This document shows positions 1 to 64,000 of a stretch of 64,000 nucleotides of DNA, in pieces. The position numbers and the translations under genes were made by a program. Each line of letters begins with the position of its first letter. The stretch's first letter is position 1. A model generated the notes under the pieces. It saw nothing but the letters and a program-made list of their open reading frames with translations. It made no database searches and was not told the origin of the DNA. This DNA is from Candidatus Thorarchaeota archaeon (GTDB lineage Archaea; Asgardarchaeota; Thorarchaeia; Thorarchaeales; Thorarchaeaceae), in the NCBI GenBank assembly GCA_013388835.1, contig JACAEL010000012.1, forward strand, positions 1 through 64,000, read 5' to 3'.

Positions 1-994
1 CATGCGCCTACCCGGGGCCATATCGCTGCTTGTCGCGTCCTTCATCGGCTAGTCAACCGAGTCATCCTCCAACAGTCGTACAGCGAAACGCAGATCTACT
101 CATGTGACCGGCACAGTATTACCTGCTGCGGTCAAATATGATACACCAAGGAAAGTGTGTACGTATGTTGGTCTCCATCCTCTGCAGTCGCAGCACGGAC
201 TCCTTCAAAGGTGCACAGCACCGGAGTCATGCATTGACCTGTCCTCCAATCGGGACACGCACGCATGCACGCGCAGCCCGTCCGGGCTATTCCCGATGGA
301 TTCCATCACTGGGAGTCACACTGAGCCCGGCAACGGATGGGCCGGGACAGAGCGTATACACATCGAACGACGAGGCGCTGGATGCGCCGTGGGGTTCGGT
401 GGTCGACTCCCTCTGCGAAGCCCCCTGAAGGGGGTCTTGTGGACAATGTGCGCACTCCTACATGGAGAGCGTTTCGGCAGCCACTCGGGCTGCTGATTTA
501 AAGCTTTTCCTGTGTCGAGGTTCACCAGAACAGCAACAACGACCTGACGGAGCCACATGACCGGAGCCAGGGGGCCGCTCACAGCCGTTGTAGAACGCCT
601 TCTCTACTCGACAGGCAAAGCGCAAAACAATCGTATGTTGTGGGACCAAGATAAAGCTTGCGTAAAGACGAGGGGGTTCGTGGGACGACCTGCAGGCGCC
701 CTGCTAGGCCCTGTGACACGCACCTGTGAGGATGGGCCCCCGAGTGATTGCAGAGTCTGGTCCGGGGCATCGGCAAGGTCACAGGCAAGGTCACATTCAG
801 TTCGTGTATGGATTGGCGCCGAACAGTCGACATCAGAAAGTGACACTGTGACGGATCAGACGCTGCGGGCCAGACTGCTAATTGTTCAGATGAGACCGTG
901 AATGCTTGAGTGTGGACGTGAGAGGCTGGACGCTGGTGGCAGGTGGTCTCACCATGAGCGCCAGTCGCAGACACGAACAGAGGGCGCCGATCTA
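1..994. other. Gene-poor stretch, possible RNA or regulatory DNA
   Basis: No reading frame on either strand looks like a protein: the open frames overlap one another, are rich in Cys, His, Arg and Pro, and lack ribosome sites. Three things are visible. An A/T-rich box at 494-503 (gatttaaagc) could serve as a TATA box in either direction. A short hairpin at 421-434 has a CCCCC/GGGGG stem and TGAA loop. A perfect 12-bp tandem repeat lies at 772-795. I could not match RNase P RNA, SRP RNA or a tRNA. The first three bases read ATG on the minus strand, so a gene may start at the window edge and run out of view. Confidence 0.5.
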
Positions 995-1717
995 TCAGTG
1001 TCTGGACGGACGGCTTGACAGTGCATCATTCTGATGTCTCATCAGCTCGGTGATGCCCTTTGAGGCGAGGTCCAACAGCAGGTCAAGACCTCGTCTGTCG
1101 TAGGTGGAACCCTCACCAGTGCCCTGGACTTCCACAAAGTCACTTCCGCGCATCACCACGTTCATATCGACCTGGGCTGATGAGTCTTCCATGTAGCACA
1201 GGTCAAGAAGGTACTCGCCCGCGACAATTCCGACGCTGACGGCAGCGACCTGACCCACCAGGGGCGACTCGCTGATCATGTCCATGTCGGTCATGTACTT
1301 CAGAGCGTCGCAGAGTGCCACGTATGCACCGGTTATCGATGCAGTCCGTGTTCCACCGTCCGCCTGAATGACATCGCAGTCGATGGTGATGGTATGCTCT
1401 CCAATCTTGGTCAGGTCGACCGCGGACCTGAGCGAACGCCCAATCAGTCTCTGGATCTCCTGCTCGCGTCCCCCGGTACGTCCCCTTAAGGTTCGTTGAG
1501 CCGTGGCCCGGGGAAGCATGCTGTACTCGGCAGTGACCCACCCCTTCTCTGCTCCCTCAAGCCAGCTGGGCACGACTTTCTCGACCGTTGCAGTGCAGAT
1601 GACCTTTGTGTCACCTGTGCGAATCAACACAGAGCCCTCGGGGTACTTCAGAAAGCCACGAGTTATCTCCACGGGGCGCAGTTCGTCATTGGCGCGGCCA
1701 TCGACTCGTACCATCAT
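995..1717 (-). CDS. rph: Ribonuclease PH, bacterial type
   Basis: A phosphorolytic 3'-5' exoribonuclease that trims RNA 3' ends, in bacteria those of tRNA precursors. The whole protein follows bacterial RNase PH: the [14 protein letters not shown] block, the [11 protein letters not shown] block, [18 protein letters not shown], and [11 protein letters not shown] with the aspartates of the phosphate/metal site. The archaeal exosome subunit Rrp41 has different residues in these blocks, so this is not Rrp41. The open frame reaches back to GTG 1741, but a TATA-like box at 1745-1752 lies about 30 bp before ATG 1717, so I start there (240 aa, a normal length), probably from a leaderless mRNA. It stands alone, divergent from the ABC operon. 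Confidence 0.9.
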
Positions 1718-1744
1718 GTCACCCGGATTGGCACCGCCCACCCG

Positions 1745-1752
1745 CTATTTAA
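1745..1752 (-). promoter_or_regulatory. TATA box for rph
   Basis: TTAAATAG on the minus strand, centred about 30 bp upstream of ATG 1717, the spacing expected for an archaeal leaderless transcript. Confidence 0.5.
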
Positions 1753-1918
1753 CCTCTGTCGCTAGAGGGACTCTGTTGCATACGGAGTCCTAGTCTGTCA
1801 CCACGGGGCTGAAACTAAAAGAGATGAGCTTTCAGGATTTACTCGTGCGAATCGGGCAACACGGTTCCCTCTGCCGACTCCAGACATGACTTCTGCCACA
1901 GAGTCCAAGCGATAGAAT

Positions 1919-1930
1919 AGTATATATATC
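1919..1930 (+). promoter_or_regulatory. TATA box for the ABC/SpoIIM operon
   Basis: The run agtatatatatc is a strong archaeal TATA box. Transcription would start near 1950, just where the 26-bp tandem repeat begins, giving a leader of about 60 nt before the first gene. Confidence 0.6.
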
Positions 1931-1950
1931 CCATCTGTAATCCCTCGCTT

Positions 1951-2002
1951 AGGGATGGTCTAAAGGGAGGCCACCTAGGGATGGTCTAAAGGGAGGCCAC
2001 CC
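1951..2002 (+). repeat. 26-bp tandem repeat in the operon leader
   Basis: Two copies, 1951-1976 and 1977-2002, differ only in the last base; a third partial copy (AGGGATG) follows at 2003. Each unit holds a Shine-Dalgarno-like GGGAGG and the string ATG GTC TAA, a two-codon reading frame. The GGGAGG of copy 1 sits 10 nt before the ATG of copy 2, and that of copy 2 sits 10 nt before ATG 2007, which is out of frame with the first gene (ATG 2014). This could be slippage, or a leader that modulates translation. Confidence 0.85.
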
Positions 2003-2013
2003 AGGGATGCAAT

Positions 2014-2367
2014 ATGAAGAAAGACACAATTCGTGCTCTGGTCGCATTGATGCCTTTGTTTGCCACAATAGTTTCCGGATATCTTGTCCCACTTGTGGCA
2101 CATGGCAGTTTCATCAATGTACTTGTGCAATTCGGCTATATAACACTCAATAGTCAGCCCCCGCTGGCGGTCTTGATTATCATCTTCGGGCCCATTGCGG
2201 GACCTTTGATGTATTATGCGGGCTGGACATGGGGACAGATACAAGCTGTCTATGGATTCTTCGGAGCCGGGGGCGGTTTAATCGCGGCTGTGCTGCTGAT
2301 GTTAGGCATTCCGGGCGGGGCTCCAGTTGCAATTGCTGCAGCGGGATGTGTGACTTTAGCAGAGTGA
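2014..2367 (+). CDS. Small membrane protein, first gene of the ABC operon
   Basis: A 117-residue protein with about three hydrophobic segments (roughly residues 8-30, 50-68 and 82-112) and a glycine/alanine-rich C-terminus. I do not recognise the family. It is the first gene after the TATA box and tandem-repeat leader, 27 bp before the SpoIIM-family gene, so it probably belongs to the same membrane system. The start is uncertain: ATG 2014 lies 17 nt from the nearest GGGAGG, and ATG 2050 in the same frame is possible. Confidence 0.6.
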   Translation: MKKDTIRALVALMPLFATIVSGYLVPLVAHGSFINVLVQFGYITLNSQPPLAVLIIIFGPIAGPLMYYAGWTWGQIQAVYGFFGAGGGLIAAVLLMLGIPGGAPVAIAAAGCVTLAE

Positions 2368-2394
2368 CACTGTAAGGCACGGGGAAGACCTGCG

Positions 2395-2952
2395 TTGTTA
2401 CACGGACAGATGCAAACTGAATCAAGAGTGGCGCTCTTGTTGCTTGCAGGTGGGTTCGTCCATGGTCTGATTTCCGGTGACAAGATACTTGAATCGCCGC
2501 CACAGACCTATCCCAATGCAGCGTCTTCTCCCTGCTTCTCTTTCTCGATAGAACTACTCCTCTCAAACCTTGTCGTAATTGTAGTTCTTGTCATTGGTGG
2601 TTTTCTATTCGCGATGCCGACTATTCTGACTCTCTACACTAATGGGTACGTATGCGGCGTGCTCATGGGTGACGGTATTGCATCTGGCCGCATGTTCGCA
2701 GTCGTTATGGGGGTCTTACCTCATGGCATACTTGAGTTCACCGGAATGTTGGTTGCTGGGGCTGTAGGTCTATCACTGTGTCATGAGATGCTCCGCACCA
2801 TCATACACGACCAGCAACCGAGTACAGAATCAGGGCCAATTGCAGTGCGACGTATAGTTAGACTGGTCTTGGTTTCGGTGCTGCTCATACTCATCGCCGC
2901 TGCGATAGAATGTAATATTACGCCGATGCTCCTTATGGGGGTGCCGACATGA
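2395..2952 (+). CDS. SpoIIM-family (DUF95) membrane protein
   Basis: A multi-pass membrane protein with the SpoIIM/DUF95 hallmarks: a phenylalanine-rich hydrophobic helix, then TNGYVCGVLMGDGIASG and the conserved PHGILEFTGMLVAGAVG block. In Bacillus, SpoIIM is part of the forespore engulfment machinery. Archaeal relatives are uncharacterised and often sit beside ABC transporters. The start is a TTG at 2395 with GGGGA about 9 nt upstream; ATG 2410 is the alternative. The stop overlaps the next gene by 4 bp, so the two are translationally coupled. Confidence 0.75.
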   Translation: MLHGQMQTESRVALLLLAGGFVHGLISGDKILESPPQTYPNAASSPCFSFSIELLLSNLVVIVVLVIGGFLFAMPTILTLYTNGYVCGVLMGDGIASGRMFAVVMGVLPHGILEFTGMLVAGAVGLSLCHEMLRTIIHDQQPSTESGPIAVRRIVRLVLVSVLLILIAAAIECNITPMLLMGVPT

Positions 2953-3656
2953 CAGAGCTCGACAACACTCAAGAAACACAGGTCAAGAACAGCACCAGAC
3001 AGACTCTCAGGGGACAGTTACTCCAAGGAGTCAGAACAGTTCCAAAGGCGTCATTTCGTCCGTTTTCTGCATTCAGTGACTCCTCATGTGACGAGCTGCG
3101 CAGAGGCGTGGCACTCCCGCCTTTGGTCCTTGCTCTCTTGGCTTACTGCTTGATTACGATGTCCATATTCAATTGCGTGCTTGTTCCCCAAGTCAACTCA
3201 GGAGAGATTGAGCTGCCGCAGGGACTTACGTGGGAGTTGTATCTCGCCATCTATTCATGGATACTTCCAATGATGAGTCTGTTCTCTGTGATGTTGACAT
3301 GGTTATCCACGGCTGCAGTCACCTATTTTCTCTGCAGACTATTCGGGCATGAGATTCCTTTCCCGCCTCTATTGACTCTCACTGCTTTTGTACTACTGCC
3401 GGACTTCTGGATTGTTATGCCAATTGCTGGACTGCTGTGGTATGATGCTGGTTTGGTACTGACAGTAGCGGCAAATCTCAGTCTTCCAATCTCAATTGCA
3501 GTGATTCTGTGGCGTACAACCATTCAGTCCAACGTTATTGGATGCTTCTCAGACATAGGCTTCCGGAGATCCTTCCTGATTTCCTTGTTGGGTCAGATTG
3601 CTATCCTCATGGTACTAGGGTTGCCGTTGTCCTCTCCCGGAGCCACTGGAATCTGA
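2949..3656 (+). CDS. Polytopic membrane protein, possibly Yip1-like
   Basis: A 235-residue protein with a polar N-terminus of about 50 residues, a PFSAF motif and five or six hydrophobic segments. The layout (polar head, Pro-Phe near the first helix, five membrane spans) resembles Yip1-domain proteins, which in eukaryotes act in vesicle traffic and in prokaryotes often neighbour ABC exporters. This is pattern likeness only. Its ATG overlaps the SpoIIM stop, and the gene lies 25 bp before the large permease-like gene. Confidence 0.6.
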   Translation: MTELDNTQETQVKNSTRQTLRGQLLQGVRTVPKASFRPFSAFSDSSCDELRRGVALPPLVLALLAYCLITMSIFNCVLVPQVNSGEIELPQGLTWELYLAIYSWILPMMSLFSVMLTWLSTAAVTYFLCRLFGHEIPFPPLLTLTAFVLLPDFWIVMPIAGLLWYDAGLVLTVAANLSLPISIAVILWRTTIQSNVIGCFSDIGFRRSFLISLLGQIAILMVLGLPLSSPGATGI

Positions 3657-3681
3657 TGGATGGAATGAGGGCTGGTGTCAC

Positions 3682-5166
3682 ATGTCATTGACACTTACAA
3701 TCATGTTCGGTCGAGCACCCGATTTGAAGACGGTCGTCGTGGTCGCATGCGTCCTCTCGTTGTTAGGTACGACAGTCTTACTTTTATTCTCCACACTCAT
3801 GCCACCCCTAGTGCTCAGACCACCAAGTGAGGCGCGTACAGCGCTGCTGGAGAGTGTCAATGCGTCATTCTCCTTCGCATCATCTTGGCCCGTTATACTT
3901 GGACTGGGAATTGTGTCTTACATGTTTCCTCGCAAGGAATCAGTTTTTCTCTATGCGAATCATCCGGTAAACGGAAGGAGTCTGTTTCTATCTGCTATTT
4001 ACACAGTTCTCTTGTTGACCCTGCCTGCACCTATACTATATCTCGCTGCTGCAGCGGGGAATGCACATCCCCTCTTGCCAGTCGAACAGAGAGTCGTCTT
4101 TGTCTCCTTCCTTTCGCTCGAACTACTCGCGCTGACCTTGCTGATGGCATCATTGATAGTTGTCCTAATGATAGAGGTTACAAACTCAGAACAACACAGC
4201 AACCTGTGGCGGTCATTGGTGGGGTTTTCTATCCTATTTGTCGCACTGGAAGTGATGGAGCATGTGCTGTCATACGTAGGTACGCCCACTGTTTTAGCAT
4301 ACGGCTACACTATTGACACACTAGTGCTGGGTTCTGTGGAGGTCATGCTGGCATCATTGATGCTCGGGCGTTTCATTCCAATTCAGGCGATAGTTGGACT
4401 CATTCTACTGGTTGCGTCAACAGTCATGGTCATGATGATGGGTGCGGCCCGCGCAGATGCGGTCTTAGAGTCCGCACGAAGAAGTGATGCACCAGCAGCA
4501 GGCAAGATGAAACAAGGTAGCGCCATCCTGACAAGACGAACCCGCCTCGGTCAACCTGGTGCGGTGCTGAAGCTAATGCTACAGAACTACAGAACGTTTG
4601 GAGGACCAGTGGTAGCAGTCGTCATGCTCTGCATCCTTGTTCTATTGGGAGTCCGCTACTTGCCCAGCGGTCCCGCTGAAACCGTTGCTCTGACGCTTGG
4701 ACTTGTCACTTTGACCATGGTCATTCCTCAGCATCTGGCATTCATTACAACCATGGCCGGACGGAACACGCGTCGTCTGTTCTATGAGGCTCCAAACGGC
4801 ACAAGATACTACTTCTTCTTGCAGCTCGTCTGCACTGGTCTCATTTCGCTGTTGGTTGTACTCATAGGCTCATTCTTAGGCCATCTGCTCTTGAGTACAA
4901 CTCTGTCTCTTGAAATGGCAGCTAGACTAGTCAATGTTTTGGTATTCACGGTGGTGCCTCTTGTAGCCATTGGAGTGATTGCAGCCACGCGCTGGCCACC
5001 TGTGTCCATGGAGGATCCACGTATACTAGTCATCACTGGATTCCTCCTGCTGCTAGGACTTCCTGTTGGAGTCTGGCTCTTTCAGACAGAACTCCTGACA
5101 AGGATAGCGGCGACATTCCTAATCTGCGCATTCTCATTTGTCATTATGGAGGTTCGAACCGAATGA
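3682..5166 (+). CDS. Large ABC-2-like membrane protein
   Basis: A 494-residue protein with roughly twelve hydrophobic segments in two halves. A charged cytoplasmic stretch near residues 255-290 links them. Size and layout fit a permease of the ABC-2 superfamily in which two membrane halves are fused, but no diagnostic motif confirms this. The stop overlaps the ATG of the first ATPase gene (ATGA), which argues strongly that this is the partner permease of that ATPase. Confidence 0.65.
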   Translation: MSLTLTIMFGRAPDLKTVVVVACVLSLLGTTVLLLFSTLMPPLVLRPPSEARTALLESVNASFSFASSWPVILGLGIVSYMFPRKESVFLYANHPVNGRSLFLSAIYTVLLLTLPAPILYLAAAAGNAHPLLPVEQRVVFVSFLSLELLALTLLMASLIVVLMIEVTNSEQHSNLWRSLVGFSILFVALEVMEHVLSYVGTPTVLAYGYTIDTLVLGSVEVMLASLMLGRFIPIQAIVGLILLVASTVMVMMMGAARADAVLESARRSDAPAAGKMKQGSAILTRRTRLGQPGAVLKLMLQNYRTFGGPVVAVVMLCILVLLGVRYLPSGPAETVALTLGLVTLTMVIPQHLAFITTMAGRNTRRLFYEAPNGTRYYFFLQLVCTGLISLLVVLIGSFLGHLLLSTTLSLEMAARLVNVLVFTVVPLVAIGVIAATRWPPVSMEDPRILVITGFLLLLGLPVGVWLFQTELLTRIAATFLICAFSFVIMEVRTE

Positions 5167-5906
5167 CGACAGAACCGGAAGTAGTAGCTGTCAGAGCGAC
5201 AGGCCTGACGAAGTCGTTCTCGAATCGTGTGGTTCTCGATATTGACAGACTGCAAGTAACGCGTGGTCAAGTGGTCGGACTGCTCGGTCCAAATGGTGCA
5301 GGGAAAACGACACTGATGCGCATTCTCAAGGGTGGTCTATATCCCACCACTGGCGATGTGGTCATAATGGGGACTAGTCTGAAGAGACGAGCCGACCAGG
5401 TGCGCCAGATGACTGGATTGTCTCCTGAAGAGCCCCAATTGATAGACGCGATGACCGGCGCTGGGTTCCTGCAGCTCATTGTGCACCTCTATCATGTGAA
5501 ACGCAGAGATGCAGATGAGCGCGTGAGTATGTGGGCCAGGTCACTTGGAATGGAAGACCGTCTCAGTCAGACCATCGAGACATATTCGCACGGAATGAGG
5601 AAGCGCCTTGCTCACATGGCGGCATTGGTGCACAATCCGCCTGTGTTACTGCTTGATGAACCAGCCGAGGGTCTAGATCCTGACACTGTTCACGGTGTGA
5701 TCAAGTCACTTACTGCAGGTGCCAGTGAGTGGGGGCAGACAATCATCATGAGCTCGCATCGACTCGACATCGTTGAGAGACACTGTGAACGTGTAATAGT
5801 GCTTAGAGGGGGGCGCATCATAGCAGATGACTCACCAGCTGGGCTCAAGAAGGCTTACAGTACAGAGGCACTTGAGACTGCATACCTCCGAACTGGAGAG
5901 AAGTGA
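5163..5906 (+). CDS. ABC transporter ATPase 1
   Basis: The nucleotide-binding subunit that powers the exporter. All motifs are present: Walker A GPNGAGKTT, a variant signature YSHGMRKRLAHMAAL (SHGMR in place of LSGGQ), Walker B VLLLDEPAEGLDP and the switch histidine in SSHRLD. At 247 aa it is a typical single-domain ATPase of the drug/lantibiotic-export type (CcmA/NatA class). It is coupled to the upstream permease by a 4-bp overlap and precedes the second ATPase by 6 bp. Confidence 0.92.
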   Translation: MTTEPEVVAVRATGLTKSFSNRVVLDIDRLQVTRGQVVGLLGPNGAGKTTLMRILKGGLYPTTGDVVIMGTSLKRRADQVRQMTGLSPEEPQLIDAMTGAGFLQLIVHLYHVKRRDADERVSMWARSLGMEDRLSQTIETYSHGMRKRLAHMAALVHNPPVLLLDEPAEGLDPDTVHGVIKSLTAGASEWGQTIIMSSHRLDIVERHCERVIVLRGGRIIADDSPAGLKKAYSTEALETAYLRTGEK

Positions 5907-5912
5907 AGAGAT

Positions 5913-6845
5913 ATGACTGGCATTAGCATTAGTGTGGACGCGCTCTCATTCTCATATGGTCGAACAAGAGCGCTGGACAATGTTTCGTTCTCCATTGAGC
6001 CCGGGGTCACAGGAATTGTCGGTGTCAACGGCGCAGGAAAGACAACACTGCTGAAGTTGATTCTCGGACTGCTACAACCTCAGAAGGGTCGCGTTCTTCT
6101 TGATGGTTTGCCTGTACATCCTATGAGTAGCGATGTGAGGTCGAGAATTGGTTTTGTCCCTGAGGTTCCCCCTGTTGACAGAGAACTATCTGTCACCGAG
6201 TATACCCGGTTCTTCAAAGGGCTGATGGACGCGTATGGGTTTCCGACACACGACGTGATTGAAACCCTTCGAGTGGTAGGTTTTGCGTCTGTGGAGCACA
6301 GAAACACGGATAGGCTATCAAGAGGAATGATGCAGCGTCTAAGCCTTGCGCAGGCACTCCTTGCGCCGCGGGACCTCCTTGTTCTCGACGAGCCCATGGC
6401 ACATCTTGATCCACTCGGGCGAATTGACTTCAGACGCCTCATGCAGACTCGAGCTGCCGAGGGCGCGACGATAGTCATCTCAACACACATACTCGCAGAC
6501 TTGGAGGCATGCGACAGCATAATGGTCCTCAATCATGGACGTTTGTTATACTCGGGCCCTGTCATGGACCTACGGAGAAAGTACGCGGTATCCGAGGGGT
6601 GCTGGACAATTGAAACGGACCAGCCTGAGGAATTGGCCGCTCAACTGAAGTCTTCATTAGGTGGAGTAAGAGTGGAGCATGTATCAGACTCTGTCTTGAC
6701 AGTCAGAGGAGGCAATGCAGAGATGAAGAGGACCCTCTTCCAGATTCTCTCTCAAGACCATACCATTGAGATTCACCGATTCATTGATGGACTCCCGACA
6801 CTTGAAGACCTGCTGTTACGAATCCTGGAGGCGAAACGAGAGTGA
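5913..6845 (+). CDS. ABC transporter ATPase 2
   Basis: A second export-type ATPase of 310 aa: Walker A GVNGAGKTT, signature LSRGMMQRLSLAQAL, Walker B LLVLDEPMAHLDP, switch histidine in STHILAD. Past the ATPase core, about 90 C-terminal residues form the extra regulatory domain seen in this class. With two ATPases and two permease genes in the operon, the transporter may be a heteromeric complex, or two transporters made together. The stop overlaps the next start (GTGA). Confidence 0.92.
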   Translation: MTGISISVDALSFSYGRTRALDNVSFSIEPGVTGIVGVNGAGKTTLLKLILGLLQPQKGRVLLDGLPVHPMSSDVRSRIGFVPEVPPVDRELSVTEYTRFFKGLMDAYGFPTHDVIETLRVVGFASVEHRNTDRLSRGMMQRLSLAQALLAPRDLLVLDEPMAHLDPLGRIDFRRLMQTRAAEGATIVISTHILADLEACDSIMVLNHGRLLYSGPVMDLRRKYAVSEGCWTIETDQPEELAAQLKSSLGGVRVEHVSDSVLTVRGGNAEMKRTLFQILSQDHTIEIHRFIDGLPTLEDLLLRILEAKRE

Positions 6846-7597
6846 ACGCAAGAGCCATCAGACTGGTCATCTGGAGAGAGATCTTGATTGCCACCAGAAC
6901 GATGCGGTCTGCTCTGAGCGCGTTGCTGACAGTGTTCATGGCGGCCTCAATACTGGCGAGTGTTGCCTATCTCGCGAGCCTTTTCTCCCCAAACGTGCCG
7001 TCTATCTCATTCCTGTACACGTTCATTGCAGGGTTAGCACTGTCACTTGCGCTAGTCTTCATAGCAGTGCTTCAAGTGTCAAGTGTATTCTCTCGGGAAT
7101 ATGAGCGCCGCGTTCACGAGCTGCTCTACATATCCCCCATTGACACACTCAGCCTCGTAGTAGGAAAGTCCATTGCCGCTTTGATTCAAGTCATGTTCTT
7201 GTATATGCCTCTCATAGGGGTCTTTGCAGTTGCACTATGGTTATACCTTGGACTGTCCATCGATGCCGTTTCAATGGTCTTACTTGTGATGGCACATCTA
7301 GCCACACTGACTTCGATAACTGTGACTGTAGTACTCTGTTCGCTGCTGTGTCGCCGTGATCTGACCTCTGTTGTATGTTCAACGGTAGCACTCTACATAC
7401 TGATGGGCCTCGGCAACGTGGAGTCCGTAGGTTATCTCTCCCCATTCACATTCGTCAATCGTTTCTCTCGAGCAGTACTTGATGGCAGTATCAGCCTAGT
7501 TGATGTTGGTGCCTTCGTCTTCGTGTGTTTCTATATCATACTCCTCGTAGCTGCAATGGTGATACTCCTTGACAGAAGACGAGCATATATCCTCTGA
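6842..7597 (+). CDS. ABC-2 type permease
   Basis: A 251-residue membrane protein with six hydrophobic segments and, after the second, SREYERRVHELLYISPIDTLS. That is the cytoplasmic coupling segment typical of ABC-2 permeases (heading REYERG-like, then a short helix). It is the last gene of the operon and starts with a GTG overlapping the stop of ATPase 2. No clear terminator is visible after it. Confidence 0.85.
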   Translation: MNARAIRLVIWREILIATRTMRSALSALLTVFMAASILASVAYLASLFSPNVPSISFLYTFIAGLALSLALVFIAVLQVSSVFSREYERRVHELLYISPIDTLSLVVGKSIAALIQVMFLYMPLIGVFAVALWLYLGLSIDAVSMVLLVMAHLATLTSITVTVVLCSLLCRRDLTSVVCSTVALYILMGLGNVESVGYLSPFTFVNRFSRAVLDGSISLVDVGAFVFVCFYIILLVAAMVILLDRRRAYIL

Positions 7598-7679
7598 TAC
7601 GCCACAGCTACGACTTGTCAAAGCGCGGCTGAGAACTGCAAGAATATGACAATCGCTCAGTGAATTGGTCGAAGTTTCT

Positions 7680-7901
7680 CTATGAGTGTAGGAGTGAACT
7701 AAGGGGCAGTGTGGAGTGCTCTGTGTCAAAAAGTCGCTCTATCAGCCGTCTGGACTCCTCGACTCCGTACTCACTGCTTAGCTGCTCCAGCCGTTTCACC
7801 TCGCTGTGAAGTCGCTTCCTTGTTCTCTCTATCACCTCTCGGTCATGCATGTTTCTGAGAGGCGCGCCATCCTTCAGCATCCGCCTCATAATCACTATCA
7901 T
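7680..7901 (-). CDS. Small charged helical protein
   Basis: A protein of about 73 residues, rich in Arg, Glu and Leu, that would form one long amphipathic helix or helical hairpin. I do not recognise it. The ATG at 7901 lies about 29 bp downstream of a TATA-like gatatcatat (about 7926-7935), which fits a leaderless mRNA; an in-frame TTG at 7913 is the alternative. Codon use looks like its neighbours. It is convergent with the ABC operon. Confidence 0.4.
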   Translation of the reverse strand: MIVIMRRMLKDGAPLRNMHDREVIERTRKRLHSEVKRLEQLSSEYGVEESRRLIERLFDTEHSTLPLSSLLHS

Positions 7902-7913
7902 CCTTCTTGCCAA

Positions 7914-8301
7914 CGATATCGTGCCATATGATATCCCCTCCTCACTCGAACATGCCTGTGAAACTCAGTCCTTCAGAGCCTGATGACGAGCTCAGGTCGT
8001 GACGTACACACTGTAGTAGTTCATAGATAGACGACGCGGCCCGGCCGTACTATACCTCAGAGTGTTACAGTCATGGCGTTCTCAATAAGGCCATCGACTC
8101 TGATTCAGTTACATGAGTGTTCATGACCAGTTACGCATGGCTTGGGCTGACGCAGAGGGTGGCGTTCAGTGTCCGCACTCGGTGCAGATCAGACAACGCA
8201 GGCTCCTCTGACGACTCCGGACTTGAGTTCAGCAACAGAGTCAGTCACCACAGATAGTTTTAATGTACAATGCGACCCTATTCTGACTACTCATCACACG
8301 A
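7914..8301. other. Intergenic region with promoter for the nucleotidyltransferase
   Basis: No protein frame is supported. The useful element is a TATA-like TTTTAATG at 8257-8264 on the plus strand, which would start transcription near 8287, about 15 nt before ATG 8302. The left edge carries the likely promoter of the small minus-strand gene. Confidence 0.45.
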
Positions 8302-9345
8302 ATGACGAGGCGACCCCAGTTGATAGACGTACGGAAGAAGTTCCGCGAGGCACTTCAGGACACAGTTGACATCTGGAAGGCCAGACCACAGGTGAAGGGA
8401 GTGTTCGTGCACGGGTCTTACGCCGGAGGGACCGCTACCTTCGAGTCAGACTTGGATGTGGGTGTGATCTGGGATTCGGATGATGCACCAGTGGAACTCC
8501 TCAGTGAACACAAGGGGGTCCGCATTGATATGACCTTCCTCACACCCAAGCAGATAGACAGCGTCCTGAAGGGAGAGCAGTCGGATCCGCTTCGAGTAGC
8601 AGAGGTGATGGGGAGGCTCAAGAACGCGCAGATTGCACTGGACACGGACGGGACGCTGAGCAAGTGGAAGGAGAAGGCCGCCCAGTTCAAGTGGTCGCCC
8701 GAACACATCGCGACTGTGAAGAAGAGAGCGATGGACGCGCTTGAGCGAGCGAGCAAGTACGCCAACCGGGAAGACACGGTCAACTCGGTCCATGAGATTC
8801 GACTTGCGCTCTTTGACCTGGGCAGGGTCATCGTGATGAAGAACAACGAGCTCGGCATCATCAAGCCGTCCGAGGTGCTCAGTGGGGTGAGAATGCTGGA
8901 CCCAATAGCATACCAGCTGTTCCTGCGGACATTCAAACTCAAGGGCCTGGAGGAGGAGGACCTGACTGGCATACTCGAAGACGTCAAGCACTGGTTGGGC
9001 ATTGCAGAAGAGCGATGCAAGGCAATGAAGCCAGCCCCTCGAGAAGCCGTCGAGTCCCTCGCTCAGGCACAGAGAGAGTACTATGGCGCGATGATGTTGA
9101 CTGTCAATGGCGACTACGAGTTGGCGGTCCTAGAGATGCGACACTCCATTCACTCTATCGGCGTGGCACTCCTTGCCATGGATGGAGTCAATGACTTGGC
9201 AGGAAGCGCCCTTGTCGACGAACTCAGGGAACGCGAGACGGAGTTCTACGACCAGATACTTGTAGAATATGGTGCCTTTGACTTCCAGCCCAAGGGAATA
9301 GAGAGGAGCATAGGTGAAGCCAAGTTCATCGCTCAGAGGCTCTGA
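8302..9345 (+). CDS. Nucleotidyltransferase-fold protein with helical C-terminus
   Basis: The N-terminal part is a polymerase-beta-type nucleotidyltransferase domain: HGSYAGGTATFESDLDVGV gives the Gly-Ser motif (38-39) and metal-binding Asp50 and Asp52, and Asp76 in RIDMTFLT is the likely third carboxylate. Such domains transfer a nucleotide to a small molecule, protein or RNA. Residues about 130-340 are all helical and resemble substrate-binding or HEPN-like bundles, but I see no clean HEPN Rx4-6H motif. The gene is monocistronic with its own TATA box. Substrate unknown; an antitoxin-like or antibiotic-modifying role is possible. Confidence 0.75.
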   Translation: MTRRPQLIDVRKKFREALQDTVDIWKARPQVKGVFVHGSYAGGTATFESDLDVGVIWDSDDAPVELLSEHKGVRIDMTFLTPKQIDSVLKGEQSDPLRVAEVMGRLKNAQIALDTDGTLSKWKEKAAQFKWSPEHIATVKKRAMDALERASKYANREDTVNSVHEIRLALFDLGRVIVMKNNELGIIKPSEVLSGVRMLDPIAYQLFLRTFKLKGLEEEDLTGILEDVKHWLGIAEERCKAMKPAPREAVESLAQAQREYYGAMMLTVNGDYELAVLEMRHSIHSIGVALLAMDGVNDLAGSALVDELRERETEFYDQILVEYGAFDFQPKGIERSIGEAKFIAQRL

Positions 9346-9385
9346 GCTCAGACTTCGACGGCCTCATCTAGGCCAAGATTGATTA

Positions 9386-10003
9386 GTGGCATGGGTCTCG
9401 TGGCCGGCAGTGAACTGGATGCCGGCCAAGGATGTCCGAGTGGTCACGCTGCGGAGCGTCGTACTCACAAGAGAGAAGCGTGCTCTGGTTGCGGCAGAAC
9501 TTGACAAGTATGCCACAGCCACAAACCACGTCATAAGGACCATAGTGAAACAGAGGGACATCATATCCAGTGTGAAGGCAATCAAGGCCAGTGAGGAGAA
9601 GATAATCGAGTCGCTGAAGACGTCATTCTTCAGTGAGATAGACCCCAGAGAGCATTACCTGAGGGATGTGGTCCGGACTGCAATCAGAACAATAGCTGAA
9701 CACAGACGGAAGACAAGAGGTGTTGCGGGTGCGAGGAATAGACCACCGTTGTTCAACCACGGAAGGCTCGTGTTCTCGCCGCCCCTCGTGAGGGTGACTC
9801 GAATGGCCCTCGTGCTCTATCTCGGCCATGAGAATGAGCTGAGCATACCCTTCGAGAAGACGAGCAGGAGTCGGGAGAGTGCGCTCCTTGAGAGCATCGC
9901 GACAGAGACCAGGTCAGGGCCTCGCATGGGACGTGTGCGTCTCACATGGGCAAAGGAGGGTCGTTTCAGGATTGACATTAGGCTTGCTGCTCCTGCAGAC
10001 TAG
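9386..10003 (+). CDS. TnpB-like orphan protein lacking a nuclease domain
   Basis: A 205-residue protein. The segment with ATNHVIRTIVKQ, a helical stretch, DVVRTAIRTIAEHRR, then a beta-rich part ending VRLTWAKEGRFRIDIRL resembles the N-terminal half of IS200/IS605 TnpB proteins (helical and wedge-like parts). No RuvC nuclease domain follows: the frame ends at 10003. It could be a domesticated or truncated TnpB relative; I see no IS ends beside it. The resemblance is by eye. The start may be GTG 9386 or ATG 9419. The 3' end overlaps the convergent WD40 gene by 26 bp. Confidence 0.5.
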   Translation: MAWVSWPAVNWMPAKDVRVVTLRSVVLTREKRALVAAELDKYATATNHVIRTIVKQRDIISSVKAIKASEEKIIESLKTSFFSEIDPREHYLRDVVRTAIRTIAEHRRKTRGVAGARNRPPLFNHGRLVFSPPLVRVTRMALVLYLGHENELSIPFEKTSRSRESALLESIATETRSGPRMGRVRLTWAKEGRFRIDIRLAAPAD

Positions 10004-10889
10004 AACTAGCAAAGCTGATACGGCTTATGGATCCAGAGGTGTCCGCCACGTATCCAGAGTCACCAGCTGGAGACCATGTCACCGAGGACACCGCGCCGGT
10101 CGTTCTTGCTGATGTCAACTCAACCATGCCATCAAGCGACCAGATCTTGACAGCCCTGTCCAGTCCCCCAGACAGGAGGTATTTGCCGGTTGGGTCCACT
10201 GCAAGCGATGACACAGCATCGTGGTGTGCCATTGTCTCTGCGGGTCGCTCTCTGGACTCCAGGAATACCTTGAGTATAGTGCCCCCATGCAGGCCAAGGA
10301 GCGCAGTCTTGGTGTCAGGGCTGAGGGACATCGAGCGGATTCTCTCACCTGTCTCAGCGGCAATCCGGACGAGTGTATATCCACTGGTCTCCCAGACCTT
10401 GCACTGACCATCCCAAGACGCAGTCACCAGGCGAGCACCTTCGCAATCCATTCCAATAGCAGACACGTCAAGGTCATGAGCCGAGATGTTTCGAAGACAC
10501 TTGAGCGAACTGAGAGAGAACACCTTTAGCTCACCATCTCGCGAGCCGGAGACACCTCTGCCAGCGGTCTTGCTTACTGCCAGTGCTTTGACCTCTGAGT
10601 GGTGACTTAAGGACGCACTGCACTTGGTTGCCTTTCTGCGCTCCCATAACCGAGTGGTTGCGTCCCAGCTGGTCGAGAGAAACGAGTTGTCGCTCCCCAA
10701 GAAGCACAGCGAGGACACCACATCTTCATGCCCAGTCACATCCTCTTCAATCCTACCGGTCATCACCTCAATGAGGAGAATCTGACCCTCCTTTGTGCCG
10801 CAGGCGAGTCTCAGCCCCTTCTGGTCCAGAGAGAGTCCCGTTGGTACCACTTCTAGACGACAGACCGGGTTTAGCTTAAGGGGACTCAC
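9978..10889 (-). CDS. WD40-repeat protein
   Basis: A 303-residue beta-propeller made of about seven WD40 repeats. Typical repeat ends are visible, such as STSWDATTRLWE, SGSRDGELKVFS, TASWDGQCKVWE and SGGLDRAVKIWS, with GH or HH dipeptides before each blade. These proteins are scaffolds with no catalytic activity. No signal peptide, so it is cytoplasmic. The start is GTG 10889. Single-domain WD40 proteins are common in eukaryotes and occur in Asgard archaea and some bacteria. The partner is unknown. Confidence 0.88.
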   Translation of the reverse strand: MSPLKLNPVCRLEVVPTGLSLDQKGLRLACGTKEGQILLIEVMTGRIEEDVTGHEDVVSSLCFLGSDNSFLSTSWDATTRLWERRKATKCSASLSHHSEVKALAVSKTAGRGVSGSRDGELKVFSLSSLKCLRNISAHDLDVSAIGMDCEGARLVTASWDGQCKVWETSGYTLVRIAAETGERIRSMSLSPDTKTALLGLHGGTILKVFLESRERPAETMAHHDAVSSLAVDPTGKYLLSGGLDRAVKIWSLDGMVELTSARTTGAVSSVTWSPAGDSGYVADTSGSISRISFASSSLQEQQA

Positions 10890-10947
10890 GCCGAAACACG
10901 CTCATCACTCCGTATCATCTCCGATGATTAAGAGTTTGTATGATGTT

Positions 10948-11961
10948 TCACTTCTGCCTGCTGCGGAGGAAGAAGACAACCAAGACAAGAAGAGGGACCA
11001 CTAGCAGTACGACAGGGAATAGGTCAGGGGGATTGCCACTGAATGTTGGACTCGAGGTGTGTGCATCCACAAGGAAGCTCTCGAGGACCGTCCCGACGGC
11101 CTCAAGGCTCTGCGAACTGCACTTGTCAGGCGTGTCCTCGAGTGTGTGCCAGTACCATGGGAACGGAGCATGCTGGATTATGTCAAGGGCCGGTATTCCT
11201 GCGTCCAGGAAGGGGCGATGGTCGTCGTGTATCCCACCTCCGCGCGAGTCTATGAAGACTGAGGCATAGCCCAGGTCTCTCGCAGTTGCCCACACAGCGT
11301 CTTGCAGGCTCCTTGTGGAAGACGTCTCTCTGAGAAGCCGAAGGCTTGCGTCGCCCACCATGTCGACAAGCAACATTGCGGTGGTATTGGCAATTCTCGA
11401 AGGACTGAGCATTGATACATAGTGAGTAGAACCCACGATCCAAGACCACCCGTTGATGTAGCCGCTGTCTTCTGCATCGAAGAACACGAACTCTACTGCA
11501 GGACGGACCAACTCTGGGAGCGAGGATGCCAGCTCAAGCAGGACCGCCGTACCACTCGCGCCGTCGTTTGCACCGAGGACCGGCTTGGTTCGGTTCTGTG
11601 CTCCGGGGTCACTGTCAGCGTGGGGTCGTGTGTCGTAGTGTGCACCAAGTATGTAGTTGGGCACTGTGTCGTCAGACCATCTGGCAATCACATTCGAGCA
11701 GTTGACTCCAAGGTATGTGAAGTTCTGAAGACTCACTGACCACCCCTCTTGAAGCAGGCTGTTCTTGATGTAGTCTCTGCAGACCGAGAGATTGGTCGAA
11801 CCGGGGGGTCTCGGTCCAATAGCGCACTGAGCCAACAGATGGTCATACGCCTCTGTGCCGTCGAAGACGGGTGTATACGCCATGGCAGAGGCGCATCGGG
11901 GTGGATGTGGGAACACCACCACAGCCATTATGACCAACAACGCGACGAGTGAACGATTCAT
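10948..11961 (-). CDS. Secreted, membrane-anchored M28 peptidase (glutaminyl-cyclase-like)
   Basis: A zinc-dependent M28-family hydrolase close to glutaminyl-peptide cyclotransferases. Metal-site motifs are GAHYD (His108), GANDG (Asp133), DAED (Glu164), LLVDMVGD (about Asp200) and YWHTLEDTPD (His272). Residues 1-26 form a signal peptide, and residues about 312-333 form a C-terminal membrane span followed by RSRQK, so the enzyme sits outside the cell, anchored. The ATG overlaps the stop of the upstream flavoprotein gene by 4 bp. It may cyclise N-terminal Gln or act as an aminopeptidase. Confidence 0.85.
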   Translation of the reverse strand: MNRSLVALLVIMAVVVFPHPPRCASAMAYTPVFDGTEAYDHLLAQCAIGPRPPGSTNLSVCRDYIKNSLLQEGWSVSLQNFTYLGVNCSNVIARWSDDTVPNYILGAHYDTRPHADSDPGAQNRTKPVLGANDGASGTAVLLELASSLPELVRPAVEFVFFDAEDSGYINGWSWIVGSTHYVSMLSPSRIANTTAMLLVDMVGDASLRLLRETSSTRSLQDAVWATARDLGYASVFIDSRGGGIHDDHRPFLDAGIPALDIIQHAPFPWYWHTLEDTPDKCSSQSLEAVGTVLESFLVDAHTSSPTFSGNPPDLFPVVLLVVPLLVLVVFFLRSRQK

Positions 11962-13196
11962 TTGACTGCCTGAGAAACGCTTGTGCTATGAACTTTCCCG
12001 ATGTGAGCGAGCTGGTTCAGTATGGCAGGTAGCTCACGAGGCAACTGCCTTACGATGACGGCAGGAATGTCAGAGTAGCCCATCTCACCGCGAGCAAGTC
12101 CGGAGAGAATCCGACTCGAGAAACTCAGCTTTGATGCATTTGTCAGGAGAGACACAGCAAACCGACCGCTGTGAAGTCCTGCCCAAGATGCCATTGAGAA
12201 GTTGGCGCCAAAGTCGTTGACACACAGCCGCTGGTACGCGGAGAGATGCTCTCGGTCTAGATGGTCGGTTTCAAGCGCCTCGATGAGGACGGTTGCTGCG
12301 TGTTGACCGGACCTCATCGCATATGCGATGCCTTCGCCCATCAGAGGATCAACAAACCCTGCGGCATCGCCCACCAGAATCACCCTGTCGTCCACGTTCT
12401 GTCCCTTGATTCCATCAGCACCCAGGAGTCCGGTGCGTCTGAACTGGACGGACATGCTGACGCCGAACCGCTTCTCTAGCGACCTTACGAACGCATCAAA
12501 GACTGGGCGAAGTGGATGCATCATGACACCAGGACCAGCTATACCTACTGCGAGGTGGTCCCGTTTGGGGAAGACCCAACCATAGCTCATACGTCCCTCT
12601 GTGGGCAGTATGTGTAGGACATCAGGACGACCGTTGCAGACCTCGACCACACGGTCCTCACCCAAGTAGATGTCAGACTCCATGCCTAGACCATGGCGGT
12701 GAAGGTCCTTTCGCTGAGGCCTTAGACCCAAGGATCTGCTTACCACCGAGTTGACCCCATCGGCACCCACAAGGACCCGACCCTGGAAGGTCGCATCGCC
12801 GGACACCATCACCTCTGCGAACTCGTTGGTACGTCTTGCGCTGGTCACACGAGCAGCTTCTACGAGTTCGGCTCCTGCATCAGCAGCTCTATGCGCGAGA
12901 AACTCGTCGAAGACGGAGCGGTCAACAGTCACGCCCAGAAGCTTTTCGGAAACGAAAGTCGCAGTCCCACCTTGGGAGAAGCAGAAGCTCATGCCTCGGA
13001 TTGGTCGTTGCACAATCCGCATGGGCAGGTGGCCACCCAGCGTGCGGATGCCACGGTACATCACAGCACCACCACAGGGCTTGTCACGGGGCAGTCTGGC
13101 CTTCTCCAACAGGAGTGTCTTCAGGCCTCTTCTTGAGAGCTCGTAAGCGGTCACGGCCCCAGCAGGGCCTGCACCCGCAATGATCACGTCATACAA
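11958..13196 (-). CDS. Geranylgeranyl-reductase-family FAD oxidoreductase
   Basis: A flavoprotein of the family that saturates the double bonds of archaeal isoprenoid lipids. The N-terminus has the FAD-binding DVIIAGAGPAGAVTAYEL, then a CGGAV motif near residue 41; the second FAD motif GDAAGFVDPLMGEGIAYAM is near residue 285. Length (412 aa) is usual. The start is a TTG at 13196 preceded by a full AAGGAGGTG about 11 nt upstream. It is coupled to the M28 gene. Menaquinone- or lipid-specific roles cannot be told apart from sequence alone. Confidence 0.85.
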   Translation of the reverse strand: MYDVIIAGAGPAGAVTAYELSRRGLKTLLLEKARLPRDKPCGGAVMYRGIRTLGGHLPMRIVQRPIRGMSFCFSQGGTATFVSEKLLGVTVDRSVFDEFLAHRAADAGAELVEAARVTSARRTNEFAEVMVSGDATFQGRVLVGADGVNSVVSRSLGLRPQRKDLHRHGLGMESDIYLGEDRVVEVCNGRPDVLHILPTEGRMSYGWVFPKRDHLAVGIAGPGVMMHPLRPVFDAFVRSLEKRFGVSMSVQFRRTGLLGADGIKGQNVDDRVILVGDAAGFVDPLMGEGIAYAMRSGQHAATVLIEALETDHLDREHLSAYQRLCVNDFGANFSMASWAGLHSGRFAVSLLTNASKLSFSSRILSGLARGEMGYSDIPAVIVRQLPRELPAILNQLAHIGKVHSTSVSQAVK

Positions 13197-13318
13197 GACT
13201 CTGTGGCACCTCCTTATGCCATCACTTAGGCGCGGCTGACTCTCCTCTAGACAGCGGCATCATCCCAGACTATGCCTTTCCATATAGGCTTGACGGATAG
13301 TCGAAGGACACGACCAGA

Positions 13319-13948
13319 CTATATGTCTCTGCACTCCTCACATCCAACACGAGGACGTAGGCCAAGACGCCTCATGATCTTCCCACCAGGAAGGTCACTG
13401 TCTTGTTGAAGTCGCTCTTTCGAGTCCGATGGTATCTCTCTGCGGCCCACCTGCTCAAAACCATAAGAAGCGATTAGAAGCCGTGAAGGCATGTTCTCCT
13501 CATAGACCTCGCAATACACCTCCTTCACACCCGAAGCGAGAAAGAACTCGACTGCTCGCTGGATGAGTGCAGTGGCGACGCCCTTCCTACGTCGAGACGG
13601 GAGCACACCAAGGCCGGTGATCTCTCCGTACATGGAGTCCTCTGCCTTCTGAACAAAGCATGCAATGAAGCCCGCAAGCTCTCCCCATAGTTCTGCCACG
13701 AATATCCCATCGAGGTCAAGTTGCTTGGCCTCATCTAATGACAGGGGACAGAAGGGGTCAGGAGAGGCGAGGAAGCATCTGTTGTAGAGCGTGACGAACT
13801 CCTCCAGCTCATCCCGTTTCAGCCCGTGTACTTTGACATACTTGGGGACGCTCTTGTTGCTCCACCACGCTCTTGCAAGTTCCAACGCGACCTTGGTGTT
13901 GGCCTTCATTACCAGATACGCCCTAGTTCGTCCAACCGTGTCCGACAT
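13319..13948 (-). CDS. GNAT N-acetyltransferase
   Basis: An acetyl-CoA-dependent acyltransferase. The GNAT core is clear: FVAELWGELAGFIACFV, then GEITGLGVLPSRRRKGVATALIQRAVEFF (acetyl-CoA pyrophosphate loop) and the C-terminal NMPSRLLIASYGFEQVGRRE. About 60 N-terminal residues and a Cys-containing tail (GCEECRDI) lie outside the core. I start at ATG 13948 because GGAGGT at 13958-13963 is 9 nt upstream; the longer frame would overlap the phosphorylase gene. Probably cotranscribed after that gene. Confidence 0.85.
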   Translation of the reverse strand: MSDTVGRTRAYLVMKANTKVALELARAWWSNKSVPKYVKVHGLKRDELEEFVTLYNRCFLASPDPFCPLSLDEAKQLDLDGIFVAELWGELAGFIACFVQKAEDSMYGEITGLGVLPSRRRKGVATALIQRAVEFFLASGVKEVYCEVYEENMPSRLLIASYGFEQVGRREIPSDSKERLQQDSDLPGGKIMRRLGLRPRVGCEECRDI

Positions 13949-13991
13949 CGTTCGTGGACCTCCACCGCTGTCTTCAAAGTGTGGAGACGCC

Positions 13992-14756
13992 TCACAGGTG
14001 GTCCTCGCTGTCAATGGCGCGTATTGTTGCAGTCACTGACTTGGCTATGGCCTCATCAAAGAGGGGGTCCTGCTCCCCAGACTTCTCAGACTCATCACTC
14101 TGTTCAGCCTTCTGCCCGGTGTGCAAGTTGCCATCGCACGTCAGTATGGAGGCTGCCTCCAGACCCTTGGTACTTGCGAAAACGAAGAGAAGGGAACTCT
14201 CCATCTCAACGCACTTGACACGAGCTCGTGTCCAGAGGTCCAACTGACGGTTCTCCGGACCAACATAGTACACATCGCTCGTCCAGCACAGCCCAGTATG
14301 GACTCGAGCTGGGGGGAGGAGCTGCCGCGTCTCTCTGTGAAGAGCGGTCTGCCACCTAATCGAGGCGACTGCCGGGTATTGTGAGGGGGCATAGTTCAGA
14401 CTGGCTCGTTCGTCACGTACACAGCCAGTAGGAATCACAACGTCTCCAGTCTTTACAGATGGGTCGATGCCACCGCAGGACCCTACTCTGATGAAGACCT
14501 GTGCGCCCAGTCTGGCCAGCTCCTCCACACAGATGTGCGTGGAGGCCGCGCCCATGCCGGTCCCTGAGACTGTCACGGGCACACCCTTGGGAGTAAAGGC
14601 ATGATGTGTCACCAGACCCCTATATCGGGCGACCTCTTCCACGTCCCTCATCTGAGAGGTGATGAGCGGCACTCGGTCAGGGTTGCCTGTGATTAGTGTG
14701 ATGCGTTCGACATCACCCTCGCCGACGCGTAGATGTGGCTGTACTCTGCGCTTCAT
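13992..14756 (-). CDS. Nucleoside phosphorylase (PNP/uridine phosphorylase family)
   Basis: Cleaves a nucleoside with phosphate into base and ribose-1-phosphate. Family I motifs are GNPDRV, GTGMGAASTHICVEEL, VRVGSCGGI and CVEMESSLLFVFA (ribose- and base-binding Met/Glu). Length (254 aa) matches hexameric uridine/purine phosphorylases; the substrate cannot be settled by eye. A polar tail rich in Glu and Ser (near residues 215-235) is unusual. The gene lies 43 bp upstream of the GNAT gene on the same strand. Confidence 0.88.
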   Translation of the reverse strand: MKRRVQPHLRVGEGDVERITLITGNPDRVPLITSQMRDVEEVARYRGLVTHHAFTPKGVPVTVSGTGMGAASTHICVEELARLGAQVFIRVGSCGGIDPSVKTGDVVIPTGCVRDERASLNYAPSQYPAVASIRWQTALHRETRQLLPPARVHTGLCWTSDVYYVGPENRQLDLWTRARVKCVEMESSLLFVFASTKGLEAASILTCDGNLHTGQKAEQSDESEKSGEQDPLFDEAIAKSVTATIRAIDSEDHL

Positions 14757-14891
14757 CTTGGGTCCCAGACATTGGGGGCTGAATTCCCTTTTGTCTGTTG
14801 CTCAACGACCGCTCACTGTTGAACACGCATACTGCACGAGACCTTTTCTTGTCACATGTTCCGTGACTTGGAGGAACAGGAGCCATATGCA

Positions 14892-15266
14892 ATGCCGAAT
14901 GTCGAGTTCGAATACTACTGCTACAGGTGCGGCTCAAAGAATGCTCTGACGCTACAATGTCCAAGTGCGCCACAGTATCAGATTCAGGACCTGAGGTGCA
15001 GAGGCTGCGGTGATGCGACGAAGGTGTTATTGAGTCACTGCCCGAACTGCTCGAGGTATGTATACTGGATAACAGACTTTGACCTGCCAGCCATTGTCGG
15101 AGGTTTTGCCAGATACATGGTACAGAATATGCAGGCAATGATTGACCGCGCCGCTCAGCAGGGCGCAACCATCGGAGTCGACACTCCGGACAGATATCCC
15201 ATAAGGTCCAGCTGCGCATGCGGTGCCAAGTTCGCTGTGGAGATACGGATACCTGACCTTGACTGA
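14892..15266 (+). CDS. Zinc-ribbon protein
   Basis: About 124 residues with three Cys pairs in the first half (CYRC, CRGC, CPNC) and a CAC near the C-terminus, indicating one or two zinc ribbons around a helical middle. I do not recognise a named family; archaeal genomes hold many such nucleic-acid- or protein-binding ribbons. ATG 14892 is preferred because AGGAG at 14878-14882 is 9 nt upstream; an earlier in-frame ATG at 14856 lacks a site. It is divergent from the phosphorylase and convergent with the regulator at 15284. Confidence 0.65.
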   Translation: MPNVEFEYYCYRCGSKNALTLQCPSAPQYQIQDLRCRGCGDATKVLLSHCPNCSRYVYWITDFDLPAIVGGFARYMVQNMQAMIDRAAQQGATIGVDTPDRYPIRSSCACGAKFAVEIRIPDLD

Positions 15267-15283
15267 ACCAATACTGCGACGGT

Positions 15284-16705
15284 TCAGAGGAGATACTTGG
15301 TCAGGTCGAGGGCATCTGGTTCAACGTACCACCCTCTGGGGCCACTGGACCAGCTCTTCGTCGAGTCAAGTATGCTTCTGGAACTGGCGGGATACATGGA
15401 CAACAGGGCGCTGACAGAGTCGACATGATCCATGTCCTCTAGACTTCGGAGCGCCTGATAGTAGTCCTTCTGATGTGCGCTCGGTATGTGTATCCAGAGA
15501 AGTATCCCCTTCTCCGAGACATGATAGTACGACTGAGGAATGAACCTTGTGGCCGCAAGTATGTGGTTAACCCAGTCCCTGTTGCACACTATCTCAAAGC
15601 AGAAGCTTGCGTCGAGCCCCATGCCATTGAGAGCCACGAAGGGAATGACAATCCTACGCTTCTTGAGCCTCCGAATGGTCTGCGACACATGTTCGGTGTC
15701 CACGCGTATGCCTCTGGAACGAAGCCTCTGCACCACTGATGCAGGGCTTATTCGGGCATCCATTACGAACTGAGAAGCTATGATGAAGTCCATCTTGGTC
15801 AGTCTTCTCTGGGGCCCGCTTGGTTCCATGAGCAGCAGCGACTCAAGGACGTCCGAATCGACAGCACCGACGAGCTGATCTCTGAAGGCGACTGGTCGGA
15901 CCCATGTGCCATTGTCATACAGGTCCATGGAGACTTGCATTCCATTGGCAATTCGGGAGTGCAGGCACGCACTCTTGAAGACGGGCCCTGTCAGACTGCG
16001 GATGCTTCTCCGCAGGATGCTTGTGCCCTCCGCTGTCATGGGGTAGAGAAGACTCACGTAGCCAAGCTCAGAGGTCGCGGTGATTGCCATACTCCGTGTG
16101 AAGGGAAACTCGGCGAAACCAGACTCTATCACGGGGGACGGAATATCACTCCGGCGTTGGAAGAAGAGGACAGTCGACTCAAGACCGAATGCGGAGTTGT
16201 CGAGAAGGGAACTGAAACGAATACCATTCCTTGTCTGTAGTCGCTGTATTGCTCGATGAACTGTCTTTGGTCCGAGACCCAAGTCCCTTGATGCAGTGAC
16301 AAGTGGGGCTGTTGGATGGTGCACCAGATACCGTAGGACTTGTAGGTCGAGAGGCGAGGGAGACGCAGGGCTATCTACAAAGGCAAGCCTATAGGCGGAC
16401 CGTAGCGAGTCAGCGTTGTAAGTGTTGTACTTTGATAGAGTCTTGAGATGTTCTATGAGCTGTTCCTTTACAGTCTCATTGACGGGCAAGACTGTCGGAT
16501 CGGTCGGGTGTTTCACGAACTCAGGGTTCTCCTTCAGAGACTCCACAATCCTAATTGCCTCTTCAAGACCAAGTGTACCGGAACAGAGGCCCAGGTACAC
16601 TCGGATGGTGTCTACATAGAACCTTGCAGACGGTTCGTCGACACAAGGAATGAGGTCGTCATATGGAGTCGCGATATCGATGGACGTATTCGGGTCAGAC
16701 ACCAA
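15284..16705 (-). CDS. Winged-helix regulator, Lrp-like, long form
   Basis: A 473-residue protein with two helix-turn-helix regions: residues about 118-165 (LDLQVLRYLVHHPTA then LGPKTVHRAIQRL) and about 305-345 (VVQRLRSRGI, HVSQTIRRLKKRR). Each is followed by alpha/beta segments resembling a diverged Lrp/AsnC effector fold. The start is TTG 16705 with GGAGGT (16714-16719) 8 nt upstream, right after the stop of a related gene. A DNA-binding regulator is likely; target and ligand are unknown. Confidence 0.65.
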   Translation of the reverse strand: MVSDPNTSIDIATPYDDLIPCVDEPSARFYVDTIRVYLGLCSGTLGLEEAIRIVESLKENPEFVKHPTDPTVLPVNETVKEQLIEHLKTLSKYNTYNADSLRSAYRLAFVDSPASPSPLDLQVLRYLVHHPTAPLVTASRDLGLGPKTVHRAIQRLQTRNGIRFSSLLDNSAFGLESTVLFFQRRSDIPSPVIESGFAEFPFTRSMAITATSELGYVSLLYPMTAEGTSILRRSIRSLTGPVFKSACLHSRIANGMQVSMDLYDNGTWVRPVAFRDQLVGAVDSDVLESLLLMEPSGPQRRLTKMDFIIASQFVMDARISPASVVQRLRSRGIRVDTEHVSQTIRRLKKRRIVIPFVALNGMGLDASFCFEIVCNRDWVNHILAATRFIPQSYYHVSEKGILLWIHIPSAHQKDYYQALRSLEDMDHVDSVSALLSMYPASSRSILDSTKSWSSGPRGWYVEPDALDLTKYLL

Positions 16706-16725
16706 CGTAGATGACCTCCCATGGC

Positions 16726-17829
16726 TCAGGACTGTCTGGTGTGCGCATAAGGGGACTGTGATGAAGAGGGGTGTTGTAGGACGTGATGAAGCACGGGCTC
16801 TAATCCTTTTCTTTTCACACAGGGGTCAGCAAGAAACGCAAATAACTGAATCGATGATGTAGACAGACTTGTCAAGAAGGAGAGAATATGAATCCAAGGT
16901 ACACCAACAGGCAGACGTATGTCGAATACTGCCAGACGTGCACCATCCGTGATGTGCACTCTGGGGAAGGTGGTTGACTGAGCGCGCAGTGTCCGCAACA
17001 GATCCTGTTCTTCCGAGACACCTTTCATGCATACAATGAGACGCTGGTCAAGCCCTATTCCTTCTACTTCTACATACGGTACTGACACCTGTGGTCGAAT
17101 ACGAGCCAACCGCCGTCGAACCACTCCTTCTACCGGGCACGGAAGACCGAGATGTTCAAGTCGCGAGAGAGCATACTTTGCAGAGCAATGGTGATACTCC
17201 TCCAGACAGGAGGCCAGAGCAAGGTCTTCGATGGGGACAGACCCATGGAACTCCTGATTCACGGCAGTCCCTGTTGGAAGCACATCCGCGTAGTGTCGCA
17301 CTGCATGAAGCGAGGCGCCGAGTCTGAACGTGTCCTGAAAACTCCAGTCCTGTCCATCGAATGAGCCCAAGTTCATCTGGTCCGACGTTCTGGTGGCAAT
17401 GTCGTACTCCACCTCCAAGTCATAGGGGGGCTTTGCGAAGAGACCCATGTTATTGCACAGTTGCCTTAGTGGGGCGCCCGGGGGCGACAGAGTTTCAAAG
17501 TAGAGGCTGTGATTCCCCCTCGAGCATATGATGGAACGGAGCTGAATCTGGACGCGGGGGTTCGCCGACAGCCAAGACGAGAACTTGTCCAGCGAAGACG
17601 GTGAGGAGGATACAGCCCACCCGAAGACAAGCTGATGACCCAGCTGCCCGTATCTCAGCAACCCAGAGACCCGCAGACCGTTGAACTGTTCAAGCTTCCG
17701 CCAGAGCTGGTTGACGGCAGACCGGGACACCCCGGTCTCAACCGCAATCTCATTCTGCCTCAAGAAGGGGTTCAGGGTCAGACTAGTCAGCAGTCTCATT
17801 TCGGCGGGCCACAACTTGCGGGGCATCAT
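16726..17829 (-). CDS. Winged-helix regulator, related to downstream gene
   Basis: 367 residues with an N-terminal helix-turn-helix (residues about 8-50: MRLLTSLTLNPFLRQNEIAV then VSRSAVNQLWRKLEQ) and a second one near 215-250 (CLEEYHHCSAKYALSRLEHLG). The two-HTH architecture and the VPYVEVEGIGLDQRLIV segment match IPFVALNGMGLDASFCF in the next gene, so the two are probably paralogues acting together. ATG 17829 lies about 29 bp after a TATA box, so the operon is probably leaderless. Confidence 0.65.
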   Translation of the reverse strand: MMPRKLWPAEMRLLTSLTLNPFLRQNEIAVETGVSRSAVNQLWRKLEQFNGLRVSGLLRYGQLGHQLVFGWAVSSSPSSLDKFSSWLSANPRVQIQLRSIICSRGNHSLYFETLSPPGAPLRQLCNNMGLFAKPPYDLEVEYDIATRTSDQMNLGSFDGQDWSFQDTFRLGASLHAVRHYADVLPTGTAVNQEFHGSVPIEDLALASCLEEYHHCSAKYALSRLEHLGLPCPVEGVVRRRLARIRPQVSVPYVEVEGIGLDQRLIVCMKGVSEEQDLLRTLRAQSTTFPRVHITDGARLAVFDIRLPVGVPWIHILSFLTSLSTSSIQLFAFLADPCVKRKGLEPVLHHVLQHPSSSQSPYAHTRQS

Positions 17830-17854
17830 CTATCGCCTATGAAGCCACGACCGA

Positions 17855-17863
17855 ATGTTAAGA
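17855..17863 (-). promoter_or_regulatory. TATA box for the two-regulator operon
   Basis: CTTAACAT on the minus strand, centred near 17859 and about 30 bp from ATG 17829. It argues that the overlapping 63-codon frame upstream (18017 to 17826) is not a real leader gene. Confidence 0.45.
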
Positions 17864-18463
17864 TGTTTGTGGGTGCTTCTGCACGCTTTTGTGGACCGGA
17901 GCGAGTACCCAAGACCGCCGACATGAAGGCTGGCCGTACGAGGCCTTCTGAGGCCGTCTTGAGGCTTGGAAACACTGTCCCTCGTTTATTTTCTCCCAAG
18001 TTCACATCTTCACTCATGGCAGCCTTTCACTGGCCTGATTCCTAGTCCATGAAGACAGGGCCTGTCAGAATGGCAGACGAAGAATGTCTCTGTCGTTCCG
18101 ACCAGGCGCGGCTGCACAGATGTTGACGGAGGCCGATAGCAGACAGAAATCACCTGCGGATGCACGGAACCCGATGAGCGTGTGCCAGGCCCGTTCTCAG
18201 GAGAGACCAGCAGTCCCGAGGCATACTGCGAACCCTGCGACAACTGCCACACATCACAGTGGGTCGGCAATGACCAACTGATTCCTGTCAGAGAATCTGG
18301 GCCCCGCGGCAGTACATGCCAGCAACTGATGAACAGACCCAATGACACAACAACGGAGGTGAAACAACAGTGACAGTACATCCACCTACTGACCCAGAAC
18401 CCGAACCATGGTAGAGAATGTGAAATGATGATCTCTGATATGCAAGAACAGAGGAGGTATTGA
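17864..18463. other. Intergenic region, nothing recognised
   Basis: About 600 bp with no supported protein gene. Possible frames are short, out of codon style and lack ribosome sites, apart from GAGGAGGT at its right edge, which belongs to the gene at 18464. No tRNA or other RNA could be recognised. Confidence 0.4.
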
Positions 18464-18718
18464 ATGATAGGAACACAACGAACAGACATGACTCAAGACA
18501 TAGAGAACATACTTGAGGAAGGAAGAGCCATTGATGTGTATAATGACCCAGATTCGGTGCGGCTCACTGCAGCAAACATGGAGATGATGATGAGGAATCT
18601 GCTCAACTCCAAGTGTATGCAGGAGTGCATCACCCTCATGGCGGACATTTGCACACATAGGCTTGTCGCGCTGCACACAGCCGACGGATCCATCAAGGTC
18701 ATCGTCACCGAGACCTGA
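18464..18718 (+). CDS. Small hypothetical protein
   Basis: 84 residues, mostly helical and acidic, ending in a short beta-like stretch (GSIKVIVTET). Two Cys lie in SKCMQEC. Family not recognised. The evidence that it is real is a strong GAGGAGGT Shine-Dalgarno 5-6 nt before ATG 18464 and normal codon use. It is the first of a short plus-strand series leading to the MFS transporter. Confidence 0.55.
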   Translation: MIGTQRTDMTQDIENILEEGRAIDVYNDPDSVRLTAANMEMMMRNLLNSKCMQECITLMADICTHRLVALHTADGSIKVIVTET

Positions 18719-18722
18719 TGAC

Positions 18723-18926
18723 ATGACGTGGGAAGAGCTGACCGCGGATGGACAGCACGATGCTGTATCTCTGAAGCGGTCAGTTGTCCCAGTAACGAAG
18801 TGCTTCATCTGCCTCCGCAGAGAGTCAGAACAGAGGCGGTCTGTGGATGGTGTTCCTGCCAACAGCCCACTTCCGAGGACCATGCGCACACCTGGACAAC
18901 GGAGTGAGCGGAATGGTCAAGAATGA
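18723..18926 (+). CDS. Possible small protein upstream of MFS gene
   Basis: A 67-codon frame starting four bases after the stop of the previous gene and ending 24 bp before the MFS start. It has a CFIC pair and an Arg/Ser-rich tail. Only the close packing between two genes and plausible codons support it. It may equally be spacer. Confidence 0.25.
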   Translation: MTWEELTADGQHDAVSLKRSVVPVTKCFICLRRESEQRRSVDGVPANSPLPRTMRTPGQRSERNGQE

Positions 18927-18950
18927 GGGTGGGTCATACGAGGGGATAAT

Positions 18951-20300
18951 GTGACTCCAGACTCGAGATATCACGAGCTCGGTACAGATAGAGGGCTGAG
19001 AGAGTCCATAAAGGCCATCTTCGCGTGGCGAAACTACTCGGTCTATCTGGCCACATCATGGGCCTTCAGTGCCTTTGGTGTTCTGTTATGGTTGTTGAAC
19101 CTTTATCTTTACCACATCGGCTGGAGCTACATGACGATTGGAGCAGTTCTCACTATCATGTCAGTTGTGTCCGCGCTCGCACGGCTTGTGGGGGGATACT
19201 TGGGCGACATAGCGGACAGAAAGAAACTGTCTGTACTAGCGATGCTTTTGGCGAGCGCATACATGGTCACTCTCGGTGTCTCAGTTGAGCTCAACATGAT
19301 TGTTATAGGGCTCATGATGCTCTCACTGATGGATGTGGTCAAGGGGGGCTCGTCAGCGTACATCCTTGACAATGTGCCAAAAGACGACAGTGGCCTTGCC
19401 CTTGCGCTCTTCACTGCAGGCAGTGCACTGGGTGTCTTGACACTCTCGGCGCTCTGGTACGCAGTACCGATCATGGGCTTCGCCACTGCAATGCGCTTGC
19501 TGTTTCTTGTCGGCGGTGTTGTGCTTCTGTTCTGCACAGTCATTCGGGCCAGATTCCTGACCTCAAGCAAGTCCTCTAGGGACACTGACACGCCACATGA
19601 CCTTCGCGACTTCATTGTGGCTAATGTGAGAGCTGCTCAATCAGTCCTTGCTATCATCCCCGGGGCCTTTCTGGTGGCATTCCTAGACAGCTTTAGTGAC
19701 AGCCTCTTCCACTTTGGAGCATACATATACACCAATGAGGTGCTGGGGGTCTCAGTCCTAGGCATCATCATCATGGTGGCAACCATGTTACTGGTGTCAG
19801 TACCACTGATGCTCAAGGTTGGTCGAATATCGGACAGACACAACACAAGAAGAGCCGGACTGATTGTATACTCGCTCATGCCGTTCTCTGCAGTCGTACT
19901 CATCATGGCGCCATACGTGCCGTTGTGGGCAACACCTGAGATGCAGGCTGCTACAGATGCAATGCTACCAGGCCTAGGAGCAGTCTTCACAACACCGTTC
20001 GTTGCAATAACGCTGAAGCACGTCAGTGATCTGCTCTGGAGCTTGGTCCTGGTCACAATGATACAGAAGAGTCTTCCAAGCCACGACACCTCAAAGGTGC
20101 TGGCAGTATTCTGGTCTGTGGTCTACCTGTCTTCATCCTTTGCCCCCGCAATCGCCGGAGTGGTCTTCTCGCTACAGCCCTCACTAGTCTTTGCTATGGT
20201 GCTCGTTCTCAACATGACCATCATCATGCTTGTGTACAGATATGGTCTCACAGGTCTTGAACGGAACGGCAAGAGACTCCAACTAGATGGCCAGTCCTAG
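18951..20300 (+). CDS. MFS transporter
   Basis: A 449-residue major-facilitator permease with twelve hydrophobic segments in two halves. The loop after helix 2 reads GYLGDIADRKKLS, the family's Gly-Asp-Arg motif A, and a weaker copy KVGRISDRHNTRR sits in the second half. Substrate unknown; the layout is that of a drug/proton or small-metabolite transporter. The start is GTG 18951 preceded by GAGGGG. Confidence 0.85.
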   Translation: MTPDSRYHELGTDRGLRESIKAIFAWRNYSVYLATSWAFSAFGVLLWLLNLYLYHIGWSYMTIGAVLTIMSVVSALARLVGGYLGDIADRKKLSVLAMLLASAYMVTLGVSVELNMIVIGLMMLSLMDVVKGGSSAYILDNVPKDDSGLALALFTAGSALGVLTLSALWYAVPIMGFATAMRLLFLVGGVVLLFCTVIRARFLTSSKSSRDTDTPHDLRDFIVANVRAAQSVLAIIPGAFLVAFLDSFSDSLFHFGAYIYTNEVLGVSVLGIIIMVATMLLVSVPLMLKVGRISDRHNTRRAGLIVYSLMPFSAVVLIMAPYVPLWATPEMQAATDAMLPGLGAVFTTPFVAITLKHVSDLLWSLVLVTMIQKSLPSHDTSKVLAVFWSVVYLSSSFAPAIAGVVFSLQPSLVFAMVLVLNMTIIMLVYRYGLTGLERNGKRLQLDGQS

Positions 20301-20695
20301 TGCGCCTCACAAGCAGACCTGAATAGTGGGTCCGGGAGCAGTTGCCCAGAAGTTGGACATTCTTGTACTGGTCGTGTACCAGTTGGCTGAGCCGAGCTTG
20401 ATAGGTCCCGACGTCCTTGCCCACGCTCATGTTCACAGTGTCTCATGCTGTCACTGTGCTCGGTGTCTGTACCACGACGACTTGACGCTGGGAGGCCGCC
20501 GGGCTCCTGACGTGTCTGCGGACGCCGGGAGGCCACAGACGGGTCCCACTCGAAGAGGTCGCGCGACTGTCTGCCGTCCGGTGCTCTACCGGGCCTCTAG
20601 ATCCGCTTCATCCTCATCCTCCCGACGGACCACAGGAAGAACATAAAAGTGGTACAAGGTCGGGACATCTAGAGTCCCACGGACGGTGATTCGAG
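20301..20695. other. Intergenic region with promoter for the glycosyltransferase
   Basis: About 395 bp, fairly G+C-rich, with several weak inverted repeats but no supported gene. A TATA box cataaaag at 20642-20649 would start transcription near 20671, some 25 nt before ATG 20696. Confidence 0.45.
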
Positions 20696-21784
20696 ATGAT
20701 AATAGGCATGGTGAGCAAGTTCCATGCAGCGGATGGGCTGTGTGTCCGTGCCAACGCGGAACTTCGGGGACTTGTAAGAAGGAACCACGAGGTACATGTC
20801 TTCACGCGTTCGAACACCGTGCATTCACTCCCACCGGACAGAGTCCACAGGTTCAAAGCTCTGCCACTGAACCCCCATCTGTCTCTCGACCCACCAACTG
20901 TGATTGGAATGATTGCTCGCGAGTCAAGAAGATTGGGCGTGGAAGTGTTGAATGTCCAGATGAACTCGGGAACCACGGAGTTCGTGCTGCCGCACTTCAA
21001 GTCCAGTCTGCCCCCGTTGGTGGCCACATTCCATCTTGCCTACACCCGTGGCGTCGCGCTCCTCATGGCCAGCTACGCGATGGCGTGGGAAGCCAGCATT
21101 CGGGCTTGCCGACACTACGACCATGTGATTCTTGTCGACCCGGCGCAGAAGCCCTATTTTCTTAGAGGAGGTGTTCCAGAGGACTCGATATCGGTCATCA
21201 AGAATGGGGTCGATACTGACTTGTTCTCACCAGCGGCGAAGAAGAAAGAGGATGAAATCGTTGACTTCGCCTTTGTCGGACGACTCAATCACGACAAGGG
21301 CGCAGGCACTCTGCTGGATGCCTTTGCTGAGTATCACTCTGAGAACCCGCGTACCCGACTGACACTGGTAGGGGATGGCATACTCAAGACGCGCGTGGCG
21401 ACCTGTGCTCGGGACGGGGCGGTCCGGTGGCTCGGTGTCGTTCCTCATGAGGAGATACCGAGACTGCTTCGGAAGGCGGACGTGTTCGTCATGCCTCAGC
21501 TGAACGGCGGCCTCAGCCTCAGCGTGATGGAGGCGATGAGCTGTGGGCTCCCGGTGATAACCACCGCAATCGGGGAGACCAAGAGACTCCTTAACGAGAG
21601 GGAGGGGGTCTTGATTGAACCGAACAACCGCAGTGAACTGATAGACGCGATGCGTATGCTGGCAGAGGACGAGAAACGTCGGTCATCGATGGGACGCGAG
21701 TGTAGAGAGAAGGTGCTCAGAGAGTACTCGTGGTACTCACAGGTCGAACGTATAGAGCGCGTCTATCAACAGGTGGTGTCCTAA
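20696..21784 (+). CDS. Family 4 glycosyltransferase (GT-B fold)
   Basis: Transfers a sugar from a nucleotide-sugar to an acceptor, in archaea often a lipid carrier, glycolipid or S-layer glycan. The C-terminal half is classic: IKNGVDTDLFSP, FAFVGRLNHDKGAGTLLDAFAEY, LTLVGDGILK, then VFVMPQLNGGLSLSVMEAMSCGLPVITTAIGE, the GT4 nucleotide-binding region with its acidic residue in the usual place. No membrane anchor, 362 aa as expected. It lies 49 bp before serS, possibly cotranscribed. Acceptor unknown. Confidence 0.88.
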   Translation: MIIGMVSKFHAADGLCVRANAELRGLVRRNHEVHVFTRSNTVHSLPPDRVHRFKALPLNPHLSLDPPTVIGMIARESRRLGVEVLNVQMNSGTTEFVLPHFKSSLPPLVATFHLAYTRGVALLMASYAMAWEASIRACRHYDHVILVDPAQKPYFLRGGVPEDSISVIKNGVDTDLFSPAAKKKEDEIVDFAFVGRLNHDKGAGTLLDAFAEYHSENPRTRLTLVGDGILKTRVATCARDGAVRWLGVVPHEEIPRLLRKADVFVMPQLNGGLSLSVMEAMSCGLPVITTAIGETKRLLNEREGVLIEPNNRSELIDAMRMLAEDEKRRSSMGRECREKVLREYSWYSQVERIERVYQQVVS

Positions 21785-21833
21785 GCGTGATGCTCAAGAG
21801 GAGAAACAGACAGTCAACGGCGCCAGAAGAAAG

Positions 21834-23156
21834 GTGAGCGAAGTGCTTGACCTGAAGTTCATTAGAGAAAACGTGGAGCTAGTCCGCGAAAACCTGCTCA
21901 GAAGGAGAGACGAAGCAAAGCTCAGGGAGTTTGAGCAGTTGTTGATACTCGACCAGCAGCTCAGAGACATCAACAAGAGAATACAGGACCTCAGGACTGA
22001 TCGCAATCGACTGTCCAAGGAGGTGGGACAGAGAAAACAGAGAGGCGAGGATGCGTCAGAGATAGTCGAACAGGTCGGCAGGATAAATGACGACATTGCA
22101 TCGTGCGAAGCAGAGGCCGACCGGATGGCCACTGAGATGCGTAGAATACAGATGAGCATCCCAAACATACTTCACGAGTCTGTCCCCTACGGGGCCAGCG
22201 AGGAGGACAACCTGGTCGTGAGCGAGTGGGGAGGCAAGCCAACACTGGACTTTGAATTCAAGAGCCATGTTGACCTGTTGGAGACGCTTCAGCTGGGGGA
22301 CATCCCTAGGGCCGCCAAGATAGCGGGTGCACGGTTCTTCTTCCTCAAGAATGAGCTGGTACTTCTAGACTTGGCAATGCAGCTGCTGGCGCTTGAGATG
22401 CTCGCAAAGAAGGGGTTCACGCCAACATACCCACCGTTCATGATGCGACGTGAGGCCTACGAGGGCGTCACAGACCTGAGTGACTTTGAGAGTGTCATGT
22501 ACAAGATTGAAGGAGAGGACCTGTATCTCATCGCCACATCAGAGCATCCAATGGCTTCAATGTATATGGGGGAGATCTTCGAGCCCACAGACCTACCAAT
22601 CAGACTTGCAGGAGTGAGCACCAACTTCAGGAGGGAGGCAGGAGCTCATGGGAAGGACACCAAGGGCATCTTCAGAGTGCATCAGTTCACCAAGGTCGAG
22701 CAGTTCGTATTTAGTCACCCAGACGAGTCGTGGCAGATTCATGAGGAACTCAGGAAGAACATTGAGGAGTACTTCAGAAGACTGAGGCTGCCGTATCGGG
22801 TCGTAAATGTGTGTACTGGTGACATAGGTACGGTTGCAGCAAAGAAGTACGACCTTGAGGTCTGGATGCCGGGCCAGGGCAAGTACAGAGAGGCCGGCTC
22901 GTGCAGCAACTGTACTGCGTATCAGGCGACCAGACTGGGAATCAAGTACCGTATCAAGAAGGGCGGGACAGAGAAAGCGTACTTACATACGCTCAACAGT
23001 ACAATGGTGGCCAATCCCAGGGCCATTGTGGCCATAATGGAGAACTTCCAGAGAGAAGATGGAAGCATAGAGGTACCTCAACCACTGCACAGATACTTGC
23101 CACGCTCCATGAGAGAGATTGTGCCGCGGAAGGGAGATGTGCAAGTCACGAGTTGA
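21834..23156 (+). CDS. serS: Seryl-tRNA synthetase
   Basis: Charges tRNA-Ser with serine. It is the common class II type, not the rare methanogen type. The N-terminal 110 residues are the long antiparallel coiled-coil arm that grips the tRNA variable arm. Motif 2 is FRREAGAHGKDTKGIFRVHQF, and the ATP/serine site continues in EAGSCSNCTAYQATRLGIKYR (motif 3 side). 440 aa. The start is GTG 21834; GTG 21843 (LDLKFIREN, the usual family start) is an alternative. The 3' end overlaps the convergent gene by 11 bp. Confidence 0.95.
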   Translation: MSEVLDLKFIRENVELVRENLLRRRDEAKLREFEQLLILDQQLRDINKRIQDLRTDRNRLSKEVGQRKQRGEDASEIVEQVGRINDDIASCEAEADRMATEMRRIQMSIPNILHESVPYGASEEDNLVVSEWGGKPTLDFEFKSHVDLLETLQLGDIPRAAKIAGARFFFLKNELVLLDLAMQLLALEMLAKKGFTPTYPPFMMRREAYEGVTDLSDFESVMYKIEGEDLYLIATSEHPMASMYMGEIFEPTDLPIRLAGVSTNFRREAGAHGKDTKGIFRVHQFTKVEQFVFSHPDESWQIHEELRKNIEEYFRRLRLPYRVVNVCTGDIGTVAAKKYDLEVWMPGQGKYREAGSCSNCTAYQATRLGIKYRIKKGGTEKAYLHTLNSTMVANPRAIVAIMENFQREDGSIEVPQPLHRYLPRSMREIVPRKGDVQVTS

Positions 23157-23487
23157 CAGCGGTCTCGGTGGGGGAGCCTTCTTCAGACGCCTCCATGAGC
23201 CCTGGAAGGTAGTCCTCGGAGCCTTCGTGAACACGAATCATCGAAATCCATCCGAGCGGGATCATTGACGAGTAGACCGGTCTTCCAGGACCAACAGCTA
23301 TGTAGTCCTCTCCAACAGAGATCACACGTACACCATGAGTCTCCTTGACCATTGCGCTGCGGTCCTCGGGATTACCATAGGCATTTGAACACAGAAAGAT
23401 GTCAACCAGCACTTCTGAGTTGGCAACAGAACGCAGCAAATCTCTCCAAGTTCCGTTGAAGTCTAGTCCGGCCACGACCCGGTCCAT
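23146..23487 (-). CDS. Hypothetical protein, about 113 aa
   Basis: A compact alpha/beta protein without recognised motifs; it starts MDRVVAGLDFNG, and the middle (VRVISVGEDYIAVGPGRPVY) looks like a beta-rich small domain. I start at ATG 23487 because GAGGTG lies 7 nt upstream and a TATA box at 23533-23540 puts the transcript start near 23511. It lies after sufB on the same strand but has its own promoter. Function unknown. Confidence 0.6.
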   Translation of the reverse strand: MDRVVAGLDFNGTWRDLLRSVANSEVLVDIFLCSNAYGNPEDRSAMVKETHGVRVISVGEDYIAVGPGRPVYSSMIPLGWISMIRVHEGSEDYLPGLMEASEEGSPTETAVNS

Positions 23488-23532
23488 TTCGAGACACCTC
23501 GAGCCTATTCTCAACAATCTATAGGTCGGAGA

Positions 23533-23540
23533 CTTATAAA
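23533..23540 (-). promoter_or_regulatory. TATA box for the 113-aa gene
   Basis: TTTATAAG on the minus strand, 46-53 bp upstream of ATG 23487, in the gap after sufB. Confidence 0.55.
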
Positions 23541-23600
23541 GGGGACTCTATGCAGGCCGCATCTTGCCTTCATCTGCGACAGAGTGGCAAGAGACGCCGG

Positions 23601-24830
23601 TCAAAGCCCGCTCTCAAGAGCCATGCGGACCGCATCATCAATGGTCCTCTGCAGCGCCTGCGGGAGGTCCGGTGTCTTGAGGTGCATGAAACCCCGCACA
23701 ATCAGGGATGTGGCTTCATCCTCAGTGAGTCCACGAGACATCAGATAGTTCAGCTGGTCCGCACCAAGTTTTCCCACAGTGGCTTCATGGCTTAGCTCGA
23801 CACCCTCGGCAGACGCCTCAAGTTGCGGTATGGCCATTATGCGGGCGGTTCCGCTCAGCAAGAGACCATTGCACTCAAGCCGGGCCTTGACCCCGTTGAC
23901 GCGACCAACGAGGTCACCCCGTGCGACTATGTCAGAGGAGTCCGTCGCAATCGTTCTGGAGACCACCTTTCCTCTCGTTCCGGGAGCATCTAGGACCAGA
24001 GACCCACCAATGTCATACTTTGAGCTCTTGGAACCATAGACGACAGAGTACAGCTCAGCCCTTGCCCCGAGACCTACAAGACGGACCTTTGGGTATGTCT
24101 GAATCGAGTGGAGTGGACTCAGTACTGCATAGCTTGAAATGAAGGCGCCGCCCTCTTCAACAAGTGTTGCGGACCGGGGGCGGACATCCACCCGCTCACT
24201 CCAACGGTGTACCATGGTGAAGGTGAGCTTTGCATTCCTCTTGACATAGAACTCCGAGATACCCAGATGCAGCGACCGCTCGACCTCCCCAGGCGTCGCA
24301 CAGCCGGTGATCACATGCAGTTCAGAGCCTTCTTCCGCAATGACGATGTTATGGACGTTCTGTGCAAGTCTGTCTTTCTTGATTATGAGACAACTCTGAA
24401 CTGGCATCTGAATCTTGGCACCCGGCCCCGCGCGAATGAAGTACCCGTTATACTCGTTCAACCCACTTGCGGCTGTGTACTTGTCCGAGTCGACTGATAC
24501 TGCCCTCCAGAAATAGTCGGAGAGCCACTCATACTTCTTGACCGCATCTCGGATTGACATTACCTCAATACCGGGCTCAAGCGTCATTACGCTCGCCAAG
24601 AAGCTCTCATTGTCGAACTGGGCGAATGCCCCGGCAGCATGAGATGCCTCCGGGTCGAAGCCCACCTGCGACACAAGCGCACGATCAGAGTCTGTCAGCG
24701 AGTCAACTTCCAGCGGGTTGCTTCCGGAGCCGCCAAACTCATACTGGTCAAGATCCAAGTCTGTACCATACTGGGCGGGTCGGTCCTTTGCAGCAGCGGC
24801 CTTCTTCTTGGATTGCTCATGGTCTCTCAA
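23601..24830 (-). CDS. sufB: SufB/SufD-family Fe-S assembly scaffold
   Basis: Part of the SUF machinery that builds iron-sulfur clusters. The 409-residue protein carries the SufB/D beta-helix: FYVKRNAKLTFTMVHRW, GSKSSKYDIGGSLVLDAPG, then the C-terminal PQLEASAEGVELSHEATVGKL and QLNYLMSRGLTEDEATSLIVRGFM, the helical domain that docks SufC. Archaea often have a single SufB-like partner, as here. It starts 20 bp after sufC on the same strand, so the pair is an operon. The N-terminal KKKAAAAK tract is a low-complexity tail. Confidence 0.9.
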   Translation of the reverse strand: MRDHEQSKKKAAAAKDRPAQYGTDLDLDQYEFGGSGSNPLEVDSLTDSDRALVSQVGFDPEASHAAGAFAQFDNESFLASVMTLEPGIEVMSIRDAVKKYEWLSDYFWRAVSVDSDKYTAASGLNEYNGYFIRAGPGAKIQMPVQSCLIIKKDRLAQNVHNIVIAEEGSELHVITGCATPGEVERSLHLGISEFYVKRNAKLTFTMVHRWSERVDVRPRSATLVEEGGAFISSYAVLSPLHSIQTYPKVRLVGLGARAELYSVVYGSKSSKYDIGGSLVLDAPGTRGKVVSRTIATDSSDIVARGDLVGRVNGVKARLECNGLLLSGTARIMAIPQLEASAEGVELSHEATVGKLGADQLNYLMSRGLTEDEATSLIVRGFMHLKTPDLPQALQRTIDDAVRMALESGL

Positions 24831-24850
24831 ACTGCCTCATACCCCCTTTG

Positions 24851-25621
24851 TCAAGATGCCTCCATCAAGAACCGCTCGTAGCCCTTCGCCTCAATCTGTG
24901 GAATTATGCTCATGTCGCCAACGAAGGCCAGTCTTCCGTTCTGCAGGATGTACACCGTGTCCACCTCTACGAACTCAAGGATGTATCGGTGGTGGCTGAT
25001 GATTACCATGGTAGTACCACCCTTCTCACGGATGGCTCTCAGCTCACGACCAACAGTCTTCAGCGAGTCGTAGTCCAGTCCGCTGTCTGGTTCATCGAGG
25101 AACATTATCTTCGGACGCATCGACAGCACTTGGAACAGCTCACTCCGCTTCGACTCACCGCCTGAGAAACCGTCGTTCAAGTCACGCCCTGCCAGATTCG
25201 CGATTCCAAGCCTGCTGAAGTCTTCAAAGAGTTCGGGCCTGCATCCACATGAGTCGCCCATCAGACCCGCTCGCGGCTCCACACATGCATAGTCCGGACA
25301 TATCTTGCAGATGAACTCCTGAAGCTGTACGCCTGGGATTACGGGCGGCGTCTGGAATGCATAGGAGACCCCCATCCTCGCTCGCTCAGTTATGCTCTTC
25401 CTCAGGATAGACTCCCCATTCATGAGGATGTCTCCGCTCTTCACCTCGTACTCAGGGAGACCCATGACTGCCTTTGCCAGGGTTGACTTTCCAGATGCGT
25501 TTGGACCAAGAATCGCGTATACCTTTCCTCTCTCAAACTTCAGGTCCACTCCCCGTAGGATTGGGATGCCAGCTACTTCTACGCGCAGGCCACAGGTCTC
25601 CAACAGAGGCTTTTCAGACAT
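24851..25621 (-). CDS. sufC: SufC, ATPase of Fe-S cluster assembly
   Basis: The cytosolic ABC ATPase that drives the SufBC complex. Motifs: Walker A GPNASGKST, signature FSGGESKRSELFQVL, Walker B IMFLDEPDSGLDYDSL, switch histidine ISHHRY. Odd feature: between Q-loop and signature sits a Cys-rich stretch with Cys105, 108, 113, 125 and 127 (CKIC, then C and CGC), absent from E. coli SufC and able in principle to bind metal or a cluster. The operon is sufC-sufB. A TATA-like cataag near 25655 may drive it. Confidence 0.92.
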   Translation of the reverse strand: MSEKPLLETCGLRVEVAGIPILRGVDLKFERGKVYAILGPNASGKSTLAKAVMGLPEYEVKSGDILMNGESILRKSITERARMGVSYAFQTPPVIPGVQLQEFICKICPDYACVEPRAGLMGDSCGCRPELFEDFSRLGIANLAGRDLNDGFSGGESKRSELFQVLSMRPKIMFLDEPDSGLDYDSLKTVGRELRAIREKGGTTMVIISHHRYILEFVEVDTVYILQNGRLAFVGDMSIIPQIEAKGYERFLMEAS

Positions 25622-25684
25622 CGATCACACTTGGTAGATACTGCTAGGCGTTGCGCACTTATGCGTATTGTCTAGACCATGGAC

Positions 25685-26116
25685 TCACTTCTTTGTGTAA
25701 GTCCCCATGATCTTCGCCTTGGAGAGCGCGTTGGCTTCGCAGAGTTCTCTGAAGTTCTTCTTGCTGACAGACTCCAGCTTCGGAACCTTGAGGGCGTACA
25801 GCGTAAAGAAGTATCTGTGAGTACCGGAAGGTGGTGCAGGACCGCCCCACTCCGTGATGCCGAAGTCATTCTTGACAAGATGACCGGGGACGGGACCTCC
25901 GCTTGGTATGGAAGTCACATCGGGAGGTATACCGTGGACCAGCCAGTGAATCCAGTCACCGACAGGTGCATCTGGGTCGTTGCATAGCAGGGCAAGGCTC
26001 TTCGTTCCCTCCGGGACTCCATCCCATGCCAGATGTGGACTACGGTTGTCCCTGCGATAGGCACACTTGTCGGGAATAGGTTGCCCATCCTTGAAGTCGT
26101 CGCTCCATATGCGCAT
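25685..26116 (-). CDS. PEBP-family protein (YbhB/YbcL, Raf-kinase-inhibitor-like)
   Basis: 143 residues with the family marks: SPHLAWDGVPEGTKSLALLCNDPDAP (the DPDxP anion pocket), WIHWLVHGIPP and GTHRYFFTLYAL. The family binds phosphorylated ligands or lipids; the function of prokaryotic members is not settled. The start is firm: ATG 26116 with GGAGGT 6 nt upstream at 26121-26126. It is divergent from the rubrerythrin-like gene. Confidence 0.9.
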   Translation of the reverse strand: MRIWSDDFKDGQPIPDKCAYRRDNRSPHLAWDGVPEGTKSLALLCNDPDAPVGDWIHWLVHGIPPDVTSIPSGGPVPGHLVKNDFGITEWGGPAPPSGTHRYFFTLYALKVPKLESVSKKNFRELCEANALSKAKIMGTYTKK

Positions 26117-26187
26117 GACTAGACCTCCACTGAATAATAGACACGGAGGAGGTACTTATGTCTTCCACCAAGGAGACGAATCACCAT

Positions 26188-26196
26188 GCTTATAGG
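26188..26196 (+). promoter_or_regulatory. TATA box for the rubrerythrin-like gene
   Basis: GCTTATAGG, centred 30 bp before ATG 26222. It sits inside the longer open frame (ATG 26186), showing that 26222 is the true start and the mRNA is probably leaderless. Confidence 0.6.
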
Positions 26197-26221
26197 CCGC
26201 GGGCAAGTAGTTCTGAGCGGG

Positions 26222-26695
26222 ATGCCATTGACGACAGTACAGGAATCGTTTGAGAAGCTGATCTCTCTTGCAATAGAGAGAGAAGAAGAGGCATACGAGT
26301 TCTACACCGAGGCTGCCAAGAAGGCAGAACTGACCTCATCCGCAAAGCTGCTGAAGGAACTGGCGAAGCAAGAGGTCAAACACAAGGAGAAGCTAATGAA
26401 GGCTCTCAAAGGCGATGTGTGCGACACTTTTGGTTGTACAATGGAAGAGCTGGAGAGAAGAGACCTGAACAAGTACCTTCTTGACATTCCGTTGGCGCCC
26501 TCGGCCACTCCTCAGGAGCTGCTCATCATAGCCATGAAGCGAGAGGAGGCTTCTTTCAACTTCTATAAGTCGTTGTCAGAGCTCACTGGAAACGCCTCTC
26601 ACAGGGGAGTCTTTGAGACCCTCGCGAAGGAAGAGAACCAGCACAAGGACCGTCTACAGGAGCTGTACGACAAGCACTTCCAACCCTGGATGTAA
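26222..26695 (+). CDS. Rubrerythrin-like diiron (ferritin-like) protein
   Basis: A four-helix bundle of 157 aa with two copies of the diiron signature: EREEEAYEFY then EVKHKEKL, and REEASFNFY then EENQHKDRL, giving the Glu and ExxH ligands. No rubredoxin domain follows. Such proteins reduce peroxide or store iron in anaerobes. The promoter places the start at ATG 26222. Superoxide reductase and a bacterioferritin-like protein lie within 12 kb, suggesting an oxygen-defence set. Confidence 0.85.
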   Translation: MPLTTVQESFEKLISLAIEREEEAYEFYTEAAKKAELTSSAKLLKELAKQEVKHKEKLMKALKGDVCDTFGCTMEELERRDLNKYLLDIPLAPSATPQELLIIAMKREEASFNFYKSLSELTGNASHRGVFETLAKEENQHKDRLQELYDKHFQPWM

Positions 26696-26736
26696 GACGA
26701 GCACGAGGGAGGGAGTACCCCCGCAAGTGTCTACTG

Positions 26737-28017
26737 TCAGGTCCTGTGCAATAGGGGCGCCGCAATGAATGTGAGACCGTGCTTGGTGAGCTCTCTAGCG
26801 GTCCGGTTAACTGCTGCATGCTTATCGAGGTAGTTCTGCAGTAGCAGAGGCATGTGTCCAGCAGCCTCGATCTCGGACTTCGCTCTGAAGTAGTCCAAGA
26901 TGTCGCTCCTGTGCTCCCGCGTGACTTCCACATCAGGAGGACCGCCCTCGTGTTTCGCGCTGACGTTTCGGACATGGTCGGCCAGTTTGATTAGTTCCGG
27001 CAGTCGGTCGTAGGGCTGCCGTACTATGCTCTTGTATGTCTCAGTTATGTGGTGTTCCAGACGCACAACATCCTCAAAGCCAAACCACTTTCGCACCTGA
27101 GCGGCTAGCTCTATTGTCTCATTGTTTACGCTGTTGGACAGATTGAAGCCAATGAGAGGGGTTGTGCCGTCCGGACGACTGAATAGCTTCGCGGTCATGA
27201 GAGTCCACAGACAGGCGAAGGGATTGTCATTTCCCATGTAGACAGAGATCTTGAACTCCATGTCGATGCCCAGTTTGTGCATCATGTAACCTATTAGGAC
27301 GCTCCCTGGGTTGACATTCAGAACCTGCTTGACTCCGTATGTTGTGTAGTAATGCAGGTATTCGTCCGCCCACTTCAGTGGGAAGTCATTTGGCATTCCA
27401 ACACCACCAAAGTAGCCCGTTATGGTCTCTGGACCACCGAGATGTACGTTGGCCGGTGCACCGTCAGGACCGGGCTTGGTTCCCCTAGTGTCGAGTGTCT
27501 CAACATAGGAGGAGCCGACAATCTGCATGCCCGCAGCAAATGCAAGCACATGGTCATCGGCAGTCTGTTCAGCCATGTTGCGTACACGGATGAACCGTCC
27601 AGGCATCAAGTCTTGATTCGCTATCGAGGTCTTGGCCTCCTCAATCAACCATGGGAAGTACTGACAGGCGCTAATCTCAAGGGTCACGGCAAACGAGTCA
27701 TCAGACTTGAAACTCTCAGCACGTTCACCGAGCACCTTGCGTCGGTACTCAGGGACTGATATGAAGGCGTCATTATCTCGCTGCTCCTGAAGCCATGTCA
27801 GGTCGCGCACGAACGGCGACTTCTTTGCCTCCAACTTCTTCATCAACACGTCAAGTCGTCGGGCTTCGGTCGCGCGCCTGTTGATCTCTTCAACACCGCC
27901 ATACTTGTCAATGATTCCAAGCAGGCCATTCACAAGTGGGTTGTCCGCACTAGTCAGGAATGCATTGAGCTCGTCGAGTATGTGACGGTCAATTGTTAAA
28001 CTCATTCGGTCGGTCAT
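26737..28017 (-). CDS. Conserved-looking enzyme-like protein, family not recognised
   Basis: About 426 residues with good codon use throughout. The N-terminus is helical and charged; the core alternates strands and helices (FAVTLEISACQYFPWLIEEA, YGVKQVLNVNPGSVLIGYMMHKLGID, FKISVYMGNDNPFACLWTLM, GFNLSNSVNNETIELAAQ), which suggests an alpha/beta barrel. I could not name a family. The frame opens at 28116, but a TATA-like gtttatctg near 28090-28098 implies transcription from about 28070, so ATG 28017 (MTDRMSLT) or 28005 is the start. Confidence 0.7.
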   Translation of the reverse strand: MTDRMSLTIDRHILDELNAFLTSADNPLVNGLLGIIDKYGGVEEINRRATEARRLDVLMKKLEAKKSPFVRDLTWLQEQRDNDAFISVPEYRRKVLGERAESFKSDDSFAVTLEISACQYFPWLIEEAKTSIANQDLMPGRFIRVRNMAEQTADDHVLAFAAGMQIVGSSYVETLDTRGTKPGPDGAPANVHLGGPETITGYFGGVGMPNDFPLKWADEYLHYYTTYGVKQVLNVNPGSVLIGYMMHKLGIDMEFKISVYMGNDNPFACLWTLMTAKLFSRPDGTTPLIGFNLSNSVNNETIELAAQVRKWFGFEDVVRLEHHITETYKSIVRQPYDRLPELIKLADHVRNVSAKHEGGPPDVEVTREHRSDILDYFRAKSEIEAAGHMPLLLQNYLDKHAAVNRTARELTKHGLTFIAAPLLHRT

Positions 28018-28134
28018 GGCTAGGTCATCCCGTATCTTGTTGGCGTGGAGTACCAGTTGATGAGTAGAGGAGAATGGTAACAAGCCACAGATAAACAATT
28101 CTGACCAACCGGACACCAGACACTTCAGAAGGGC

Positions 28135-28710
28135 TCACTGCGAGCTGTCTGGCATGTCTTCCTCAGGCGGTCCATGTAGAGAATCAGTGACGAGTGAACG
28201 AATCCTGGGACCGAAGGCAGCGGTGAAGGTGCCACCTACTGTCACCTGAATACTGTTGACAAGGACGAGTTCCGCCACTGCAGGCTCAATTCCGAGAAGG
28301 AACACCTCGGCGACAAAGTACCCTGTGAGCATAGCACACGCTCCAAGAACGATACCTAGCAGATCCCACTTGGTGAGCCGGCTAGGGGTACTAGACTTGA
28401 GACTGAAGTAGCCCACGACTAGGCCTTCTGTCCCCTTAGAAACTAGAGTCACTGGTGCAAACATATGGTAGCCCAGAGCAATGTCGGCCATTGCAGACCC
28501 CACCCCACCGGCAAACAACCCGCCCACGGGTCCAAGGACCATGCCTGAAAGCATGACCAGCACATCACCAAAGTTCAGGTACCCGCCCCAAGGAAATGGA
28601 ATGGCAATCACAACAGTCGCAACTGTTGTCAGACCGGTCATGATTGCGACTAGTACAATTCCGGTGGTGTAACTCAGCGGACCAAGTGCCCTTAGGCTCA
28701 TCCATATCAC
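28135..28710 (-). CDS. ECF transporter S-component (vitamin-uptake type)
   Basis: A 191-residue membrane protein with five or six spans. The segment GGYLNFGDVLVMLSGMVLGPVGGLFAGGVGSAMADIALGY, then APVTLVSKGTEGLVVGYF, is typical of energy-coupling-factor substrate-binding components, which capture vitamins and hand them to a shared ATPase/T module. No ECF module is in this window. Substrate unknown. The start is GTG 28710 or ATG 28701. It is divergent from the PLP-fold/PadR gene across a 64-bp promoter region, which suggests regulation by it. Confidence 0.8.
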   Translation of the reverse strand: MIWMSLRALGPLSYTTGIVLVAIMTGLTTVATVVIAIPFPWGGYLNFGDVLVMLSGMVLGPVGGLFAGGVGSAMADIALGYHMFAPVTLVSKGTEGLVVGYFSLKSSTPSRLTKWDLLGIVLGACAMLTGYFVAEVFLLGIEPAVAELVLVNSIQVTVGGTFTAAFGPRIRSLVTDSLHGPPEEDMPDSSQ

Positions 28711-28774
28711 TCTTCCATGTGCGGCGACTGGGCCCTTGTATATATAAGTTCGAGCCTATATATAGGCTGCACAA
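28711..28774. promoter_or_regulatory. Divergent promoter with 16-bp perfect palindrome
   Basis: Two TATA boxes serve opposite genes. GTATATATAAG (28738-28748) lies about 30 bp before ATG 28775. CTATATATAG (about 28756-28765) serves the minus-strand ECF gene. The second box is the centre of a perfect palindrome, AGCCTATATATAGGCT (28753-28768), which also falls between the TATA and start site of the plus gene. A dimeric repressor bound here would block both promoters. Confidence 0.7.
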
Positions 28775-30322
28775 ATGTCGCTTGCAGAAGGGCTCCAGTG
28801 TAGCACTTGTGGGCGATTCCCGAGTTCCCCAAGAGCACGCCGCTGCGACAGATGCGGCAGCAGTCTCAATGTGAGATATGACCTTGAAACAGCCAAGGAG
28901 TATCTGACTCGAGATGTTCTGGAACGAAGGAGACCCGGACTGTGGAAGTACGAAGAGATTCTACCTCTCAGAAACCCGGAGATGAGAGTTTCTCTGGGAG
29001 AGGGAGGGACATTTCTTCACAGGTGCATACGACTCGCAGACGAGTTCGGTTTGAGTCAGCTTAGCCTCAAGGACGAGACCATGAATCCGACGGGGGCGTT
29101 TCTCGACAGGGGGATGTCTGTCGAGGTCTCTGTGGCTCGGGAGAACGGAGTGGGCGGACTGAGCTGTGGTTCGACAGGTAACTTGGCGGTCTCACTGGTT
29201 GCGTACGCAGCAAGAGCCGGCATCAGGACCAAGGTGTTCTTCGCTCATGGCGACAGCGTTGATGTGGGAAAGTTCTACCAGATACTGGCATACGGTCCGG
29301 AACTCGAGATTGTGGGAGAACGTGAGGATGGCGAGAAGAGAGCCGAGAGCCTTGGGGACGGATGGCATCCGGTTCTCCCTGTCAATCCCAACTTCCTTGA
29401 GGGAGTACGCACAACCGCGTTCGAGATCTCTGAACAGTGCGGCTGGGAATTACCCGACTGGCTTGTCGTCCCGATGGGCAGCGGGGGACACATCTCCAGA
29501 ATCTGGAAGGCTCTGCGTGAACTCACCGAACTGGGTCTGATTGGCGGCCATCTACCAAGGCTTGTTGGCGTCCAGACGAAGGGCTGTCAGCCGATAGTAC
29601 AGTCGTTTGTGGCTGGCTCGAGAGAGGTGATGACGTGCGATGCTGGCTCCACGATAGCCCTAGACATTGCCGTTGGAGAACCTCTGTGTGGCACTGATGC
29701 ACTCAAGGCAATAAGAGAGTCAGGTGGGCTCGCCCTGAGCGTGTCGGACAGAGACACTCTTGCTTCAATCGGGCTGCTTGCGAAGCGTGAGGGCGTCTTT
29801 GTCGAGCCTGCATCCGCAACCACTATCGCGGCACTCAGTGATATGCTGGCCAGCGGCCAGATAGACCGGTCTGACAGTGTGGTTTGCGTGGTCACCGGGA
29901 TGGGGCTGAAGTACCCGGAGATTGCACGAAGCCTCGTCAAGGGCAGGCCACAGCTTGAAGACCTGCTGGGCAGATACGAGGGACGAAGTTACACAACCGA
30001 GATTGGTAGGACCAAGCAGGTCATACTCCAGATCCTGATGGCTGGCGAGTCATATGGCTACGAGCTTTGGAAGAGAATGAGCAGGGAGCGTGGAATCGCT
30101 GTGCGAATACCAAGTGTCTACCAGCACCTCTCGGAACTCAGAAGGGGCGGACTGGTACATGTTGTCCGTACTGAGAGAAGCTATGACAAGAGGACTCGGC
30201 ACTACTACGGGCTTACCGACACGGGATGGTCAGTTGCGAGGCAGTTGTCGGAACTCTCAAGAGAGGGCACTGCAGCCCATAGGCGAAGTGTTTTATCAGA
30301 CCATGAACAATGTCAGGACTAG
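28775..30322 (+). CDS. Threonine-synthase-fold pseudoenzyme fused to a PadR-like winged helix
   Basis: Residues 1-405 are threonine-synthase-like: zinc ribbon (Cys9, 12, 24, 27), substrate loop SLGEGGT, PLP phosphate loop GSTGN at 132-136, and VVCVVTGMGLKYP. But the motif that holds the PLP lysine, normally NPTGSFKDRG, reads NPTGAFLDRG: position 110 is Leu (codon CTC), so no Schiff base can form there. Residues about 409-490 are a PadR-like winged helix (ILQILMAGESYGYELWKRM, SVYQHLSELRRGGL, RHYYGLTDTG). The likely role is a ligand-sensing transcription regulator. The gene is probably leaderless from ATG 28775 and divergent from an ECF S-component. Confidence 0.85.
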   Translation: MSLAEGLQCSTCGRFPSSPRARRCDRCGSSLNVRYDLETAKEYLTRDVLERRRPGLWKYEEILPLRNPEMRVSLGEGGTFLHRCIRLADEFGLSQLSLKDETMNPTGAFLDRGMSVEVSVARENGVGGLSCGSTGNLAVSLVAYAARAGIRTKVFFAHGDSVDVGKFYQILAYGPELEIVGEREDGEKRAESLGDGWHPVLPVNPNFLEGVRTTAFEISEQCGWELPDWLVVPMGSGGHISRIWKALRELTELGLIGGHLPRLVGVQTKGCQPIVQSFVAGSREVMTCDAGSTIALDIAVGEPLCGTDALKAIRESGGLALSVSDRDTLASIGLLAKREGVFVEPASATTIAALSDMLASGQIDRSDSVVCVVTGMGLKYPEIARSLVKGRPQLEDLLGRYEGRSYTTEIGRTKQVILQILMAGESYGYELWKRMSRERGIAVRIPSVYQHLSELRRGGLVHVVRTERSYDKRTRHYYGLTDTGWSVARQLSELSREGTAAHRRSVLSDHEQCQD

Positions 30323-30364
30323 GCAGATGATGTCTGCCTAAGAGCGAGAAGAGGCCGAAGATAG

Positions 30365-30745
30365 ATGTCAAAGAACTGGATGCAGACAGACGACTTCAAG
30401 AAGGAGAAGCATGTACCGGTCATCAGTGTCGAGAAGAAGGGGCAGGATCTCTATCATATCACTATCACTGTGGGAAAGGAGATTCCACACCCCAACACTA
30501 CTGCACATCACATCAAGTGGTGCGACCTGTTCTTCTGGGCAGAGGGAGAGAAGTTCCCGGTCGAAGTCGGGTACTGTACATTCGACCACCACGGGGAGTC
30601 GGTACAGGGAGCGGACACCAGCAAGATGTATTCGGAGCCCCATACCGTCTTCGCGTTCAAGACTCAGAAGTCAGGTACATTGATGGCCACAGCCTACTGC
30701 AACATACATGGGCTATGGAAGAGCGAGATGGAACTCAAGGCATAG
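30365..30745 (+). CDS. Superoxide reductase (neelaredoxin type)
   Basis: Reduces superoxide to peroxide using a mononuclear iron with His4-Cys ligation. Motifs: EKHVPVI with Glu14, Lys15 and His16, HPNTTAHHI with the next His ligands, and the C-terminal C-x-x-H in ATAYCNIHGLW. At 126 aa it lacks the N-terminal desulforedoxin domain, so it is the one-iron class. It lies 42 bp after the PLP-fold/PadR gene on the same strand. Confidence 0.93.
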   Translation: MSKNWMQTDDFKKEKHVPVISVEKKGQDLYHITITVGKEIPHPNTTAHHIKWCDLFFWAEGEKFPVEVGYCTFDHHGESVQGADTSKMYSEPHTVFAFKTQKSGTLMATAYCNIHGLWKSEMELKA

Positions 30746-30757
30746 ACACCTCTCTCA

Positions 30758-30786
30758 CGGGACTGCACGACGTGCTGCAGTCCCCG
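30758..30786. terminator. Hairpin between convergent genes
   Basis: GGGACTGCA at 30759-30767 pairs with TGCAGTCCC at 30776-30784 around an 8-nt loop: a 9-bp perfect stem between the ends of the superoxide reductase gene and the minus-strand gene at 30837. No strong T-run follows, so termination is inferred from position. Confidence 0.4.
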
Positions 30787-30836
30787 TATTCAGTTCCGGT
30801 GCTCAGAGAACAAGTGTTCGCCAATCACTGCGCAGC

Positions 30837-31145
30837 TCAGACCGCCTCAAGATGCGCATTCCACAGTGTGCTTCCATCGAGTAGTCGGGAGGCGCGCACT
30901 CGTTTCCCCACGAAGACCGCATACTTTCCCGAGTCATGGTCGGGAGAAACTGCAGCGTAGGGCATTATCGCGGACAGTGTGTATTGATGTCTATCATCCG
31001 TCCATACGACATACCGATTGATGTGTTTCCGAACAATGCCTGTGACCGTGACTTCCTTCAAGGGGGTGTCAGGCATACTATACGCGATTGGCACAGTTAA
31101 TCTTTCCGCCAAGTGTGACATTGACGGCAACTGTGAACCACCCAT
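30837..31145 (-). CDS. Small beta-rich hypothetical protein
   Basis: About 102 residues from ATG 31145, or 79 from ATG 31076. The conserved-looking part, TVTGIVRKHINRYVVWTDD then YAVFVGKRVRASRLLDGSTLWNAHLEAV, alternates hydrophobic residues as in an OB-fold or small beta-barrel. I do not recognise the family. A TATA-like gattaac near 31100 fits a leaderless start at 31076. It is convergent with superoxide reductase. Confidence 0.5.
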   Translation of the reverse strand: MGGSQLPSMSHLAERLTVPIAYSMPDTPLKEVTVTGIVRKHINRYVVWTDDRHQYTLSAIMPYAAVSPDHDSGKYAVFVGKRVRASRLLDGSTLWNAHLEAV

Positions 31146-31268
31146 CGCAGAGTCGATTCGTATCAGAACAGAGCAGCCGGTGGATTGGGACTCTCATTGC
31201 CATGCATTGCGAGACTGACAGAGGGAATCGCATCTCTCGAAGGACACCTTCGCAGCACAGAACGCAGT

Positions 31269-31982
31269 CTAGGAGAGGGGGTCTTCGTCTGTGGGGGGTA
31301 CTCGTTCCGGTCGGACCTTGGCATACAGGAAGCCGCCCTCAACAAGACGACAGACCAGACTTCTGAATCCTGGACACTTGCTCCATCGCATCTTGTAGTC
31401 ACAGGCCTCGCATTCACGAGTCATCTCTAAGAGACGTTTCCCATTGAGTAGAGTCACCGCGACAAGGTAGAGTGTGAAGATGGCTAGGACCTTTACATCG
31501 ATGGCGTACCAGATGTCACCACCACGAAGCAGCAACGAGAAGGAAACACCTGCAAATCCCGAACCGAGTAGCAGTTTGGCTCCGACCTTGATTCGATGTC
31601 TGTCAGTGAGATGGGTCATACTCAGAACAAAGGACAGAGCGACTGCAGACAGGCCAACCCAGAAGAGAGGGAGAGACATGGCTAGCTTCGGGCATACAAG
31701 CCAAGTGAGGAGAATCAACACAGAAGTAGAAACGAAAGAAATGGTGTTGAAAAAGCAACCTGTGCACCAAGTCCTTCCTCTGAATTGGAAGGTGTGTTCA
31801 GAAAAGTTCGTGCAAAAAGGATGATGGGCAGTTAGGAATGGACCGACCTGCTTGAGGAAACTCACGGGATGGCGAACGAGCGCCGTGCTATTGAATACGA
31901 GGCGACCTCTTGTCGGGTCGTCCAGGACTTCAGCACATGACCGTGCGTCTGCCGCCGCAGAACCGCCTTCCTTCACTGCCAC
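31269..31982 (-). CDS. Four-span membrane protein with paired Cys motifs
   Basis: 237 residues. Before the first span sits HHPFCTNFSEHTFQFRGRTW followed by CTGCFF, a Cys/His pattern recalling DUF2085 proteins (CH..., CARCTG). After the last span a soluble tail has CEACDY and further cysteines. The motifs could bind metal at the membrane face. The family link is tentative. The gene probably starts at or after 31982; internal ATGs are rare. Function unknown. Confidence 0.6.
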   Translation of the reverse strand: MAVKEGGSAAADARSCAEVLDDPTRGRLVFNSTALVRHPVSFLKQVGPFLTAHHPFCTNFSEHTFQFRGRTWCTGCFFNTISFVSTSVLILLTWLVCPKLAMSLPLFWVGLSAVALSFVLSMTHLTDRHRIKVGAKLLLGSGFAGVSFSLLLRGGDIWYAIDVKVLAIFTLYLVAVTLLNGKRLLEMTRECEACDYKMRWSKCPGFRSLVCRLVEGGFLYAKVRPERVPPTDEDPLS

Positions 31983-32025
31983 TTGTTGAGTTACTCCGTT
32001 CTAACTCGAGTGCTGGAACCAACTA

Positions 32026-32397
32026 TCACGGGAATGTGAACGTAGTTGGCATCAGAGCTCCAAACAGAATTGCAAGGCCACCGGGTATGAGGAGAAGAAT
32101 AACGAAGAATGCTATCGCTGAGATGATCATACACAGAAGCCATGCGACAATTGCACCGCCCCAACCAACACCATGACGGGTCTTTATCAGGTACCACGAT
32201 ATGACACAGCCAAGTAGTGGAATCCATCCAAGGAGTGCCATCCCAAGCGCCGTGACAAAGGTGGTTCCAAGTTCTCGGTTTGTGCCGTTGACAAAACCGA
32301 GTGCGATGCCGAGGAAGATTGCATAGATGATTATGGAGATTATGATGAAAATCGCCACAATCATCAGCAGTCCACCAAGGAGTAGTTCTAGTTGCAT
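32026..32397 (-). CDS. Small membrane protein
   Basis: About 123 residues with three or four spans, the first (LLGGLLMIVAIFIIISIIIYAIFLGIA, shown here in part) being very hydrophobic, then a short polar loop NGTNRELG. I do not recognise the family. ATG 32397 (MQLELLLGG) is chosen because GGAG lies just upstream and a TATA box at 32453-32462 puts the transcript start near 32430. The longer frame from 32496 would include the promoter. Confidence 0.6.
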   Translation of the reverse strand: MQLELLLGGLLMIVAIFIIISIIIYAIFLGIALGFVNGTNRELGTTFVTALGMALLGWIPLLGCVISWYLIKTRHGVGWGGAIVAWLLCMIISAIAFFVILLLIPGGLAILFGALMPTTFTFP

Positions 32398-32452
32398 ATC
32401 TCCAGTCTCCTGTCCATTTTCATGGACTTGGGGTTTGGTAGGAGTCACGCTG

Positions 32453-32462
32453 ACATAAAAGC
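32453..32462 (-). promoter_or_regulatory. TATA box for the small membrane protein
   Basis: CTTTTATGTC on the minus strand, about 60 bp before ATG 32397. It abuts the GNAT remnant on the other strand. Confidence 0.5.
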
Positions 32463-32499
32463 ATGACGACTCTTGGTATTCGGTTGCGGAAGTCACGTC

Positions 32500-32718
32500 C
32501 AGAGTCTGAAGAACCTGAACTCCGGGTACCTGTTAACACTGGCAACGAATGCTCGTGCTCAGAAAGCATACGAGAGGGCTGGATTCAAGAGGGCTGGCAT
32601 CTTCAGGCAGGCAATGTTCACAGAGGGTCGTTTTGTCGACTTTGTCGCGATGGACATTCTCAAGGAGGAGTTCTTGGAGAAGTATCCACCTGGGGCGCGT
32701 GTTGGAGAAGCACCATAG
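32500..32718 (+). pseudogene. C-terminal remnant of a GNAT acetyltransferase
   Basis: The frame encodes about 70 residues that match only the end of a RimJ/RimL-type GNAT protein: YLLTLATNARAQKAYERAGF then KRAGIFRQAMFTEGRFVDFVAMDIL and a short tail. The acetyl-CoA loop and everything before it are missing; the sequence upstream belongs to the promoter and start of the divergent membrane-protein gene. It therefore looks like a deletion remnant, not an active enzyme. Confidence 0.6.
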
Positions 32719-32868
32719 TGGTGGATACGGAGCTGCTTAATCTTTTGAAGGGTTCATAAACCGTTTCTGGCGAAAGTGGACAGTCCCGGCACTCGGAATA
32801 ATCCACTGCGTGGTTCTGTGTCTAAGAGTGGCTATTAAGACTCAGGCAGTGGGTTTGTCGGTGATCAC

Positions 32869-33816
32869 ATGGACAACACAACCAGAATCACACTCGCACT
32901 CTTCGCGCTGATGATTATCGGGGCTGCTATCCCGATGGTCGCAGCGGATGGGAACAGAATCCAGTACAAGCACACTGCAGGTGTAGTGACGCTTGAGACT
33001 GACGACCTGTCAATCCGGATTACCGGTGTAGGAGAGGTCCCGCACTTTCACTGGTGGGACCCCAATGCCACGAACACTGACTACCATGTCATGTTCGTCA
33101 AGCTCTTCGAGGCCAACGACACCAATGGGGATGGTGCATTCACCAAGGACACCGATAGGATGATTGGCCCACCGTTCGTGCTTCCCACTGCCGACTGGGA
33201 GTTCAGTGGCTTCAAGGTGGACGAGATAGACGGCAATGCAACAGCCGTGCACTTCAACTTCACAAGGACTGAGAACTACATTCCAAGACCGGGTGGAGCT
33301 GGCGGCGCGTACGGCAGCCTGCCTCATCTTGACCCCTTTGATGTGACTGTCCAGATACGTGTCCACATCGACTTGACCAAGGCCAATGAGATGAAGTTCG
33401 ACCTGATCATATCTGGGTGGGACTGGACATACGACACCTCACTGCTCGTCTTCCAGTTCACAGTTACTCAGAGTGACCATGGTCAGAACCAGGGCACTCA
33501 GAAACCGGGTGGCTTCTACCAGGAGTCGACCAAGTTCAAGTTCGGCAATGGCTACATGGAATATGAGCCCGTAGCTCTGGCAGCCCAGAACCAGATAGAA
33601 GTCAAGGCTTCACATGGAGAGGGAACAGGTGCTGAGGCGGGCGAATCAGTCTACCTTGCCTTCGAGAACTTCGGTAACGAGACACTCGTCTACGACCCGA
33701 CTCTTGGGATCGAGAGCACGGGGAGTGCACTCCCACTTGACGCAAACACGCTCATGGTTGTGGGCGGCGTTGCAGTAGTGATTGCTGTGATAGCCATTGT
33801 AAAGCACAGGAGATAG
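32869..33816 (+). CDS. Secreted, membrane-anchored beta-rich protein
   Basis: 315 residues: a signal peptide (1-26, ending [10 protein letters not shown]), a large polar, Asn/Asp- and aromatic-rich ectodomain, and a C-terminal span (about 292-311) followed by KHRR. The loop DTNGDGAF is a calcium-binding loop of the EF-hand/dockerin type. Many NxT/S sites could be glycosylated. The family is not recognised; it is probably a surface protein. A TATA-like box ctattaag near 32832 and a strong terminator after the stop make it a single-gene unit. Confidence 0.75.
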
Positions 33817-33826
33817 ATCACTAGAC

Positions 33827-33870
33827 GGGAGCAGAGGTGTCTTCACCTCCGCTCCTCCTCTCTTTTTCTG
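33827..33870 (+). terminator. Hairpin-T terminator
   Basis: An 11-bp stem with one mismatch (arms about 33828-33839 and 33844-33855, loop TCTT), followed by a T-rich run (CTCTTTTTCTGTTTCTTT). It immediately follows the stop of the surface-protein gene at 33816. Confidence 0.75.
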
Positions 33871-33979
33871 TTTCTTTGAGGCACTGTCCGTCCCACCTCA
33901 GGACGAGCGGTCTGGAGAAGCGACGAGTTTAAGCGGGGCAACTGCACCCGCCGGAGTAGCACTCCAGGAGCGCAGACAG

Positions 33980-35992
33980 ATGTCAGGACCCGACGAGCTG
34001 CAGGACCGCACTATCAACACAATCAGGTTTCTCTCAGCTGATGCCGTCCAGAAGGCGAACTCAGGCCATCCGGGAATGCCCATGGGGGCAGCTGCTATGG
34101 CATACGCGCTGTGGACCAGGCATCTTAGGTTCAATCCCAGAGACCCGCTGTGGCCAGACCGGGATAGGTTCATTCTCTCGGGTGGACACGGTTCTATGCT
34201 GTTGTACGCTCTTCTCTACCTCACAGGATACGATATCACTCTCGACGACATAGTCAACTTCCGCCAGTGGAACAGCATCACGCCAGGGCACCCGGAGTTC
34301 GGCAAGACTCCCGGAGTAGAGGTGACTACAGGACCACTAGGACAGGGACTGGGCAACGCAGTCGGCATGGCAATTGCGGAAGCCCATCTCGCCGCGGTCT
34401 TCAACAGAGAAGGTCATCGAGTGGTAGACCACTGTACATACGCCATGGTCACGGACGGGGACCTCATGGAAGGGATATCTTCAGAGGCCGCATCTTTGGC
34501 GGGGCATCTCAGACTGGGAAAGCTGATACTGCTCTATGATGACAACAGGATCTCCATTGACGGCAGTACGGAATTGACCTTTACCGAGTCTGTCGCCACA
34601 CGCTTCGCTGCATTCGGCTGGCATACGGTCACGGTCCCTGACGGAAATGATGTCGATGCGGTTGACGCGGCAATCACGCAGGCCAAGAACGACCCGCGAC
34701 CTTCGCTCATACTCTGCAGGACACACATAGGATACGGTCTGCCAACGAAACAGGACACGGCAGCCTGTCACGGCGCACCCGCTGGAGAAGAAGAACTGAA
34801 AGGCGCCAAACAGCGTCTTGGTTGGCCTACTGACAGACCATTCCATGTGCCGGAGGAAGTCCTGAAGCACATGAGAGAGGTGGGAAAGAAGGGACAAGAG
34901 CTGGAGAGAAGATGGAGGGCAATGCTGGACGCCTATAGACGGGACTATCCAGACCTGGCAAGGGAACTTGAGCGAAGACTCTCCGCGACGCTTCCAGAGG
35001 GCTGGCAAGCCGACATCCCGGTGTTTCCGACGGATGCGAAGGGACTGGCCACAAGAACGGCGTCAGGCAAGGTAATCAATGCCCTTGCACAGAGGCTCAC
35101 AGAGTTGATTGGAGGGTCGGCGGACCTCACCGAGTCGAACCAGACATGGATCAAGACAAGTCGCGCCTTCGGTAGGGACTCGTACGATGGACGAAACATC
35201 CACTTTGGAGTACGAGAGCATGCAATGGCAGCGATTGTCAATGGCTTGGCGGTCCATGGCGGACTCAGACCTTATTGCGCGACGTTCCTGGTCTTTTCCG
35301 ACTACATGAGACCGTCCATTCGATTGTCTGCACTCTCGGGCTATCCGTCCATCTGGATATTCACGCATGACAGCATCGGTCTGGGAGAAGACGGTCCCAC
35401 ACACCAGCCCATTGAACATCTGTCATCCCTCCGTGCGATACCCAACCTAGTGGTGATTCGACCAGCGGATGCAAATGAGGTGGCATGGTCATGGAGGGTA
35501 GCAATCGAGAGGCGGGATGGTCCCACGCTCATAGCCCTGACACGTCAGAACGTACCCACGCTTGATAGGTCTCTGTACAACGATGCAAAGGGGCTGGTAA
35601 GAGGCGCATACATACTCAGGGACTTCGGAAATGGAGAGCCAAGTCTGATCCTGATTGCGTCTGGCTCAGAAGTCGCATTAGTCGTGAAAGCAGCGGAGCA
35701 GCTCTATAAGGAGGGAGTCAACACCAGAGTGGTGTCCATGCCCAGCTGGGAGCTGTTTGAGAGACAGGAAGAGGAATACCAAGACAGCGTTCTGCTTCCT
35801 CAGGTCACAGCCCGGCTCGCTGTGGAGGCAGGTGTCTCCCAGGGATGGGAGCGATGGACAGGTGAGCTAGGAGATATCATATCGATAGAGAAGTTCGGCA
35901 GCTCGGCACCATTCAATGTGCTGTTTGAGAAGTACGGCTACAGCGTGGACAGCATAGTACAGCGCGCCCGGGTGCTACTGGACCGCACCTGA
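33980..35992 (+). CDS. tkt: Transketolase, one-piece bacterial type
   Basis: Thiamine-diphosphate enzyme of the pentose phosphate pathway; moves two-carbon units between sugars. The full 670-aa chain is present: [28 protein letters not shown], the TPP-Mg motif [30 protein letters not shown], then in the Pyr domain [13 protein letters not shown] and [13 protein letters not shown]. Many archaea have a split enzyme made of two half-length subunits; this one is fused as in bacteria and eukaryotes. The 3' end overlaps the convergent gene by 18 bp. Confidence 0.95.
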
Positions 35993-36514
35993 GGACATTG
36001 GATTGGTGTCTCCGGGCTTGTGCCAAGGCCCCATTTCACGAACTCGGAACACAAGATACAGCACAGAGCCGGCGGCTCCGGACCAGAGACATATGGCAGA
36101 TACAGTCTGCGAACTGATGAGCCCAAGGAACGGATTGCCGAGGATTGGAAAGAGAGGATTCATCTCCGGGTATAGGAGGGAGTCCAAGAACACATGCATA
36201 TAGGCTCCAAGCAGCACTGAGAAGAACAGTCTATGGAAGGATGACACTGAGTGCGGGAGGAGCGTGGATGTTATTGAACTGAGAGGACGCTGCATGAGAT
36301 AGAGGACCACCGTGGTGACTGTACCAACTGCAGTTGCACCTAGATATGTGTGAGCGAGTCCGTGAAGTGGAAGTGGCCAGTTGAGAGTTATCACCAGGAG
36401 TGGCTCTACATCGAGAATCACACTGCCAATGAGGAGTCCGGTCAGGTCAAGCACTGAGAAGAGACAGAGACCAACAAGGAGTCCAGGGCCGAGGTGATAT
36501 GGAGTGAATGGCAT
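35975..36514 (-). CDS. DUF457/YdjM-like membrane protein
   Basis: 179 residues with about five spans. The N-terminus [15 protein letters not shown], and the later HGLAHTYLG and [10 protein letters not shown] with their histidine/aspartate pattern, match the family of membrane-bound predicted metal-dependent hydrolases. The His and Asp residues lie near the membrane face and could bind a metal. Function unproven in archaea. Confidence 0.75.
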
Positions 36515-36662
36515 TCGAGGATTCCTCAGGCAATTGTGATGAGCTGGATCAATCTATGCTATTCGGTCGAAGGATTCTTCAACAGCTCGTCACCATGCAC
36601 CGCTCAAGCGTGTGGAGCGCAGACCGTAATGAATCGAGGCGACCTATCGGGATGAGAAGACC

Positions 36663-37637
36663 ATGAATACTGAGAGTACTCAGGAGGCAGGAACAGCTGT
36701 GAGACATCATTTGCAGGCAGTCCTAATGGCAGTCTTTGTCACAGTCCTCTGGTCCTCCTCTTGGGTGATAATCAAGTTCGGTCTGACTGTGATGCCACCG
36801 ATGGTCTTCTCTGGTCTACGATATACGATTGCATCCATCATACTGATGCTGTGGATTGTGAACAACGAGAGTCTGCGTGTTCAAGTCACTGCCAGCAAAG
36901 GTAGTCGTTTCTGGGCGATGGTGGTTCTATATGGCATCGTGTTCGTCGGAGTCACACAGGGCGCTCAATATGTGGGACTCAGGTATCTTCAGGCAGTGAC
37001 AGTATCAATGCTTCTCAACATGACACCGGTTGTAGTTCTTGTCATGGGGGCGGTGAAGCTTGGCGAACGGCCATCCGCGCTGCAGATATTGACTGTCCTA
37101 ATCGCAGTCCTTGGAGTACTAGTCTACTTCTACCCGGTGGAGATAGACTTCACTGAGACACTAGCAATCGTCGTGGTGGTCATGGGGGTGTTGGCCAACG
37201 CAATGTCGTCCGTAATGGGGCGGAAGATTAACGAGAAGCGCACCGTATCGCCCACTGTCGTGACAGGAGTCAGCATGCTTGTGGGAGGACCGTTGTTGCT
37301 CCTAGTAGGGCTTGCGACTGAAGGAACTATCACGCTGAGTCCGTATTCATGGACTGCCGTGCTCTGGCTGGCGGTTGCCAATACTGCAATTGCATTTAGT
37401 ATATGGAACCGGGCGATGCAAGCTCTGAGGGCCGTAGACATCGCAATGATAAACAGCATGATGCTCCCACAGATTGCCGTTCTCTCAGTGATATTCCTAG
37501 GAGAGTGGCCTGACGTGGCTGAGTGGATAGGGCTTGGCGTCTTGGCAATAAGTGTCCTTGTGCTTCAACTCAGTCAAGCAAGGAAACTCAGTAGTTCACT
37601 CACAGATGGCACGATTCATAAGGAGGATATACACTAG
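36663..37637 (+). CDS. EamA/DMT-family transporter
   Basis: 324 residues with ten hydrophobic spans in two five-span EamA repeats: the first holds VLWSSSWVIIKFGL and PPMVFSGLRYTIAS, the second ANAMSSVMGRKINEK through LSVIFLGEWPDVAEWIGLGVLAIS. The family exports or imports small metabolites such as amino acids or nucleosides; substrate unknown. It lies 23 bp before the ferritin-like gene. Confidence 0.9.
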   Translation: MNTESTQEAGTAVRHHLQAVLMAVFVTVLWSSSWVIIKFGLTVMPPMVFSGLRYTIASIILMLWIVNNESLRVQVTASKGSRFWAMVVLYGIVFVGVTQGAQYVGLRYLQAVTVSMLLNMTPVVVLVMGAVKLGERPSALQILTVLIAVLGVLVYFYPVEIDFTETLAIVVVVMGVLANAMSSVMGRKINEKRTVSPTVVTGVSMLVGGPLLLLVGLATEGTITLSPYSWTAVLWLAVANTAIAFSIWNRAMQALRAVDIAMINSMMLPQIAVLSVIFLGEWPDVAEWIGLGVLAISVLVLQLSQARKLSSSLTDGTIHKEDIH

Positions 37638-37660
37638 GACACACACCACATAGAGGAGAA

Positions 37661-38089
37661 GTGATACGACACATGGCGTCACAGGAACTCATAGAGATGC
37701 TCAACAGAGCGGTGTCCATGGAACTTCAGGTCAGCATTCAGTACATGTGGCAGCATGTCAAGGTGTACGGCTTCAATCACATTCCGATTGCAGAAGAGCT
37801 CAGAAAGATTGCAATCGAGGAGATGAAACACGCAGAGAGCATATCCGAGCGCATCGACTACCTTGGAGGAGACCCCACAACCAAGCCCGCCGAGATAACT
37901 CTGGGAAAGAAACCCCGTGAGATGATAGAGATTGACATGAAGGCGGAAGAGGGAGCGATTGCATTCTACAAGCAGATCATAGAGAAGGCAATGCATGAGA
38001 AGGACTATGTGACTTGGGAGCTGTTCCAAGACATACTGAGCGACGAAGAAGACCACCACTATGTCTTTCGCACGCTTCTTGAAGACTGA
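37661..38089 (+). CDS. Bacterioferritin/Dps-like diiron protein
   Basis: A 142-residue four-helix bundle. Diiron ligands are visible in ELQVSIQYMW (Glu), EEMKHAESISERI (ExxH), KAEEGAIAFY (Glu) and SDEEDHHYVF (ExxH). Length and spacing match bacterioferritin-like iron-storage or iron-oxidising proteins. The start is GTG 37661 or ATG 37673; GAGGAG at 37653-37658 lies too close to the GTG, so the ATG is slightly preferred. Confidence 0.85.
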   Translation: MIRHMASQELIEMLNRAVSMELQVSIQYMWQHVKVYGFNHIPIAEELRKIAIEEMKHAESISERIDYLGGDPTTKPAEITLGKKPREMIEIDMKAEEGAIAFYKQIIEKAMHEKDYVTWELFQDILSDEEDHHYVFRTLLED

Positions 38090-38198
38090 CACTTCCACCG
38101 CCCCACAAGAGATGAAGACGAGACCAGCGAATAGATGACAGACCACTCGCCAATGCTTAAGTGTCACGGGACCGATGCGGCCTGTGGTGCTGGCACGA

Positions 38199-39905
38199 AT
38201 GAGACGAGATGTGTCTGTGGTCCTAGCAGGAGCAGCAGGACAGGGTATCGAGACTGTGGGTGGCATGTTGTCCACAGTCCTCAAGGACTCTGGGAACAAT
38301 GTCTTCACGACCAGAGAGTTCATGTCGCGCATCAGGGGCGGTACAAACACGCTGCAGGTAAGAGTGTCGTCACACAGGGTTGCAGCGTATTGCCTCAGGA
38401 CAGACATTGCAGTGCCGCTTGACAGGACGGCCATCCCGCATCTGGCAAAGTACTCACGGCTTCAGGAATCAACTGCAATAGTCGGAGAAGCGGAGGCGGT
38501 TCCGGAGGAGTACCAGAGGCGTGACAGAGTCCACTTGGTCGAGTTCACACAGATGGCGAGGGAGCTTGGGAGCAAGGTCTACTCCAATACGATAGCTGCA
38601 GGAGTCATCCTGACACTGTTCAATGCCGATAGAGATGCGGGAAGAGCATACTTGACGGAGCGGTTTGCAGCCAAGGGCCCAGAGGTGGTTCAGAAGAATC
38701 TGGAGGCCTATGAGAGAGGAGTCATGGTTGGAAAGCGACTGACAAGTGAAGGCCTCATTTTTCAGATCGACAGGGAGGAGTCGGTCAAGGAAGAACTGAT
38801 ACTGAGTGGTACCGACGCGGTATCATTGGGCGCGATTGCAGGCGGATGCAACTTTGTGTCCTCATATCCGATGTCACCATCAACTGGTGTGCTGACATTC
38901 TTGGCACAACGGTCGCAGGAGTTCGGGATAGTGGTAGACCAAGCTGAGGATGAGATAGCTGCAATCAACAAGGGCATTGGGGCATGGTATGCTGGCGCCA
39001 GAGCGATAGTCACAACATCTGGAGGTGGATTTGCCCTGATGAACGAAGGACTCAGTCTCGCAGGTATGACCGAGACGCCCATTGTGATACATCTTGCGCA
39101 GCGACCCGGACCCGCGACCGGACTGCCCACTAGGACCGAGCAGGGAGACTTGAAACACTTTCTCAATGCAGGCCATGGGGAGTTTGCCAGAGCCGCCTTT
39201 GCACCGGGCACTCTTCATGATGCGTTTCATCTGACGCGTCGCGCCTTTGATCTCGCGGACAGGTATCAAGTCCCAGTGGCCATCCTCACAGACCAGTTCC
39301 TGCTTGACTCCTCATGGAATGTGCCGATGATTGACCTCTCCGATATGAGTACGGAGAAGCACTTGGTTGAGACCGATGATGCATATCGGAGGTACAGACT
39401 GACCCACGACGGGGTGTCTCCCAGAGGGGTGCCAGGCCACGGGGCTGGGCTGGTCGTCGTTGACAGTGACGAGCACGATGAGGACGGACACATCACAGAA
39501 GACCTTCGTGTCAGGTCAGAGATGGTCAGGAAGAGACTGCACAGGAAGATGGAACTCCTACGCCGGGACTCGCTACCGCCGGAGGTCTCTGGAGCGAAGA
39601 AACCAGATAGACTGATCATAGCATGGGGATCCAACTATCACGTCATGCGTGAGGCGCTTGAGATCTCAGGGAGGACAGACACGGGACTGCTACACTTCAG
39701 ACAGGTCTACCCTCTCCACGAGAGCGTGGCGGGGATGCTTGGTGATGCAGACGAAGTGATGATAGCAGAGAACAATGCGACCTCGCAGTTCGCGGCGGTC
39801 ATACATCTTGAGACCGGCGTCAGAGTTCCTGACAGCAACAGACTACTGAAGTACGACGGCATGCCATTCTCAGTGGAGGAGGTAGTGGGCTTTCTCAACA
39901 GATAG
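38199..39905 (+). CDS. korA: 2-oxoacid:ferredoxin oxidoreductase, fused gamma-alpha subunit
   Basis: Oxidatively decarboxylates a 2-oxoacid to acyl-CoA with ferredoxin, partnered by the beta subunit next door. The N-terminal gamma domain has VLAGAAGQGIETVGGM; the alpha domain starts near residue 205 with GAIAGGCNFVSSYPMSPSTGV. The fused form is typical of 2-oxoglutarate-type enzymes, but pyruvate or branched-chain acids remain possible. A TATA-like GCTTAAGTG near 38155-38162 puts the transcript start near 38184, so ATG 38199 is preferred over ATG 38175. Confidence 0.9.
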   Translation: MRRDVSVVLAGAAGQGIETVGGMLSTVLKDSGNNVFTTREFMSRIRGGTNTLQVRVSSHRVAAYCLRTDIAVPLDRTAIPHLAKYSRLQESTAIVGEAEAVPEEYQRRDRVHLVEFTQMARELGSKVYSNTIAAGVILTLFNADRDAGRAYLTERFAAKGPEVVQKNLEAYERGVMVGKRLTSEGLIFQIDREESVKEELILSGTDAVSLGAIAGGCNFVSSYPMSPSTGVLTFLAQRSQEFGIVVDQAEDEIAAINKGIGAWYAGARAIVTTSGGGFALMNEGLSLAGMTETPIVIHLAQRPGPATGLPTRTEQGDLKHFLNAGHGEFARAAFAPGTLHDAFHLTRRAFDLADRYQVPVAILTDQFLLDSSWNVPMIDLSDMSTEKHLVETDDAYRRYRLTHDGVSPRGVPGHGAGLVVVDSDEHDEDGHITEDLRVRSEMVRKRLHRKMELLRRDSLPPEVSGAKKPDRLIIAWGSNYHVMREALEISGRTDTGLLHFRQVYPLHESVAGMLGDADEVMIAENNATSQFAAVIHLETGVRVPDSNRLLKYDGMPFSVEEVVGFLNR

Positions 39906-39917
39906 GAGTTGACCGGA

Positions 39918-40805
39918 ATGGAGTCGAAGGAATTTGACATAATGGACCGCGTGAACTACGACATTGCTTGGTGTCCGGGCTGTGGTAACTATCAGATACG
40001 TACAGTCATGATGCAGGCACTTGCAGAGCTGGGCCTGAGACCGCAGGAAGTCGTACTAGTGTCAGGTATTGGTCAGGCTGCAAAGATGCCCCACTACATC
40101 AGAGTCAATGTCTTCAATGGCCTTCACGGGAGGTCGTTGCCACCCGCAGCAGCGATTAAGGCATCCAATCCGCATCTGACCGTGATAGCCGAGAGTGGAG
40201 ACGGCTGTATGTACGGTGAAGGAGGAAACCATCTGGTTCACACAATACTGCGTAATCCGGACATAACTGCCATCGTCCACGACAACATGGTCTACGGCCT
40301 CACGAAGGGACAGGCGTCTCCTACGAGCAGGAGGGGCACACCATCACCCCTCCATCCCGCGGACCGTCAGGGCGTCACAAGCGAGCCCCTCAATCCTCTT
40401 GCGCTGGCGATATCGCTCAATGCCTCATTTGTTGCTAGGGCCTTCATCGGCGACCAAGAACAGACGAAGGACATCCTCAAGAAGGCGATACGGCACCGGG
40501 GCTTCGCGCTAGTTGATGTGTTTCAGCCCTGTGTCACCTACAACAAGGTCAACACCTTCCGATGGTTCAAGGACAACACTTACTATCTGCCCGACTCCTA
40601 CGACCCCACAGACCGCGTTTCTGCATTCCAGAAGGCGATTGAGAGAGAGAGACTGCCACTCGGTGTTCTGTATGTCAGTCCTGACCGACCGACTTTCGAG
40701 GAGGAGTCGGGAGTGTATGACACGGACAGGAGGCCTCTGTTTCAGAGAGAGGTGGACTGGAAGAAGCTGGAAGCCCTGATTTGCTCCATGAAGAGTGCCA
40801 CATAG
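39918..40805 (+). CDS. korB: 2-oxoacid:ferredoxin oxidoreductase, beta subunit
   Basis: The TPP-binding subunit. Visible are [10 protein letters not shown] (cluster and TPP binding), [18 protein letters not shown], and the TPP-Mg motif [32 protein letters not shown], followed by YGLTKGQ(A)SPTS. Start ATG 39918 has AGGAG 9 nt upstream; the earlier TTG 39909 overlaps that site. It starts 12 bp after the alpha subunit stop, so the two form an operon. Confidence 0.92.
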
Positions 40806-40828
40806 AAGACTCGTATGGTCCACCGAGG

Positions 40829-41770
40829 TCAACGACGGAGAGCCAGCAGACCAGACCAGTTCCCCAGTGCTTGGACTGCCTGTTCTCTAATGTGTCCGAC
40901 TACTCTGCGAGTCCTGTCATCGGTACAGGTGTTGAGTTCCATGTCACACCTGCGAATGAGGTCACGGAGGTGCTTCGTCGGCTGCTTGGCTCGCTCTCCC
41001 CAGTCCCACACACTGCACCAGCGTCTTCCCAGATCTGAACCGTAACTTGAAACCGCCTTAGCCCTGTTCTCAGGAGTGACAATCGTTGCAGGATGCAACC
41101 AGGGCATGTCGGTCCCGTTGGAGTCGACGCCGAACACCGCATTTGAGAGAAAGACGCAGATGGGCACCCCGGTCCGCTCCCTGACGCGTCTCAGTCTAAT
41201 GACTCCAGTGACACCACCGGCAATCGAGTATACTAGGATGGCTCTAGTGTCAGGAGCCCGTTCCAGCGTGACACTGATTATCTTCTCAATTGTGCCGCCC
41301 GTGGCAATAGTGTCGCCTATGAGGACCAGTGGGCTAGATGGCATCGCTTCGAAGTTCTTGTACGCCAGTTCTGTCGCCCAGCCGGTGGGAGTGTGCCTCC
41401 TTCTGGCGCCGACGAAGCATCTGTTGGGGGTCTCCCCGAACACGCTCTCGAATGCCTCAGCAAGTCCGTAGTAGAGCGCCCCTGCCATAGGCACGACTTC
41501 TGTGATGGTCTCGACTTTCGAGTCGCGAAAGACCTCGCAGGTCTCGTAGGCAACACGAAGAAAGTCCACACTGCTCTGGCGAGCTAGCACAGCCAATGAA
41601 CCTCCAACCAACCAGGGCTCCAATAGAATTCGAAGCGCGCTCTGCGACTCCAGAATGTAAGTATCAGTTGGAAAGAGACTGCAGTCCACTCTCAGGACAC
41701 GACATGGCAGGGCCTTGCGGAAGACCATCTCATGAAGCGTGACTGGTGCACCTATCGGCGACTCGTTCAT
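40829..41770 (-). CDS. Phosphoribosyltransferase-like protein
   Basis: 313 residues. The PRPP-binding motif is VLIGDTIATGGTI near residue 150, in a type I phosphoribosyltransferase fold resembling uracil phosphoribosyltransferase; VVPMAGALYYGLAEAF lies before it. The family interconverts bases and nucleotides, but the long C-terminal part, rich in Arg, Trp and Cys, is unlike the usual enzymes. A TATA-like box at 41796-41804 and ATG 41770 fit a leaderless mRNA. Substrate unknown. Confidence 0.75.
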   Translation of the reverse strand: MNESPIGAPVTLHEMVFRKALPCRVLRVDCSLFPTDTYILESQSALRILLEPWLVGGSLAVLARQSSVDFLRVAYETCEVFRDSKVETITEVVPMAGALYYGLAEAFESVFGETPNRCFVGARRRHTPTGWATELAYKNFEAMPSSPLVLIGDTIATGGTIEKIISVTLERAPDTRAILVYSIAGGVTGVIRLRRVRERTGVPICVFLSNAVFGVDSNGTDMPWLHPATIVTPENRAKAVSSYGSDLGRRWCSVWDWGERAKQPTKHLRDLIRRCDMELNTCTDDRTRRVVGHIREQAVQALGNWSGLLALRR

Positions 41771-42017
41771 GTGACGGAGTCTGCCGCCGTGAGACCTTAT
41801 CTACTTACTCTACATTACAGTCGCACCACATACAAGTCTGACATCACTGCATGACTCCGGATGCTGCAGACTGAGAATGAGCACTGAATGAGAGGTAATG
41901 AGTATAGAGGCACATATTCTCCCTCTGTATAGTCCCAGCAGGTCACGCCTACACCTGGATACAGTGAGAGTCAATCTGTTAGTCAACGAGTTGCGCGGTC
42001 AATAGGAGCGTAGTATA

Positions 42018-42443
42018 GTGACATTCATCGTGAGGCCTGTCCACGTCGAGAGATGCATCTCATGCTTCTCGTGCGTCTTTGCCTGTTCTCGTCGCACAGG
42101 GCACGTCGACTTGGGTCATGCAGCTCTGCGTATCAAGACGACACCGCCGCCCATAGCGGGAGGGTCGGGCGGCAACTTTGTCATAGTGATGTGTAGGGCG
42201 TGTAAGGAGCCAGTCTGCCTTGGGGCGTGCGAATACGATGCGATGAAACCGAGGCCAGGGGGAGGAGTGATCATTAACAGCCAGAAGTGCGTTGGCTGTG
42301 GCAAGTGCGCAGATGCATGCCCACTCAGCGCGATATTCATCGACTCGGCAAGGCAGAAGGCGGTGGTGTGCGTTCACTGCGGCGAGTGCGTCGAATGGTG
42401 CCCACATAAGATTCTGGTCAAGGAGGAGGTGGGCAAGCAGTGA
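42018..42443 (+). CDS. Poly-cluster ferredoxin, partner of the aldehyde oxidoreductase
   Basis: 141 residues with the Cys pattern of a four-cluster ferredoxin of the AorB/HycB type: CISCFSCVFAC at the start, CRACKEPVCLGAC, CVGCGKCADACP and CVHCGECVEWCP. It carries electrons from the aldehyde oxidoreductase encoded downstream. The start is GTG 42018 with AGGAG (42004-42008) 9 nt upstream. The stop overlaps the GTG of the next gene by 4 bp. Confidence 0.9.
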   Translation: MTFIVRPVHVERCISCFSCVFACSRRTGHVDLGHAALRIKTTPPPIAGGSGGNFVIVMCRACKEPVCLGACEYDAMKPRPGGGVIINSQKCVGCGKCADACPLSAIFIDSARQKAVVCVHCGECVEWCPHKILVKEEVGKQ

Positions 42444-44173
42444 CGGGACGGGTACTCCACATCGACCTCTCGGCTCGGACGAGTCATGTGCAGGACCGAG
42501 AGGAGCTGTTCCAGAAGTGGATTGGAGGCGTAGGCGTGGCCAGCCAGCTCCTACTCGAGAACTGCCCCCCGGGGACCGCATATGCAGACTCCCCAATCAT
42601 CCTTGCCACAGGGCCATTCAACATGTACTACCCCTGCTGTGCGAAGACCGTGGCCATGTTCAAGTCACCGCTCACAGGCGACTTGGGAGAGAGCTACGCT
42701 GGGGGAAAGCTGAGCATGGGAATGCGGTTGGCAGGACATGACGCAGTGATAATCACAGGGAGACTCAGCCAGCCGCACTACCTACTCATTCAAGATGACC
42801 ATGTCGAGTTTAGAGATGCTCATGCGCTCTGGGGGCTGTCAGCTCGTGCTACGGGACGCATACTGAAGGAGAAGGCACCGGGAGAGGGAAGACGCAGCAT
42901 ACTCCGCATCGGTGTCGCGGGAGAGAACCAAGTACGGTATGCCATGGTAGTAGTGGACACAGTGCGTCACTTTGGGCGACTCGGACTTGGTTGTGTCATG
43001 GGCGCCAAGATGCTGAAGGGGATTGTGATCACTGGCACGCACAGCTATGTGGTCCCATCGGTAAAGGACTACAGAGAGATGTACAGGCGCGTGTACGACC
43101 TTGTACTCAAGACGGGGCGTATGGACAAGTACGACATCCTCGGCACTTCTAAGAACGTCCTCGCACTGAATGAGCTCCGTGGGCTTCCCACCCGCAACTT
43201 CAGCTCTTCTCACTTCGAGGGGGCAGAAGGCATATCCGGAGAGCGCTTTGCAGACGAGGTGCTGGTCGGCAAGCACTCGTGTGTGCCGTGCCCGATTGGC
43301 TGTATCCACATCGGAATGCTTCGAGTCCAGTTTGACCCGCAGCGTCGTGACTATGGGACCGTCTATGTGCCCTACGACTACGAACCCATCTTCGCACTCG
43401 GCTCGAATCTGGGCATAGGTAACACTTCGGACTTGCTCCAGCTCATCGAGAGAGCTGACATGCTTGGACTCGATGCCATGAGTGTCGGGGGCGTATTGGG
43501 CTGGGCGACGGAGGCCTTCAACAAGGGCGTGATCACAGCAAGAGACCTTGCGGGACTATCACCACGCTGGGGAGATGTAGAGGACTTCCTCAAAATGATG
43601 GACTATATCGCTTCACCGCCTAACGAGTTCTACACGGTCGCTGGTCGAGGTGTGAAGGCACTCGGAGATAGATACGGAGGCAGCGAGTTTGCAGTGCATT
43701 TCAATGGCAACGAAGCGGCTGGCTATCACACAGGTCCTGCCAGTCTGGTTGGGCAACTTGCCGGACTCCGCCACAGTCACCTAGACAATGCAGGCTACAG
43801 TCTAGATGAGAAGGCTCTGGCCAGTCCCATGACGCCCACACAGATTGGGCAGGCAATTGCAAAGGAGGACAACTGGCGCGCCATACTCAACTCGCTGGTC
43901 ATATGTCTCTTCGCTCGGCCGGTCTTCACACCGGATGTCGTGATTGATTCCTTCAGGGCTATTGGCCAAGAGCGGACTCTTGAGGAGCTGAGCAGAGTGG
44001 CAGAGTTGACCTTCGAGGCAAGGATGCGGTTCAAGGTGCAGCAGGGCTTCGACATCAGCAGACTTGAGCCCCCACCACGGCTTCTGGAACGACTGTCACC
44101 TCACGGACACATAGACAAGAAGGATGTGACAGAGGCCATAGGCGCATGGCAGAAGGCACACAAGATGGCGTAG
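42440..44173 (+). CDS. aor: Aldehyde:ferredoxin oxidoreductase (tungsten type)
   Basis: Oxidises aldehydes to acids, passing electrons to ferredoxin via a [4Fe-4S] cluster and a tungsto-bispterin. The 577-aa chain shows the N-terminal tungstopterin domain (GGVGVASQLLLENCPPGT, GPFNMYYP, SYAGGKLS), cluster ligands Cys281, Cys284 and Cys288 (CVPCPIGC), a likely fourth Cys in VICLFARP, and pterin-binding GLDAMSVGGVLGWATEAF. Length is slightly below the 600-620 usual for Pyrococcus AOR. It is translationally coupled to the ferredoxin gene. Confidence 0.92.
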   Translation: MTGRVLHIDLSARTSHVQDREELFQKWIGGVGVASQLLLENCPPGTAYADSPIILATGPFNMYYPCCAKTVAMFKSPLTGDLGESYAGGKLSMGMRLAGHDAVIITGRLSQPHYLLIQDDHVEFRDAHALWGLSARATGRILKEKAPGEGRRSILRIGVAGENQVRYAMVVVDTVRHFGRLGLGCVMGAKMLKGIVITGTHSYVVPSVKDYREMYRRVYDLVLKTGRMDKYDILGTSKNVLALNELRGLPTRNFSSSHFEGAEGISGERFADEVLVGKHSCVPCPIGCIHIGMLRVQFDPQRRDYGTVYVPYDYEPIFALGSNLGIGNTSDLLQLIERADMLGLDAMSVGGVLGWATEAFNKGVITARDLAGLSPRWGDVEDFLKMMDYIASPPNEFYTVAGRGVKALGDRYGGSEFAVHFNGNEAAGYHTGPASLVGQLAGLRHSHLDNAGYSLDEKALASPMTPTQIGQAIAKEDNWRAILNSLVICLFARPVFTPDVVIDSFRAIGQERTLEELSRVAELTFEARMRFKVQQGFDISRLEPPPRLLERLSPHGHIDKKDVTEAIGAWQKAHKMA

Positions 44174-44402
44174 GTGTAACCGAGGTCAGCCTGGGCGTAA
44201 TGGTCCCGTCAGTGCTGCTCATTCAAGAGGAGAGGAGAACAGAATGCGCTCAGAGAGTCCTAAACCACAGCAGGCCACTCGATGTGAGCAGGACTCCGCA
44301 GTGAAGCAGTAACGCTAGTGACTGTTTCCTGTGACGGAGGGGCCCGTCTACGACACACATGACAATGCTGGAGCCGGTTGTTAGTGGTGTATGTGCAGTT
44401 GC

Positions 44403-45347
44403 TCATGGCTTAAGAACTGACCACTTCACTGTGTCGATGACTGAGGTTGACTGCCGGGGTTGACTAACGCCATACACAGACTCTACGAAGGGACCAGTCG
44501 TACTTGATGCGTCACGGGAATCTCGCCTCTGTAGGCGGAAGTACAGCAGGGATATGGTCAGCAAGTACGACACGTAAGTCACTACCTCGAGCGCAGATGG
44601 ATTCCCATTGTAGCCGAAGAGGGCCTTTAGGAAGAGCCCAATCATGCCATTTTCATGTAGTGGGTGATAGCTGCCGTCCGGCAGTGCTGGCGGATTGATG
44701 TCCCATATCTCGACAGGCCCAATCAATAGCAGACCAGCCTCCTGTAGCTCGTGGACCCCATAGGCAATCATACCTGAAGCAAACAGGACCAGAAACAGCG
44801 AGGTCCACCTGAAGAAGGCCTGTATGTCTATTCGCAATGAGCCATGGTACAGACCAATCCCAACTGCTCCAGCAACCGTGAGCCCGATTGCAGAGCCACT
44901 TACCGCTTGCAGAGGGTCTTGAATGAGCAATGCCATTATGAATAGCACAAGTTCGACACCTTCTCTGAATACAAGTGTGAATGCCAGAAGAGTGAGCCCA
45001 ATCACATTCCGACGGCTCACCTGCACTCCCAGAGACCTCTGAATCTCAAACGACATCCTGGGACCAGACAACCACATCCACGCTATCATCGTGGTGAGAA
45101 GTATAGCGGCGACGAGTAGCGCGAGTCCCTCAAATATGTTCAGAGATAGTCCCTCAAGGGATCCCCAGACGAACACAAGAACAAGAGCAACTCCGAGACT
45201 CGATAGTACTGCAGTGCCTGTACCAAGAAACACGTATCGGGCAAGATCAAGCTTTCCAGTTCTCCGTAGATACGAGAACATGATGGCCAGAATCAGGGCC
45301 GCCTCAATGCCCTCTCGAACGGAGATTATTGCCGGACCAATGAACAA
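44403..45347 (-). CDS. FTR1-family iron permease
   Basis: A 314-residue membrane protein with seven spans. Two REGxE motifs, REGIEA near residue 11 and REGVEL near residue 128, are the iron-binding signature of the FTR1/EfeU family, which takes up iron. No partner ferroxidase (EfeO/EfeB) is nearby. The start is TTG 45347 with GGAGGT at 45356-45361, 8 nt upstream. The gap 44174-44402 before the neighbouring gene holds no gene. Confidence 0.9.
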   Translation of the reverse strand: MFIGPAIISVREGIEAALILAIMFSYLRRTGKLDLARYVFLGTGTAVLSSLGVALVLVFVWGSLEGLSLNIFEGLALLVAAILLTTMIAWMWLSGPRMSFEIQRSLGVQVSRRNVIGLTLLAFTLVFREGVELVLFIMALLIQDPLQAVSGSAIGLTVAGAVGIGLYHGSLRIDIQAFFRWTSLFLVLFASGMIAYGVHELQEAGLLLIGPVEIWDINPPALPDGSYHPLHENGMIGLFLKALFGYNGNPSALEVVTYVSYLLTISLLYFRLQRRDSRDASSTTGPFVESVYGVSQPRQSTSVIDTVKWSVLKP

Positions 45348-45573
45348 GCTGATCTACCTCCATCATTCTCATACTGTCATGCACTATGGTTAACTCCATT
45401 TGGCCTAATAACGCTGCAGATATGGCAACCTGCTTACTGCCGGGCGCGGTCCTCAGAGCAGATGCTTAGTTCATCACTGGGTGCACAGAGGGGACGGCTC
45501 TAGTACCGCTCCAAGTGACCGGGACGCCCTGAAGAGACCATGAGAGGCTCAACGGATAGCTGAACACAGTCTG

Positions 45574-45591
45574 ACTCGATTCCAATCGAGT
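45574..45591. repeat. Inverted repeat downstream of the lone mvhD gene
   Basis: ACTCGAT at 45574-45580 pairs with ATCGAGT at 45585-45591 around the loop TCCA, a 7-bp perfect hairpin 38 bp past the mvhD stop. No T-run follows on either strand, so whether it terminates transcription is unclear. Confidence 0.45.
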
Positions 45592-45628
45592 GAGTCTTCG
45601 AGATAGGCGACCTGCCAGCGTATCAGCA

Positions 45629-46039
45629 TCAGAGCCGGATTGGGTTGGGTCCGATCTTTCGGATCTCTGCAGCAAACTTGGTGACTTCAGATGCGAACTT
45701 GTCCCCTTCGGCTGCGGAAACGAAGACCATCTTCACTCGGTCCTCGTTCATCCCAAGTTGTCCAATGAGTTTTCGTGCAAACCTTACTCGACGTTCTGCA
45801 CCCAGGTTCCCCGTCTTGTATGCACAGTCGCCCGGGTGGCAACCTACGACCAGGACCCCGTCTGCCCCCTCTTGCAACGCCTTCAGGATGAAGTTGATGT
45901 CTAGACGAGCGGTGCAAGGCATGCGTATTATCCGGCTACTCACATCGTACTGCAGTTTCATTGTGCCAGCTAGATCGGAGGCAGCGTACATACATTGCAT
46001 GCAGCCCAGTACTATGATGTTCATATCCTTAGGGGGCAT
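45629..46039 (-). CDS. mvhD: MvhD-like hydrogenase/Hdr delta subunit
   Basis: A [2Fe-2S] electron carrier that links heterodisulfide reductase (HdrA) to its donor. Of about 136 residues, motifs are LGCMQCMYAASD, MPCTARLDINF and GCHPGDCAYKTGN, matching MvhD cysteines. I start at ATG 46039 (MPPKDMNI) because AAGGAA lies just upstream and a TATA box at 46086-46095 places the transcript start near 46065. A second MvhD is fused to HdrA at 55792, so this stand-alone copy may serve another complex. Confidence 0.88.
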   Translation of the reverse strand: MPPKDMNIIVLGCMQCMYAASDLAGTMKLQYDVSSRIIRMPCTARLDINFILKALQEGADGVLVVGCHPGDCAYKTGNLGAERRVRFARKLIGQLGMNEDRVKMVFVSAAEGDKFASEVTKFAAEIRKIGPNPIRL

Positions 46040-46071
46040 TTCCTTCGTTACCTCGTTCTCAAACGGGAGTG

Positions 46072-46551
46072 TCAGGTCGGATAGGTCGATATATCCTTTG
46101 GGAAAGTGGAACGGGCCATGAAACCAATGTCGCGTACTGCAAGAGCTGCTGAGGACTTGAACACTTCTATGCTGCTCAACCACGGCTTCAGTTCATCAGG
46201 ATTCGCTTCGTGAATGGCCCAGTTGACATCCTCTTGTACAAGAGACATGAGTACAGATGTGCATAGTTGGTGTTCAGCGACATGATAAGTCGAGATAACA
46301 ACATGGTCACTCATGTGATGGTATCCGGAGTGACTGAGGACAATCCGGCAGACTGGTCTTCTTGCGTTCCGAGCATGTATTGAAGAGTGTCTATCCCCGT
46401 CGTCCCATGTCCTATGCATCCGAGGATGAGTGCCCGATGAAACGTAGCACAGGACACACATAGCGGATGCAATCCTAGCGTGTAATGACATCGACACGAG
46501 CAAGTTGGCAATGTATGCGCGGCCATTGGATGCCGAGATGAGCATGATCAT
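46072..46551 (-). CDS. Hypothetical 159-codon frame with strong ribosome site
   Basis: An uninterrupted frame from ATG 46551, preceded by AGGAGGAGG only a few bases upstream, one of the strongest ribosome sites in the window. The first about 40 residues and the last about 80 look protein-like (NWAIHEANPDELKPWL), but the middle is His/Arg-rich and implausible, while another frame there reads ALILGCIGHGTTGIDTLQYML. This pattern suggests two compensating frameshifts, or a coupled pair of small genes (46526-46311 and 46314-46072, joined by ATGA). Function unknown. Confidence 0.35.
   Translation of the reverse strand: MIMLISASNGRAYIANLLVSMSLHARIASAMCVLCYVSSGTHPRMHRTWDDGDRHSSIHARNARRPVCRIVLSHSGYHHMSDHVVISTYHVAEHQLCTSVLMSLVQEDVNWAIHEANPDELKPWLSSIEVFKSSAALAVRDIGFMARSTFPKDISTYPT
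46086..46095 (-). promoter_or_regulatory. TATA box for mvhD
   Basis: GGATATATCG on the minus strand, about 26 bp before the inferred transcript start and 50 bp before ATG 46039. It lies inside the end of the reading frame at 46072-46551. Confidence 0.55.
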
Positions 46552-46789
46552 CGCCTCCTCCTAGTCAGACCAGTGACATCGTGGGGGGATGAGCCTGTGG
46601 GCAAGCGGTCCTACTCCAGCCCGTAGAATAGACGGAGAGAGAGATAGTAGTATGGACGGAGGGCAATCTCCGCGTGGCAGTAGAGTCCGTCAAGGTCTAC
46701 TGGTATGCTGCCTGTGCAGCACTCGAGCGGTCCGAGATAGGTTGTTGTGTCAACAGCCAATACCAAGAGTAGTCCGCTCCAATCATCAT

Positions 46790-46806
46790 GCTCGGAAACT
46801 CCGAGC
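46790..46806 (+). promoter_or_regulatory. Inverted repeat upstream of the luciferase-like gene
   Basis: GCTCGGA-AAC-TCCGAGC, a 7-bp perfect inverted repeat just before a weak TATA-like ccaataatg (46811-46819). Position and symmetry suggest an operator. It resembles the repeat in the hdr promoter at 60686-60703. Confidence 0.45.
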
Positions 46807-46842
46807 GACACCAATAATGCTAGCCAGACGGACCATTTGTCC

Positions 46843-47694
46843 ATGAGACTGAAGTATGGGATAGACATGCCAATCCCACCTGTAGAGGGCAGAGTGGACG
46901 CTCGGAAGGTTGTGGACTGGATGGTGTTGGCTGAGGAGGCGGGATGGGACGGTTTTTCAGTCTGGGACCATCTGGTACTTGACTTTGGAGGGCCCCTTGA
47001 AACATACGACCCGTGGATTATCAGGTCTGCTGCAGCCGCGGTCACGAAGAGAATCAGGATTGTCGCCAACGTCACCCCTCTGCCTCGTAGACGACCTTGG
47101 AAGGTGGCCCGGGAAGCGGTCACGCTGGACCATCTGTCACAAGGACGCTTCACTTTGGGCGTCGGTCTCGGTAATCCTCCTTCCGAGTATGAGGCATTTG
47201 GGGAGGTCTCTGACGCCCGGGTGCGCGCAAAGAAGCTTGATGAGAGTCTGGACATAATAACAGGCCTCTGGAAAGGAGAGGCCTTCTCTTACGAAGGAGA
47301 GCATTTCAGGTTGAAAGATGTGACGTTTGTTCCTCGTCCGATTCAACAACCAAGGATACCAATATGGGTTGGGGGTATGTGGCCTAATAGGGCCCCCTTC
47401 ATCCGAGCAGCAAAATACGATGGTGTCGTGCCCGGAAGAAACTGGCCCGATGTGCTGACACCTTCAGATCTGAAGACAATCCTCGAACTGATTGAGGCTC
47501 GCAGAACCACTCTCAGTGGCTTTGATGTTGCGGTGGGGGGGATTACTTCGGGAGAGAATAGAGGACGGGACGAGAACACTCTGAGCCCTTGGATAGAGGC
47601 GGGAGCGACTTGGTGGTTCGAGGAGATCAATGCAGTCCGCGACAAGACTGAGGAACTGGAGGAGAGAATACGACATGGCCCTCCTGATGTCTGA
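46843..47694 (+). CDS. Luciferase-like (LLM) flavin/F420-dependent oxidoreductase
   Basis: A TIM-barrel oxidoreductase of 283 aa. Family marks are LAEEAGWDGFSVWDHL, PRRRPWKVAREAVTLDHLSQGRFTLGVGLG (the LLM core), and RPIQQPRIPIWVGG. In archaea such proteins usually use F420 or FMN; the substrate is unknown. ATG 46843 (MRLKYGID) is preferred over upstream in-frame starts because it fits the family N-terminus and lies about 27 bp after the TATA-like box, implying a leaderless mRNA. Confidence 0.85.
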   Translation: MRLKYGIDMPIPPVEGRVDARKVVDWMVLAEEAGWDGFSVWDHLVLDFGGPLETYDPWIIRSAAAAVTKRIRIVANVTPLPRRRPWKVAREAVTLDHLSQGRFTLGVGLGNPPSEYEAFGEVSDARVRAKKLDESLDIITGLWKGEAFSYEGEHFRLKDVTFVPRPIQQPRIPIWVGGMWPNRAPFIRAAKYDGVVPGRNWPDVLTPSDLKTILELIEARRTTLSGFDVAVGGITSGENRGRDENTLSPWIEAGATWWFEEINAVRDKTEELEERIRHGPPDV

Positions 47695-48044
47695 CCCGGA
47701 AGCCGTATTGCACTATGGGCTCAGATGGAGTGCCGGCGCAGTCATGCAGCAGCCAACCTCGGAACCATGATCAGGAAGACTGCAGTCGCAGTCCGGTCTT
47801 CTGCTGGGCCGTCAAGTGATGAAGCGCGGTTCGGAGTCGGTCTTCGCTTACCTCGCCGTATCGTCGACTGCACCGAGATTTTAACGGGATGACTTGAAAC
47901 CAAGATTGAGCTACCAGCTAGGAGCAGATATCTGAGGTCGCCTTGGACTTCATTGGGATGTAGTATACCGATTCCGACTGCACTTCTCGTCTAATCCGAG
48001 TAGTACACTCATATATCGGCCTTGAAGTGAGTGATTGAACGCTC
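47695..48044. other. Intergenic region with promoter for the DUF3795 gene
   Basis: No gene is supported. A TATA box tcatatatcgg at 48009-48019 lies about 30 bp before ATG 48045, implying a nearly leaderless mRNA. An imperfect hairpin (GAAGACTGCAG.../...GTCTTC) near 47773-47800 could end the luciferase-like transcript. Confidence 0.45.
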
Positions 48045-48509
48045 ATGACTGAAGACACAAGTGAGATTGCCTATTGTGGTATCTATTGCGCAGAGTGTCC
48101 GTCCAAGACGGGAGTCATTGCGGACCTTGCAAGAGACCTGCGGAAGGCTCTGAGGGACTACCGCTATGACAGGATTGCCGAGTCAGTCAAATCAATCCCG
48201 TTCTTTGAGTCGTTCAAGCACTACTCCGAGGCCTACGAGTTCCTAGGTGGTCTGGTCAAGATGCGGTGCAAGAACGGTTGCAAGGGGGGAGGCGGACCAC
48301 CATTCTGTAAGATGCGGAAGTGCTGCATCGAGAAGGAAATCTCTGGTTGCTGGGAGTGCGAGGACTCCCAGACATGTGACAAGCTGGACTTCCTGAAGCC
48401 ATCACACGGTGACGCTCACAGGAAGAACCTCAGAACACTACGGAGAAGCGGAGTGAGCGCATTTCTGGAGGGACCAAGACACTGGTACGTGAAGTCCAAG
48501 GATGAGTGA
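48045..48509 (+). CDS. DUF3795 cysteine-rich protein
   Basis: 154 residues that open with the family motif IAYCGIYCAECPSKTG, then CKNGCKGGGGPPFC, KMRKCC and CWECEDSQTC in the second half. About thirteen cysteines could bind zinc or an iron-sulfur cluster. DUF3795 proteins are common in anaerobes and uncharacterised. It has its own TATA box and is convergent with the DUF438 gene. Confidence 0.85.
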   Translation: MTEDTSEIAYCGIYCAECPSKTGVIADLARDLRKALRDYRYDRIAESVKSIPFFESFKHYSEAYEFLGGLVKMRCKNGCKGGGGPPFCKMRKCCIEKEISGCWECEDSQTCDKLDFLKPSHGDAHRKNLRTLRRSGVSAFLEGPRHWYVKSKDE

Positions 48510-48547
48510 CAACGACCGCACTCACTGCTTCACGTACCAAGACGGAC

Positions 48548-49759
48548 CTATGTCGGCACGTCATCCAAGAGACGCTTTTCGCCCTCAATCTTCTTGATTG
48601 GAGCGATGTCCTGTGATACTTCAAGGCAACCGAGGTACTTGCCCGCCTTATCACGAACCGCAAAGTACCGGATGTGGATGAACCGCTCCTGAAGATGAAT
48701 CCAGAACTCGGCAACATTCCTCTTCCCCTCTCGGAAGTCTTGCAGTATCCTGTTGACCACATGTACGCTCTTCTGAGGATGACAGGCCTGGACGCTACGT
48801 CCAATCACTGCTCTCGAACGCACGAATACTCGTTCCGGGGACTCGCTGAAGTATCGGACTTTGTCTTCATGGTCTACGAACGTGATGTCCACGGGCAACG
48901 TGTTGAGCATGGCTTGAAGAACCTGGACCGGCAGACTCCCGCTCTCAAAGACCACTGTGCCCTCGGAGACTGCAGCCATTGCGTCACCCGGTCTGGCTGA
49001 CTGACCACGCTTGGGTGAGAAGAAGGAGTAGCCGACATCCTCGAACTCTCTGCTGACCAGAGTCCACTCTTCTGCGGTGAACAGCTTCAGAGAGGTTGGA
49101 AAGAGGATGTTGTTCTCCTTGTAGAAGTGACTATTGAGGAGGTCATACAGTGCGGAGGCAGCAGCGGACATGGACCCGGCCCGGGCAGGTATTTCTGCAT
49201 CAACCTCTGGTACGGTCTCATAGAGAGACTTCTCGGTCGCTCGGATCTGGTCGTGTTCCATCCACATCACCTTGGGAGGCTCTGTGATCCCATGTTTCTC
49301 CAGTAATGGAAAGAGGACATTCTCCTCACGCAGGTAGTGGGAAGCAGACTCCTTGAAGTGCCGAATCAGTAGACGAATCCTCGCGGTAATCTCAGCGCTA
49401 GGCTTCAGGTCACCATTGCTGATAGCTCCGGTCAGCGACTTCAGGTCCGCAGCGGCGCCCAGCAGAATGCTGTGTTCATCCATGAGCGTCCGAATCGGGT
49501 GGCCCTCAGGTGCGACTTGCCGCTGACTGTCCAGTGACTGGCGTAGCACAGAGAGGTGTACCTCACACAGTCGCTGGACCTCCTCTCTCGGCATCCCGTC
49601 TCGAATCAGCTCCTCTTCGGCCTGTGCAACCTCCACTGCGCTGACTCCTCTAATCACCTCGGCGAACTGCTTCTTGACCTCGTCCGGATGCGCACCTTCA
49701 TGCAGTCTCATTATGACCTTCTTGATCTCAGTCTTCTTGTCTGGTGTCATGTCAATCAC
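48548..49759 (-). CDS. DUF438-hemerythrin-PAS sensor-like protein
   Basis: 403 residues in three parts: an N-terminal DUF438 domain (KKVIMRLHEGAHPDEVKKQF), a hemerythrin-like HHE domain (HPIRTLMDEHSILL, HYLREENVLFPLLEKHG, WMEHDQIR, HFYKENNILFPT; His/Glu diiron ligands in order), and a C-terminal PAS domain (LPVDITFVDHEDKVRYFS, HPQKSVHVVNRIL). It probably senses oxygen, nitric oxide or iron. No output domain is attached. The start is GTG 49759 or ATG 49750; a TATA-like box lies at 49804-49813. Confidence 0.9.
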   Translation of the reverse strand: MIDMTPDKKTEIKKVIMRLHEGAHPDEVKKQFAEVIRGVSAVEVAQAEEELIRDGMPREEVQRLCEVHLSVLRQSLDSQRQVAPEGHPIRTLMDEHSILLGAAADLKSLTGAISNGDLKPSAEITARIRLLIRHFKESASHYLREENVLFPLLEKHGITEPPKVMWMEHDQIRATEKSLYETVPEVDAEIPARAGSMSAAASALYDLLNSHFYKENNILFPTSLKLFTAEEWTLVSREFEDVGYSFFSPKRGQSARPGDAMAAVSEGTVVFESGSLPVQVLQAMLNTLPVDITFVDHEDKVRYFSESPERVFVRSRAVIGRSVQACHPQKSVHVVNRILQDFREGKRNVAEFWIHLQERFIHIRYFAVRDKAGKYLGCLEVSQDIAPIKKIEGEKRLLDDVPT

Positions 49760-49847
49760 TCTACTTAACGTGCGTTAGCTACCGACCAGTGCCAACCAAT
49801 CGTACTAATTACCTTTTGGGAGCGTTCACTTGCGCCGTGCCTGTCAG

Positions 49848-50249
49848 TCAGGCCAGCTCCTCGTCATCGGCCTTCCAAGCGGGACTGACGATGCAGAGAA
49901 AGACAAGAGGGACCGTGTCGGTGTTCTCGATGAATTGTCTTGCGCCGGGAGGAATGTAGACACAGTCATTTGCTGTCACAGATGCGGTCTCTTCGTCGAT
50001 GTGCATGATTCCAGAGCCCCTGATGATGTAGTAGACCTCCGAAGAGGTCTTGATCCTGTGAGGGAATGTGGCCCTTCCGGGTTCCACTACCGCATGTGCA
50101 AGACTGTAGTCAAGGTGAAGAACAGCGCATTCATGTCGCGGATTGAGTAGCTCACGCAACTTGGTGTTGTCAATGGCCGTTATCTCTCGCTGTTCTGCGA
50201 AGCGCTTCAGCAGCAAGTCAGTTGTCTCCGTGGCTTGGCTGGACTGCAA
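49848..50249 (-). CDS. Cupin-domain protein
   Basis: 133 residues with the cupin motifs PHRIKTSSEVYYIIRGSGIMHID (His, Glu and Gly of motif 1) and IPPGARQFIENTD (motif 2, where the usual His is Gln). About 35 helical residues precede the barrel. Metal binding may be weakened by the Gln. It might bind a sugar or act as a small isomerase; not resolved. It lies 28 bp downstream of the glycosylase gene on the same strand. Confidence 0.85.
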   Translation of the reverse strand: MQSSQATETTDLLLKRFAEQREITAIDNTKLRELLNPRHECAVLHLDYSLAHAVVEPGRATFPHRIKTSSEVYYIIRGSGIMHIDEETASVTANDCVYIPPGARQFIENTDTVPLVFLCIVSPAWKADDEELA

Positions 50250-50277
50250 TAGACTGAGTAGACCATGCTTATGAGTC

Positions 50278-51093
50278 CTACTTCTGGCAGTTCGGACAGA
50301 TGTAGCTGGTTGTGCTCCCTATTCGTATCTCCTCAATGAGTGTGCCGCATGCGGGACAGGGCTTCCCGGTCCTGTAGCCAACCTGGAGATGCTCGGCATA
50401 CCTGCCGGGGTTCCCCCACACATCCTGTTCCCCGGGTCCGCCTCCGTATCTTACGCCTTCGCCAAGCACGAACCGAATTGCCCGGTGTAGTCGCGACACT
50501 TCCTCGTCGGTCAGTGTATATGCTGGCCGGTCAGGGCGAAGTCGAGCGTACCACAGTATGTCTTGAACGTATACATTGCCTATCCCTGCAATGAATCTCT
50601 GGTCAAGGAGGTAGGACTTGACACGCCCCCTCTTGCGCTTGAGCATCGTGGCAAGTCGTTCGACGGTAAAGGCGTCATCCAGCGGCTCCGGTCCGAGTTC
50701 GGAGATCTGCGGATGTTGACCTAGTTGTTCGGTCTTCATCGCATGCACATGACCAAACCACCAGAAGTGTATCCAGACTTGGCGTCCATCATCCAACCGG
50801 AACACAACCTTCTCGCGACGGGAGTCTGGCACATCCAGTTCCGCATGAACCCGGACCTCACCGCCCATTCCAAGGTTAATGGCCAACACGCGGTCGCCTC
50901 TCAAGTCACAGATCAACCACTTCCCACGTTGGTACACGTGTTCCACGCAGGTCCCTTCTATGAGGTGGCGGAATCGCTGAGGAGTGGTGTTGAGGACTCT
51001 TGGTTGGTTGACACTGACCTGTACGATGGTCCTGCCGACAAGCGCCTCATTCATACTCCGTGCCAAGATGAGGATGTCTGGAAGTTCGGGCAT
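50278..51093 (-). CDS. mutM: Formamidopyrimidine-DNA glycosylase (Fpg/MutM/Nei family)
   Basis: Removes oxidised purines such as 8-oxoguanine and nicks the abasic site. The N-terminus reads MPELPD, giving the catalytic Pro2 and Glu3; a conserved Lys follows in YQRGKWLIC. The helix-two-turn-helix has FIAGIGNVYVQDILW, and the C-terminal zinc finger is CPACG to CPNC. Asp replaces the usual Glu after PELP. 271 aa, normal length. This family is rare in archaea, so bacterial origin is plausible. Confidence 0.93.
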   Translation of the reverse strand: MPELPDILILARSMNEALVGRTIVQVSVNQPRVLNTTPQRFRHLIEGTCVEHVYQRGKWLICDLRGDRVLAINLGMGGEVRVHAELDVPDSRREKVVFRLDDGRQVWIHFWWFGHVHAMKTEQLGQHPQISELGPEPLDDAFTVERLATMLKRKRGRVKSYLLDQRFIAGIGNVYVQDILWYARLRPDRPAYTLTDEEVSRLHRAIRFVLGEGVRYGGGPGEQDVWGNPGRYAEHLQVGYRTGKPCPACGTLIEEIRIGSTTSYICPNCQK

Positions 51094-51142
51094 TCGACAC
51101 AGGGAAAGAAGTCAGGCACATTAGTCTCACCAATGGCGCAGT

Positions 51143-52156
51143 CTACTGCGGCTCCGCCTTCCTCGCTCGCCACATCCAGACTGCGGGTGCCAACAGCCCG
51201 ATGATGGCAAGATTGAGGATGGTGAAGCTGGTTATCCCGACCTGGACTATGTCACCCCAACCTGTTGCAGCAGCCAACAACCGATTGACATACGCACCAA
51301 CTCGACTCAGGATGACAAACAATACGAGTGTTATTGACACGATTGGGGTCACGTTCACTCTCTCCGCATTCTTCGCCACCGTCGTGGAGAGACCGTAGAC
51401 CATCAGGAGGAGCTGAAGGACCAGGTCTGCGATAGTGAATCGTGAATCGGTGATGTTGGTCAGACGAAAGGTGTAGTAAAGCCCTATGAGGAACAGAACG
51501 AGTGTCATCATGGTTGTCTGCTCGGGGCCCGTCCCCTTCTTGCGGAGGAGCACTGTGAAGATCGGTAGTATCACTATGCCAAGAGGAAACATGAGTAGCA
51601 CGATTTGCTGGCTGATGTCGAGTTGTCCCAGCCCTAGAAGCATGTAGACTCCGCCAAAGGTGAGGATAGCAAACAGCCAGAACAACAGAAACAACAACCA
51701 GTTTGGCTGATGTCTCGGTCCGAGCTTGTCATGAGTGCTCCGTCCGATGTTCCATCCCAACAGGACGGTGAAGTAGGCTGTGATTGTAGCATCACAGAAG
51801 GTCAGAGCAGCGCCGACAGGTGGTCCGACCAACGCGGACAGCGGGCCCAATACCATGAACAGCACCACTAGGACGACTGCAAGCAGAACCTGAAGCGTGG
51901 TGCGTCGCGGCCCTTCGAGAAACAGCAAGCGGGTGCTGGGAACGAGCGATATCACAACAAGCGAGACCATGAAGTATTGAAATGACACAACAACTGATAC
52001 TCCAACGCCCTCAATGGGGTCTGTGATGTTAGGGTCAAGTTCCCCGCGTATCGCAATCCATGCCGTGATGATGAAGATGGCAAGCAGTGATAGGACGAAG
52101 CTAAGGTTGTACCGGCGGTCGGTGATGAGTGTTTTCAGACCATTCACGAACAGCAT
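51143..52156 (-). CDS. Polytopic membrane protein, unknown function
   Basis: 337 residues with about nine hydrophobic segments, short loops and a positive C-terminus (WRARKAEPQ). No transporter signature is visible. The ATG at 52156 follows a short AGACT repeat and lies about 50 bp after a weak TATA-like box. It runs in the same direction as the glycosylase gene, 49 bp upstream of it. Family not recognised. Confidence 0.65.
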   Translation of the reverse strand: MLFVNGLKTLITDRRYNLSFVLSLLAIFIITAWIAIRGELDPNITDPIEGVGVSVVVSFQYFMVSLVVISLVPSTRLLFLEGPRRTTLQVLLAVVLVVLFMVLGPLSALVGPPVGAALTFCDATITAYFTVLLGWNIGRSTHDKLGPRHQPNWLLFLLFWLFAILTFGGVYMLLGLGQLDISQQIVLLMFPLGIVILPIFTVLLRKKGTGPEQTTMMTLVLFLIGLYYTFRLTNITDSRFTIADLVLQLLLMVYGLSTTVAKNAERVNVTPIVSITLVLFVILSRVGAYVNRLLAAATGWGDIVQVGITSFTILNLAIIGLLAPAVWMWRARKAEPQ

Positions 52157-52168
52157 TTGTGAGACCCC

Positions 52169-52187
52169 GTCTAGTCTAGTCTAGTCT
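52169..52187 (+). repeat. GTCTA microsatellite
   Basis: Three full GTCTA units plus GTCT, in the leader of the membrane-protein gene on the minus strand (read there as AGACT repeats). Confidence 0.8.
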
Positions 52188-52239
52188 GGACGCACTGACA
52201 TCACACCAATATGACTCTGATTTGGGCAGACTGTGGATG

Positions 52240-53445
52240 TCAGAAGTCAGGTGGCTTCTCGCTATACCACTTGGGAGTCTTCTCCATTGCAGGATGATAT
52301 CCGTCGAGTACATGCCTTCCAAGAATCAGCCGCTGGATCTCACTCGTCCCCTCGTATATCTGATACAGCTTGGCATCCCTGAAGAGTTTCTCCAAGGGAT
52401 ACTGGTCTATGTAGCCGTAACCACCATGAATCTGGACTGCCTCACTGGTAATCCACATGGCTGCATCAGTTGCATACGCCTTTGCTACGCTGGCTGGCAC
52501 AGTAGAGTCATCGGTGTTGTCAGCAGCCCATGCGGCCTTCAGGTACAGAGCGCGGGCAGCTTCAAGGCGGATGTACATGTCTGCAAGCTTGAACTGGATG
52601 ACCTCAAATGACCGCAGCTTGCTTCCAAAGGCCTCCCTCTTGTTCACGTAGTCCCGCGCATACTCCATTGCGGCCCGACCAAGACCAGTGGCAAAGGCTG
52701 CGATTGCAGGGCGGGTCTTCGCGAACGTCGACATCGCAATCGGGAATCCCATGCGCTCGGAGCCGAGCAGATTCTCCTCCGGGACTCTCGCATCCCGAAA
52801 CATGACCGAAGATGTCACAGAGGCACGGTGTCCCATCTTTTCCACAGGTCGACCCGTCTTCACCCCGGGGGTGTCAGCATCAACAATGAACGCGCATAAC
52901 GCCTTGTGTCGCTGACTCGGGTCAAGACTTGCAAACACCGTGAAGTAGTCCGCATGAGGCGCGTTTGTAATCCAGAACTTGCTTCCATTCAAGACATAGT
53001 GGCTGCCGTCCTTCTTCACCCGAGTCTGAATCCCTGCCACATCGCTCCCCATTCCCGGTTCAGAACACGCGAACGAAGCGAACTTCAGCTCCTCGGTCAG
53101 GGGTCGCAGGTACTTCTCCTTCTGCTCACTGTTTCCAGCAAGAAGGATTGGCTCAATGCCCAGACTATTGACGTAGATACTCGTAGTCATGCCAGCACAC
53201 CCGGCAGCCAGCTCCTCTACAACGATACACTGCTCCATGGTACCGAGTCCGGCACCCCCGTACTCTTTGGGAATGGCCAGATTCATCAGACCTTGTGCCC
53301 AGCATTCTCGTATGATGGGGAGCGGAAACTCGCCCGTCTTATCGTAGTAGTGGGCGAATGGAATCATGTATTGCTGCGCGAATTCTCTTGCCTTCTTCTG
53401 AAGCGCAAGCTGTTCATCGGTCAGAGTGAAGTCGATCACTGTCAT
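52240..53445 (-). CDS. Acyl-CoA dehydrogenase
   Basis: FAD enzyme for the first step of beta-oxidation or a related acyl-CoA oxidation. 401 aa. Motifs: FACSEPGMGSDVAGI, SKFWITNAPHAD (FAD/acyl binding), FGSKLRSFEVIQFKLADM, VQIHGGYGYIDQYPLEKLFRDAK, and IYEGTSEIQRL holding the catalytic Glu near residue 365. Start ATG 53445 is preferred; TATA-like GATATAGC (53484-53493) places the transcript start near 53463. It lies directly downstream of the hdr operon on the same strand; no etfAB is present. Confidence 0.93.
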   Translation of the reverse strand: MTVIDFTLTDEQLALQKKAREFAQQYMIPFAHYYDKTGEFPLPIIRECWAQGLMNLAIPKEYGGAGLGTMEQCIVVEELAAGCAGMTTSIYVNSLGIEPILLAGNSEQKEKYLRPLTEELKFASFACSEPGMGSDVAGIQTRVKKDGSHYVLNGSKFWITNAPHADYFTVFASLDPSQRHKALCAFIVDADTPGVKTGRPVEKMGHRASVTSSVMFRDARVPEENLLGSERMGFPIAMSTFAKTRPAIAAFATGLGRAAMEYARDYVNKREAFGSKLRSFEVIQFKLADMYIRLEAARALYLKAAWAADNTDDSTVPASVAKAYATDAAMWITSEAVQIHGGYGYIDQYPLEKLFRDAKLYQIYEGTSEIQRLILGRHVLDGYHPAMEKTPKWYSEKPPDF

Positions 53446-53524
53446 GCCTCGAGGAATCGGTAGAGAATACAGCACACTTCGACGCTATATCACCGTTGTG
53501 AGCTGGCAAGCACAACAGTTCCAA

Positions 53525-55783
53525 TCATCTTGTCTCAGCGGTCATGTGCCGCACTACCTCAGGCAGACTCCACTTCAACTCGAGTGTGAGAGCTCCATTC
53601 TCCGGTCCGGGGCATCTCCTCACACAGGTCCGGCAAGCAACACAGAGCCACAGGTCAACCTCCACCCGACCGAAGCCCGGTGAGTCCTTCTTCAGTACAA
53701 TCTGCCCCACAGGACGACTGACTGCCAGACCACGGAGTGTATTGTAGAGGAGTGCACGATTTGTGGGCAGCTTCTGGACTGAACTCTCTGGAATTCTGAA
53801 GATCTCCTCCAAGTCAATCTTCGGTCGGAGGAAGATGGCGTCCTCCGGACAGGACAGCTCACAGGACTTGCAACCAAGACACTTCGACTGGTCCCAGTTG
53901 ATTGTGCCAAAGCCTAGGAGAGGTGCATAGCCCATCATGTCTCGGTACTCGTCAAGCACGGACGGTACGTCGATGTCAATCAGGTCATCGATTGTCACTT
54001 TTGGTCGCGTGCTTGGGATTCGTGCCCGAGTCCGATAGGCCATTGCCACAGCAGTCTTCGCCTTGTCCTCCACTTCCTGCAGGATGGCCTCAGCGACTGG
54101 CGAGCCACCGACTCTCACACGGGCCAGTTTGTCGCGGGCTCTTGAGAAGACCTCTAGAGAGTTTGCAAGTCTGCCGATGTCCTGCGGCTTCAGGTCCTGG
54201 AGGATTCTACTCAGTTCACTCTTGGCCTCCGCCAGCTGTAGAGCAATCTCTGATACCACCTTGAGTGTCACTTCGGACTCCGAGGGTACGCGAGGCACAT
54301 CGTACAGCACATAGCCATGCGTCTCGCCCACAGTGGTGAGGAGCTCGTCGCGTTTCATCCTCAGAAGATGACTGAGGACACGGTTCTGGGGTATCCTTGA
54401 CTTCTCAGCCAAGTCCTTCGCGGACATGGCACCATGTTCCCGTATTAGCAGGAGTATGATGCCGCGCTCGATCTCATTGTCGAGATAAGTGTCCATGATG
54501 CGCTTGTACACGTCAGGGTCCAGCTTCTCACCGTAGGCATTAGTTCCCGTCACAAGATGGGGGCCCTTCTCAAGGGCAATCTTCAGCCTGAAGCGAGCAA
54601 AGGCCTCAAGACCAGCTGACACGAGAAGACGAAGCTCTTCCGACTTGTCTGATGTCTTGGCTTTCAGGAGCGACTCCGTGACTGAGCCCACCAGTTCCCT
54701 GAGCCTGTTCACCGGCTCGGACAGCTTCGTCTCGTCGTACTCGCTGAGCAGCTGAAGTCGTCCGTGGACACGCTCTAGTCGTTCCAGCACCACCTTGACC
54801 GTATTCGATGACTCTCCCTCAAGAGAACGAACCATTCCCCTCAACTGCTGCAGGATTCCTTTTACGACCATTGTGGTCTGGGGAGGTGTCGCAAGCACCG
54901 CAGCAAAGACCGGTGCACCACCATTAAGACCGACCATTTCCACCTCGCTTCTCTGAATCATGCTCACTATTGCCGACTGTATCTCCTTTGGTGTGGTCTC
55001 AATCAGACTGGCAAGCTGCGGCACCGTCTTCGAGCCAGTACTACCTAGAGTGAGCAGAATCATACCACGGTACAGCTCTTGCAGGAGGTTCCTTGTCACC
55101 AGCCGTTTGAACTCGGCCTCATCGATTCGTCCCTCTCTCTTCCCACGCTTCAGCTGGGCTGCGACCCTGAGGAATGGTCCATATCGAGTCTTGTTGCCAA
55201 TCTTCTGCAGAGACTCCAAGGCCTCGTCAGGGTCCCCTTCCAGTGTTGAGAGCATCTGGGCGACAGAACTCGCCATCTGCTTGACATCTGAGAGAGCCGC
55301 CTCCGACGCGGACCTTGCGTTCTCCTCGTAGGCTGATACAGTTGCCTCGATCTGTTGGACGAGAGCAGGTAGCTGTTGCAACACCTCGGTCACATCGATA
55401 CGCGACTCCGACGTGCTCGGGCCTTCACCCTGGGCCATCGCCTCCAGAGTGGAGGCTAGAAGCGCCCGCAGACCAGAGACTCCGCTGAGTCTCGACACCT
55501 CGTCGGCTCTCTGAAGCTTCAGTACTGCCTCTCTGATGAGTGCTCTATCGGAAATGCCATTGACTAGTCCTGTCCGCTGAACAGCATTGAGCAAGTCCTC
55601 AAAGTACGCGTCAGGAAACGACAGTATGCTCTCGACAATCGGAGAGATACTGGCCTTCAGCGAGGCTATCTCCTCGTTGACTCTACTGAGTGGTATGGCG
55701 GCCTCTTCTTTCAGTCCCCCGAGAGAGAGAATCATGTCCAGCATGCGCCGCCTCTTCGGGGCCATCTCCCGGTCATCGTACAT
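53525..55783 (-). CDS. Duplicated winged-helix protein with C-terminal two-cluster ferredoxin domain
   Basis: About 752 residues, last gene of the hdr operon. The N-terminal 600 are helical, with coiled-coil-like stretches and two similar winged-helix units: residues 236-297 (YRGMILLTLGSTGSKTVPQLASLIETTPKEIQSAI, quoted in part) and 436-495 (ERGIILLLIREHG, AKDLAEKSRIPQNRVLSHL). The C-terminus is a bacterial-type ferredoxin: Cys635, 638, 641, 645 and Cys714, 717, 720, 724, all CxxCxxCxxxC. I know no named family with this layout. It may be a redox-responsive DNA-binding protein or a docking electron carrier. ATG 55783 is preferred because upstream codons overlap hdrA. Confidence 0.8.
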   Translation of the reverse strand: MYDDREMAPKRRRMLDMILSLGGLKEEAAIPLSRVNEEIASLKASISPIVESILSFPDAYFEDLLNAVQRTGLVNGISDRALIREAVLKLQRADEVSRLSGVSGLRALLASTLEAMAQGEGPSTSESRIDVTEVLQQLPALVQQIEATVSAYEENARSASEAALSDVKQMASSVAQMLSTLEGDPDEALESLQKIGNKTRYGPFLRVAAQLKRGKREGRIDEAEFKRLVTRNLLQELYRGMILLTLGSTGSKTVPQLASLIETTPKEIQSAIVSMIQRSEVEMVGLNGGAPVFAAVLATPPQTTMVVKGILQQLRGMVRSLEGESSNTVKVVLERLERVHGRLQLLSEYDETKLSEPVNRLRELVGSVTESLLKAKTSDKSEELRLLVSAGLEAFARFRLKIALEKGPHLVTGTNAYGEKLDPDVYKRIMDTYLDNEIERGIILLLIREHGAMSAKDLAEKSRIPQNRVLSHLLRMKRDELLTTVGETHGYVLYDVPRVPSESEVTLKVVSEIALQLAEAKSELSRILQDLKPQDIGRLANSLEVFSRARDKLARVRVGGSPVAEAILQEVEDKAKTAVAMAYRTRARIPSTRPKVTIDDLIDIDVPSVLDEYRDMMGYAPLLGFGTINWDQSKCLGCKSCELSCPEDAIFLRPKIDLEEIFRIPESSVQKLPTNRALLYNTLRGLAVSRPVGQIVLKKDSPGFGRVEVDLWLCVACRTCVRRCPGPENGALTLELKWSLPEVVRHMTAETR

Positions 55784-55791
55784 CTCTGCGA

Positions 55792-57957
55792 TCAATTTGA
55801 TGCCTCCATCCACTTCCCTGCAGTGCCTCTGTGCACAGGTGTAGGACCTAGCTCCTTCGCCCGTCTGGTCATCTCCTGAACCGCGCGTATGAATCGTTCG
55901 GGCTCTGCACTGAACATCCGGAACATCTCCACTCGCAGACCCTCCCAACCTATCGCATTCAAGATGTCCTTTGCAACATCCACCTGTGCTTGAGCTATCT
56001 CATTGCCGGTCCCTCCGATGTGACACCGGTCGGTTTCACAGGCGGCAATCATTACGGTGCTCGCACCATATTCGAACGCCTTCAATATGTCAATGATGCT
56101 GACGCGTCCCGCACAAGGCACAGGGATTAGGCGAGTACTGGCGGGATACTTCATACGCCGAGTGCCAACAATGTCAATTGTCGAGACCGAACACTCTTCA
56201 CAGTGGAAGCACAAAGTGATGGGGTTCTCTGCGCCAGCGCCATCCAAGGTGGACTGAATCTGGGACCACAGCTGCTCGTTCGTCAGGAAGTTCAGTTGCG
56301 TGGCACCAGACGGACAGAGGCTCTGACAGACCCCACACGCGTGGCAGTTGAGCGTGTCAATTGAGGCCTTGAACAGCAACTTCTGTTCTGCGCTTGCCTC
56401 TTCCGCCTCCTTCTGCTCGATCATCAGTGGTACGCCGCGCGGACACTGTTGTGCGCACAGACTGCAGCCCACACACTCGTCGACGTTGAGTACCGCGCCC
56501 CTAGCTAACCGCTCAATCGCGCCATCCTGCAGCTCGTTGTGAATCATGAGAGCGCCTGCTTGTGCATCGGTCACCGCCTCAAAGACAAACTGTGGCCTGG
56601 TCACCGCGCCCACTGCAACAACACCCCTTCTGCGGGTCTCAGTCCGCCTCAGCTTACCGTAGAGCTCCTTCACATGGCCGTCATACTCGACTGCAAAGCC
56701 CAGGGTCTCTGAGAGCTCGGACACCCCGTCAGGAGGTAGAATGGCTGAAGACAGCACCACGAGGTCTGGTGAGACCTCGAAGTACTTGTTCAAGAGTGAG
56801 TCATAGAAACGGACGCGAGTTCGACCTCCGGCCTCCCACACCGCACCAACTCGGCCCCGGATGTAGTCCACTCCTTTCTCGCGTGACTCCTTGTATATCA
56901 TCTCGTTCTCAAATGGAACGCGGATGTCCATGTAGATGACTCGGACATGAACGCTTGGGTCCGCCTTGACTATCTCAAGGGCGTTGTCAATGGCGAATGT
57001 GCAGCAGAGCTTGCTACAGTCCCGTTTGTGATCCTCGGACCTGCTACCCACACACTGGACCATTACGACCTCCTTTACGGGTCCGCCGTCCGACCTGCGT
57101 GACAGATGCCCCTCTGAGAGCATTGTCGAGAGCTCAAACTGCGTCACCACATCGGGATTCACGCCATACCGGTACTCGTCCATCCCCTCAGGTTTGAACT
57201 CCTTGAAGCCCATTGCGAGGACTATGGCAGATGTGTCGATATCATACTCCTCGCCCGACTCGGAGACACAGTGTACAGTGAATGCCCCCATCTCACCCTT
57301 CACGAACTTGACCTGTGTCTTCGTCTTGATGGTGATGTTCTCTGAGGACTTGAGCCGCTCCATTCTGCTCTTCAGCAGTTCTTGTCCGGGTATTCCCGTT
57401 GGTGCAACCACAGGAAGACGTACGACGTGCCCACCGAGATGTCCCTCCTTTTCAATCAAGGTCACCTTGTACCCCAGTCCGGACAGACAGAGCGCAGACT
57501 CGATTCCAGCGATGCCGCCACCAATCACAGTCACATGTTTCGGGACGGTCTTGTGTTCTTTCGTCAGTGGTTTTGAACGCACCGAGAGAGCAAGCGTGCC
57601 TCGAATCATGTCAAGGGACTTGCTAGTGGCCTCATTGGGATCTGGGTGTACCCATGCAGAGTGCTCTCGGATGTTCACGTACTGAATCTGAGAGGGGTCC
57701 AGTCCGTTCGAGAGCAGATAGGCATCAATGCGGGGTTTGATCTTCTGACTAGTGCATGCTGCGATTACCAGCCGCTCCTGCCCTCCTGCGACGAGCGACT
57801 TGATTCGCTCAAGACCGACTTCTTGACACAGCAGGTCATGTACCTCGACGCCTCCGGCGAACTCGTATCCGGACACCTCCCGCTTCATATCATCAAAGTC
57901 AAGACCCAGGGTATTCCCACAGGTACACAGTAGCACGACAGGCTTCTCTGTGGTCAT
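55792..57957 (-). CDS. hdrA: HdrA-MvhD fusion
   Basis: The FAD subunit of heterodisulfide reductase, site of electron bifurcation, with an MvhD domain fused at the C-terminus. In order: an N-terminal Cys domain (LLCTCGNTLG, VIAACTSQK, NIREHSAWVH), a thioredoxin-reductase-like FAD domain (VTVIGGGIAGIESALCLSGLG), two [4Fe-4S] motifs (CVGCSLCAQQCP, CHACGVCQSLCP), then MvhD (CFHCEECS, VPCAGRVS, CETDRCHIGGTGN). 721 aa. ATG 57957 follows the stop of hdrA' by 5 bp. Such fusions are known in non-methanogen Hdr operons. Confidence 0.92.
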   Translation of the reverse strand: MTTEKPVVLLCTCGNTLGLDFDDMKREVSGYEFAGGVEVHDLLCQEVGLERIKSLVAGGQERLVIAACTSQKIKPRIDAYLLSNGLDPSQIQYVNIREHSAWVHPDPNEATSKSLDMIRGTLALSVRSKPLTKEHKTVPKHVTVIGGGIAGIESALCLSGLGYKVTLIEKEGHLGGHVVRLPVVAPTGIPGQELLKSRMERLKSSENITIKTKTQVKFVKGEMGAFTVHCVSESGEEYDIDTSAIVLAMGFKEFKPEGMDEYRYGVNPDVVTQFELSTMLSEGHLSRRSDGGPVKEVVMVQCVGSRSEDHKRDCSKLCCTFAIDNALEIVKADPSVHVRVIYMDIRVPFENEMIYKESREKGVDYIRGRVGAVWEAGGRTRVRFYDSLLNKYFEVSPDLVVLSSAILPPDGVSELSETLGFAVEYDGHVKELYGKLRRTETRRRGVVAVGAVTRPQFVFEAVTDAQAGALMIHNELQDGAIERLARGAVLNVDECVGCSLCAQQCPRGVPLMIEQKEAEEASAEQKLLFKASIDTLNCHACGVCQSLCPSGATQLNFLTNEQLWSQIQSTLDGAGAENPITLCFHCEECSVSTIDIVGTRRMKYPASTRLIPVPCAGRVSIIDILKAFEYGASTVMIAACETDRCHIGGTGNEIAQAQVDVAKDILNAIGWEGLRVEMFRMFSAEPERFIRAVQEMTRRAKELGPTPVHRGTAGKWMEASN

Positions 57958-57962
57958 CTCAA

Positions 57963-59234
57963 TCAACGCCTCCCTGCCAGTATCTTCATTACTACTGCTC
58001 TGGCCTGCGTCACACTCTCGGGGACTTCCGCCGGACCCAGTGCAGCACCACATGCGTAGACGCCCGCTCCGACAACGACTTCCTCCTCTGTGGCAATGTC
58101 AAGAGGTGTCACATAGCCGCGCGAAGCCGAGAGACCAACCATCTTGAGAAGGTCCGAGAACCCCTCAGCGGGCTCCAGTGCCGAGGAGAGCACCAACAGG
58201 TCCAGACTGAATCGGAGATACCTGTCGAGCAGGCTGTCATACACAGTCACATCAACTCCACCGTCCTTCCCTGCCTCCACCCGGCTTACTCGTCCACGGA
58301 TAAAGTCCACTCCAGACTCACGTGCCTCGCGGTAGTATCGCTCATGACGGTCGTATGTCCGGATGTCCATATAGACGACCAACACCTGTGAACAGTCACG
58401 CTCACGTGCTGCAACAACAGCGTGCTTGAGAGCAAAGACACAGCATATCTTAGAACAGTAGGGATAGTGATTCTCGTCTCTGCTGCCGACACACTGAACC
58501 ATCATGACACGTCTTGCGGGTTTTCCGTCAGATGGGCGCACCACCGCGCCCCCGCTTGGACCATTTGGGTCCAGTATCTTTGCAAACTCAAGCTGTGTGA
58601 CCACATCTGGAATCCTGCCATAGCCATATTCATCGATGCTGGAGGGCTTCATCTCATGGTATCCAGCTGCAATCACAATGTCGGACACCGTGAGCGAGTC
58701 TTCCCTTGGCTTTGCATCAAGGTCAATCGCATTTGTGGGGCACTTCTGGGCGGCTTCCTTCGCTCGGTCGTCTTCTAGGGCCGGATTGAACACAACACAC
58801 TGGGGTTGGCACTGCGGCGACGGGAAGGAGAAGGCTTTGGACACCTCAATACAGACACCACAGAGTGTGCACTTCTTTGGGTCCACATATTGTGGGGCGG
58901 ACCTGAGTGTGACGAGGAACTGACCCGGTCTTCCACTGATGCTGTGCACTGTGGTACCAATTCTGAGATCGAGGTTTGGCTGGTCGATTAGGGCACTTCT
59001 GTAGAAACACTTGCGTATGCCCGGCCGCCACCGGTTCCCCTCGAAGCAGTAGAAGCAGTCATCTGTCGGAAACGCTCTGTAGAGGTCCAGTGCGTTCCCT
59101 CCAGCGGTCAGCTGGCGCTCGACAAGAATGGCCTTTATGCCTGAGTCAGCCAGTTCTGTGGCCACAGTCATCCCAGCCACACCTGCGCCAATGATCAGCA
59201 CCGGGTAATCCACAGTCTTTGTCACCTCGGTCAA
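57963..59234 (-). CDS. HdrA-like FAD protein (hdrA')
   Basis: A second, shorter HdrA paralogue, 423 aa, without the N-terminal Cys domain. It has the FAD motif VLIIGAGVAGMTVATELADSG, an Fe-S region CTLCGVC followed by cysteines in QCQPQC and KCPTNAID (an altered cluster pair), and MMVQCVGSRDENHYPYCSKICCVFALKHAV shared with HdrA. Two different HdrA proteins in one operon suggest a heteromeric flavin unit. It overlaps hdrB by 4 bp. Confidence 0.88.
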   Translation of the reverse strand: MTEVTKTVDYPVLIIGAGVAGMTVATELADSGIKAILVERQLTAGGNALDLYRAFPTDDCFYCFEGNRWRPGIRKCFYRSALIDQPNLDLRIGTTVHSISGRPGQFLVTLRSAPQYVDPKKCTLCGVCIEVSKAFSFPSPQCQPQCVVFNPALEDDRAKEAAQKCPTNAIDLDAKPREDSLTVSDIVIAAGYHEMKPSSIDEYGYGRIPDVVTQLEFAKILDPNGPSGGAVVRPSDGKPARRVMMVQCVGSRDENHYPYCSKICCVFALKHAVVAARERDCSQVLVVYMDIRTYDRHERYYREARESGVDFIRGRVSRVEAGKDGGVDVTVYDSLLDRYLRFSLDLLVLSSALEPAEGFSDLLKMVGLSASRGYVTPLDIATEEEVVVGAGVYACGAALGPAEVPESVTQARAVVMKILAGRR

Positions 59235-60106
59235 CCTGTCAGATGTGCGAGGATGCCATCAGCAGGCACACGGTTCATGCTCAACCCCAGCTCATCCTCA
59301 CCAATACCCATGGCAAGACCAAGCAGCTGTGGATACATGAGGACCGGCAGGTCGTAGGTCTCCCCGTAGCTCTGTTTGAGCCCGAGCTGCTGCAAGTCGA
59401 GTTGGTTGCCGCATGCAGGGCATATGACGGTGGCGAACTCCGCACCGGACTCCTTCATCGACTTGATCTTGTCACGAGCCAGTCTTATGGCCAGTGACTC
59501 ATTCACTGGCAGCACAGTGGCACCGCAACACTGTTTCCACAAGGGATACTCAACCACTCTTGCACCAGTCACCTCGACAAGCTCTCTGAGTATCTCTGGT
59601 CTAAACCCGGTCACATCTGCGGGTCGCAACACATGACAGCCAAAGTGAATTGCGACTCCAACACCGTCCAGAGGCTTGGTGACTCTCTTGCGAATCTCAT
59701 CTGTCCCAATGTCAGTGTACATGGCCTCAACAATGTGACGGACTCGAACAGTGCACTTCAGTTGCAGCCCCTCTTTCTTCAGCTCTTCATTGACTCTACC
59801 AAGGTCCGTGCTATCGTGCTTGAGGTGGTGGAGAACGTCCTTCAGTGAACCAAAGCATCCGTTGCAGGGCGTGACTATGTCATTGCCATTCTTCTCGCCA
59901 ATTGCAAGTGTCCTAGCATTGACAGTCAGCCATCCAGAGTAGTCAATTGCCCGCAGATTAGGGCTTCCACAGCATGCAACCCCCTCCATGTAGTGGAGCT
60001 CCATCCCAAGGGCCTTCGCAACCTTGAGCATGGAGGCCTCATAGTTGGGATAGTTCGCCGGGACGCTGCAGCCCATATACAGACTATAGGACGGCATCTC
60101 AGTCAC
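59231..60106 (-). CDS. hdrB: Heterodisulfide reductase subunit B
   Basis: The catalytic subunit with two CCG domains that hold the noncubane [4Fe-4S] clusters: GVACCGSPNLR with TPCNGCF in the first, and HFGCHVLRP, WKQCCGATV and CPACGNQLD in the second. 291 aa. It is the site of disulfide or similar thiol-substrate reduction in methanogens; the substrate in a non-methanogen is unknown. It overlaps both neighbours (8 bp with hdrC, 4 bp with hdrA'). Confidence 0.93.
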   Translation of the reverse strand: MTEMPSYSLYMGCSVPANYPNYEASMLKVAKALGMELHYMEGVACCGSPNLRAIDYSGWLTVNARTLAIGEKNGNDIVTPCNGCFGSLKDVLHHLKHDSTDLGRVNEELKKEGLQLKCTVRVRHIVEAMYTDIGTDEIRKRVTKPLDGVGVAIHFGCHVLRPADVTGFRPEILRELVEVTGARVVEYPLWKQCCGATVLPVNESLAIRLARDKIKSMKESGAEFATVICPACGNQLDLQQLGLKQSYGETYDLPVLMYPQLLGLAMGIGEDELGLSMNRVPADGILAHLTG

Positions 60107-60647
60107 CTCCCTTTGTCAGCCGACCAGTCCTCGTCCCCTGCAAGATGCTCTTCACAGCCTCTGTTGACAGGCCCGGAACAGAGGGCTCAAGCCCCAAGTC
60201 TTCTCTTTCCCAGTCTGCAGTCACAACGTAGAGTTGGCCCTTGTCCACGAGCTCCTTGGCTAGAGCAACAATCTTCTCGGGCACGATGCCTCTCTCCGCA
60301 GCGAGATTCTTGCAGTCGAAGAGTATGTCGGTCACGCGGACCTTCTGAGGACATCTCTCCTGGCACTGGAAACAGGTCAAGCATTCCCAGATCTCTTTTG
60401 AGTTCAGGACTTCCTCACGCATTCCGAGTAGAATCATCCGAATCAACTGATGTGGCTTGTAGAGCCACTGGTTAGCGATGGGGCAGGCAGCTGTGCATGT
60501 TGAACACGCAAAACATGCTGAGAGCTCATCCGCATCTGGCATACTGCGTATCTCCTCGCGGAACGAGGGGTCCAGTCGAGACATGTCTATGGGCTCGATG
60601 AGTGTAACAGGGATTCGAGGTTTGGTGTCGGTTTCTGCCATTGCCAT
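60099..60647 (-). CDS. hdrC: Heterodisulfide reductase subunit C
   Basis: The [4Fe-4S] electron-transfer subunit that feeds HdrB. Two cluster motifs: CFACSTCTAACP and CLTCFQCQERCP. About 182 aa. The start is ATG 60647 or 60641 (MAETDTK); both fit a transcript starting near 60683. First gene of the operon hdrC-hdrB-hdrA'-hdrA/mvhD-winged-helix ferredoxin. The promoter carries an inverted repeat between TATA and start. Confidence 0.93.
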   Translation of the reverse strand: MAMAETDTKPRIPVTLIEPIDMSRLDPSFREEIRSMPDADELSACFACSTCTAACPIANQWLYKPHQLIRMILLGMREEVLNSKEIWECLTCFQCQERCPQKVRVTDILFDCKNLAAERGIVPEKIVALAKELVDKGQLYVVTADWEREDLGLEPSVPGLSTEAVKSILQGTRTGRLTKGGD

Positions 60648-60685
60648 GCCACCGCCACGAAGCACGAGGCGTTGTAAGCTGTAGA

Positions 60686-60714
60686 GGCTCGGAGTTTCGA
60701 GCCAATATTAAAAG
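60686..60714 (-). promoter_or_regulatory. hdr operon promoter with inverted repeat
   Basis: TATA box CTTTTAATAT (60705-60714, minus strand) with, directly downstream, GGCTCG-N6-CGAGCC at 60686-60703, overlapping the expected start site near 60683. A protein bound to the repeat would block transcription. The motif resembles the repeat at 46790-46806. Confidence 0.55.
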
Positions 60715-60861
60715 TTGAGGTCTGGCGAGGAATAAGAACAATAAGGCCGCTCGCAAGGTCTTGAACGGAGTCCCACAGCGTCGAAGACACGCCGCCTCGC
60801 ATATGTGTCCAGTTGTGGAATGAGAGGTCCTAGAGGGAATGCCTAGTACGACGGGACACAC

Positions 60862-61065
60862 CTACGTATCAGGCAGACCTCTTCGGTATATCAGCAGGAC
60901 GATCCCGGACATGGTGAGTATGACGAGCACTTCATAGAGGATTACATGACCGAGTGTGTAGCCGCTGAGCAGGGGTATCTCAAAGAACCTGACAGCAGTG
61001 GCCAATGCAAGGCCAATCGAGATGATCCAAGCAATGATCAGAACCCACTTGTTCTTCGGTGGCAT
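60862..61065 (-). CDS. Small two-span membrane protein
   Basis: 67 residues with two clear membrane helices (about 7-25 and 40-59), a positive start (PPKNK) and end (RRGLPDT). Family not recognised. It lies 22 bp after the 96-residue gene on the same strand, last in the replication operon. Its place there may be fortuitous. Confidence 0.6.
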   Translation of the reverse strand: MPPKNKWVLIIAWIISIGLALATAVRFFEIPLLSGYTLGHVILYEVLVILTMSGIVLLIYRRGLPDT

Positions 61066-61087
61066 GACTGAACACCCTGTATAGATG

Positions 61088-61378
61088 TCACTTATCGTTT
61101 TCTAAAGCGCGGATGACTGCTTGGAGCTGTTCTTGAAGCGAGTCCAGGATGGACACGATGGAGCGCCCGAACAGTGCTCCTTGCTGAATGAGATACGCCC
61201 GCAGGTCTGTGACATCGCCATGGACTGCAGCGAGTGTCCGCTTGCCTTCTTCACTCAGGAGGCACATGACATCACTCACGGTCACTTGGAACCGAGAACT
61301 CATTGCTTCAACATCTCTCTTTGACTGCGCAAGCCTGTTCGCGAGCTCCTGGAGCTGCTGTCTGTGGGACTCTGTCAT
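61088..61378 (-). CDS. Coiled-coil small protein in the replication operon
   Basis: 96 residues, mostly long amphipathic helices (LQELANRLAQSKRDVEAM and LDSLQEQLQAVIRALEN) with a central SDVMCLLSEEGKRTLAAVHGDV. No family recognised. Its ATG overlaps the GINS stop by 4 bp (ATGA), so it is translated with GINS, which hints at a replication-linked or chromatin-linked role. Confidence 0.65.
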   Translation of the reverse strand: MTESHRQQLQELANRLAQSKRDVEAMSSRFQVTVSDVMCLLSEEGKRTLAAVHGDVTDLRAYLIQQGALFGRSIVSILDSLQEQLQAVIRALENDK

Positions 61379-61974
61379 CGGTTGCTACGCTCCTCCATTG
61401 CGACGCGTACTGCTGTTCCATCGCGTAACCATGCCTGGACATTCTCTCGGGGAAGACTGGCTATGTCCTCCTTCTTGAACGGACCGTAAGTGCGTTCGTC
61501 GAGGCCCATGAAGGGGGTACTAATGGGTCGAAGGAATCGTACGACCACATACTCGATCTTCTCCGTGTCATCACTACCTGCTGCATCAGAGGGACGTTGA
61601 GGCATGTGTCCCTCCAGCAGGTCCTTCAGAAACTCGGCATGCTCTGCAAGACCTCTCGATAGTCGATTGTAGAGGTCCTCCTCGGCCAGAGTCATTGTGC
61701 CCAGGGGCCTTCGCTGAGCAAGTGCGGCTCGGACTATCTTCTCTCTACGCAGCACCATGAGATCTCTGAGCATGTAGTCCAGATTTCTAATCTCACTCAC
61801 GAGCAAGTCTGCTTGGAGTCGGTCTTCAGCAGGCACCTCTGTGAGCATGAGGCGCACCTTGCTGAGGTACTGGACCATCTTGCCAAGTCTGAGGTCTTCG
61901 AGACTCTGAAGGTCCGGCTCTCGAACCTCGTTCTCCCAAGCTCTGAGAATGTCGTCATATCCAATCTCACTCAA
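61375..61974 (-). CDS. Archaeal GINS subunit (Gins51 type)
   Basis: Subunit of the GINS complex, part of the replicative helicase CMG. 199 residues in A-then-B domain order, as in Gins51/Sld5-Psf1: helical A domain with VRLMLTEVPAEDRLQADLLVSEIRNLDYMLRDLM (quoted in part: RLQADLLVSEIRNLDYML), a Ser/Asp-rich linker, and the beta-rich B domain with RFLRPISTPFMGLDERTYGPF and DIASLPRENVQAWLRDGTA. It overlaps the primase gene by 8 bp; archaea often pair GINS with priS. Confidence 0.85.
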   Translation of the reverse strand: MSEIGYDDILRAWENEVREPDLQSLEDLRLGKMVQYLSKVRLMLTEVPAEDRLQADLLVSEIRNLDYMLRDLMVLRREKIVRAALAQRRPLGTMTLAEEDLYNRLSRGLAEHAEFLKDLLEGHMPQRPSDAAGSDDTEKIEYVVVRFLRPISTPFMGLDERTYGPFKKEDIASLPRENVQAWLRDGTAVRVAMEERSNR

Positions 61975-63508
61975 CGCTGGCCACTCCTTTGCATAGCAGG
62001 AACACAGCTGCTGCCATCGGAAGGTCTACTGTCTCATCGTTATAGGGTCCGAAGGTATCATCTCCCACTCTAAACGCCGGAACACCAAGCGGACTGGGGG
62101 GTATCCACACGCGCTGTTCTCCAGTGAATGCAAGACTGTCTCTGAACGGGTCGAATGTGTCGAGCTGGTCCCTAGTCAACTGCGCGACAATGAACCCCGT
62201 CTTGCCGTGGAGACTGCCCATCAGACGAATGATTCTATGAACGTCATGTGTGACCGGCTCATCAATGCTTACACCGTAGTCCTCTATGGCCCTGGCTGCA
62301 ATCTGTCTCCAGAAGCCAAGTCCTATGCCTCTCACCGCACCACTAAGGATTGGAGGGTTCCGGCTCAGTCCTTCAATCAACAGCTCTCTGGAACGAGCAT
62401 CTCTGAGTGACTGAACCCATCTCTCGCGTCCTGTGTAACTATCAATCTCCCTGACGAACTTGAGCAGTGCGTCTGCTGTGCGTCCATGCCATCCGGGAGC
62501 CTGTCTGTCAGGAATCACAACTGAACTCTCCATTGGAGCAACAAAGCGGTCACTGTTCAAGCCCTTTCCAGTGATGAAGTGGACGAGCTCCACTCTCGCT
62601 GCTGAGTCAAGCCGCTCGACCTCTGCACTGTTGACTCGGACATGATATCCTCGATGGCCGCTGTAGTTGAGATATATGCTCTGTGGGTCGATACCCAAGT
62701 CCGATGTGAGAAACTCATCCACAAGCCGCCTTGCCTGCGACTTTGCCTCGCTAAGGCACCGGTCACAGAGCCACTTCTGGACCGAGATAGATGTACCGCC
62801 ACAAGAGGGACACCCTCCCTGAGGGGGAGTACCGGAGCCGGTCGCTCCGCACTCGGGGTTATTACACACCCAGGCGTCATGCGTTTTCGTACAGGGGAGT
62901 GACAGGTGGTCTGCATCTATGTCAAAGACCAACTCAGCACCCCGCCATTTCTTCTCCTCCATAGACTTGGCAACAGGCACCTCGTAGAAGGCTGCAGAGT
63001 GATACACACCGACGGCGGGGGACTCCACAAGAGCTCTCACAAGCTCCTCTCGAGACCCGAAACCGAGGTGCCGAGTCCAGTTGTTCCACTGCAGACCCGG
63101 AGTGCCGCACTCTGGACAGACACGGCGCCGTACCAACTCAGTCCCGCTCCGCGTGCAACCAATCTTGACAACTTCGTCGGCGGTGTGTCTGGAAAGAACC
63201 CATCTGCGAGTTGTTTCTCTTTCACTACAGCGCCAGGTGTGTACAAAGCTCTCGAACGCGAACTCACGTTCTCTGATTCGTGCAGGAGGCCGTATGTTAT
63301 CGGGACTAGTCCGGTAGTAGTCTTGAAACGTGAGTTGAAGGAGCTTCTGTCTTCTCCATTCAGCCCCTTGCACATCTACTCCTCCGTGAGAGGGTCTTCG
63401 ATGACTACTGAGAAACTGGACGGACTTGGAGTTATCGTTTGCGGGGGCACCACGACTGCCGGGAGGTTGGACAGCCTTGGACGTCTGTCTTCGACCCTGT
63501 GTGGCCAT
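61967..63508 (-). CDS. priS: DNA primase small subunit
   Basis: The catalytic subunit of the archaeal/eukaryotic primase, which starts RNA or DNA primers. Motifs: TFQDYYRTSPDNIRPPARI and REFAFESF near the start, catalytic Asp residues in ELVFDIDADHL, NYSGHRGYHVRV, and two Cys groups, CPECG and a later zinc region (CNNPECG, CPSCGG, CDRC). The C-terminus (AFRVGDDTFGPYNDETVDLPMAAAVFLLCKG) resembles the GINS B domain, a known feature of archaeal PriS. The frame reaches 63640, over PCNA; ATG 63508 is my choice of start (513 aa) but is uncertain. Confidence 0.9.
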   Translation of the reverse strand: MATQGRRQTSKAVQPPGSRGAPANDNSKSVQFLSSHRRPSHGGVDVQGAEWRRQKLLQLTFQDYYRTSPDNIRPPARIREREFAFESFVHTWRCSERETTRRWVLSRHTADEVVKIGCTRSGTELVRRRVCPECGTPGLQWNNWTRHLGFGSREELVRALVESPAVGVYHSAAFYEVPVAKSMEEKKWRGAELVFDIDADHLSLPCTKTHDAWVCNNPECGATGSGTPPQGGCPSCGGTSISVQKWLCDRCLSEAKSQARRLVDEFLTSDLGIDPQSIYLNYSGHRGYHVRVNSAEVERLDSAARVELVHFITGKGLNSDRFVAPMESSVVIPDRQAPGWHGRTADALLKFVREIDSYTGRERWVQSLRDARSRELLIEGLSRNPPILSGAVRGIGLGFWRQIAARAIEDYGVSIDEPVTHDVHRIIRLMGSLHGKTGFIVAQLTRDQLDTFDPFRDSLAFTGEQRVWIPPSPLGVPAFRVGDDTFGPYNDETVDLPMAAAVFLLCKGVASVE

Positions 63509-63584
63509 AAGTGCAGACTGGACGTCAAGTACCGGACTCTCACGCAACAGATCTGAGGCGACCCGTTCCAACTCACTTGACAGA

Positions 63585-64000
63585 CTACCTTCTCTCCACA
63601 CGAGGCGCCAGAACGAAGGTGAGTCGTCCACCTTCAGCAATCTCTGACTCCAGGATCAACGGTCGGCTGGAGCTGAAACGGAGGACGAGTGTATCACCGG
63701 AGATGGCCTTTGTGATCTCGGACAGGTAGCTGAGCGCATACATCGCAGTGCTAGGCCCTTTGCTCTTGAGGTCGAACAAGTCGGACTCCTCTCCGACCTT
63801 GAGTGACACCTCCGCCTCACCGGTGTCACCCTCACCAGTGAAGACGAGCGTCGTCGCATCTGCGGATATCTTGACATAGCTTGACACTACGCTTATGTCC
63901 TTCACAGCCTGTTTAAAGCCCTCAGAGTGCATCTCGGCCTTGACATCGAGCTCAGAACTCGGCTTCTTGGGCTGATCAGGGGGAGGAGTGAGCATTGGGA
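63585..64000 (-). CDS. pcn: PCNA sliding clamp, C-terminal half (truncated by window)
   Basis: The C-terminal part of the DNA sliding clamp. The TPPPDQPKK linker leads into the second PCNA domain: VKISADATTLVFTGEGDTGEAEVSL, SKGPSTAMYALSYLSEITKAI, LVLRFSSSRPLILE and the closing LTFVLAPRVE. The reading frame continues past 64000, so the N-terminal domain is out of view. It heads an operon with priS and GINS. Confidence 0.9.
   Translation of the reverse strand, partial: PMLTPPPDQPKKPSSELDVKAEMHSEGFKQAVKDISVVSSYVKISADATTLVFTGEGDTGEAEVSLKVGEESDLFDLKSKGPSTAMYALSYLSEITKAISGDTLVLRFSSSRPLILESEIAEGGRLTFVLAPRVERR

Follow-up and report, generated by a model that had tools for sequence, protein, structure and literature searches.

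Introduction

Genes for vitamin B6 supply (pdxST, pdxK and those of pdxU-type transporters) are contained in the regulons of MocR proteins, and MocR was reported to be absent from Archaea (PMC5320631), so the role of a B6 regulator is open there. According to a survey of PLP pathways in 2023, B6 transporters were still unidentified in most species and about 10% of the analysed organisms depended on salvage; regulators were put aside in that survey as already analysed in Bacteria (PMC9997740). Coupling of a fold type II PLP protein to transcriptional control was described in Bacillus subtilis, in which the enzyme CysK controls the repressor CymR (PMC6522883).

The window analysed here, a stretch of 64,000 nucleotides from a Candidatus Thorarchaeota archaeon (contig JACAEL010000012.1), encodes a threonine-synthase-like protein fused to a PadR-type winged helix. 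Judged from its sequence and gene context, this dead-enzyme fusion appears to be an archaeal gene switch that senses B6 and had not been recognised before. It shares with MocR/PdxR a putative sensor domain derived from a PLP enzyme, a winged helix and, by gene context, B6-supply genes as predicted targets. However, MocR/PdxR are composed of an N-terminal GntR winged helix and a fold type I aminotransferase domain which holds PLP as a lysine aldimine, whereas the archaeal protein belongs to fold type II, carries its PadR-type winged helix at the C-terminus, and has neither a lysine at that position nor a clade-specific replacement. Because of these differences in fold, type of winged helix, domain order and lysine, the fusion would be a functional analogue of MocR/PdxR, functionally the closest system, and not a member of that family. 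This comparison had been made in the initial annotation, and it was strengthened by the divergent ECF S-component or pdxS neighbours, the absence of PdxS where the partner is an ECF gene, and the conserved operator. The CysK-CymR pair is also based on a fold type II protein, but it consists of two separate proteins with an active enzyme instead of one fused protein without the lysine.

With threonine synthase (ThrC; NCBIfam PRK08197, PRK05638, TIGR00260) the fusion has in common the fold, the zinc ribbon of archaeal forms, the phosphate loop and the cofactor pocket. It differs in the missing PLP lysine, the replaced substrate Arg, the B6-gene neighbours and the operator upstream. It is built from a threonine synthase, but two features that define this enzyme are lost. 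With the PadR family (PF03551) it shares the type of the C-terminal domain, but this winged helix is joined to a putative PLP-fold sensor of 400 residues and does not stand alone.

Domain architecture of the fusion protein

The features of the gene and of its divergent neighbour are listed in Table 1. The AlphaFold2 model of the protein (27 homologues in the alignment; pLDDT 86.7, pTM 0.74) was most similar to threonine synthases, the top Foldseek match being 2zsj (TM 0.87 by target, 39% identity). The cysteines of the zinc ribbon were invariant in the 27 homologues aligned. The Thr_synth_N domain gave no match in the genome search, which was uninformative in this respect.

For the C-terminal domain, the Pfam match to PadR covered residues 417-486 (2.9e-10; 40.4 bits versus a cut-off of 27), and a profile of the domain matched 50 PDB sequences, nearly all of PadR type (best 5dym, 2.6e-13). 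Modelled separately by AlphaFold2 on 31 homologues, the domain reached a pLDDT of 89, and the Foldseek matches of this model were mainly PadR-family proteins, with other winged-helix regulators as well. A recognition helix (about 445-457) and a wing (461-480) were predicted. In PadR proteins the wing is followed by a C-terminal dimerisation helix, for which a long predicted helix (482-511), the end of which was modelled with low confidence, is a candidate. The initial annotation had read the protein as a threonine-synthase-like body with a zinc ribbon and a PadR-like C-terminus. The first part was borne out by the PALP match, the 2zsj match and the invariant cysteines, and the C-terminus proved by Pfam, profile search, AlphaFold2 and Foldseek to be a true PadR winged helix, both in sequence and in predicted structure.

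Table 1. Coordinates of the fusion gene, its predicted functional sites and its divergent neighbour in the window
Feature	Position	Strand	Evidence
ECF transporter S component, divergent; predicted B6-vitamer uptake, proposed target	28135..28710	-	PF07155, 1.9e-30
ATATATAA, TATA-box-like half of operator/promoter	28740..28747	.	fixed 7-bp spacing to palindrome conserved
Perfect dyad AGCCTATATATAGGCT, proposed operator	28753..28768	.	core CCTATATATAGG at 28755-28766
27-bp candidate operator ATATATAAGTTCGAGCCTATATATAGG			
Fusion regulator, predicted (pseudo-threonine-synthase + PadR)	28775..30322	+	515-aa ORF; full-length homologues found
N-terminal zinc ribbon	28799..28855	+	C9, C12, C24, C27; codon positions confirmed
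PALP domain, fold type II PLP, residues 72-375	28988..29899	+	Pfam PF00291, 3e-62, over cut-off
Codon 110 (CTC), Leu at Schiff-base lysine position	29102-29104	+	motif NPTGAFLDRG
Asn136 of STGN, predicted PLP 3'-OH contact, retained	29180..29182	+	pocket alignment
Phe207 where threonine synthases have the substrate-phosphate Arg (NPxRLEG)	29393..29395	+	pocket alignment
Phosphate-binding loop GSGGH, residues 235-239, retained	29477..29491	+	no variation at Gly235 and Gly237 in either fused clade
Thr374 of TGMGLK, predicted pyridine-nitrogen contact, retained	29894..29896	+	Thr in 55/55 of clade A
PadR-type winged helix, residues 412-490	30008..30244	+	Pfam PF03551, AlphaFold2, Foldseek, profile search

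Distribution and phylogeny

Some match to the protein was found in 95 of 99 related genomes, many of these matches being true threonine synthases. A total of 156 distinct fusions were collected, and they were divided by the residue at position 110 into clade A, with neither Lys nor Arg (89 proteins), and clade B, with Arg (59) or Lys (8). One protein with Met in the motif NPTNSFMDR (L125) was counted as clade A by this residue, and its motif and gene order are clade-B-like. By the scan of GTDB genomes and a survey of Thermoproteota, the fusion occurred in Asgard archaea, Bathyarchaeota, Nitrososphaeria, Terraquivivens, Methanomethylicota and Thermoprotei, and also in a few MAGs labelled Thermoplasmata or Euryarchaeota. 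In a tree from a quick search without bootstraps, clade A was recovered as a group with an SH-aLRT of 96 and its sister clade B with one of 100, and unfused ThrC stood apart from the two (support 91). The same fusion with the lysine change, for which a search in other Asgard genomes had been suggested, was thus found in 89 homologues from Asgard and several TACK lineages. As far as this distribution tells, the lysine-less fusion is an old family and no lone Asgard curiosity.

The shared palindrome described below was missing from clade B (for example L142 6001-7401 (+), L122 and L128), whose members with Arg are predicted to be pseudoenzyme regulators with a Lys-to-Arg change.

Loss of the Schiff-base lysine

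All 22 aligned threonine synthases without the fusion had Lys at position 110 (NPTGSFKDR in ThrC), and the best 30 fused matches, made up of the window protein and the 29 other orthologues first fetched, had Leu, Ile or Asn. Among the 89 distinct clade-A fusions the residue was Leu in 44, Ile in 26, Thr in 7, Val and Met in 5 each, and Asn and Ala in one each. The lysines conserved in the enzyme domain of clade A (K99, K166, Lys at 212, K245 and K379) were equally conserved in true threonine synthases, and none specific for clade A was found in this domain; a shifted or replacement lysine was rejected on this ground.

The loss of the PLP lysine, which the initial annotation had claimed from Leu110, holds for the whole of clade A. 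A restored lysine was seen nowhere in the clade, long-branch relatives from other archaeal phyla included, and a sequencing error at codon 110 was rejected by the non-lysine residues throughout the clade-A homologues, the 29 other orthologues among them.

Neighbouring genes

An ECF S-component gene lay divergent to the regulator in 57 of the 89 clade-A loci, and several loci carried the complete ECF module (S, two ATPases, T) in this orientation. The pdxS gene adjoined in eight, being divergent in seven and directly downstream of the regulator in one; in 20 loci neither the ECF gene nor pdxS was nearby. In clade B, 41 of 67 regulator genes immediately preceded the ECF gene on the same strand, and an AIR-synthase-like gene frequently came next.

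A profile of the S component (15 sequences) had a sole PDB relative, chain S of 4HZU (HmpT/PdxU2, 1.3e-24). Pyridoxamine was identified from this protein by mass spectrometry, and its pocket is formed by Glu41, His84, Gln87, Tyr120, Asn140 and Gln143 (PMC4860826). In the archaeal S component these positions read Glu/Asp, Lys, Glu, Tyr, Asn and Gln. Tyr120, Asn140 and Gln143 aligned with its invariant Y131, N152 and Q155, so the pocket Tyr, Asn and Gln are conserved; it differs from HmpT/PdxU2 in that His84 and Gln87 are replaced by Lys and Glu (Lys92 and Glu95 in the window), and in its archaeal origin. The substrate of the archaeal S component is predicted from this likeness to be a B6 vitamer.

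Several other genes were observed around these loci. The gene at 26737-28116 (-) encodes a highly conserved protein (mean column identity 78% over 12 Thorarchaeia). It adjoined the gene of the ECF S component in 28 loci, frequently at a distance of about 100 bp. It was weighed as a B6 gene and set aside, the protein having no Pfam match and no meaningful PDB match; a link to B6 is possible. The AIR-synthase-like ATP-binding protein (related to HypE, ThiL and SelD) was encoded next after the ECF gene at many loci of clade B, 17 loci in total, for example L142 8883-9908 (+). The protein of that example fitted no known equivalog, and it could perform a B6 kinase-like step. In L087, L088 and L040 an EamA/DMT-type transporter of about 300 aa was encoded divergently on the upstream side of the regulator, alone or beyond the ECF gene, and is a candidate for an alternative B6 transporter; the operator was present without the ECF gene in L087 and L088. 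In most Thorarchaeia loci the cluster of regulator and ECF gene was flanked by desulfoferrodoxin (30365-30745 (+) in the window) and rubrerythrin (26186-26695 (+)), a conserved oxygen-stress neighbourhood.

Shared upstream motif

The two divergent genes of the window are separated by 64 bp, in which ATATATAA is followed after 7 bp by CCTATATATAGG. With at most 5 mismatches allowed over the 20 fixed positions, this composite was found in 69 of 88 clade-A upstream regions, in none of 66 from clade B, and in 0.34% of dinucleotide shuffles, starting mostly 26-52 bp before the start codon. It crosses phyla and was found with very different proteins, for example those of the EPTGSYLDR and NPTGAFTDRG types. 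The variant CCCATATATGG was observed at the pdxS-linked loci L102, L103 and L106, and at L196.

The exact core occurred once in the 3.0-Mb genome of the window, in the promoter of the regulator itself, and 19 times in 47 genomes of the family, of which 17 were at the regulator locus; this indicates a local, pathway-specific regulator. PadR proteins bind palindromic operators, and the conserved palindrome is a putative binding site of the fusion protein.

Proposed function

That the fusion would regulate B6 supply is well supported by the genomics, namely by the 57 ECF-linked and eight pdxS-linked loci of clade A, the ECF-linked genomes without PdxS and the common operator. The protein is probably an enzyme-derived transcription factor that would sense PLP non-covalently and repress the uptake or synthesis of B6.

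In the mechanism proposed, a threonine-synthase-like ancestor would have gained a C-terminal PadR winged helix and lost its Schiff-base lysine. The fold type II pocket could still bind PLP or a B6 5'-phosphate reversibly and non-covalently, and its occupancy would report free PLP; loss of the lysine would make sense here, since a covalent aldimine would be ill suited to reversible sensing. With its ligand bound, the protein, probably as a dimer, would bind CCTATATATAGG at 7 bp from the TATA-like element in the shared promoter. Sitting between this element and the start of its own gene, and adjoining the promoter of the divergent gene, the dimer would block access of transcription factors or RNA polymerase, and both its own gene and the divergent B6-supply gene would be repressed. 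The target would be the HmpT/PdxU-like ECF S component in auxotrophs and pdxS-pdxT in synthesisers, and when PLP falls, the repression of B6 import or synthesis would be lifted. PLP as the ligand, its corepressor sign and the binding of a dimer to DNA are parts that we infer, among which the sign (corepressor versus inducer) is the least certain step.

Cofactor and substrate pocket

Residues of the pocket were compared among 55 clade-A, 46 clade-B and 22 threonine synthase sequences. Asn136, which we take from fold type II structures to contact the 3'-OH of PLP, was conserved in 52/55, 46/46 and 22/22, respectively. Together with Gly235 of the presumed phosphate loop (235-239) and Thr374, presumably in contact with the pyridine nitrogen, it was almost always kept in all three groups, and Gly237 in both fused clades. 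At position 207, where the Arg of Thermus ThrC structures is taken to contact the substrate phosphate, 16 of the 22 threonine synthases had Arg, 47 of the 55 clade-A proteins had Phe or Tyr, and clade B had small residues. From these residues it looks as if the cofactor site was maintained while catalysis and the natural substrate were abandoned. Among the ligands considered in the initial annotation, PLP (or else a B6 vitamer) is the most likely one, ahead of threonine and phosphohomoserine, as the substrate-site Arg was changed to Phe/Tyr in those 47 of 55 and the PLP-pocket residues were kept.

It is unlikely, though worth weighing, that B6 supply is regulated through a ligand other than PLP, such as an amino acid, a PLP-amino-acid aldimine, PMP or pyridoxine phosphate, bound in a remodelled substrate pocket. 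In a pocket that lacks the lysine, binding of external aldimines or non-carbonyl vitamers could be just as good, and the conserved aromatic residue at position 207 could form a new specificity pocket. Clade B often adjoins true ThrC (a lysine-bearing ThrC in about ten loci), which is a hint of threonine metabolism there; however, the neighbours and the operator of clade A follow B6 genes and not threonine genes.

Vitamin B6 and thiamine genes in the genomes

PdxS was absent from all 47 genomes of the family of the window, while it was present in 37 of 227 genomes of the phylum. None was found in the 37 ECF-linked clade-A genomes tested (27 from Asgard, including that of the window, and 10 others); PdxS in pdxS-linked genomes is trivial and was left uncounted. 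At the rate of the phylum, 37 negatives out of 37 would have a probability of about 0.001 if independent, but the genomes are related and so not independent. In clade B, PdxS was present in 0/10 ECF-linked versus 6/10 unlinked genomes (Fisher p 0.01, with kinship ignored). Because of this relatedness the association rests on few independent switches, and since the genomes are mostly metagenome-assembled, single absences are less certain, with the most complete genomes in agreement.

It is quite improbable that the fusion controls the import of a vitamin other than B6 (thiamine pyrimidine, folate or riboflavin) by the S component, with the PLP fold serving only as a scaffold for dimerisation or ligand binding. 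The S component did score weakly with folate and riboflavin S-component models as well, and ThiC was absent from the 47 family genomes, so that it failed as a discriminator inside the family, where thiamine-precursor uptake is compatible with the gene content. The wider set of genomes discriminated: ThiC was present in the ECF-linked genomes G061, G068, G081, G091 and G236, with fragments in G052 and G096, and its occurrence in some ECF-linked, PdxS-negative genomes argues against a thiamine pyrimidine as the imported substrate. It was also missing from several pdxS-linked genomes and did not track with ECF or pdxS linkage. Uptake of another vitamin is further opposed by the same regulator at pdxS-linked loci, by the lack of PdxS from every ECF-linked genome tested, and by HmpT/PdxU2 as the sole structural relative of the S component.

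The genome of the window (G000) lacked PdxS, ThiC and any pyridoxal kinase (PF08543) over the cut-off, with only a weak partial match to the latter, giving an apparent double auxotrophy for B6 and thiamine pyrimidine. A PfkB-family kinase may phosphorylate the imported B6.

Possible residual enzyme activity and annotation

It is very improbable that the protein still acts as an enzyme, either a threonine synthase or another PLP enzyme that does without the lysine or uses a different base, and that the winged helix is only an accessory. The rest of the pocket is conserved, Lys is kept in some clade-B members, and NCBI profiles score the window protein as threonine synthase (it passes the PRK08197 and thrC models). 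But no lysine replaced the lost one, the substrate Arg was replaced as well, and the co-occurrence with the operator and B6 genes is strong. In addition, two intact lysine-bearing ThrC paralogues were present in the genome of the window, so the lysine-less copy was left free. That the gene is a pseudogene in decay, or that codon 110 is an assembly artefact, has nothing in its favour beyond the missing catalytic residue; this reading has a negligible probability and is refuted by conservation, as orthologues are full-length with 37-57% identity, their pocket, zinc and winged-helix residues are invariant, position 110 is non-lysine throughout, and a branch with SH-aLRT 96 has clade A on one side.

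The clade-B protein L057 4989-6395 (+), with Arg for the PLP lysine, scored 457.9 versus a cut-off of 421 bits with PRK05638 (NF004170), a profile of 442 residues which spans the C-terminal winged helix. As far as was found, the fused architecture is thus already in databases with its function unrecognised; the equivalog naming of fused proteins by NCBI is likely a systematic misannotation, and many "threonine synthase" entries are probably regulators. In open-licence PMC full texts, which give weak evidence of absence, no paper was found on a regulator composed of fold type II and a winged helix, and nothing on a fusion of threonine synthase with PadR or a helix-turn-helix.

Taken as a whole, it is rather likely that these proteins form an ancient Asgard and TACK family, in which a fold type II pseudoenzyme freed from its lysine would reversibly sense PLP and control B6 uptake or synthesis through an operator shared across phyla. 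It would be a convergent counterpart of MocR/PdxR and, as far as was found, the first B6 regulator proposed for Archaea. Uptake of vitamin B6 and its control are poorly known, and if the proposal is true, candidates for both the regulator and the transporter would be at hand for large parts of the Asgard and TACK archaea, and the family would be a clear case of an enzyme turned into a sensor by loss of its covalent cofactor anchor. Predictions of the threonine pathway in these genomes would need correction.
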